This document shows, piece after piece, positions 1-37,110 of a stretch of 37,110 bases of DNA; position 1 is the first letter of the stretch, and the number at the start of each line of letters is the position of its first letter. The notes under the pieces were generated by a model, which saw only the letters and a list, made by a program, of their open reading frames with translations, was not told where the DNA came from and did not search any database. Position numbers and translations under genes: made by a program. The stretch is from Clostridia bacterium (GTDB lineage Bacteria > Bacillota > Clostridia > Lutisporales > Lutisporaceae), in assembly GCA_029256365.1 (NCBI GenBank), contig JAQSYB010000001.1, positions 1 through 37,110 on the forward strand, given 5' to 3'.

Positions 1-55
1 ATCATATTTGCATCATATAGCTAAGCTTACATTATTAATATTGTACATATATACC

Positions 56-271
56 GCAAATCTGACTGGGTATGCCCTGGCACAGTGGAATTACGCTTAG
101 CTGCTCTTTGCTGCTTGTAAGACTCAAAAAGTCCTACCGGCTCAAAAGGGACATCCTTGTCCCTTGAGCCGCCCTTGACCTCCTGCCAAGGATTACGGGC
201 TTTTTCAGCCTTGCTCGCAGAGAGCAGCATAAGCCTAATAACTATGCCCATGCATTCCCAGCTAGATTTGC
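56..271. repeat. Long imperfect palindrome, element 1 (MITE-like / structured), branched apex at 126-205
   Basis: Left end GCAAATCTGACTGGG (56-70) is matched by the inverted right end CCCAGCTAGATTTGC (257-271); the arms stay imperfectly complementary to the centre. Central helices: AAAAAGTCC(126-134)/GGGCTTTTT(197-205), GGCTCAA(139-145)/TTGAGCC(164-170), GGGACA(148-153)/TGTCCC(158-163), CCTTG(173-177)/CAAGG(187-191). ~306 bp direct-repeat offset to element 2. Confidence 0.85.
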
Positions 272-361
272 TTTACTTGAGTATAAACATATTTAATTAG
301 GTTCCCTTGTACGTCCACCAGTGAAATATGAGCATACTTTATTAAATACTACACATATACC

Positions 362-556
362 GCAAATCTGACTGGGTATGCCCTGCACAGAGGAATTACG
401 CTTAGCTGCTCTTTGCTGCTCGCAAGACTCAAAAAGTCCTACCGGCTCAAAAGCGCCCTTGACCTCCTGTCAAGGATTACGGACTTTTTCAGCCTTACTT
501 CGCAGAGAGCTGCATAAGCCTAATAACTGTGCCCAAGCATTCCCAGCCAGATTTGC
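362..556. repeat. Long imperfect palindrome, element 2; direct repeat of element 1 with one apex hairpin deleted
   Basis: GCAAATCTGACTGGG (362-376) versus CCCAGCCAGATTTGC (542-556). Apex outer stem AAAAAGTCC(431-439)/GGACTTTTT(481-489); perfect hairpin CCTTGAC-CTCCT-GTCAAGG (457-475). Compared with element 1, ~21 nt (GGACATCCTTGTCCCTTGAGC) are missing. Confidence 0.85.
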
Positions 557-615
557 TAAACTTTGAGTATAAACATAACTAATTTACGTCGTGTTGCGCG
601 TGCACATAGTATGAA

Positions 616-823
616 GAGGAATCATGCTTGTATGAGGCACAATTATGAGACTTGTATTTGTACTCTGTGAAATATTGTAGAAAAATCCGTAATTGGCGGC
701 AAGGATGCCGCCAGCGCCTCAACTGACAGGAGGTCAGTTTTGAGGCGGTAGGATTTTTATGCAATATAAGCAGCTAGTACAAAACAAGTCGAGTTCTTGT
801 GCAAAATACAAGCATGATTCCTC
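616..823. repeat. Long imperfect palindrome, element 3; different arms, related apex in opposite orientation
   Basis: 18-bp perfect terminal inverted repeat GAGGAATCATGCTTGTAT (616-633) / ATACAAGCATGATTCCTC (806-823). Apex: AAAAATCC(681-688)/GGATTTTT(751-758), GGCGGCA-AGGA-TGCCGCC (695-712), CGCCTCAA(715-722)/TTGAGGCG(740-747) with TT bulge (738-739), CTGAC-AGGAG-GTCAG (723-737). Confidence 0.9.
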
Positions 824-850
824 TCACTTCATCCTGTACGTCCTCCAAGT

Positions 851-880
851 AAATTAAAAAGGGATTGCATATGCAATCCC
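851..880 (-). terminator. Rho-independent terminator downstream of thiolase gene
   Basis: GGGATTGCATATGCAATCCC (861-880) followed on the minus strand by TTTTTAATTT. Confidence 0.75.
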
Positions 881-896
881 CTCCTTATGTATAACC

Positions 897-2072
897 TTAT
901 CTCTCAATGACCACAGCGGTGCCCATACCGCCACCTATGCAAAGTGTAGCCAATCCATGCTTCGCATCTCTCTTCTTCATTTCATAGAGAAGTGTAATCA
1001 GTATTCTTGCACCACTTGCTCCAACTGGATGTCCCAGAGCAATGGCTCCACCATTTACATTTACCTTATCCATGTCAAAGCCCAATTCCTTTGCTACGGA
1101 CAATGCTTGCGCTGCAAATGCTTCATTGGCTTCTATTAGGTCTAAGTCCTTAAGCTCCAGCTTTGCTCTCTCAAGAGCCTTCTTAACAGCTGGTACAGGT
1201 CCTATTCCCATGATGCTTGGCTCAACACCTGCTGATGCATATCCTGATATTCTTCCTAGTACCTCTAAGCCTAATTCCTTTGCCTTATCTGCTGCCATAA
1301 TAACCAAGGCAGCTGCACCATCATTGATACCGGAAGCATTTCCTGCTGTAACTGTTCCATCCTTCTTAAAGGCTGGCTTAAGCTTTGCTAAGGATTCAAC
1401 TGTAGTACCAGCTCTTGGATATTCATCGGTATCTACTACTACATCCCCTTTTCTGGAGGATATGACTACAGGAACGATTTCATCCTTGAATTTGCCCTCA
1501 GAAACTGCTGCTACAGCCTTGTTTTGACTTGATGCAGCGAAGGCATCCTGCTCTTCTCTAGAGATATTATATTTTTCTGCCAAGTTTTCGGCAGTCATGC
1601 CCATATGGTAATTATTAAAAGCATCCGTTAGTGCATCATGTACCATTGTGTCGACAATTTCTCCATGACCCATTCTATAACCATTTCTTGCATTCTTTAA
1701 TACATAAGGTGCCTGGCTCATGTTTTCTGTACCACCGGCTACCACGATATCAGACTCTCCACTAATGATGGCCTGTGCTGCCAGCTGTACTGCCTTTAGT
1801 CCAGAGCCGCATATCATGTTGATCGTCATTGCAGGTTTTTCTATAGGAATTCCTGCTTTTACTGCAGCTTGTCTTGCCACACCTTGACCTTGTCCAGACT
1901 GCAATATGCAGCCCAATATAGTCTCATCAACCATTTCAGGCGTTATGCCTGCTCTTTTGATTGCTTCCTTTATGGTCAAAGCTCCTAAATCAACAGCCGA
2001 AACCCCTGACAAAGCTCCATTAAAACTACCTACAGGAGTTCTTGCTGCTCCAACAATTACTACTTCTCTCAT
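897..2072 (-). CDS. thlA: Acetyl-CoA acetyltransferase (thiolase)
   Basis: [23 protein letters not shown]..., [11 protein letters not shown] active-site Cys, [31 protein letters not shown] motifs. Start moved from 2159 to 2072 because GAGGAGG precedes this ATG. Confidence 0.95.
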
Positions 2073-2196
2073 ATTAGTCCTCCTCATTTCTTGTATTGTA
2101 ATGATAATATAGCAATAAGCATGCCACTTCCTTAGCACTTCCAAATTCACAGCTTTCAATCATACAAGCAATTCAATTGCTATATAAAGCCGAATA

Positions 2197-3582
2197 TTAG
2201 GCACCTGTTGTTAACTCAAACCAGAACTTGCTGCCCTTTCCGATTTCGCTTTCTACTCCGAAATTGGCTTGATGCGCTTCTAATATGCTCTTTACGATTG
2301 CAAGACCTAGTCCACTGCCCTTATGGGCTGTAGTGGCCTCTCTAGCCTTATAGAAACGATCCCATATATAAGGAATTTCATCCTTCGATATGCCTTCTCC
2401 CATATCCTCTACTTCAACTACAACCTTGGTTCCATTCTCATGTATTCTAATATAGATCGTGCTATTGTGTTCAGAATGATCAATGGCATTGTTGACGAGA
2501 TTATAAATAACTTGCTCTATTCTTCTTTCATCCGCGTATACCATATAATCCATTTGATTATCGATTTCTATTTCAATGCTCTTATTTTCCCACTGGAATA
2601 TCAACCTATTTTTTACGATATCAACAGCTTCTCTAATACTAAAATTGCTTTTATCCAGTTTGATATAATCAGATTGAATTTGAGACAAGTCAAGTATGTC
2701 ATTTATCATATTGTTTAGTCGATCTGATTCTTCGATGATAATATTCAGCTGCTTGGTTTTCTTTTCCTCGCTGAAATGATTGACGTCCCTTATGGTCTCA
2801 GCATACCCCTTGATGAGACTTAATGGTGTTTTAAACTCATGAGATACATTGGCAATCAACTCTTTGCGCAGCTGCTCAATTTTTTGCAGCTGTGAGGATA
2901 AGTGATTTATCGTTGCCGAAAGCATTCCCAATTCATCTTCAGTATTTACGGGTACTTTGATAGACAAATTCCCCTCAGCCATTGTTTTGGCAGCCTTATT
3001 TATTTCTAATATAGGCTTTGTAAAATACCTAGAAAATATATATGCCAGTATAGCTGAAACGGATATTAATATTAAAGATATGATTACAAACTGCTCCTTT
3101 AATGTTGCTACGGTCTCTTTTAATGAGGCCATTGGAATGGTCATAATAACGGCTGCTGTGATGACATTTCCCCTTACAACTGGGAAGCCTACCAAAAGCA
3201 CATTATTTCCAATACGATTTTGTTTGAATGTACTGATAACCTTATTGCTTTTTATGATATCCATTAGGAATATATCTTTGTCAGGACCCATCATAACAGG
3301 ACCTCTCTCACCAGAGTATACCGCTACCCCATTGGCAGTGTATAAATCAATCCTTGCATTATACTTAAACAAAAGCTCATCTAACTTCGCTTCAATCTTT
3401 TGCTTGCTTTCATCTTTTTGTATCATAGCTACCAGGTTATTGCCTTCCTTTAGCAGCTTCTTCTCATGCATACTGAAATAGAAGCTTTCCAAAAACACAA
3501 TCTGAAAGCACCAAATCAGTGCCAAAGTTGTGAATACCAAGGCCAACATCAATCCCCAAAGCTTAACCGAAATGCTTTTCAT
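2197..3582 (-). CDS. Sensor histidine kinase (two TM segments, HAMP, HisKA, HATPase)
   Basis: HAMP-like segment, VSHEFKTPLSLIKGYAE H-box, DEIPYIWDRFYK and GSGLGLAIVKSILEAH ATP-binding motifs; overlaps the response regulator by 4 nt. Confidence 0.95.
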   Translation of the reverse strand: MKSISVKLWGLMLALVFTTLALIWCFQIVFLESFYFSMHEKKLLKEGNNLVAMIQKDESKQKIEAKLDELLFKYNARIDLYTANGVAVYSGERGPVMMGPDKDIFLMDIIKSNKVISTFKQNRIGNNVLLVGFPVVRGNVITAAVIMTIPMASLKETVATLKEQFVIISLILISVSAILAYIFSRYFTKPILEINKAAKTMAEGNLSIKVPVNTEDELGMLSATINHLSSQLQKIEQLRKELIANVSHEFKTPLSLIKGYAETIRDVNHFSEEKKTKQLNIIIEESDRLNNMINDILDLSQIQSDYIKLDKSNFSIREAVDIVKNRLIFQWENKSIEIEIDNQMDYMVYADERRIEQVIYNLVNNAIDHSEHNSTIYIRIHENGTKVVVEVEDMGEGISKDEIPYIWDRFYKAREATTAHKGSGLGLAIVKSILEAHQANFGVESEIGKGSKFWFELTTGA

Positions 3583-4271
3583 TTTGTTCCCCCAATTTCA
3601 AACTTATAGCCTACGCCCCATACTGTTACAATAATATTTCTATACTGCTTCAAGCTCTCACGAAGCATCTTTATATGTGTATCAACTGTTCTGCAGTCGC
3701 CTCCAAATTCATAACCCCAAACTCTATTTAAAAGATGTTCTCTTGTAAATACCTTATCAGGATTGTTTATAAAAAAGCATAGCAAATCAAACTCCTTTGG
3801 TGTCATATTTACAATCACTCCATTAAGGGTAACCTTTCTAGACTCCATATTAATCCATAGATCTTCAAATTCAAATATTGATTTATCATTTCTTGCGATT
3901 GTCCCCGTACCCCTTTTTAACACTGCCCTCATACGTGCTACCAGTTCCTTGGGACTAAATGGCTTGGTCAAATAATCATCTGCTCCCAGCTCAAAGCCAA
4001 AAAGCTTATCATATTCCTCACCTCTAGCTGTAAGCATTATAATTGGAACTTCTGAGCTGCTTCGAATTTCTCTGCATACAGTCCAACCATCAATGCCAGG
4101 CAGCATAACATCCAATAATATGATTGAGTAGCTTGCTTCATAGAATTTCTCTAACCCAACAGTTCCATTTTCAGCTTCCACAACTTGAAAACCTTCATTT
4201 TCAAGGTAATCCTTTATCATTTCTCGAATTCTAGCTTCGTCTTCAATTAATAGAACCTTCATCTTTTGCAT
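3579..4271 (-). CDS. OmpR/PhoB-family response regulator
   Basis: MKVLLIEDEARIREMI, LLDVMLPGIDGW, MLTARGEEYDKLFGFELGADDYLTKPFSPKEL receiver; C-terminal winged helix ...VDTHIKMLRESL...VWGVGYKFE. Confidence 0.95.
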   Translation of the reverse strand: MQKMKVLLIEDEARIREMIKDYLENEGFQVVEAENGTVGLEKFYEASYSIILLDVMLPGIDGWTVCREIRSSSEVPIIMLTARGEEYDKLFGFELGADDYLTKPFSPKELVARMRAVLKRGTGTIARNDKSIFEFEDLWINMESRKVTLNGVIVNMTPKEFDLLCFFINNPDKVFTREHLLNRVWGYEFGGDCRTVDTHIKMLRESLKQYRNIIVTVWGVGYKFEIGGTK

Positions 4272-4432
4272 AGGCTGGTTCCTTTCTAATAAATATTGTT
4301 TATTTTATTATAATACATTATGATTCATATTTCATAAATCCCTGTAATTTTCATAAAACTATCACATTTCAAACATACTCTCAACAAACAAAAAGGATAA
4401 ACTTATTATAGACCCAATCAAAATATGAAAGG

Positions 4433-4978
4433 ATGATGAAAATGTTTAAGAAAGTCCTAGTACTAACTTTCGTTTTAGCTATTTTGACAACTTCTCTGGT
4501 ATTTGCGGATGGCAGCCAGAGTATCCTATCCAAAGTGACTGGACTACCTGATGATCAAATTACCACCTTAAGTCAGAACTATAGAGGCTTTGGTAGAATA
4601 CTAACTGCTTCTATGGTAGCTAAGCTGATTGACTCTACAGTGGAGGATGTACTCAAAGCACATCAAGAGGGTAAATCGTTTTTTGAAATTGCTCAAAGTA
4701 AAGGCATCGACTTAGATGAATACAAAACTGCCATGTTGGAAAGCAAAACTACCTTCATTGATGAACAAGTAAAAGCAGGAGTCATAACAGAAGATCAAGC
4801 AAAAGCTGTTAAGGAAAGAATAACGAAGCAAATTGAAAATTGTGATGGTCAGGGCAGGAGAAATGGCGGTGCCATGAGAGGCTTTGGCAGAGGTATGGCT
4901 GGAAATGGATTAAGACAGGGCAATGGTTTCAGACAAGGCAATGGTTTTAATCAGACTTTTCCACTGTTCAATCAATAG
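4433..4978 (+). CDS. Secreted DUF2680-like protein with Gly/Asn/Arg/Gln-rich C-terminus
   Basis: N-terminal signal peptide MFKKVLVLTFVLAILTTSLVFA; DEQVKAGVITEDQAKAVKERI motif resembling DUF2680; AAAGG-type RBS; divergent from the two-component genes. Confidence 0.65.
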   Translation: MMKMFKKVLVLTFVLAILTTSLVFADGSQSILSKVTGLPDDQITTLSQNYRGFGRILTASMVAKLIDSTVEDVLKAHQEGKSFFEIAQSKGIDLDEYKTAMLESKTTFIDEQVKAGVITEDQAKAVKERITKQIENCDGQGRRNGGAMRGFGRGMAGNGLRQGNGFRQGNGFNQTFPLFNQ

Positions 4979-5040
4979 GAAAGAATAATCCCTCTTATTT
5001 TATTTACTTAATATAAAAATCAAATGCAACAAGCTAAAAA

Positions 5041-5069
5041 AAGCCTCTTGAATTTAATTCAAGAGGCTT
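5041..5069. terminator. Bidirectional terminator between convergent genes
   Basis: AAGCCTCTTGAATTTAATTCAAGAGGCTT flanked by A-run and T-rich sequence. Confidence 0.85.
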
Positions 5070-5077
5070 ATCTTTTA

Positions 5078-7726
5078 TTACTTTTGGCTGTATCCGCCGC
5101 CTAATTTTTCTTTTAATGTAGCTTGTGCTGCTGCAAGTCTTGCAATCGGCACTCTGAATGGTGAACAGGATACATAGTTTAATCCCACATTGTGACAGAA
5201 TTCTATGGATGCTGGATCCCCACCGTGTTCTCCACAGATACCAAGCTTAATTTCTGGTCTAGTAGATCTACCAAGCTCAGCAGCCATTTTTACCAACTTG
5301 CCTACACCAACTTGATCTAGAGTTAAGAATGGATCTTGTTCAAATACACCCTTCTCTAAATAATCCTTTATGAACTTACCAGCATCGTCTCTTGAGAAGC
5401 CGTAAGTCATTTGTGTTAGGTCATTTGTTCCAAAGGAGAAGAATTCTGCTGTTTTAGCTATTTCATCAGCTGTTACAGCTCCTCTTGGAACTTCAATCAT
5501 TGTACCAAACATGTACTCAAGTACGATACCTGATTCCTTTATAAGTTTGTCAGCAAGCGTTCTGCAAACGTTCTCTAAGTACTCAAGCTCTCTCACATCT
5601 CCTACAAGAGGTATCATGATTTCTGGATGAACATCTATTCCCTTATTCTTCTTTACATCGATAGCAGCTTCGATAATCGCTCTTGTTTGCATTTCAGCTA
5701 TTTCTGGATAAGTAACCGCAAGTCTGCAGCCTCTATGTCCTAGCATTGGGTTAAACTCATGCAAGCTCTCAACGCTAGCTTTCAGCTTTTCAAAAGTGAT
5801 ACCCATTGTCTTTGCAAGATCAGCGATATCTTCATCAGAGTGTGGTAGGAATTCATGTAGTGGTGGGTCAAGAAGTCTGATTGTAACAGGTCTTGCTCCC
5901 ATCGCTTCAAATATTCCAATAAAGTCCTTCTTTTGATATGGCAATAGCTTTTCTAAAGCTAGTTTTCTTGTTTCTACTTCTTCCGCAACAATCATTTCTC
6001 TCATTACTGCGATTCTGTCTTCTTCAAAGAACATGTGCTCTGTACGGCAAAGGCCTATACCTTCAGCTCCAAATTTAACTGCTTGTTCAGCATCCTTTGG
6101 TGTATCAGCATTTGTTCTTACTTTAAGCTTTCTTACTTCATCAGCCCAAGCCATTAATATTCCGAAGTGTCCGGAAAGCTCTGGGGACATTGTTTCGATA
6201 ACGCCTTCATATACATTACCTGTGCTTCCATCTAATGATATGAAATCGCCTTCACTGTAAGTTTTGTCACCTATGTAGAATTTCTTTTCTTCTTCTTTCA
6301 CCTTTAATGCATCACAGCCTGCTACGCAGCACTTACCCATACCTCTTGCAACAACCGCTGCGTGGGAAGTTCTTCCGCCTCTAGCTGTTAGTATACCTTG
6401 TGCTTCTACCATACCTTCTAGGTCTTCTGGTGAAGTCTCAAGTCTTACTAGAATAACCTTCTCACCATTTGCTCTTACTGCATGAACTGCAGCTTCTGCT
6501 GTAAAGTAAACCTTACCGGATGCAGCACCTGGTGAAGCTGGCAGACCCTTTGCAACTGGCTTTGCATTCTTCAATGCTGTTGCATCAAATGTTGGATGTA
6601 AAAGCTGATCCAATTGTGCTGGCTCAACTCTCATGATTGCTTCATCTTTTGTGATTAAGCCTTGTTCAACCAATTCCACGGCAATTCTTAGAGCAGCAGC
6701 TGCTGTTCTCTTTCCGTTTCTTGTTTGAAGCATATAAAGCTTCCCTTTTTCTATTGTAAATTCGATATCTTGCATATCTCTATAGTGGTTTTCCAACAAA
6801 GTGGATGCTTCCATAAACTGGTCATAAACTTCTTTGTTTATTTCCATTAGCTTGTCGATTGTCAATGGAGTTCTGATACCTGCAACAACGTCTTCACCTT
6901 GTGCATTCATTAGGAACTCTCCTAACATTTTGCCTTCACCTGTAGCTGGATCTCTTGTAAATGCAACGCCTGTACCACAGTCGTCACCCATATTGCCGAA
7001 TACCATTGATTGAATGTTAACAGCTGTTCCTAAGCTTGAGGAAATGTTGTTAAGCTGTCTGTATAGTATCGCTCTTTCGTTGTTCCAGCTTCTGAAAACT
7101 GCTGTTACAGCAAGCAGCAATTGCGCTTTTGAGTCCTGTGGGAAATCTTCTCCCAAAACCTCTTTATAAAGTCCCTTGAACTTGTCAACAACCTCTTGTA
7201 GATCATCAGCTGTTAAGTCAGTATCAAACTTTGCATTTTTATGCTCTTTTACTTCATCAAGTATTCTTTCAAATCTTGATTTTGGTATTTCCATAACAAC
7301 ATCTGAGAACATTTGAATGAATCTTCTATAGCTGTCCAATACGAATCTTCTGTTGTTTGTAGCGTTTATCATTGTATTAACTGTAATGTCATTTAAACCA
7401 AGGTTTAGAATTGTATCCATCATTCCAGGCATTGAGAACTTTGCACCTGAACGAACTGATACCAGCAGTGGATTGTCTCCACCCCCAAATGTCTTTCCAG
7501 TAAGCTCTTCTATTCCCTTAAGCTGTGTTTGAATTTCTTCAATTAGCTCTGGCCATAGCTGTCTATTCTTCTCATAATACTCATTACATGCTTCCGTAGT
7601 GATTGTGAATCCTTGTGGTACTGGCAAACCTATATTTGTCATTTCAGCAAGGTTCGCACCCTTTCCACCCAGAAGATCCTTCATGTGGACTTTGCCTTCC
7701 TTAAAACTGTAAACGTATTTTTTCAC
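5078..7726 (-). CDS. ppdK: Pyruvate, phosphate dikinase
   Basis: 882 aa; LLGGKGANLAEM, GGRTSHAAVVARGMGKCCVAG phosphohistidine motif, FGTNDLTQMTYGFSRDD, GICGEHGG. Confidence 0.97.
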   Translation of the reverse strand: MKKYVYSFKEGKVHMKDLLGGKGANLAEMTNIGLPVPQGFTITTEACNEYYEKNRQLWPELIEEIQTQLKGIEELTGKTFGGGDNPLLVSVRSGAKFSMPGMMDTILNLGLNDITVNTMINATNNRRFVLDSYRRFIQMFSDVVMEIPKSRFERILDEVKEHKNAKFDTDLTADDLQEVVDKFKGLYKEVLGEDFPQDSKAQLLLAVTAVFRSWNNERAILYRQLNNISSSLGTAVNIQSMVFGNMGDDCGTGVAFTRDPATGEGKMLGEFLMNAQGEDVVAGIRTPLTIDKLMEINKEVYDQFMEASTLLENHYRDMQDIEFTIEKGKLYMLQTRNGKRTAAAALRIAVELVEQGLITKDEAIMRVEPAQLDQLLHPTFDATALKNAKPVAKGLPASPGAASGKVYFTAEAAVHAVRANGEKVILVRLETSPEDLEGMVEAQGILTARGGRTSHAAVVARGMGKCCVAGCDALKVKEEEKKFYIGDKTYSEGDFISLDGSTGNVYEGVIETMSPELSGHFGILMAWADEVRKLKVRTNADTPKDAEQAVKFGAEGIGLCRTEHMFFEEDRIAVMREMIVAEEVETRKLALEKLLPYQKKDFIGIFEAMGARPVTIRLLDPPLHEFLPHSDEDIADLAKTMGITFEKLKASVESLHEFNPMLGHRGCRLAVTYPEIAEMQTRAIIEAAIDVKKNKGIDVHPEIMIPLVGDVRELEYLENVCRTLADKLIKESGIVLEYMFGTMIEVPRGAVTADEIAKTAEFFSFGTNDLTQMTYGFSRDDAGKFIKDYLEKGVFEQDPFLTLDQVGVGKLVKMAAELGRSTRPEIKLGICGEHGGDPASIEFCHNVGLNYVSCSPFRVPIARLAAAQATLKEKLGGGYSQK

Positions 7727-8540
7727 TATTATTTACCTCCTTTAAAATTTGAAGTATTGTACTTGCAGTTTCTTCAATGGCTTTATCGGCAACATTCAGT
7801 ACCATGCAGCCGATATCTTTCATTATTTGATCTGCATATTTTAACTCATAATCTATACGCTCAAAGCTGGCATAATTGGCTTCGTCGTTTAAACCGTGAG
7901 CTTTTAACCTTTCCAGCCGGATTGTATTCAGCTTTTGCTTGCTTGTTATCAATCCGAAGATTCTTTCCTTGGGTATTTCAAACAATTCCCTTGGAGGAAC
8001 TACCTCAGGCACGAGGGGTATATTTGCTACCTTAATATTCTTAGTAGCAAGATAAATACTTAAGGGAGTCTTTGAGGTTCTAGAGATGCCTATCAATACC
8101 AAATCAGCCTTCTTTATGGCTCTAGGGTCCTTGCAGTCGTCATATTTCACTGCAAAATCAATGGCTTCCATCCTATCAAAGTATTCCTCATTAAGCTTGT
8201 AGGTTGCTTCTGGAACAAGGTTTGGTTTTTGATTGATAATGTTTGATAAACTACTAAGGGCTTGTTCCATTATATCAAAATACGCAATGTTATTTTCTTT
8301 TGCCTTATGTATTAGATAATCTTTTAGTTCTTTTTGTACCATGTCGATTATAAGCAAGCTGTTTAAGTGCTTTGTGGATTCGATGATTGAGTCTATGGCC
8401 ATCCGATCTCTAACACAATGAATTCTATCAATGATAATATCATTGCCCGGAAACTGCGCGGCGGCGCTTTTGGCAACTGCTGCAGCTGTTTCTTCAAAGG
8501 AGTCGGATATTGCATATAAAATTGCATTAGCTGTTTTCAT
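7701..8540 (-). CDS. Pyruvate, phosphate dikinase regulatory protein (DUF299 kinase/pyrophosphorylase, YqfL-like)
   Basis: ILYAISDSFEETAAAVAKSAAAQF, LVLIGISRTSKTPLSIYLA P-loop-like motif; overlaps ppdK by 26 nt. Confidence 0.93.
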   Translation of the reverse strand: MKTANAILYAISDSFEETAAAVAKSAAAQFPGNDIIIDRIHCVRDRMAIDSIIESTKHLNSLLIIDMVQKELKDYLIHKAKENNIAYFDIMEQALSSLSNIINQKPNLVPEATYKLNEEYFDRMEAIDFAVKYDDCKDPRAIKKADLVLIGISRTSKTPLSIYLATKNIKVANIPLVPEVVPPRELFEIPKERIFGLITSKQKLNTIRLERLKAHGLNDEANYASFERIDYELKYADQIMKDIGCMVLNVADKAIEETASTILQILKEVNNSEKIRLQF

Positions 8541-9192
8541 TCAGAACCCTCATACCCTTCCCAAGCTCATATAATAGCTTGGTAAAAGTAGTTTTTGAAA
8601 CCTTACCTGTCACTTTTAACTCTTGCTTGCCATCCAAACCTTTTATGACTTCAACTACTGGGATGCTGTCAATTTCGTGAAGTATTATTTTTTCTGCTGC
8701 ATCCAACACACTTTCCTCATCGGTTGTGTAGATCACTTTAGGCATTCTAGACATAATCATCCCAATTGGCAGCTTTTTTACCTCAGTATTACCCACTGCT
8801 ATTTTGATAAAGTCCTTTCTAGATACCACCCCGGATAGAAATCCATTGTTTTCTACATATACAGTACCTGTATCCTCAAGAAATAGCCTTATAATCGCGT
8901 CATATACAGTCGTGTCTTCTGCTACCATAACAGGTTGAGATTTGATTTCTTTTACTTTAACATTTTTTATTACATCAAATATCGTACCACTTTTATAGAA
9001 GTAGCCCATTTTGGGCTTTGCCTCCAGAACCCCAGACATGGTAAGCACCGACAAATCAGGACGAATTGCAGCCCTGCTTACTTTTAGACTTTCAGCTAAC
9101 CGACTGCTGGTTATAGGCTGGTTTTCTTTTACAAGTTCAATTATTTGCTTTTGTCTGCTTGTAAATTCCATAACAATCACCTGCCCATCCAA
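8527..9192 (-). CDS. HTH + tandem CBS-domain transcriptional regulator (CcpN/YqzB-like)
   Basis: N-terminal HTH (SRLAESLKVSRAAIRPDLSVLTMSGVLEAKP) followed by two CBS-like repeats; adjacent to the PPDK regulatory gene. Confidence 0.88.
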   Translation of the reverse strand: MDGQVIVMEFTSRQKQIIELVKENQPITSSRLAESLKVSRAAIRPDLSVLTMSGVLEAKPKMGYFYKSGTIFDVIKNVKVKEIKSQPVMVAEDTTVYDAIIRLFLEDTGTVYVENNGFLSGVVSRKDFIKIAVGNTEVKKLPIGMIMSRMPKVIYTTDEESVLDAAEKIILHEIDSIPVVEVIKGLDGKQELKVTGKVSKTTFTKLLYELGKGMRVLNENS

Positions 9193-9515
9193 TATTTGAT
9201 ATATTCATATTTCAAAGTGGTATTTTAGTTAAATTTCTCCAATAAAAATCACATTATATGATTCCACATCTATGAATTTAATATTCAAAGATTACGTCAA
9301 AAAAAGATTGCTAATGTACTCAGCCCACAATAAATATTATCATAAATGTTCAAATAACTGCAACATTTTAATGAAAATATTGCAAATTTGATAAAGCATT
9401 CACATTTTATCCAAAATTAACACGTTGAAACTTGCACATTTATTATATCACTATTTTTATCTTTATTGGAATAGCAGTACTTACTATTCACTAAAATCTA
9501 CTATAAAATCACAAG

Positions 9516-9548
9516 AAAAAACCCTCATTTTTTCAAACAAGGGTTTTT
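9516..9548. terminator. Terminator downstream of DUF4342 gene
   Basis: AAAAACCCT (9516-9524) ... AGGGTTTTT (9540-9548). Confidence 0.75.
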
Positions 9549-9563
9549 CGTCATGTGATATGT

Positions 9564-10145
9564 CTACTGTTTAAAAGGACTATCCTCAGAATCAGTAGTG
9601 GTGTCAAATTCTACAGATGTTTTATAAGTAAATTGCTCTATATTTTCATCTTCTTTACGCTGACCAGTGGTTGCTTTTTTGATATCTCCAGCCATGTTCT
9701 TAATTTTTGATGCAATATCATCAGCAGTATTTGTTATTACTTCATTTATCGTAATAACTTCTTTATTTGGTCTCTCAACCTCTATTGTACATTTTGTCAA
9801 CAAAGCTGCTGCTGCACCTACTGCTGTATAAAGTGGTATAGCAAGTGCACCAATTGCTCCTGCTGTTACAGGAATATCAAGTATGATATAATCATCCTTC
9901 TTAACTTTTATCCTGCTAACATTACCAGTGTTTAGTATAGATTTTAGCTTATCCATCGCTTCCGAACCCTTAACGGATATTGATTCTGTTACAGTTTCTC
10001 CCCACTTCTTGCTGCCTGCATCTTCAATATTAATCAGGGCATCCACAACGTTGCCTGATGCTGCTTCTAAGGCTTCCTTTGCTTCCTTATAGCTGACACC
10101 AGTCCTATCTCTTATAATGTCGATTTTTTCTAGTGAAATATCCAT
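9564..10145 (-). CDS. DUF4342 protein with N-terminal UBA-like segment
   Basis: IDIIRDRTGVSYKEAKEALEAASGNVVDALINIE (UBA/TS-N-like) then a domain with hydrophobic VTAGAIGALAIPLYTAVGAAAALLTKCTIEVE, typical of DUF4342. Confidence 0.75.
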   Translation of the reverse strand: MDISLEKIDIIRDRTGVSYKEAKEALEAASGNVVDALINIEDAGSKKWGETVTESISVKGSEAMDKLKSILNTGNVSRIKVKKDDYIILDIPVTAGAIGALAIPLYTAVGAAAALLTKCTIEVERPNKEVITINEVITNTADDIASKIKNMAGDIKKATTGQRKEDENIEQFTYKTSVEFDTTTDSEDSPFKQ

Positions 10146-10177
10146 CGAACAGTCTCCTTTCTTACTTTACAATTATT

Positions 10178-10933
10178 TTATACATTACTGTTTTTTATTT
10201 CGTTTAGGAAGTCCAAGCTCTTAAAGTGCTTATCCAGGTGGGCTTCTACAAACCTTTTTGTCAATTTGTCAATCTCATTAAAAATAGTATTATCAATTTT
10301 TAGAGTGTTTAGTCTTGAAATTTCACTATTTAATAGAGATTTGATTGCTTCCAAACTGCCTGGACTCACTCTTATAATGTTTTTTCCAAATTTTTCACAT
10401 TCATCACATATAATGCCACCCAGCACGATATCAAATTTATATCCCTGCACCTCAGTCTTACCACAGTGAACACATCGTTGTATGCTTGGCCTATATCCAC
10501 TTATATCCATCAGCTTCAGCTGGTAAGCTAAGTTTATCAGACCTATCGGTATTTCTCCCTCAGCCAAATAATATAGTGCTTTGGCCAATAGCAGGAACAA
10601 CCTCTCATTTGTTAATTCCTCCTCAGAAACAGCATCTGCCATTTCTACAAAGAAAACTGCATAGGAAAGCTTTAACAAATCATTTCTAAGATTATAAAAG
10701 GTCTCCTTTGTATCAGCCTGAGAAATATGATACATGCTGCTGCCCTTATAAAGTACAAACTCACTGAAGGCAAAGATCTCACTAGAAGCCAGTAGATTGC
10801 TTTTCGGTTTCCTGCAGCCTTTGGCTACCGCTTTTACCTTGCCTTTGCTTCGAGTAAGAATTGTTAGTATTTTGTCTGCTTCTCCCAGATTTGTATATTT
10901 CAAAACAATACCCTGAGTCTTAGAAATTCCCAT
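10178..10933 (-). CDS. recO: DNA repair protein RecO
   Basis: TQGIVLKYTNLGEADKILTILTRSKGKVKAVAKGCRKPKS, CVHCG...GGIICDEC zinc motif. Confidence 0.95.
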   Translation of the reverse strand: MGISKTQGIVLKYTNLGEADKILTILTRSKGKVKAVAKGCRKPKSNLLASSEIFAFSEFVLYKGSSMYHISQADTKETFYNLRNDLLKLSYAVFFVEMADAVSEEELTNERLFLLLAKALYYLAEGEIPIGLINLAYQLKLMDISGYRPSIQRCVHCGKTEVQGYKFDIVLGGIICDECEKFGKNIIRVSPGSLEAIKSLLNSEISRLNTLKIDNTIFNEIDKLTKRFVEAHLDKHFKSLDFLNEIKNSNV

Positions 10934-10942
10934 GTTTCACTC

Positions 10943-11839
10943 CTACTTGTATCCCAAGTTCCTTAAAATGGAGTTGTTGTCTCGCCAGTTTTTCCTAACC
11001 TTTACCCATAGCTGCAAATTAACTTTACAGTCCAACAGATTCTCTAAGTCTATTCTGGCTTTGCTGCCTATTTCCTTAAGCATCTTTCCTTGCTTGCCTA
11101 TTATGATGCCCTTATGAGAATCCTTTTCACAATAGATATTTGCTTCAATATCTATCATGCCTCCCCCTTCTCTTTCCTTCATAGAATCAACCTCTACTGC
11201 TGTACCATGGGGTACTTCATCTGAGGTAAGCTCAAGAATCTTTTCTCTGATAAATTCCGATACTACAAATCGTTCCGTAACATCTGTGGTAATATCAGCA
11301 GGGAAGTACAGTGGTCCCTCTGGCAGCCTTTTCACGATTTCATCCAGTACTGCATTGGTATTGGTGCCCTCTTTTGCAGATACTGGTATCAAGCAGTCAA
11401 ATTGGCTCTCATCTGTACTGAATTTGGTCAATAATATCTCTAATTTAGATTTATCGATCTTATCTATTTTGTTTAGCACAAGTATTACCGGTGATTCTAC
11501 TTCTCTTGCCACTTCAATAATTTCCATATCAGCAGGACTGATATCTAGTGATGCATCAATGATTGCAATGACTACATCGACTCCCTTAAGTGACTCAGTT
11601 GCAGCATTTACCATATACTCTCCAAGCTTATGCTTGGGCTTATGAATCCCCGGTGTATCAATAAAAATAACTTGACTTTGCTCATCTGTGTAGATGCACC
11701 GTATTGAATTTCTAGTTGTTTGGGGTTTGCTGGAGATGATGGTTATTCTCTCTCCCAGCAGCTGATTAATTAGTGTAGATTTTCCTACGTTTGGCCGACC
11801 GATTACCGATACAAAGCCTGACTTAAACTTCTTTTCCAA
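10943..11839 (-). CDS. era: GTPase Era
   Basis: FKSGFVSVIGRPNVGKSTLINQLLGERITIISSKPQTTRNSIRCIYT, DTPGIHKPKHKLGEYM, C-terminal KH GKQGKMLKEIGSKARIDLE. Confidence 0.98.
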   Translation of the reverse strand: MEKKFKSGFVSVIGRPNVGKSTLINQLLGERITIISSKPQTTRNSIRCIYTDEQSQVIFIDTPGIHKPKHKLGEYMVNAATESLKGVDVVIAIIDASLDISPADMEIIEVAREVESPVILVLNKIDKIDKSKLEILLTKFSTDESQFDCLIPVSAKEGTNTNAVLDEIVKRLPEGPLYFPADITTDVTERFVVSEFIREKILELTSDEVPHGTAVEVDSMKEREGGGMIDIEANIYCEKDSHKGIIIGKQGKMLKEIGSKARIDLENLLDCKVNLQLWVKVRKNWRDNNSILRNLGYK

Positions 11840-11862
11840 ATTATCACCTCATAGTTTTATCC

Positions 11863-12243
11863 TTAGAATTTTGTAAAAGCTTCTGGCAGCAATTCCTTCA
11901 AGGTGTAAACCTTTGTATCCTTGCCATTTTCAAATATTAGTTTTAAATCTGTTCCCCACTCTGACATAAACTGTCTGCAAATGCCGCATGGATATGTATA
12001 ATCTCCGCTGCTGCTTACAACTGCAATGGCTTCAATTTCTTGCTCACCTTCAGATATCGCCTTACTAAAAGCCACTCTTTCTGCACAGATGGTTGCTCCG
12101 TAGGACGAATTTTCAATATTGCAGCCTGTATATACCTTACCACTCTTTGTGAGTAAGGCAGCGCCTACTTTAAACTTTGAGTACTTTGCATATGCATGCT
12201 CCATTGCGCTCTTTGCAGCTGTAACTAAGTGATTGTAATCCAT
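11863..12243 (-). CDS. cdd: Cytidine deaminase
   Basis: KVGAALLTKSGKVYTGCNIENSSYGATICAERVAFSKAISEG; PCGICRQFMSEW. Confidence 0.97.
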   Translation of the reverse strand: MDYNHLVTAAKSAMEHAYAKYSKFKVGAALLTKSGKVYTGCNIENSSYGATICAERVAFSKAISEGEQEIEAIAVVSSSGDYTYPCGICRQFMSEWGTDLKLIFENGKDTKVYTLKELLPEAFTKF

Positions 12244-12248
12244 ATCAT

Positions 12249-13301
12249 TTACTCCTTAATTTCAATTGTTGCATAGTTTGGTACAACTTGAATCCAGGTA
12301 TTCCCTTTGTTTAGTTGGATGGGATTTCCCTTTAAGTCTGTATATTCTGTTTTGCCTTGTCTGCTTTTTTTGCTCCACTTTATTTCAATAAGCTTTCCAT
12401 TTGTAATCAGATATCCTTTGCCAGTACCGACATTGGATAAATCCAAACGTCCAACAGAGTCAACAATTTTAGAGTTTACCTTCTCTACTATGATGTTTAC
12501 AGTACTTATTTCGGTATTTGTATCTTTATCCTTTAATCTTACACCATTTATTGTTCTAAAATATAGCTTTTGCTTTTCATCGTAATTGTAACCAGCTTTA
12601 TAATTATGCTTATAATCTATGACTAAGCTCTTGGTTGTCTTTCCATCTAAATCTAGAATGCTGTCGCTAAAATCCAAACCATATGACCACTTTTCATTAG
12701 ACCACTTTTTAAAATCCATTACTTCACGAGTTAGCTTTGTATTGGTATATAAATTATGTGGTGCTTTTCTATCGTTGGATCTCCAAAAGTTTTTTTCTCC
12801 ATTCAATTCGTTTAAAGAATCCACTTTTAGGGTTGTAATATCCTTTAATGCCTCTGGACTTCCTCCACAGTGTACAAAAACAGCATTGAATTCCATTGCC
12901 TTATCGATAAAATAAGATCTTGCACTTCTTACAGGGCCAATTTTATCCGGATTTTGATGATGATAAATTGCTAAATATCTCGTAATCCCACCCTCTGCCG
13001 GCATTTCATATACGATGTCCGCATTCATTAATCCGGATTGAGGTCTTGCACTTGCCATATTATCCATCATCACTGCTACGGGTCTCAAGCCCACTTCTTC
13101 TTCCGCAATAGGCAACCCTGTCAAAGGACATAGAAACAGTTCTTTTACGACGGGCGTCTCTTGTATAGGTGTCTCCACTACTATAGGATTTAAGTTATCG
13201 CTTGATGCAGGAAGTTCCTCATTTGTTTTCGCTCCTTTGCTACAGCCTGATAAACTCAATATGAAGCATAGTACGATTATAAAAATAGTATGCTTTCTCA
13301 T
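12249..13301 (-). CDS. DUF3048 lipoprotein (YerB-like)
   Basis: Lipobox LSLSGCSKG; PVAVMMDNMASARPQSGLMNADIVYEMPAEGGITRYLAIYH; HNYKAGYNYDEKQKLYFRTINGV. Start at MRKHT (13301) chosen over 13316. Confidence 0.88.
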   Translation of the reverse strand: MRKHTIFIIVLCFILSLSGCSKGAKTNEELPASSDNLNPIVVETPIQETPVVKELFLCPLTGLPIAEEEVGLRPVAVMMDNMASARPQSGLMNADIVYEMPAEGGITRYLAIYHHQNPDKIGPVRSARSYFIDKAMEFNAVFVHCGGSPEALKDITTLKVDSLNELNGEKNFWRSNDRKAPHNLYTNTKLTREVMDFKKWSNEKWSYGLDFSDSILDLDGKTTKSLVIDYKHNYKAGYNYDEKQKLYFRTINGVRLKDKDTNTEISTVNIIVEKVNSKIVDSVGRLDLSNVGTGKGYLITNGKLIEIKWSKKSRQGKTEYTDLKGNPIQLNKGNTWIQVVPNYATIEIKE

Positions 13302-13325
13302 AATACTGCCCCCCACTTTCTCAAT

Positions 13326-14027
13326 CTAAATAACAAAAATGTTATATATCAGTAATGTTATCAGTATTCCTAAGGCAGCGCCTAACACAACCTCAATCAC
13401 ACTATGAATTTTGCTTTCTACTCTACTTTGAACAACCAAGAAGCCAAGTAGAAAAGCAAAAAAACTTACCAAAACATTTTCACTTAATATTGCAGCAGCT
13501 GTTACCAAAGAAAATGCAACCGCTGCATGACCACTTGGCATACCTCCTTGCAGTATGTTATGAGATGCCAATTTCATTTTAATTAAGACAACCAGCAGCA
13601 GGATCCCCAAGATGATAAGTGTCGTAATGTGCAGCTCAGATTTTAGAATTCTAGAGATTATTGTTTCAGTCGTGGTAATCATTCTATTGAAAAACACCAA
13701 ATAGCCAATTACCAATGCATTTGCTGCTGCAAGAAACACAGCCCCAGCTGCTACATCTTTGGCAATCTTAGCCAAGGGATGAAACTTGTCTGTAACCAAA
13801 TCTATTGCCTTCTCAATCGCCGTATTGATCATCTCACAAATAAGCACCAAAGAAATTGCAAATGCAAGCATTATAATGTCTGTTTTGTTAAGCTTTGAAA
13901 ATAGACTGATTATAGTTACCAACAAAGCAGCTGTTAGATGTATGCGCATATTTCTTTGAGTTTTTAAGCAGTAAATCAAACCACTTAGGGCAAAGCCAAA
14001 GCTATCTAATAATCTTCTATTTCTCAA
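13326..14027 (-). CDS. Diacylglycerol/undecaprenol kinase (DgkA) fused to a PAP2 phosphatase-like domain
   Basis: N-terminal LLDSFGFALSGLIYCLKTQRNMRIHL...EMINTAIEKAIDLVTDKFHPLAKIAKDVAAGAV (DgkA); C-terminal GGMPSGHAAVAFSLVTAAAIL...HSVIEVVLGAALGI (PAP2). Confidence 0.92.
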   Translation of the reverse strand: MRNRRLLDSFGFALSGLIYCLKTQRNMRIHLTAALLVTIISLFSKLNKTDIIMLAFAISLVLICEMINTAIEKAIDLVTDKFHPLAKIAKDVAAGAVFLAAANALVIGYLVFFNRMITTTETIISRILKSELHITTLIILGILLLVVLIKMKLASHNILQGGMPSGHAAVAFSLVTAAAILSENVLVSFFAFLLGFLVVQSRVESKIHSVIEVVLGAALGILITLLIYNIFVI

Positions 14028-14042
14028 TATGCTATTTTCCTT

Positions 14043-14525
14043 TTATCTAGTTATATTAAGCAGTTGCAGTATATTATCCTGCTTTTGCAGCATTTCTTTT
14101 TCTTGCTGCTCATCCTCATGATCCATTCCTAGCAAATGCAGTATTCCGTGGACCACCAAAAACGACAGCTCCCGCTCAAAGCTGTGGCCATAATCAGAAG
14201 CTTGCTCTTGTGTCTTCTCAAGAGATATTACGATATCTCCCAAAAGTCTATCCTCTTGAACAAATTCATCTGCATTATTATAATTTACTTCTGTCTCTTC
14301 AAATTCCATCAATGGAAAGGAGAGTACATCTGTCGGTATGTCTTTGCCTCTATATTGCTTGTTAAGCTCTTTTATTTCTTGGTTATCGACAAAGGATATA
14401 CTTACTTCATAATCATCCTCTACTTCAATCTCCAAAGCCTTTTGAACCACCTTTTCCACCAAGGCCTCCATATTGGAATCTACTTCAATCTTGTCCTGTC
14501 TGTTATCTATTAAAACACTCATCAA
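14043..14525 (-). CDS. ybeY: Endoribonuclease YbeY
   Basis: YRGKDIPTDVLSFPL and HGILHLLGMDHEDEQQEKEM metal-binding motif. Confidence 0.96.
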   Translation of the reverse strand: MMSVLIDNRQDKIEVDSNMEALVEKVVQKALEIEVEDDYEVSISFVDNQEIKELNKQYRGKDIPTDVLSFPLMEFEETEVNYNNADEFVQEDRLLGDIVISLEKTQEQASDYGHSFERELSFLVVHGILHLLGMDHEDEQQEKEMLQKQDNILQLLNITR

Positions 14526-14586
14526 TCCAACTCCTTATTCCTATTCTTTCGTTGTACATATTATTACCTCAATAAACACTGATATT

Positions 14587-16677
14587 CTAATCCGCTTGTA
14601 TATCTTTGATTGTTTCTGGATACTCAATTCTATCATGGAATATACCAGCCAATACCTTTACAAAAGCTTTTACTACCAAATCTAAGTCCTTCAGGGTAAG
14701 ATCTGTTTTATCCAGCTGTTCATCCTGCAGTTTATCCTTTATAATCTTCCGAACTCCTTGCTCAACTTGGTTCTGTGTTGGCTCAGTTAAAGATCTGATA
14801 TAGGCTTCTACAGAATCAGCCAGCATGACAATCGCAGCTTCCTTAGATTGAGGTCTTGGGAAATTATATCGGAATTTATCCTCTGTTACAGCTTCTGCCA
14901 CCTCACTATTCATAGCCTTATGATAAAAATACGCTACCAAGGTATTGCCATGATGCTCACGTATGATATTGATTACAGAAGAAGGCAGCTTATTTTTCGT
15001 TGCCAAATCTACTCCATCCTTTACGTGAGAGGTTATGATCAATGTACTTAGGTTAGGTGTAATTTTGTTATGAGGATTATCCTTTGTAATCTGATTTTCC
15101 TTGAAGAAATATGGCCTTTTCAGCTTTCCTATATCATGATAATATGCCCCTATTCTACAAAGTAGTGAATTTGCACCGATCTCCTCGGCTGCTGCTTCTG
15201 CTAAATTTCCTACTAGTATTGAGTGATAATAGGTGCCTGGAGCCTCTATAAGCAGTCTTCGCAGCAATGGCTGATTTGGATTTGACAACTCCAAGAGCTT
15301 GATGGGTGTTATGATATCAAAGGTAGCTTCTAGAAAAGGAAGTGTACCTATGGTTAAGACTGCCGAAAGGATACCCCCAACAAAGGCAAACATTGCATTT
15401 GTCAGCATAATTCGGGTGTCATAATTATTGATTAGACCAAAGCTTATAATGATCATTACACTCATCACACTAACCACTAGCCCAGCTAATACGATTGTTC
15501 CTCTATGATGTGTCTTATGTACCAACAGTGCTCCAGATATACCTGCTACAAGCATAGCTACCAATACTTCTGCATTTAAGCCGGTGATCATGCTTATAAA
15601 AACTGCAGTAATGATATTTGTAATGATGGCGATTTTAGGCTGAATCATGATTGAAATTACCATTGAGAATGCTGGCAGTAAAATAAGATATACAGAAATA
15701 CTTTTTGCCCCGGCTGCAGCAATAAGAGATATTACTATAATCAATCCGATCAGAAAAAGCTCACTGTTATTCTCCCACTGCTTTCTTGCAAATAAATTAC
15801 AATACAATATCAATATGAAAATTCCAGCCATGATACTTAAAGAATAGCCGGCATATAATCTAAATGCTGTAGAATTGCTTCTGCCATTGTCCAATAATCC
15901 AAAGGCCTCCAGCAGACTGAGCTGATGCGCTGTAACCTCTTGACCTTTTGTGATGATTTTTGAATCTTTCTTGATAATAACCTGCTCTACATTTCTTCTG
16001 GCTTCTTCTCTTTGTGCCGTCGTAGCTTCTTCATCATAGAACATGTTAGGTCTAATGATAATGATTGATAAATCTGCACCTAATTTATTTAATTCACTAT
16101 TATCTGTCAAATTATTAAAGAATTCCTTAATGGATTCTCTTCTATCATTTAATTTTGCTTCTTCAATATTTTCATTTAGCAACTGATTTGTGATATATAG
16201 TATTTTGTCCTTTAGCTTGTTAAGCTCCACTGTATCTGCCTTTAATAGTGCTTTGTAGTCCCCTTGATTCAACCCTATGTTAGACTGCTGCTCCATTAAT
16301 TGAAGCTTTTGATTGTTGTCCACATCTACTATACTTCTTATTTCTGTCAGTATCGAAAAAAAAGTCTCAATCTTTTTTTGAATGTCAATTTGCACAGTCC
16401 TATCTAGATTATAGACTGCTTGTACCGCCTCTTCTGCTGCTTTAATCTTAATTTCCGTAGCAGTCTTGTCCACCAAATCAGAAGGAGCGTAGATATCTTC
16501 TATGGCTACGTCTCCTACGTTGATATCGTATCTTTGGGGTGCTGTACTAATCACAAAAATTGACAAGATGGCTAAAAACAAACCAAAAAATATCAAAGAC
16601 TTTGTTGTCAAATCTATTTTAATAAAATTCTTCACTTTTTCATTTACATTTTTAAGGTTTCTAAGCTTATTAGCCAT
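14587..16677 (-). CDS. 7TM-HD family membrane protein (YqfF/PgpH-like HD phosphohydrolase)
   Basis: N-terminal TM and extracellular segment, multiple TMs, RIGAYYHDIGKLKRPYFFKENQ HD motif, IIREHHGNTLVAYFYHKA. Confidence 0.93.
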   Translation of the reverse strand: MANKLRNLKNVNEKVKNFIKIDLTTKSLIFFGLFLAILSIFVISTAPQRYDINVGDVAIEDIYAPSDLVDKTATEIKIKAAEEAVQAVYNLDRTVQIDIQKKIETFFSILTEIRSIVDVDNNQKLQLMEQQSNIGLNQGDYKALLKADTVELNKLKDKILYITNQLLNENIEEAKLNDRRESIKEFFNNLTDNSELNKLGADLSIIIIRPNMFYDEEATTAQREEARRNVEQVIIKKDSKIITKGQEVTAHQLSLLEAFGLLDNGRSNSTAFRLYAGYSLSIMAGIFILILYCNLFARKQWENNSELFLIGLIIVISLIAAAGAKSISVYLILLPAFSMVISIMIQPKIAIITNIITAVFISMITGLNAEVLVAMLVAGISGALLVHKTHHRGTIVLAGLVVSVMSVMIIISFGLINNYDTRIMLTNAMFAFVGGILSAVLTIGTLPFLEATFDIITPIKLLELSNPNQPLLRRLLIEAPGTYYHSILVGNLAEAAAEEIGANSLLCRIGAYYHDIGKLKRPYFFKENQITKDNPHNKITPNLSTLIITSHVKDGVDLATKNKLPSSVINIIREHHGNTLVAYFYHKAMNSEVAEAVTEDKFRYNFPRPQSKEAAIVMLADSVEAYIRSLTEPTQNQVEQGVRKIIKDKLQDEQLDKTDLTLKDLDLVVKAFVKVLAGIFHDRIEYPETIKDIQAD

Positions 16678-16688
16678 TTTATCACCTG

Positions 16689-17708
16689 TTATTCCGAGAA
16701 ATCATTTAGATCCTCTTTATTTATTTCGTACCTTTCATAGGCCTTAATAATATCCTGCACCAGCTTGTGTCTAACTACGTCCTTTTCATTGAAATATATA
16801 AAATCTACTCCCTTGATGCCTTCCAATATTCCCATAACTGTCTTTAAACCTGAGGCCCGTCCTCTAGGCAAATCAATTTGTGTAATATCGCCTGTGACAA
16901 TCACCTTTGAACCAAAACCCAATCTGGTCAAAAACATTTTCATTTGCTCCGGAGTGGTATTTTGAGCTTCATCCAATATAATATAGCTGTCGTTTAAAGT
17001 TCTGCCTCTCATGTATGCCAAAGGCGCTACCTCAATAAGACCTTTTTCCATGTTTTTTTGAAAAACCTCAATGCCCATAATGTCATGAAGCGCATCATAC
17101 AATGGTCTTAAGTAAGGGTCAACCTTTTCTTGTAAGTCTCCAGGTAAAAATCCAAGCTTTTCCCCTGCCTCCACCGCTGGACGCGTTAGGATGATTCTGT
17201 TTACCTCTCTATTTTTAAAGGCTTTTATAGCCATAGCCATAGCTAAATATGTCTTACCAGTACCAGCAGGTCCAATGCCAAAAACGATATCATTTTGTTT
17301 GATGGAATTGATATAATCCTTTTGGCCCAAGGTCTTGCACTTAATCACCTTGCCTCTGGCTGTTGTAATGACAACATCATCAAAATCATAGGTTTGCTTG
17401 CCAACCCCATCTTCCTCTTTGACAAGGGCAATGATATAGCTTACAATCTGACTATTGATCTCTTCTCTGTCATCTTGCTTCTTCATCAATATTTCTAATA
17501 CTCTTCTTGCCCTATCAATATTCTTATCCTCACCTATAATCCGTAACTCGTCTTCTCTGATTAATATTGATACAAGCAGCTCATTTTCGATTATTTTCAA
17601 GTTTTCATCGTAGCTTCCAAAAAGCTCCTGTGTCTTTTCAATGTCAACCAATGCCATGCTTTTTCCTGCGAAATTATTGATCAAGTCATTTTCCTCCCAT
17701 TGTACCAT
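16689..17708 (-). CDS. phoH: PhoH family ATPase
   Basis: FGIGPAGTGKTYLAMAMAIKAF Walker A, ILTRPAVEAGEKLGFLPGDL, ILDEAQNTTPEQMKMFLTRLGFGSK. Confidence 0.96.
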   Translation of the reverse strand: MVQWEENDLINNFAGKSMALVDIEKTQELFGSYDENLKIIENELLVSILIREDELRIIGEDKNIDRARRVLEILMKKQDDREEINSQIVSYIIALVKEEDGVGKQTYDFDDVVITTARGKVIKCKTLGQKDYINSIKQNDIVFGIGPAGTGKTYLAMAMAIKAFKNREVNRIILTRPAVEAGEKLGFLPGDLQEKVDPYLRPLYDALHDIMGIEVFQKNMEKGLIEVAPLAYMRGRTLNDSYIILDEAQNTTPEQMKMFLTRLGFGSKVIVTGDITQIDLPRGRASGLKTVMGILEGIKGVDFIYFNEKDVVRHKLVQDIIKAYERYEINKEDLNDFSE

Positions 17709-17711
17709 AGG

Positions 17712-18896
17712 TTATTTAGCTTGTATTCTCTTCTTTACTCCGATTTCCTCTAGTATCTCTACGGATATCTTTGCCATAACCGACTTTTTTTCTTCCACAT
17801 AGTTAATTTTTTTATCTAGAACCACTGCGTTCTCTGACAGATGCAGCTTCAGCCTTTCATTTAGCCTTTCTTCACATCTTTTCTTTGCTTGTTCTACTGT
17901 CAAAGTCTTGGGTACAATTACAAGTTCATTGTATCGAATAGAGATAAGTTTAATCGGAAAAACATAATTTCCAAAGCTTATTATATTTTTTTCCTCTCTT
18001 ACCTCATTATATTCGCTGTAGGGTATTGTTTTTTTGAAGCCCACCTCTTTATCCAATAGTTTTAGCATATATTGGGTGGTTTTTCTGCCGGTGTCCTTAA
18101 ATTCAATCTGCTGCAAATCCATTTGCTCTGCATCTTCATACCAGGTTCTACCTGTAACCTGAGCCAAAGAGTGCACCAGTCGTGGTTCTGAGTTTTCTCT
18201 CAGGATTGTGCCCGTTACAAGCACTTGACCTTTCTTGACGGTAACTCCATCCTTAACGATTCCATCGCCATTTAACACTAAAATTTTATGAATGACTCCG
18301 CTTTTGGCAGCAACGATATCGCATGCATCCGTTTTGCTAATCAGCTCAGGCTCTTCTCTTTTTTCTACTACCTCTACAACTGCCTTGGTTCCTCTCACTT
18401 GTATGCCAACCCAGGAAAGCTGCGGCAGCTTGATCAGTATCTTGTTTTCTAAGGAGTGCCTATCCAACTTTGCTTTACGTACGCCTTCCTTAAGTCCCTC
18501 CTGATTAACAATATCCATAACTACTTTGGGATCAATGGTTTTTGTCCCTACTACTTCAATCATCCATACATAGGAACACATCACATAAATCATAATCAAA
18601 AGAATCATTACAGTAGCTGCAAAAAGCTTATGTCTCTTCAAATCCTTCAATATAAAGGGGAACCCTCTTTTTTCCTTAATAACGATGGTGCTATCGGTTT
18701 TCCGTACTATTTCTCGCATTTTACCAAAATTTTCTAATCCAATTTTAGCGCTAATAGAAGTATAGCTTAGCTTTTTTATATCCCATATATATATTCCGTT
18801 TGATATTGCCATATTTATAAAACGTTCGATTTTCAAGCCTTCTACAATAATAATAGCATATCCTCTCAAAAAATTCCATAATCGTATGATTATCAT
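17712..18896 (-). CDS. yqfD: Sporulation protein YqfD
   Basis: LWNFLRGYAIIIVEGLKIERFINMAISNGIYIWDIKK..., TM followed by VVGTKTID...LSWVGIQVRGTKAVVEVVE; next to yqfC and phoH. Confidence 0.93.
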   Translation of the reverse strand: MIIIRLWNFLRGYAIIIVEGLKIERFINMAISNGIYIWDIKKLSYTSISAKIGLENFGKMREIVRKTDSTIVIKEKRGFPFILKDLKRHKLFAATVMILLIMIYVMCSYVWMIEVVGTKTIDPKVVMDIVNQEGLKEGVRKAKLDRHSLENKILIKLPQLSWVGIQVRGTKAVVEVVEKREEPELISKTDACDIVAAKSGVIHKILVLNGDGIVKDGVTVKKGQVLVTGTILRENSEPRLVHSLAQVTGRTWYEDAEQMDLQQIEFKDTGRKTTQYMLKLLDKEVGFKKTIPYSEYNEVREEKNIISFGNYVFPIKLISIRYNELVIVPKTLTVEQAKKRCEERLNERLKLHLSENAVVLDKKINYVEEKKSVMAKISVEILEEIGVKKRIQAK

Positions 18897-18946
18897 AACT
18901 CTTACTCCTCTCTGCCTTAGGAAGTATTTGGTATTCTGATTAAAGC

Positions 18947-19228
18947 TTAATAACCCACACTGTCTATCTCTCCAGTTATGGTTATTTCCTCCTGAAGAAT
19001 TGATTTTATATTAAGCTTTGATCCAATAACAATGAGAATCCCACTCCCGGTATTTACCCTGATTTGATCCTCGTTATATTCCAATATTCCCTTGTGGTTT
19101 TCCACTATAACATGATTGCTGCCAATCATCGTAACCCTTGCTACATCTAGTATAATATCTTTAGGAAGCTCTAAGGCATTTGAAAGGGTTTCCTTTATTT
19201 TATAAGTTTTTTTGTTCATAACACCCAC
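18947..19228 (-). CDS. yqfC: Sporulation protein YqfC (YabP/YqfC family)
   Basis: LELPKDIILDVARVTMIGSNHVIVENHKGILEYNEDQIRV...; upstream of yqfD. Confidence 0.93.
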   Translation of the reverse strand: MGVMNKKTYKIKETLSNALELPKDIILDVARVTMIGSNHVIVENHKGILEYNEDQIRVNTGSGILIVIGSKLNIKSILQEEITITGEIDSVGY

Positions 19229-19279
19229 CTCTATATAAATCTATGCTAAGCTACTTTAAATAGAATAAAAAACATCCAA

Positions 19280-19328
19280 AAAAGTACAAAAGGTCAAGCA
19301 AATTGATTGCTTGACCTTTTGTACTTTT
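19280..19328. terminator. Strong long-stem terminator
   Basis: AAAAGTACAAAAGGTCAAGCAA ... TTGCTTGACCTTTTGTACTTTT, >20 bp stem with A/T-rich flanks. Confidence 0.85.
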
Positions 19329-19758
19329 ATCTTATATTTCTTTTCAAAGCTCTGGGTTTTCCCAATACCTCGGCCATTATGATACTTCTCTGCAGATCGT
19401 TAAAAGAATTATCCGTCTCCATGCTGTAAGCTTCCCCATCAGCAATCATATCATTTTGATCTTCTGACCATATTGGCTCTGAGGTTTTATTTTGAATGAC
19501 CTCTTTATATAAATTAGGCTCTATGCTACCAAACACACTTTGCATCTCTGGCTTATGCATCGAATCCTCATGCTGACTCTTAACCTCACCCAGGTTGGTT
19601 ACATTGAATTTTCTTTTTGCCTTTACAGTGGGCTGTACACTAGGCTTCATACTTTGATCTTCCGGTGCTGCCTGCTTCTTTTGCTTGTTATTTTTCATCG
19701 CGTTCTGAAACACCGACGACAATACTGCAAACAAAGCAAATAAAATAATCGATTCCAA
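19327..19758 (-). CDS. Hypothetical single-TM protein
   Basis: N-terminal hydrophobic MESIILFALFAVLSSVFQNAM followed by a polar region; in line with floA, with a terminator directly downstream. Confidence 0.7.
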   Translation of the reverse strand: MESIILFALFAVLSSVFQNAMKNNKQKKQAAPEDQSMKPSVQPTVKAKRKFNVTNLGEVKSQHEDSMHKPEMQSVFGSIEPNLYKEVIQNKTSEPIWSEDQNDMIADGEAYSMETDNSFNDLQRSIIMAEVLGKPRALKRNIR

Positions 19759-19791
19759 CTACATCCCGCCTTTCAATGAGAAGGGCTTATT

Positions 19792-20784
19792 CTATTTCTT
19801 ATCAATACCTGGAGAATCTGATTTACCGCCCTTAGATATCGAATCTCTCATCAGGGTATCTGCTTGTATGTTCTGCATTTGATAATAATCCAGTACGCCA
19901 AGTCTACCATTTTTCAATGCATCTGCCAAAGCCTTTGGAACCTCTGCTTCCGCTTCAACAACCTTAGCTCTCATTTCCTGCACTGCAGCCTTCATTTCCT
20001 GTTCCTTTGCAACAGCCATTGCACGTCTTTCCTCTGCTTTAGCCTGTGCGATTCTCTTATCTGCTTCTGCCTGATCTGTTTGCAGCTGCGCTCCTATGTT
20101 TCTACCGATATCCACATCAGCTATATCTATGGATAGTATTTGGAAGGCAGTACCTGAATCAAGTCCCTTTGCCAAAACAGTTCTAGATATTGAATCTGGA
20201 TTCTCCAAAACCGCCTTATGACTCTCGCTGCTACCTACAGTTGTTACAATACCCTCACCTACTCTGGCTATGATGGTTTCTTCGCCGGCGCCACCTACCA
20301 ATCTCTCAATATTGGCTCTTACTGTAACTCTGGCTTTTGCTCTTACTTCGATACCATCCTTTGCAACAGCTGCAATAACTGGAGTTTCTATTACCTTTGG
20401 ATTAACACTCATCTGAACTGCATTCAATACATCTCTTCCTGCTAGGTCAATAGCGGCTGCTCTTTCAAAAAGCAAATCGATATCTGCTCTTTGCGCAGCA
20501 ATCAAAGCATTTACTACTCTATCAACATTACCACCAGCAAGGTAGTGTGCTTCCAATTGATTTACTGTTACATTTATGCCACCTTTTCTAGCCTTTATCA
20601 GTGGATTTACAATTCTTCCAGGTGAAACTCTTCTAAGTCTCATACCTACCAAATTAAAGATACCAACGTTTACTCCTGCTGAAATTGCGGAAATCCATAA
20701 TCCCAATGGAACAAAACTAAAGAAAATTGTAATACCCAATATAACCAAAAAGATAATAAAAATCGGTACTATTTCAAAAATCAT
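19792..20784 (-). CDS. floA: Flotillin-like protein FloA (YqfA)
   Basis: [73 protein letters not shown]. Confidence 0.96.
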
Positions 20785-20796
20785 GTTCTTCCTCCT

Positions 20797-21348
20797 TTAA
20801 TTTTCTTTTATTTCTCTTACAAACAAACTGCTTCCCTCTGCTCTAATCACTTCTACTAAGGCATCCTTATTAATAAATTCGCCTTCTGAAACCGCATCCA
20901 ATTTCATGTTATCTATCATTATGATACCTGCTGATCTCATGGGCGTAACTGCAATGCCCCTTTTTCCAATAAAGCTAGTATACTTATCATTGCTGATATA
21001 ACCTTCTTCATTTTTCTGTTCAGTGTTTAGTACAAAGGATTTCAGATATTTTTTTGCCCACCCTAGCTTTATCATGGCAACAAGCAATAAACCAGCAAAG
21101 GCTGCTGTTCCAATCATCATTAATAATGCTTGAATGGGACTGGCCGATATCATTATTATGCTGATTATTACAACAATAATCCCCGATATTCCTGCAACAC
21201 CAAAGCCAGGAAAAGCGACTTCAACTAATAATAATACCAAGCCCAATACATATAAAAAGGCTGTGAACAAATTAATACCTTGATAAAAACCTTCTAGCAT
21301 AAATACACCTCCTATTCCTATGATACCACTTTTTGTAATTCTTAACAA
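20797..21348 (-). CDS. NfeD-like membrane protein
   Basis: Several TMs with EVAFPGFGVAGISGIIVV, then C-terminal OB-like GKRGIAVTPMRSAGIIMIDNMKLDAVSEGEFI; next to floA. Confidence 0.9.
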   Translation of the reverse strand: MLRITKSGIIGIGGVFMLEGFYQGINLFTAFLYVLGLVLLLVEVAFPGFGVAGISGIIVVIISIIMISASPIQALLMMIGTAAFAGLLLVAMIKLGWAKKYLKSFVLNTEQKNEEGYISNDKYTSFIGKRGIAVTPMRSAGIIMIDNMKLDAVSEGEFINKDALVEVIRAEGSSLFVREIKEN

Positions 21349-21387
21349 AGGGTGAATTGCTGAACTTATGCTTAAAATAAATAAAAA

Positions 21388-21415
21388 GAACTGAAATCCT
21401 TAAGGATTTCAGTTC
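21388..21415. terminator. Terminator-like perfect palindrome downstream of yqeY
   Basis: GAACTGAAATCCTTAAGGATTTCAGTTC. Confidence 0.8.
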
Positions 21416-21419
21416 TTTG

Positions 21420-21872
21420 TTATTGCAATTGCTGTTTGACTAATATATTTACGAGCTTTCCGTCTGCTCTACCTTTTACCTTAGGCATCAGAGCACTCAT
21501 AACTCTACCCATGTCTTTAGCGCTTTGTGCACCAACTTCGATTATTGTATCAGCAATTATTCTACTGACTTCATCTTCTGAAAGCTGTTGCGGAAGATAG
21601 GCCATTAATATATCTATCTCTTTTTGAATATTCTCTACTAGATCTAGTCTATTGCCTTTTTCATACTCAGGAATGGAGTCTTTACGCATCTTCACTCCCT
21701 TGGCAACAACCTCAATGACCCCCTCGTCATCAAGCTCAATCTTCTTATCCTTTTCAATCTGCAATATACCAGCTCTAGTCATAACAATTACGTTCTTTCT
21801 AATGCTGTCCTTATCTTTCATTGCAGTTTTAAGGTCTTGCTGTAAAACTTCTTTGAGGGACATTAATATCAA
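21420..21872 (-). CDS. yqeY: GatB/YqeY domain protein
   Basis: SLKEVLQQDLKTAMKDKDSIRKNVIVMTRAGI...YLPQQLSEDEVSRII...KDMGRVMSALMPKVKGRADGKLVNILVKQQL. Confidence 0.95.
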   Translation of the reverse strand: MILMSLKEVLQQDLKTAMKDKDSIRKNVIVMTRAGILQIEKDKKIELDDEGVIEVVAKGVKMRKDSIPEYEKGNRLDLVENIQKEIDILMAYLPQQLSEDEVSRIIADTIIEVGAQSAKDMGRVMSALMPKVKGRADGKLVNILVKQQLQ

Positions 21873-21878
21873 CCTTCT

Positions 21879-22055
21879 TTATTTTGTTTTTCTTTTTCTA
21901 GCAGCCTCAGACTTTTTTCTTCTCTTTACGCTTGGGCTTTCATAGTGCTCTCTTTTTCTAACTTCAGCCAAAACTCCAGCTCTTGCACATTTTTTCTTAA
22001 ATCTTCTTAATGCACTCTCTAGAGATTCATTTTCACCAACTCTGATTTCAGACAT
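21879..22055 (-). CDS. rpsU: 30S ribosomal protein bS21
   Basis: Manual translation: [58 protein letters not shown]. At 58 aa it is absent from the supplied ORF track. Confidence 0.97.
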
Positions 22056-22184
22056 CTAATTTCCCTCCCTCCGCTGATAACAATGCTCACAGTATAACCA
22101 ATATACTGTTTTAGATAGTGGGAATAAAACACACTCAAATAATTATACATTATTAAACCATAGTGTGTCAACCCTTACAATTAT

Positions 22185-22529
22185 TTAACCTGGTGGCCAT
22201 TGTAAACTTCTTCCTCCAAGTATATGGTAATGCAAATGGGCAACGGTTTGACCACCGTTTGCACCTGTATTTGCTACTACTCTAAAACCATCTTTATCAA
22301 TATCTAACATCTTTGCAATTTTATTGATTGCATCAAAAATATCAACCGTTACATATTTATTGCTTTCATTTAAGTCAAGAACTGACTGTATATGCTGCTT
22401 CGGTACTACCAATATATGAACAGGTGCTCCAGGATTGATATCCTCAAACGCTAGAACCTTATCGTCTTCATAAATCTTATTACATGGAATTTCTCCATTT
22501 ACAATTTTGCAAAAAATGCAATTTGACAA
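22185..22529 (-). CDS. HIT family (HinT-like) nucleotide-binding protein
   Basis: CIFCKIVNGEIPCNKIYEDDKVLAFEDINPGAPVHILVVPKQHI; HLHYHILGG. Confidence 0.96.
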   Translation of the reverse strand: MSNCIFCKIVNGEIPCNKIYEDDKVLAFEDINPGAPVHILVVPKQHIQSVLDLNESNKYVTVDIFDAINKIAKMLDIDKDGFRVVANTGANGGQTVAHLHYHILGGRSLQWPPG

Positions 22530-22636
22530 GCCTTCACCTCCCTACTAGTATATGAAAATAACAGCTTTAAAATAGCTGTATGAATATATTATTATTCAAC
22601 ATGAATCGGTGAAATCCTGCTGGCAAAACTGATATA

Positions 22637-23956
22637 TTAGATTATTTTATTTGTTTCATCAAGGGCTCCTAGTAAAAAATCTTCTTTCAAAGATATGATT
22701 TTTACCGGGATAAGCTTGCCTCTGAGGCTTTCATCTGAAACAGCAATGACCTTAAGGTAGTTATCTGTATGACCTTCATAGGCATTGTCTTGATTCTGAA
22801 GCTTATACTCAAATAAAACTTCCATTTTTTTATCTATAAATTTGTTTTTAAAAGCAGTCTCCATTTCCAGGGCAATTTCTGTTATTACACTGCTCCTCTG
22901 CTCCTTAATCTGCGGCGAAACTTGATTCTTATACTTCGCTGCAGGTGTACCTTCTCTTGGGGAAAATTTAAAAACATGTATCCCGCTGAAGTTTACTTTT
23001 TTTATAAAATCAACCGTGCTTTCAAATTCTTCCTCAGTTTCTCCTGGAAAGCCTACAATCAAATCCGTTGTAATCGCAACATCAGGAAAAACAACCCTTA
23101 GCTTCTTTACCACATTAATATATTCCTCTGTAGTATATTTTCTATTCATCCTCTTAAGAGTTGCATCGCAGCCACTTTGAAGAGATAAATGAAAATGCCT
23201 GCAAATCTTAGGGAGCTTAGACAATCTGTCTATGAATTCATCATTTAAAGTCTTTGGCTCCACCGAGCTCATTCGAATTCGTGTTATGCCTTCTACCTGA
23301 TGCACCTGTTCAATGATGTCAATCAAGCTTGTATCACCCAAATCTCTACCATAGGATGCAACATGTATACCCGTCAAAACGATTTCCATGATGCCATTTA
23401 AAGCCAGATGCCTTACCTCATCCAATATACTTTCTGGTTTGCGGCTTCTGATATGACCTCTAGCATAAGGTATGATGCAGTAGCTGCAATATTGATCACA
23501 GCCTTCTTGTATTTTGAGAAAAGCCCTGGTTCTGCTTTTATAATTTTTTATGGACATTTCCTCAAACTCATTGACCTCCATAATGTCAGAAACCATATTT
23601 ACTTTTTCTTCTTTGTCCTGGGAATACTCTACAAGCTCCACGATTCTTGCTCTTTCATTGGTACCAACCACCAGCTTGACCCCAGGAATTTCGATTACCT
23701 TATCTGGTGAAATCTGTGAATAGCAGCCAACGACTGCAATAAACGCCTCTGGATTGCTGTCCAAAGCTCGTCTAATGATTTGACGAGACTTTCTATCCCC
23801 CATATTTGTAACGGTGCAGGTGTTGATAATATATACATCCGCACCTTCCTCATATTCAACTGTTTTATAACCTGCACCCTCAAAGGACTCAATCATAGCT
23901 TCTGTTTCATATTGATTCACCTTGCAGCCCAAGGTGTAAAATGCAACCTTCTTCAA
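22637..23956 (-). CDS. mtaB: tRNA (N6-threonylcarbamoyladenosine(37)-C2)-methylthiotransferase MtaB
   Basis: KKVAFYTLGCKVNQYETEAM; radical-SAM QEGCDQYCSYCIIPYARGHIRSR; TTG start at 23956 with GGAGG upstream preferred over the track ATG at 24037. Confidence 0.94.
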   Translation of the reverse strand: MKKVAFYTLGCKVNQYETEAMIESFEGAGYKTVEYEEGADVYIINTCTVTNMGDRKSRQIIRRALDSNPEAFIAVVGCYSQISPDKVIEIPGVKLVVGTNERARIVELVEYSQDKEEKVNMVSDIMEVNEFEEMSIKNYKSRTRAFLKIQEGCDQYCSYCIIPYARGHIRSRKPESILDEVRHLALNGIMEIVLTGIHVASYGRDLGDTSLIDIIEQVHQVEGITRIRMSSVEPKTLNDEFIDRLSKLPKICRHFHLSLQSGCDATLKRMNRKYTTEEYINVVKKLRVVFPDVAITTDLIVGFPGETEEEFESTVDFIKKVNFSGIHVFKFSPREGTPAAKYKNQVSPQIKEQRSSVITEIALEMETAFKNKFIDKKMEVLFEYKLQNQDNAYEGHTDNYLKVIAVSDESLRGKLIPVKIISLKEDFLLGALDETNKII

Positions 23957-23981
23957 GCTACTTCCTCCAATGTACTCTATT

Positions 23982-24731
23982 CTATTCACTTCTTTGCATT
24001 TGATCATATTCATACATGATGCATGTAAGCATTGCAAGACCGGCAGTTTCTGTTCTCATGATTCGATTGCCCAGCGTGACAGGCACCAAATTGTTTTGTT
24101 TTGCCTTATCAATTTCAAAGGTGTCAAAGCCGCCCTCTGGACCTACGAAAAAGCCTATGCCTTTTGGTTCTTTACCTTTTAGTGCTGATTTTACAGATAC
24201 CTTCTCTTCCCATTCATAAGGTATCAATACCAAATCCAATTGTTTGCTGTCCTGAAGTGCCTGTTCTAAATTCATCGGCATATCAATTTGAGGAACAATC
24301 CCTCTCGCACTTTGCTTTGCAGCTTCTTCTCCTATTTTTGTCCAACGTGCAACCTTCTTGATCTCATCCTTTTCTGATTCAAGTCTTACTACAGTACGTG
24401 CAGTGATTACCGGAACGATTCTCGTAATGCCCATTTCAGTACACTTTTGTATAATCAAGTCCATTTTAGTAGACTTTGGTATCCCTTGATAGAGAACAAC
24501 CTCAATAGAGGGTTCTCCCTTTGAATTCTCTTTTTCAATAATTCTAGTTTTCACTGTGTGCTTTGATATACTCTCAATGGCAACAGAATAGTCCATTCCT
24601 TGTTGGTCGCAAACAACAATTTTGTCCCCTTCCTTTAGCCGCAGCACTCTGGAAATATGCTGTACATCCTCGCCATCGATGTAGATGTTATCGCCTTTGA
24701 TATTTTCCATTTTTGCAAAAAACCTATGCAT
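23982..24731 (-). CDS. rsmE: 16S rRNA m3U1498 methyltransferase RsmE
   Basis: MHRFFAKMENIKGDNIYIDGEDVQHISRVLRLKEGD; FFVGPEGGFDTFEI; LGNRIMRTETAGLAML. Confidence 0.96.
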   Translation of the reverse strand: MHRFFAKMENIKGDNIYIDGEDVQHISRVLRLKEGDKIVVCDQQGMDYSVAIESISKHTVKTRIIEKENSKGEPSIEVVLYQGIPKSTKMDLIIQKCTEMGITRIVPVITARTVVRLESEKDEIKKVARWTKIGEEAAKQSARGIVPQIDMPMNLEQALQDSKQLDLVLIPYEWEEKVSVKSALKGKEPKGIGFFVGPEGGFDTFEIDKAKQNNLVPVTLGNRIMRTETAGLAMLTCIMYEYDQMQRSE

Positions 24732-25680
24732 TGTCTTTCCTTCCTGCAGCTATGGCACACCATTCACCCATTTCAAGGACTTCAATTACTTCAAAGCCGC
24801 TGCTTGAGATTTTATCCAACACTTCATCTCGTCTATCCTTAATGATTCCCGAGGAAATAAATATTCCTTTGGAGTTCATTGCTTTCCATGCGTCTGGTGC
24901 AAAGCCTATAATAATATCAGCAATAATATTGGCAACGATTACATCAGCTTTTTCCTTCACTACATCTAATAGGTTTCCGCACTTCACTTGAAGTTTTTCC
25001 ACTACATTATTATGCACTGCATTTTCATTTGCAACCCTGCATGCAACCTGATCGATATCCACACATTCCACATGCTTTGCTCCCAGCTTCACTGCAGAAA
25101 TGCCCAATATTCCTGAGCCGCTGCCTACATCAAAAACCACGCTGTTTGGAGTAACATATTTCTCCAGCAGCTTTATGCACATTACAGTAGTCTCATGGGT
25201 ACCTGTACCAAAAGCCATACCGGGATCCATCTCTATTACCAAATCTCCAGCCTCTGCCTGGTATTCCTCCCAAGTAGGCTTTATTACAATCTTTTCGCCT
25301 GCCTTCACAGGTTTATAGTACTGCTTCCAAGCATTTGCCCAATCCTCATCATAAACATCCTTTGTTGCGATGGTTCCGGGACCTCTATCCAGTCCAAACT
25401 CCTCCAACTGATTTACTCTCATTTGTATGTCCTTCAATTTTTCATCATTGAATTCTTCATTTGCAAAATAGCCCTTCACTTTAACATCTGTGCCTAGTGA
25501 ATCTATCAGCTCCTGCTCCACATAGTCCCAGCTTTTCTCATCTGTATTCATCATGATAAAATCATTTGGATCCTCTATTACAACACCTGCCGCCCCAGCC
25601 TCGTTTAGTATATAATATATGGCATCTGATGCCTCAGTAGTCGTTGTAACCTGTACTTCAATATATTTCATAGGTCTCAT
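24724..25680 (-). CDS. prmA: Ribosomal protein L11 methyltransferase
   Basis: MDPGMAFGTGTHETTVMC; VFDVGSGSGILGISAVKLGAKHVECVDID; IVANIIADIII. Confidence 0.96.
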   Translation of the reverse strand: MRPMKYIEVQVTTTTEASDAIYYILNEAGAAGVVIEDPNDFIMMNTDEKSWDYVEQELIDSLGTDVKVKGYFANEEFNDEKLKDIQMRVNQLEEFGLDRGPGTIATKDVYDEDWANAWKQYYKPVKAGEKIVIKPTWEEYQAEAGDLVIEMDPGMAFGTGTHETTVMCIKLLEKYVTPNSVVFDVGSGSGILGISAVKLGAKHVECVDIDQVACRVANENAVHNNVVEKLQVKCGNLLDVVKEKADVIVANIIADIIIGFAPDAWKAMNSKGIFISSGIIKDRRDEVLDKISSSGFEVIEVLEMGEWCAIAAGRKDNA

Positions 25681-25790
25681 CCTTTCCTCGTCCGTTTTGT
25701 CTTATTTATTATATATAATTGGATATAAATTAGCAATATATACAATATCTTATCCTTTTTGAAGCTCCTCGGACATGCAAATCTTCTTTT

Positions 25791-25809
25791 TTTGGTGCCT
25801 GGCACCAAA
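25791..25809. repeat. Perfect 19-nt palindrome TTTGGTGCC-T-GGCACCAAA
   Basis: Read directly; 11 bp upstream of a promoter -35-like box. Confidence 0.85.
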
Positions 25810-25819
25810 GAATCAAGAT

Positions 25820-25847
25820 TTGATTTCGTTGTAAAAAGTTGTATAAT
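25820..25847 (+). promoter_or_regulatory. Sigma-A-like promoter for the small + strand ORF
   Basis: TTGATT (25820-25825), 16-nt spacer, TATAAT (25842-25847). Confidence 0.55.
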
Positions 25848-25881
25848 AAGAAGATAAATCAAACAAAAGAGGTGTGTTGTT

Positions 25882-26052
25882 TTGAGAGAAAAATTCATAT
25901 GCTATATTTTCTTTGCTACAGGTATTGTAGATATTATCATTTCCATTATCAATTTTACAAATAACAAAGCTTCAACAGGCGCAACTTATCTGGCATTGGC
26001 CGTTGTATTCATTGTCTTAGGTTTTAGATACAAAAAAAGATATAACAAATAA
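25882..26052 (+). CDS. Small membrane protein (56 aa, TTG start)
   Basis: (M)REKFICYIFFATGIVDIIISIINFTNNKASTGATYLALAVVFIVLGFRYKKRYNK*, two hydrophobic segments; AAAGAGGTG upstream; promoter-like sequence; terminator overlaps the stop. Not in the supplied ORF track. Confidence 0.6.
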   Translation: MREKFICYIFFATGIVDIIISIINFTNNKASTGATYLALAVVFIVLGFRYKKRYNK

Positions 26053-26082
26053 AATTGGTAGTCCGCAAGGACTACCAATTTT
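26051..26082. terminator. Bidirectional terminator between small + ORF and dnaJ
   Basis: AAAATTGGTAGTCC-GCAA-GGACTACCAATTTT. Confidence 0.88.
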
Positions 26083-26084
26083 AT

Positions 26085-27224
26085 TTATTTAAATGCATCC
26101 TTAACCTTGTCAAAGAAGCTTTTTCCTTTTCCTGTGATTTCCTCTCCCATCGCATCTGCAAAATGCTTCAGGGCTTCTTTTTGCTTATCGCTTAGCTTTC
26201 TTGGTATGTCAACCTTAACCGTGAAGTATAGGTCCCCCCTTGCTTTGCTTCGAAGACTTGGTATACCTTGTCCCTTAAGCTTAAAGGTCGTTCCTGTTTG
26301 TGTGCCTTCTGGAATTTCAAACTGCTCTTGCCCTTCCAAGGTAGGTACAGATATTTCCGCTCCCATGGTTGCTTGTACAAAGGAAATAGGTATTTCACAG
26401 AACAGATTCATACCATCTCTCTTAAACAAGCTGTGAGGCTTCACTCTGAAGTAAATATATAGATCTCCCTTAGGACCGCCTTTTTCCCCAGGTTCACCTT
26501 CACCTCTTAGAGGCATAACAGAACCATTGTCTACTCCAGCAGGTATTTCTATGGTAATCTTTTTATTCTTTCTTACTGTGCCTCTGCCGACACACTTCGG
26601 ACATGGCTCTTTTATAATCTTACCTTCACCGTGACAATCATCACAAGGGCGTACATTCACCACTCTGCCAAAAACTGTATTTTGTGCATATCTTACCTCA
26701 CCTGTGCCTCCGCACTTCTTGCAGGTGTCTACTGCACTGCCAGCTTTGGCACCGCTTCCCTTGCACTCTTCGCACTTTTCACTTCTGGTAATGTTAATTT
26801 CTTTTTTCACGCCAAAGGCTGCTTCTTTAAAATCAATCTCTACTTCGTATTTTAAATCTGCACCCTGTCGAGGTCCGTTCTTGCTTCTTCCAGAGGATCC
26901 ATAACCACCTAAATTGCTGAATATATCAAATATATCTTCAAAACCACCAAAGCCGCCGCCAAAACCGCCAGCACCTGCTCCGCCGAAGCCATTTGAATCT
27001 ACTCCAGCATGACCGAACTGGTCATATTTGGCTTTTTTATCTTTGTCACTTAGGACTTCATAGGCTTCATTTATTTCCTTAAACTTAGCTTCCGATTCCT
27101 TATTGCCTTGGTTTACATCCGGGTGATGCTTCTTAGCAAGGCCGCGAAAGGCCTTCTTTATTTCGTCTTCACTTGCACCCTTGTTTATGCCTAAAACCTC
27201 ATAATAATCTCTTTTGGTTGCCAT
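26085..27224 (-). CDS. dnaJ: Chaperone DnaJ
   Basis: J-domain [36 protein letters not shown]; four CxxCxGxG-type zinc repeats. Confidence 0.98.
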
Positions 27225-27245
27225 TCCCTTATCACCTCAAAAGTA

Positions 27246-27294
27246 ATTGACAATGCACAGCATTGAGCATAGCTCTAGCTGTGTCATTGTCAAT
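27246..27294. repeat. dnaK-dnaJ intergenic inverted repeat / hairpin
   Basis: ATTGACAATG-CACAGC (27246-27261) pairs with GCTGTGTCATTGTCAAT (27278-27294), one bulge. Confidence 0.75.
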
Positions 27295-27310
27295 ATTTTG
27301 TTTCCTAATT

Positions 27311-29134
27311 TTATTTATCGTCTTCAACCTTGTAGTTTGGATCGATTGTCTCATCATTGCCTGCTTCATGAGAAGCTTGAGGTCCAGCACCTTCTGCGCC
27401 GCCTGCATCTTGATACATCTTACCAGATATCTCATAGAACACCTTAGTAAGATCCTCTGTAGCATTCTTTATAGCCTCTGTATCGGTACCAGTCAGCGCT
27501 TCCTTTACTCTGTTCAACTCTGCATCAATCTTTGCTTTGTCTTCAGAGGTTAATTTTTCACCTAGGTCCTTCATAGATTTCTCAGTTTGGTAAACCAGGC
27601 TGTCTGCTTGATTTCTTACCTCAACCTCTTCTTTTCTCTTCTTATCTTCTGCTGCATACATTTCAGCTTCTTTTACAGCATTTTGTATATCTTCGTCATT
27701 CAGATTTGTAGTTGCTGTGATGGTAACCTTTTGCTCTATTCCAGTTCCTAAGTCCTTTGCAGATACGTGAGCAATACCGTTTGCGTCAATATCAAAGGTA
27801 ACCTCAACCTGTGGAACACCTCTTTGTGCTGGTGGAATACCACTAAGTGTGAATCTTCCCAAGGTCTTGTTGTAAGCAGCCATTTCTCTTTCACCTTGCA
27901 GCACGTGTATTTCAACGCTGGTTTGACCATCCGCTGCTGTAGAGAAGATTTGACTCTTCTTTGAAGGTATTGTAGTGTTTCTTTCTATCAGCTTAGTAAA
28001 TACGCCGCCTAAAGTCTCAATACCAAGGGATAATGGTGTTACGTCAAGCAATAATACATCCTTCACTTCACCAGTTAACACTGCCGCTTGAATTGCTGCA
28101 CCTACTGCAACGCACTCATCAGGATTGATTCCCTTAAATGGCTCCTTGCCAGTAAGCTTTTTCACTGCATCCTGTACTGCTGGTATTCTTGTTGAACCAC
28201 CAACTAGTATGATTTTGTTTAATTTATCTGCAGTCAGGTTTGCATCTGACAACGCTTTTCTTGTTGGTTCCAATGTCATCTCAACCAAATCATGAGTCAA
28301 CTCGTCAAATTTAGCTTTTGTCATTGTAATATCCAAGTGTTTTGGACCGGACGCATCTGCAGTGATAAATGGCAGGTTAATGTTTGTTTGAAGCACGCCT
28401 GAAAGTTCAATCTTTGCCTTTTCAGCTGCTTCCTTTAATCTTTGAATCGCCATTTTGTCTGCCTTCAGATCAATTCCGTTTTCCTTCTTAAATTCAGCTG
28501 CTAGATAATCAATTACCTTTTGGTCAAAGTCATCTCCGCCCAATCTATTGTTACCATTAGTAGCCAAAACCTCAAATACACCGTCTCCTATCTCTAGGAT
28601 GGATACGTCAAAGGTACCGCCGCCTAAGTCAAATACCAATATCTTCTGGTTGTCTTCTTTGTCAAGACCATATGCCAATGCTGCAGCAGTAGGCTCATTT
28701 ATAATTCTAAGTACCTCAAGTCCAGCTATTTTACCTGCATCCTTTGTTGCTTGTCTTTGACTGTCACTGAAGTATGCTGGTACAGTAATAACTGCCTGCG
28801 TTACACTTTGACCAAGATAAGCTTCTGCATCCTGCTTAAGCTTTGTAAGGATCATTGCAGAAATTTCCTGTGGTGTATATGCATTTCCGTCTATGTTTGT
28901 TTTGTGGTTGGTACCCATTTCTCTCTTTATTGAACTAACAGTTCTATCTGGATTTGTGATGGCTTGTCTTTTTGCAACTTGCCCAATCAATCTTTCTCCA
29001 CTTTTCGCAAAGCCAACTACAGAAGGTGTTGTTCTATTTCCTTCAGCATTTGCTATAACTACAGGCTCTCCGCCTTCCATAACCGCCACACATGAGTTTG
29101 TTGTTCCTAAGTCGATTCCTATTACTTTTGCCAT
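27311..29134 (-). CDS. dnaK: Chaperone DnaK
   Basis: [53 protein letters not shown]-terminal EVEDDK. Start at MAKVIG (29134) preferred over 29158. Confidence 0.98.
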
Positions 29135-29185
29135 TTTTTCTTTTCCTCCCTTATACATCTTGCTAGTCTATTTATTTTGATTTAA

Positions 29186-29773
29186 TTAGTTGCTTACTAC
29201 CTGCACCATTGCTGGTCTTATCACCTTTGAGCCAAGAAAATAACCTTTTTGCAGTACTTCCTTAACCTTATTTACTTCTTCACAGCTTCCCTCTACCTGC
29301 ATGACTGCATGGTGAAGATTTGGGTCAAACTCCATACCCAATGCTTCTATTTCCTTTAGGCCATTCTTCTCAAGCACTGCAAACAGTTGCTTTTGAATCA
29401 TATCCACCCCATCAACATAGCTGTTTTCCAATCCATTCTTTTTAAAGGCTGCAATTGCTCTTTCCATATTATCTACTATAGGTAAAAGCTCTGTTACAAC
29501 CTTCTCCAAAGATAACACATATAACTCTTCTTTTTCTTTTATGGTTCGCTTCCTGAAGTTGTCAAATTCTGCTTGCATCCTTAGAAGTCTGTTGTAGTTT
29601 TCATCAACCTGCTGTGTTTTTTCCTCTAATTGCTTTTTCAACTGCAGCACCTCAGTGTCTTCCTCGGAGTTCCCACCAACTGGCGTCTCTACTTCAACAC
29701 CCATTGTTTTATCGATGTGCAGTTCCTCTGCAGCCTCAGCAGAAGCCTTCTCCACTTTGCCTTTTTGCTTCAT
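29186..29773 (-). CDS. grpE: Nucleotide exchange factor GrpE
   Basis: NRLLRMQAEFDNFRKRTIKEKEELYVLSLEKVVTELLPIVDNMERA; FDPNLHHAVMQVE; VLQKGYFLGSKVIRPAMVQV. Confidence 0.97.
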   Translation of the reverse strand: MKQKGKVEKASAEAAEELHIDKTMGVEVETPVGGNSEEDTEVLQLKKQLEEKTQQVDENYNRLLRMQAEFDNFRKRTIKEKEELYVLSLEKVVTELLPIVDNMERAIAAFKKNGLENSYVDGVDMIQKQLFAVLEKNGLKEIEALGMEFDPNLHHAVMQVEGSCEEVNKVKEVLQKGYFLGSKVIRPAMVQVVSN

Positions 29774-29808
29774 TTTTTTCAGCCCACCTTTTAAGTTTTG
29801 GGTATTTG

Positions 29809-30840
29809 CTATACCCGTAATATTTTAGTTAGTATATCGCTTAAATTATTGGTCATACAGTCTACTACAGAAATCACCTTGGAGTATTCCATTCTGGTCG
29901 GACCTATTACCCCTATGGAGCCAATGGTCTTGCCATTTAATTTATATGTAGCTGTAATGAGACTGCAATTTTGAAGCTGTTCATATTTGTTTTCACTGCC
30001 AATACTTACACTGACATTTTCTTGTGAATCCTTCAGAATGTTAAACATCAAATCCTTTTCTTCCAAAGTATTCAGAAAGGTTCTAGCTTTGCTAATATCG
30101 TTGAATTCAGGCAAATTCAAAATGTTTGCCGCTCCATCATGATATATTTCTACTGTATCCGAATAAATCAAGGTTTGAATCAGCTCCGGTAAAATCTGCT
30201 TTACTACCTCTTGATAGCCAGCATAGTTTCCAGGGATATCCTGCAATGCAATGCTTGCAATATCCTCAACACACATACCGCTAAGACTTTCATTTAATAT
30301 ACTGCTTATTTTTTCCAATGCGTCATTGGGTATATCCCCCAATAACCGCAGTACACTATTTTTTACGATTCCGGCATCCGTAATGATTACTGCCAAAACT
30401 GTATCGGAATTTACTTTTATTAGCTGCACATGCTTCAAGTATGTTTTCTTCACTTGTGGTGTAGTAATAATAGAGGTGTATTGTGTCATTTGAGACAGCA
30501 TTTTCGAAGCATGTTTAATTAAGCGGTCTATTTCACCCAATGTATCTGTAAATTGCTTTTTAATCATGTCATTCTGGCTTTTATTGATTGCCTGCTGCTC
30601 CATCATCTGATCTACATACAGCCTATAGCCCTTATCAGAAGGAATTCTGCCTGATGAGGTGTGAGGCTGCTCGATATACCCCATTTCCTCCAAATCAGCC
30701 ATTTCATTTCTAATCGTTGCAGGGCTGGTGTTTGTTAGATACTTTTTGGAAATGGTTCTAGAGCCCACAGGCTCCGCAGTATTGATATAATCTTCTATTA
30801 TGGCTTGCAGTATAAGCCTTTTTCTATCTCCAAGATTCAT
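29809..30840 (-). CDS. hrcA: Heat-inducible transcription repressor HrcA
   Basis: RKRLILQAIIEDYINTAEPVGSRTISKKYLTNTSPATIRNEMADLEEMGYIEQPHTSSGRIPSDKGYRLYVD. Confidence 0.98.
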   Translation of the reverse strand: MNLGDRKRLILQAIIEDYINTAEPVGSRTISKKYLTNTSPATIRNEMADLEEMGYIEQPHTSSGRIPSDKGYRLYVDQMMEQQAINKSQNDMIKKQFTDTLGEIDRLIKHASKMLSQMTQYTSIITTPQVKKTYLKHVQLIKVNSDTVLAVIITDAGIVKNSVLRLLGDIPNDALEKISSILNESLSGMCVEDIASIALQDIPGNYAGYQEVVKQILPELIQTLIYSDTVEIYHDGAANILNLPEFNDISKARTFLNTLEEKDLMFNILKDSQENVSVSIGSENKYEQLQNCSLITATYKLNGKTIGSIGVIGPTRMEYSKVISVVDCMTNNLSDILTKILRV

Positions 30841-30856
30841 ATTTCCACCGCCTTTG

Positions 30857-30883
30857 TTAGCACTCGTTAGCGTTGAGTGCTAA
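30857..30883. promoter_or_regulatory. CIRCE operator (HrcA binding site)
   Basis: TTAGCACTC-N9-GAGTGCTAA, perfect consensus, directly upstream of hrcA. Confidence 0.98.
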
Positions 30884-30976
30884 TTCTGTTTTTAAAATAT
30901 CATTATTACAATTATTTGTCAATAGATTTTTATAAAAAACTACTTGTAAAATAAAATTTTCTTAAAATATCTGCTG

Positions 30977-32122
30977 CTATAAAAATTCTATAAATACGCT
31001 ATTGGATAAATCTGAACCTAGGGATGTAAGCCTTACATGGTTATCACTTATTTCTACAAGTCCACCCTTCAACAGCTTTTCCATCGGTAAACTGTATTTG
31101 CTTTCAAAGCAAACCCCGTACTTATTGTTAAAGTCCAACACATCCAACCCCTTGTTCAAACGCAAAGAAAGAATGATTGTCTCCCACATATCTTCTTCAT
31201 GTCCAATCACATTTTTTTCATCTATTGGATAGTTGCCTTTATCAACATGTTCTATATAACGCTCCAGCATTCTATGATTGCCATATCTAACTCCTGCTAT
31301 TTTGGAGTGGCTGCCGGCACCGACTCCCAAATACTCTTTGTTCTCCCAATAAATAAGATTGTGCTTGCACTCCAAGCCGGGCACTGCAAAGTTGGATATT
31401 TCATATTGCTCCAAGCCATGCTTTTTCAATAGCTCTATGGCCTTATGATACATTTCTCTATCCAATTCATCCTCGATTGGCTGCAGTTTATTCTGTTGAT
31501 ACAGCTTATAAAAAGGAGTTCCTTCTTCTATTTTTAAACTGTAGCAGGAAATATGCTCTACACCAAGACTGGCGACCTTCTGCACTGTTTCCAGCCACAT
31601 CTCCAAGCTTTGATTGGGCAAAGCAAACATTAGATCAGCATTGATATTTGTAAAACCTACCTTGCGAGCTTGTTCAAGATTCTGTATAAACTGCTCTGTG
31701 TCATGTATTCTGCCCAACTGCTTTTGCAGAGGCTGCTGCCATGCCTGCAAGCCGATGCTCAGCCTGTTGATACCCATTTTTCTGTAGGCTCCAAGACTTT
31801 CTTCATTCACAGTTCCCGGATTGCATTCCATGCTTACTTCAGCCGCTTCCGCTATATATGGTTTTATTTCCATCATGATATCTTCTATGTGCTTATAATG
31901 AATAAAGGTGGGAGTACCCCCACCTATAAAAACTGTTTTAAATATGAAGCCATATTCCTGGATGTACATTTTAATTTCTTTTAAAAGTGCATCCATATAG
32001 CTTTGTACCTTATCATCGTTGCATACATAGGAGTTAAAATCACAATAGTTGCATTTTTGCTTACAGAAGGGAATGTGTATATATAATCCGATTTCCTTCA
32101 TGGTCTTCTCCTTTATGTGCAT
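30977..32122 (-). CDS. hemW: HemW-like radical SAM protein (oxygen-independent coproporphyrinogen oxidase-related)
   Basis: IGLYIHIPFCKQKCNYCDFNSY; VFIGGGTPTF; NINADLMFALPNQSLEMW; true start probably MKEIG. Confidence 0.95.
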   Translation of the reverse strand: MHIKEKTMKEIGLYIHIPFCKQKCNYCDFNSYVCNDDKVQSYMDALLKEIKMYIQEYGFIFKTVFIGGGTPTFIHYKHIEDIMMEIKPYIAEAAEVSMECNPGTVNEESLGAYRKMGINRLSIGLQAWQQPLQKQLGRIHDTEQFIQNLEQARKVGFTNINADLMFALPNQSLEMWLETVQKVASLGVEHISCYSLKIEEGTPFYKLYQQNKLQPIEDELDREMYHKAIELLKKHGLEQYEISNFAVPGLECKHNLIYWENKEYLGVGAGSHSKIAGVRYGNHRMLERYIEHVDKGNYPIDEKNVIGHEEDMWETIILSLRLNKGLDVLDFNNKYGVCFESKYSLPMEKLLKGGLVEISDNHVRLTSLGSDLSNSVFIEFL

Positions 32123-32150
32123 GTTGCAAATTATTGATCCCTTGTATTAC

Positions 32151-33959
32151 TTAGTCTCCCAGCTTGAGTACTGACATGAAGGCTTCCTGTGGAAGCTCTA
32201 CATTGCCAACCTGCCTCATACGCTTTTTACCTTCTTTTTGTTTTTCCAACAGCTTCTTCTTACGAGTGATGTCACCACCATAGCACTTTGCCAAAACGTC
32301 CTTGCGCATGGCTCTGATGGTTTCTCTCGCTATAATTTTACTGCCTACTGCTGCCTGTATTGGAATTTCAAACATTTGTCTTGGTATGACATCCTTTAGC
32401 TTTTCAGCCATGTTACGGCCTCTTGAATAAGCTTTATCCTTATGAACAATAAAGGAAAGGGCATCCACGATTTCTGCATTTAGCAAGATATCCAGCTTCA
32501 CCAGCTCGGACTCCTCATAGCCCTTCAACTCGTAATCAAAGGACGCATAGCCCTTTGTTCTGGATTTCAAGGCATCAAAGAAATCATAAATGATTTCGTT
32601 TAGAGGCAAATCATAATGCAGCATTACTCTAGTTGCCTCCATATATTCCATATTTATAAAGGTTCCTCTTCTATTTTGACAAAGATCCATTATAGGACCA
32701 ACATATTCTGTTGGACTCATAATTGTTGCCTTTACAATAGGTTCCTCCATACGTTCAATTTCCTGTAGTTCTGGTAAATTAGATGGATTGGATACCTCTA
32801 TCTTTTCACCATTTGTTTTAATGATATGGTATATAACACTGGGAGCAGTAGTAACCAAATAAAGGTCGTACTCTCTTTCCAATCTCTCTTGAATGATTTC
32901 CATATGCAGCAGTCCCAAGAATCCGCAACGGAAACCAAAACCAAGCGCTGCAGAGGTTTCTGGTTCAAACATCAGTGCAGCATCATTTAACTGCAGTTTT
33001 TCCAGCGCATCTCTAAGATTATCATAATCCGCACCATCAGCAGGGTAAATACCGCAATATACCATTGGCGTTACTTTTCTATAGCCAGGCAGTGCCTGTT
33101 TGCATGGATTGCTTGCATCTGTAATGGTATCCCCTACATGGACGTCCTTTACGTTCTTGATACTGGCTGCCACGTAGCCTACATCCCCTGCCATCAGACA
33201 ATCTCTGGACAGCATACCAGGTCTAAAGGTTCCTACCTCTACGACGTCATACTCGACCCCAGCCTCCATCATTCTCATTTTCGTTCCAGGCTTTATGCTT
33301 CCATCTATTACTCTAATTATGGCTATAACGCCTTTGTAGCTATCATAATATGAATCGAATATCAAAGCCTTAAGTGGTGCACTTTCGTCACCCCTAGGGG
33401 CAGGTATATACTTTACAAGACCTTCTAGAACTTCCTCGATGCCGATGCCCTCTTTTGCAGAAACCAATGCCGCATTTGATGCATCGAGTCCAATTACATC
33501 CTCAACTTCTTTTTTTACAAATTCAGGATCTGCACTAGGCAAGTCAATTTTATTGATAACGGGATAAAGCTCCAAATTATTGTCCAATGCGAGATAAACA
33601 TTGGCAAGTGTCTGTGCTTCGATACCTTGTGTTGCATCCACTACTACAATTGCACCCTCACAAGCAGCCAAGCTTCTAGAAACCTCATAGGTAAAGTCTA
33701 CGTGGCCTGGTGTGTCTATTAGGTTAAAGGTATATTCATTGCCGTCTAGGGCTTTGTAGTTCAGCCTCACGCTCTGAAGCTTGATAGTGATTCCTCTTTC
33801 TCTTTCCAAATCCATATTATCTAGTACTTGCTCTTCCATCTCTCTTGCTGACAATACCCCTGTTTTCTCAATTAATCTGTCTGCTAAGGTTGATTTGCCG
33901 TGATCAATATGGGCTATTATACAAAAGTTTCTTATATATTTCTGTCTGTCACTTGCCAT
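32151..33959 (-). CDS. lepA: Translation elongation factor 4 (LepA)
   Basis: [34 protein letters not shown]; typical C-terminus. Start at 33959 has AAGGAGG upstream; the ORF-track extension to 34160 looks non-coding. Confidence 0.97.
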
Positions 33960-34163
33960 ACAGGATTTCCTCCTTCGTTTATATACAATAAAATATTTAA
34001 AACACCAAGGAACTACAAAGGGTAATTCCTTCAAGTATTTACATCCATAACTCCTATAGATTATAGCATATAATAATTCTTGGTGAAATATCAAATATTT
34101 TATCATTTTTCGCCAAAGTAAAATAGCACCACCGAGGTGATGCAAGCCAAGTAATTTCATATA

Positions 34164-34481
34164 TTAATGCAGCTTACTTTGTATTCCTTTTATAAGCATC
34201 TTCGTTTTTTGAGTAAGCTTGCCAGTGTATGACTTCAAATTCTGTATGTCAAAATCGTATCTCTTTCCCGCTACATCAATGCGAAGCTTGTTATCACCTG
34301 GATTTGTTATCCTCATTGCATATTGATCCGTATTATTGTTTGCCAATTTGTATGTAGAAATATCTACAGCATATATTGTGCTTAGGGCAAACATCATGCA
34401 AAGCACAACGATAGCTGTGTGTTTCAGTTTTGTTCGAAAAAAGACTTTTTCTTGTTTTCCCACTTCACTTCTCTTTTGCAT
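34164..34481 (-). CDS. Hypothetical small membrane-anchored/secreted protein
   Basis: Hydrophobic LKHTAIVVLCMMFALSTIYAVDI then a basic polar tail; 8 bp downstream of spoIIP. Confidence 0.65.
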   Translation of the reverse strand: MQKRSEVGKQEKVFFRTKLKHTAIVVLCMMFALSTIYAVDISTYKLANNNTDQYAMRITNPGDNKLRIDVAGKRYDFDIQNLKSYTGKLTQKTKMLIKGIQSKLH

Positions 34482-34489
34482 ATCGCCAC

Positions 34490-35707
34490 CTACTTTTCCA
34501 GTTCCTTTAGAACATCCCCAATTACATTACTCAAAAGCTCAGCTGAATACTTCGCTTCTTGATCTGTATTAAAGGTACTGCCTACTTCAACAAGCAGAGT
34601 ATGATCTCTATAAAACTGGTTATACTTACCCTTTGGTTTAATTACTGTTTTAAAGAACAATCCAGGATATAGTTTATCCATCTTTTTTTGCACATATGCA
34701 GCAAAGCTCTTCAGCTCAGCAAAGTTCTTGTTGTCAGGTCCAATGACAAAGGATATCTTGGCTGCCTTCTTGCCATTTATTGTAGCTGTATACTCAGATT
34801 TTCTGGTTTCAGCTTCTCTATCATTTTTCACCGCCATTGCATCACGATGAATATCTATTACTACTTTTAAAGAAGGGTTCTTTTCCAATTGTGCAATAAT
34901 AGTTTTTTGTGAATTGATATAGGAATCCGCATAGGAATACATATCATGTTTTGTAACATCATGTATGACATTGTATTTATATTTGCTTTCCAATAAATTT
35001 GTCATGATGCTTCCTACTTGAATTACATTCTCCTTTTCATTTAAAGAGTGATAATTATTATTGGAGTATGGTGAATAGGTCTCCATGGAATGTGTATGCA
35101 GCAGCAATATAGATGGCAGCTTTTTTTCTATTTCCAATCTCTCCGGATCGGTTAAGCTGACATTTTCATTTGCTGCATTCCCTTCCGTTGGCAATTCACC
35201 TGCATTGGCAGCCTCTTCAGCTCTGTATTCTTCTTCCTCGCTAAAGTATATTTCGCCTTCTGGTGCTTCATCAAAATTGCTAATTACAGGCAATTTGCTG
35301 TCCTCATCATCTGGATTCATACCCAGCAAATCACCTTCGTTGTCATATTGACTGAACGCAGTGAAAACAAAGCTAAAATAGGTCTTAGGATCCTTTATAT
35401 CAAAGTTCATTCCACTAAATATATTGCTAAAAGTTGCAGCAGCAAAGCTAGGCAGCTTTTGCCCATACTTGCTTTCATAGCCTACCTTGGCAGATGGAAT
35501 CGCTGTGTTGATAATATTAATATATAAGTTGCCAGAGTACTTTGCCGTCTCTTCTGTACCCGACCCATAATCAGAAAATGCTTCTAAAGCTGTATTTGAG
35601 GAGTTGTCCCAATATAGCCATCTAACAAACAAAATTCCTGCTGTTATTAAAACAACTGCAATTGCTGCTATGATTAAATATTTCAATAGATATCCTTGTA
35701 TCTTCAT
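34490..35707 (-). CDS. spoIIP: Stage II sporulation protein P (SpoIIP, amidase/endopeptidase)
   Basis: ILLLHTHSMETYSP, VIDIHRDAM, FVIGPDNKNF, LLVEVGSTFNTDQEA; N-terminal TM. Confidence 0.95.
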   Translation of the reverse strand: MKIQGYLLKYLIIAAIAVVLITAGILFVRWLYWDNSSNTALEAFSDYGSGTEETAKYSGNLYINIINTAIPSAKVGYESKYGQKLPSFAAATFSNIFSGMNFDIKDPKTYFSFVFTAFSQYDNEGDLLGMNPDDEDSKLPVISNFDEAPEGEIYFSEEEEYRAEEAANAGELPTEGNAANENVSLTDPERLEIEKKLPSILLLHTHSMETYSPYSNNNYHSLNEKENVIQVGSIMTNLLESKYKYNVIHDVTKHDMYSYADSYINSQKTIIAQLEKNPSLKVVIDIHRDAMAVKNDREAETRKSEYTATINGKKAAKISFVIGPDNKNFAELKSFAAYVQKKMDKLYPGLFFKTVIKPKGKYNQFYRDHTLLVEVGSTFNTDQEAKYSAELLSNVIGDVLKELEK

Positions 35708-35814
35708 AAATCCACCTCACTTCATCTACCTTCCTGTTGTTCCCTGCTGCTGTCTTTGCCTTTTGTGCTACAGTACTCTTAAACATATATGCGATTTTTT
35801 GAAATATATGATAC

Positions 35815-35855
35815 AAAAAAAGAAGGGCTTGCCAAAGAGGCAAACCCTTCTTTTT
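35815..35855. terminator. Terminator downstream of gpr
   Basis: AAAAAGAAGGG-TTGCC-aaaga-GGCAA-CCCTTCTTTTT. Confidence 0.85.
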
Positions 35856-35871
35856 CTATTTATCAACTGCT

Positions 35872-36846
35872 CTAATTGATATATCTTCCCAGGTCCTTTG
35901 TATCTATGCCTGGATGCAAAGCTACATTCAGTCCATCGGCAATCACAACTGAAATATCCTCTATCAGTCTATCAACTTCCTTTGGAGTTACCATTAAATG
36001 CCCAAAGTAAGGATAGAGTACTTCATGGATCAACTTGTATTTGTCATCTCTATTCATGTCCTTTAGTACTTTGTAAAACTCGCTGTCCTTACTCGCCCCT
36101 TCTATCATGGAGTCAATGACCAAATCTATGGTGTCATTGGCCATTGTTGCAGCGTCTACTACGGTTGGAACTCCGATAGCTATTACGGGAACTCCCAAGG
36201 TTTCCTTGCTCAACTGTTTTCTATTGTTTCCTACGCCAGAGCCAGGATTAATACCTGTATCAGCTATTTGGATGGTTGTATTGACTCTCTCCAGCTTTCT
36301 TGATGCCAATGCATCTATGGCAATCACCACGTCGGGCTTAATTCTGTCTACGATTCCTTTGATGATTTCGCTTGTCTCAATGCCTGTAATCCCCAACACT
36401 CCTGGTGCTACTGCACAAACCGAGCGCACACTTTCATCTATTTGCTCAGGTATATATTCTTTTATGTGTCTTGTCACCAAAAGGTGATCCACTACCTTTG
36501 GTCCCAGGGCATCAGGTGTGATATTCCAATTCCCCAAGCCCACTACCAAAATAACAGATTTATCATTCAGCTGGACCAAGCTTGCAATTTCAACAGCCAA
36601 AGCCTTACTAACATTCTCTTGCAAATCCTTATCATTGTCCTTCAGTCGAGGCACCTCTAAGGTTATGTAATGCCCTTTGGCTTTTCCCATTATGCGAGCC
36701 CCGATTTCTTCTTCTACATTTACTCTAGTAATTGTGATATCCTCATTTTTATCTACATCTACCTTTACTCCAGGTATATCTCCAGTATCGGCATTCTTAA
36801 AAAGCTCTCTTGCTTCAATGGCTAAGTCTGTTCTGACGTTTTTCAA
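35872..36846 (-). CDS. gpr: GPR germination protease
   Basis: VRTDLAIEARELF; VILVVGLGNWNITPDALGPKVVDHLLVTRH; VAPGVLGITGIETSEIIKGI; DTGINPGSGVGNNRKQLSKETLGVPVIAIGVPTVVDA. Confidence 0.97.
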   Translation of the reverse strand: MKNVRTDLAIEARELFKNADTGDIPGVKVDVDKNEDITITRVNVEEEIGARIMGKAKGHYITLEVPRLKDNDKDLQENVSKALAVEIASLVQLNDKSVILVVGLGNWNITPDALGPKVVDHLLVTRHIKEYIPEQIDESVRSVCAVAPGVLGITGIETSEIIKGIVDRIKPDVVIAIDALASRKLERVNTTIQIADTGINPGSGVGNNRKQLSKETLGVPVIAIGVPTVVDAATMANDTIDLVIDSMIEGASKDSEFYKVLKDMNRDDKYKLIHEVLYPYFGHLMVTPKEVDRLIEDISVVIADGLNVALHPGIDTKDLGRYIN

Positions 36847-37066
36847 ATTATTACCTCCAATAAAATAAGCTCTGGTTAATTTCCAATAAATTGTTTATAA
36901 TAAGTACGAAAGTACTTTTTGTATAAAGTTTTTGTTAATCGCATTTATTTTATACACAAAACTCATACTGTATTTAAAAAGCATGGATTATTAATTTAAC
37001 TTGCATTTTAATTTTCATTATGATAAAATACCACTTGTCAATTGTGTGTTGAAGGAGGTGAGCGGT

Positions 37067-37110
37067 TTGGCAAATATTAAATCTGCTTTAAAGAGAATAA
37101 AGGTTACAAA
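37067..37110 (+). CDS. rpsT: 30S ribosomal protein bS20, 5' end only (truncated by window)
   Basis: GAAGGAGGTG then TTG start: (M)ANIKSALKRIKVTK...; divergent from gpr as in other spore-formers. Confidence 0.88.
   Translation, partial: MANIKSALKRIKVT

What the first reader, a model, noticed from the sequence alone, without database searches (positions are those of the whole stretch)
56..823. Three long-hairpin elements share a covarying branched apex
Each of three ~195-215 bp imperfect palindromes carries a central branched structure. Elements 1 and 3 (element 3 read as reverse complement) share: outer stem AAAAA(G)TCC/GGxTTTTT; strand TCCTACCG; a long hairpin whose base (GGCTCAA/TTGAGCC versus CGCCTCAA/TTGAGGCG) is followed by an AA bulge and an upper stem of unrelated sequence (GGGACA/TGTCCC versus CTGAC/GTCAG); a second hairpin of unrelated sequence (CCTTG/CAAGG versus GGCGGCA/TGCCGCC); then ATTACGG. 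Different sequence with the same pairing is compensatory change, pointing to selection on a folded RNA or extruded ssDNA/cruciform. I do not recognise a named family.
Basis: partly seen in the sequence, partly recalled or inferred. Interest (0 to 1): 0.82.

Follow-up and report, generated by a model that had tools for sequence, protein, structure and literature searches.

The report
Mobile elements carrying paired CsrA-type hairpins
The three hairpins are copies of a small mobile DNA element whose tip encodes a known but unexplained bacterial RNA fold (TwoAYGGAY) with two hairpins that look like binding sites for the global regulator CsrA, so jumping DNA may be spreading CsrA-binding RNA through these genomes.

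Summary
Three long palindromes (about 44-298, 350-584, 615-824) share a branched apex; the second has lost one hairpin. The apex is a divergent TwoAYGGAY RNA (Rfam RF01731; 34.8 and 32.3 bits, cut-off 43), sense strand minus for elements 1-2 and plus for element 3. In 30 apices from 8 Clostridia families 17 of 19 pairs covary (92% of cells paired; shuffled 55%).

New here: (1) these are MITE-like mobile elements. In one relative's closed genome 13 of 17 full copies have target-site duplications (shuffles: mean 1, maximum 5). A precise empty site exists between two genomes of our family. Copies lie in random orientation to genes. (2) The fixed part is the two loops, CA(N)GGA(N)G: GGA in loop A of 126/141 copies, in loop B of 135/141. 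This is the CsrA/RsmE site, as Gardner & Eldai (2014) predicted. (3) The element tracks csrA: 36 of 41 carrier genomes have csrA against 102 of 352 others.

Most likely a mobile element whose transcript binds CsrA. Identity and mobility are solid; CsrA binding is inferred; a trans 'sponge' role is speculative.

The parts
44..298 (-). Element 1: MITE-like repeat unit (palindrome 56-272); sense strand minus
   Evidence: direct repeats with element 2, fold z -9.8, RF01731 hit 85-244 minus
125..206 (-). Element 1 apex, TwoAYGGAY three-way junction
   Evidence: model R1 68.6 bits
172..192 (-). Element 1 hairpin A, loop AGGAG (GGA = 181-183 on minus)
138..171 (-). Element 1 hairpin B, ACAAGGAUGU loop (GGA = 154-156 on minus)
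350..584 (-). Element 2: repeat unit (palindrome 362-556), truncated copy
430..490 (-). Element 2 apex; hairpin A at 456-476 kept, hairpin B deleted
   Evidence: R1 29.2 bits with internal deletion
615..824 (+). Element 3: palindrome of another arm subfamily; sense strand plus
   Evidence: inverted repeat I1, fold z -15.8, RF01731 hit 665-776 plus
679..760 (+). Element 3 apex, TwoAYGGAY three-way junction
   Evidence: R1 77.1 bits
693..714 (+). Element 3 hairpin A, GCAAGGAUGC loop (GGA = 703-705)
715..747 (+). Element 3 hairpin B, ACAGGAGGU loop (GGA = 729-731)
897..2159 (-). Neighbouring thiolase (acetyl-CoA acetyltransferase-like) gene; the elements lie downstream of it; not part of the element
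   Evidence: Thiolase_N/C, E 3e-109

Best explanation
Each element is a copy of a MITE-like, non-autonomous mobile DNA element of about 210-340 bp that is one long imperfect palindrome. Its apex is a divergent TwoAYGGAY RNA. SHOWN by sequence: dispersed multi-copy repeat, target-site duplications and an empty site in relatives, random orientation to genes, a covarying three-way junction, conserved CA(N)GGA(N)G loops in one or both hairpins, and presence almost confined to lineages with csrA. INFERRED: when a copy is transcribed, its long arms make a stable rod that displays two GGA hairpins a median 28 nt apart, which one CsrA dimer (two RNA-binding faces) can bridge. The module was probably selected for binding CsrA, either to control or protect the element's own transcript or as a dispersed CsrA-titrating RNA, and different MITE families kept it while changing their ends.
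For: RF01731 matches; covariation; GGA in loop A 126/141, loop B 135/141, and no parsed copy without either; GGA invariant in 22 distinct copies while the N positions beside it are highly variable; TSDs 13/17 vs shuffled mean 1.0, max 5; 26 left ends vs 0 control in G051; empty site in G003 for a G002 copy; random gene orientation; G.U > A.C on the sense strand; csrA in 36/41 carriers vs 102/352 non-carriers and 14/14 carrier families; own genome has fliW-csrA-flagellin with conserved CsrA; independent motif prediction in PMC4333381.
Against: No expression or binding data. Five carrier genomes show no csrA (G001, G013, G081, G163, G290), and GGA loops are intact in the four of these examined. 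In several families one loop is ACACGAUGU without GGA. The csrA association could reflect shared ancestry or lifestyle (motile Clostridia). The G.U excess is modest (57:43). No promoter or terminator of its own was shown, and no transposase partner was found.
Confidence: 0.62

Rival explanations
1. The folded apex is read as single-stranded DNA or cruciform by a transposase (as in IS200/IS605 or REP elements), and the GGA loops are transposase recognition marks, not CsrA sites.
For: The elements are mobile; strand-asymmetric hairpins are typical substrates of Y1 transposases (general knowledge); loops are invariant within subfamilies.
Against: G051 copies have TSDs of about 9 bp, which IS200/IS605 transposition does not make; the f1 copy at the empty site has at most 2-3 bp, so ends and probably transposases differ while the apex stays; G.U exceeds A.C on one strand, not expected for DNA; nothing in a DNA model predicts the csrA association.
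Confidence: 0.15
2. The palindromes are kept by DNA-level processes only (inverted duplication, hairpin-templated correction); the RNA has no role and the covariation is a by-product.
For: Arms over 100 nt differ between copies yet stay complementary within each copy, which DNA correction can produce; the G.U excess is small.
Against: The loops, which such correction would not conserve, are the most conserved part across families; G.U > A.C on one strand; csrA association.
Confidence: 0.15
3. TwoAYGGAY is a cis-regulatory element of neighbouring genes, as its Rfam type label says.
For: Rfam type label 'Cis-reg'; some copies lie close to genes.
Against: Upstream gene sense 62 vs antisense 58, downstream gene sense 53 vs antisense 70; many different neighbours; both orientations within 800 bp of the window; Weinberg et al. 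marked it probably not cis-regulatory.
Confidence: 0.05

Closest known systems
TwoAYGGAY RNA (Rfam RF01731; Weinberg et al. 2010, PMC2864571)
   Same: Same architecture: outer stem, two adjacent hairpins with AYGGAY-type loops, CGGU-like 3' junction; full-length model matches.
   Different: The window copies score 32-35 bits, below the cut-off of 43; some relatives have one loop without GGA. The family was described as an RNA, not as part of a mobile element.
CsrB/CsrC/RsmX/Y/Z CsrA-sponge RNAs of Gammaproteobacteria
   Same: Repeated GGA hairpins with the CANGGANG consensus able to titrate CsrA (works-like comparison only).
   Different: Two sites per unit instead of many, many dispersed copies, MITE-borne, no known promoter; no binding or expression evidence.
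Bacterial MITEs (terminal inverted repeats, target-site duplication, no gene)
   Same: Short, non-coding, inverted-repeat ends, duplications of the target, dispersed, foldable when transcribed.
   Different: Carries a conserved three-way-junction RNA module shared by families with different ends; partner transposase unknown.

Membership tests
TwoAYGGAY (RF01731) | Score at or above the Rfam gathering cut-off (43 bits) | tested here: not met
   34.8 and 32.3 bits in the window; met by same-family and same-genus relatives, e.g. G011 57.6 bits
TwoAYGGAY (RF01731) | Two adjacent hairpins with GGA-containing AYGGAY-type loops on a shared closing stem | tested here: met
   element 1 AGGAG and AAGGAU, element 3 AAGGAU and AGGAG; element 2 has one hairpin only
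TwoAYGGAY (RF01731) | Covarying structure shared with family members above the cut-off | tested here: met
   17 of 19 pairs with double-sided change in 30 sequences; one model R1 finds both
MITE | Dispersed near-identical copies without coding capacity | tested here: met
MITE | Terminal inverted repeats and target-site duplication | tested here: met
   G051: 13 of 17 copies. Not established for the window copies themselves
MITE | Empty sites in relatives | tested here: met
   G003 lacks the G002 C114 copy precisely; two further G002 sites lack it in G001
MITE | A related autonomous transposon with the same ends | tested here: not met
   none among 26 G051 left ends within 1.5 kb; not searched in other genomes
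CsrA-sponge RNA | CANGGANG hairpin sites | tested here: met
   strict CA(N)GGANG in loop A 121/141 and loop B 125/141
CsrA-sponge RNA | Host encodes CsrA | tested here: met
   own genome csrA beside fliW and flagellin; 36/41 carriers
CsrA-sponge RNA | Expressed RNA that binds and antagonises CsrA | not testable with these tools
   needs RNA-seq, CLIP or binding assays
IS200/IS605-type or REP element | No target-site duplication; hairpin ends recognised by a Y1 transposase | tested here: not met
   duplications present in G051; no transposase seen near the copies examined

The most novel reading that the evidence does not exclude
A self-spreading CsrA sponge: a mobile element family whose many dispersed copies together act as an RNA antagonist of CsrA in Clostridia, or which uses CsrA binding to control its own spread.
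Probability: 0.3. Interest if true: 0.82.

Novelty: new variant of a known kind. Interest (0 to 1): 0.6.

Why it matters
TwoAYGGAY has been an RNA without a known function since 2010. Showing that it is the conserved tip of mobile elements explains its copy number and scattered positions and argues against the Cis-reg label. The csrA co-occurrence turns a motif-based guess into a testable proposal. If CsrA binds it, transposition spreads binding sites of a global regulator, and Clostridia would have an RNA layer of CsrA control made of mobile DNA beside the protein antagonist FliW.

Tried and rejected
Rfam at the gathering cut-off gave no hit; only the permissive scan revealed RF01731. MIR6224 and other weak Rfam hits were dismissed as chance (E about 1 or more). 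Composite G002/G003 copies with extra upstream repeat were checked for an autonomous element and showed only about 240 bp of further non-coding repeat. Automatic TSD search by alignment in several families failed because flanks do not align; only G051, anchored on its exact ends, is used. A viral contig scan with an f1 pattern gave nothing. Paper searches found no report of TwoAYGGAY as a mobile element nor of a clostridial CsrA sponge. A cis-regulatory role was rejected on orientation. A terminator role was set aside: the U-run after the closing stem is common in f1 but absent in several other families.

Full report
WHAT WAS CHECKED. The window is the whole contig C46 of a 2.15-Mb draft genome, 69.5% complete. 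The three palindromes are real. Elements 1 and 2 are direct repeats; element 3 lies in the opposite orientation and belongs to another arm subfamily, with a close own-genome relative on contig C49. Element 2 has lost hairpin B.

NAME. Rfam at its cut-off finds nothing, but a permissive scan gives TwoAYGGAY (RF01731): element 1 minus strand 34.8 bits and element 3 plus strand 32.3 bits, E 0.001-0.005, full model length. In 22 genomes of the order (all one family) 15 have matches at E<=0.01 and 8 exceed the cut-off, with none in 14 control genomes. In 393 class genomes 35 match (E<=0.001) in 13 families. So the window copies are divergent members. Their below-threshold score is a tested, unmet criterion; relatives in the same genus that pass, and a shared model, bridge it.

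ANATOMY. In 141 of 151 copies an automatic parse found a three-way junction: closing stem, hairpin A, hairpin B with a small asymmetric bulge, closing stem (a few parses are wrong). In a 30-sequence alignment (A1) 17 of 19 hairpin pairs have double-sided changes and 92% of cells pair, against 55% shuffled and 43% or less when slid. The invariant or nearly invariant columns are mostly the loop letters CA.GGA.G of both hairpins. GGA is in loop A in 126/141 copies, in loop B in 135/141, and in no parsed copy absent from both; the A-to-B GGA spacing is 22-40 nt, median 28. Among 22 distinct copies of one subfamily the GGA letters never vary, while the N positions beside them are among the most variable of the element. 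This is the CANGGANG site of CsrA/RsmE (papers use that consensus), and Gardner & Eldai (PMC4333381) already proposed CsrA for this family. A recurrent variant loop, ACACGAUGU, replaces GGA in one hairpin in several families.

MOBILITY. In closed genome G051, 26 left ends were found, with none for the reversed-pattern control. Of 17 copies with both ends, 13 carry direct repeats of at least 7 of 8 bases at the boundaries, against a mean of 1.0 (maximum 5 in 2000 trials) when right flanks are shuffled. In the window's own family a copy in G002 (C114) is missing from otherwise near-identical DNA in G003 (C95), a clean empty site for an insertion of about 340 bp with at most a 2-3 bp duplication; two other G002 sites lack the element in G001. 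Copies about 90-97% alike stand at unrelated places. Neighbouring genes show no orientation rule: ++ 29, -- 33, +- 29, -+ 19. These are MITE-like elements. The two host families use different termini and different duplication lengths while keeping the apex, so the apex looks like a cargo module and not like part of one transposase's recognition system. Only two such families were tested and no transposase partner was found.

RNA OR DNA. Long complementary arms can be kept at DNA level, so mismatch types were compared. G.U exceeds A.C on the TwoAYGGAY strand: 641 vs 481 over whole palindromes, higher in 18 of 21 genomes; with the apex excluded and each context counted once, 348 vs 266, p=0.001. 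Symmetric DNA processes predict equality. The excess is modest: it supports some selection on the RNA strand but leaves room for DNA-level upkeep.

CsrA LINK. csrA (PF02599) is in 138 of 393 class genomes. Carriers by RF01731: 33 of 35 have csrA (Fisher 2e-14). Carriers by the apex model R1: 36 of 41, against 102 of 352 non-carriers (2e-13), and all 14 carrier families contain csrA+ members, out of 41 csrA+ families among at least 84 (about 1e-5). The figure of 84 families is a lower bound read from the handle numbers. Exceptions are G001, G013, G081, G163 and G290; GGA loops are intact in the four of these examined. In the window's family csrA and fliW are missing together from six drafts, but four of these have a FliG hit, one of them weak, so a lost contig is a fair explanation there. 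The window's genome has fliW-csrA-flagellin in order, and its CsrA keeps the residues equivalent to Leu4 and Arg44 of E. coli CsrA (residue roles from general knowledge).

MECHANISM. Shown: mobile repeat, conserved fold, conserved loops, csrA association. Inferred: transcription through a copy yields a rod with two CsrA-type hairpins able to hold one dimer. Whether this serves the element (control of its own RNA) or the host (dispersed titration of CsrA beside FliW) is open. CsrA binding is put at about 0.6 and a trans sponge role at about 0.3.

NOVELTY. The RNA family and the CsrA guess are known. The mobile nature, the empty sites and duplications, the random gene orientation and the csrA co-occurrence were not found in the literature searched, which covers open-licence papers only; the supplement of Weinberg et al. 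could not be read.

Noticed in passing
hairpin A or B loops in copies of families f1, f22, f23, f47 (e.g. L007, L135, L134, L172): The same one-base-shorter loop ACACGAUGU, without GGA, recurs in unrelated families, in either hairpin, while the other hairpin keeps GGA; a convergent variant with no explanation yet.
   Followed up: partly
L192, L186 and L177 (G051): Nested or hybrid copies: one 588-bp unit holds an extra TwoAYGGAY-like apex inside another, one has a foreign hairpin inserted, one has its interior inverted relative to the left end.
   Followed up: partly
L063, L077-L079, L083, L085, L087 (G002/G003): A subset of copies shares about 240 bp of additional non-coding, foldable repeat upstream (CTACAGGTTTGTAAAGTACTCCGACTGTAGGGGAAG...), a composite element.
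   Followed up: partly
L081 and L085 (G003): A REP-like GGGGACGTTTCTCCTGTCTC repeat sits beside or inside TwoAYGGAY copies.
   Followed up: no
L103, L108, L111 (G019) and window 44-824: Copies cluster in tandem or inverted arrays of two to four within about 800 bp, often of different subfamilies.
   Followed up: no
window 308-327 and 835-854: A 20-bp direct repeat (TGTACGTCC[A/T]CCA..) lies just outside element 1 and element 3; it may be a remnant end or a chance match.
   Followed up: no
G001, G013, G081, G163, G290: Genomes over 90% complete that carry the element but show no csrA; useful for testing whether loops decay after csrA loss.
   Followed up: partly
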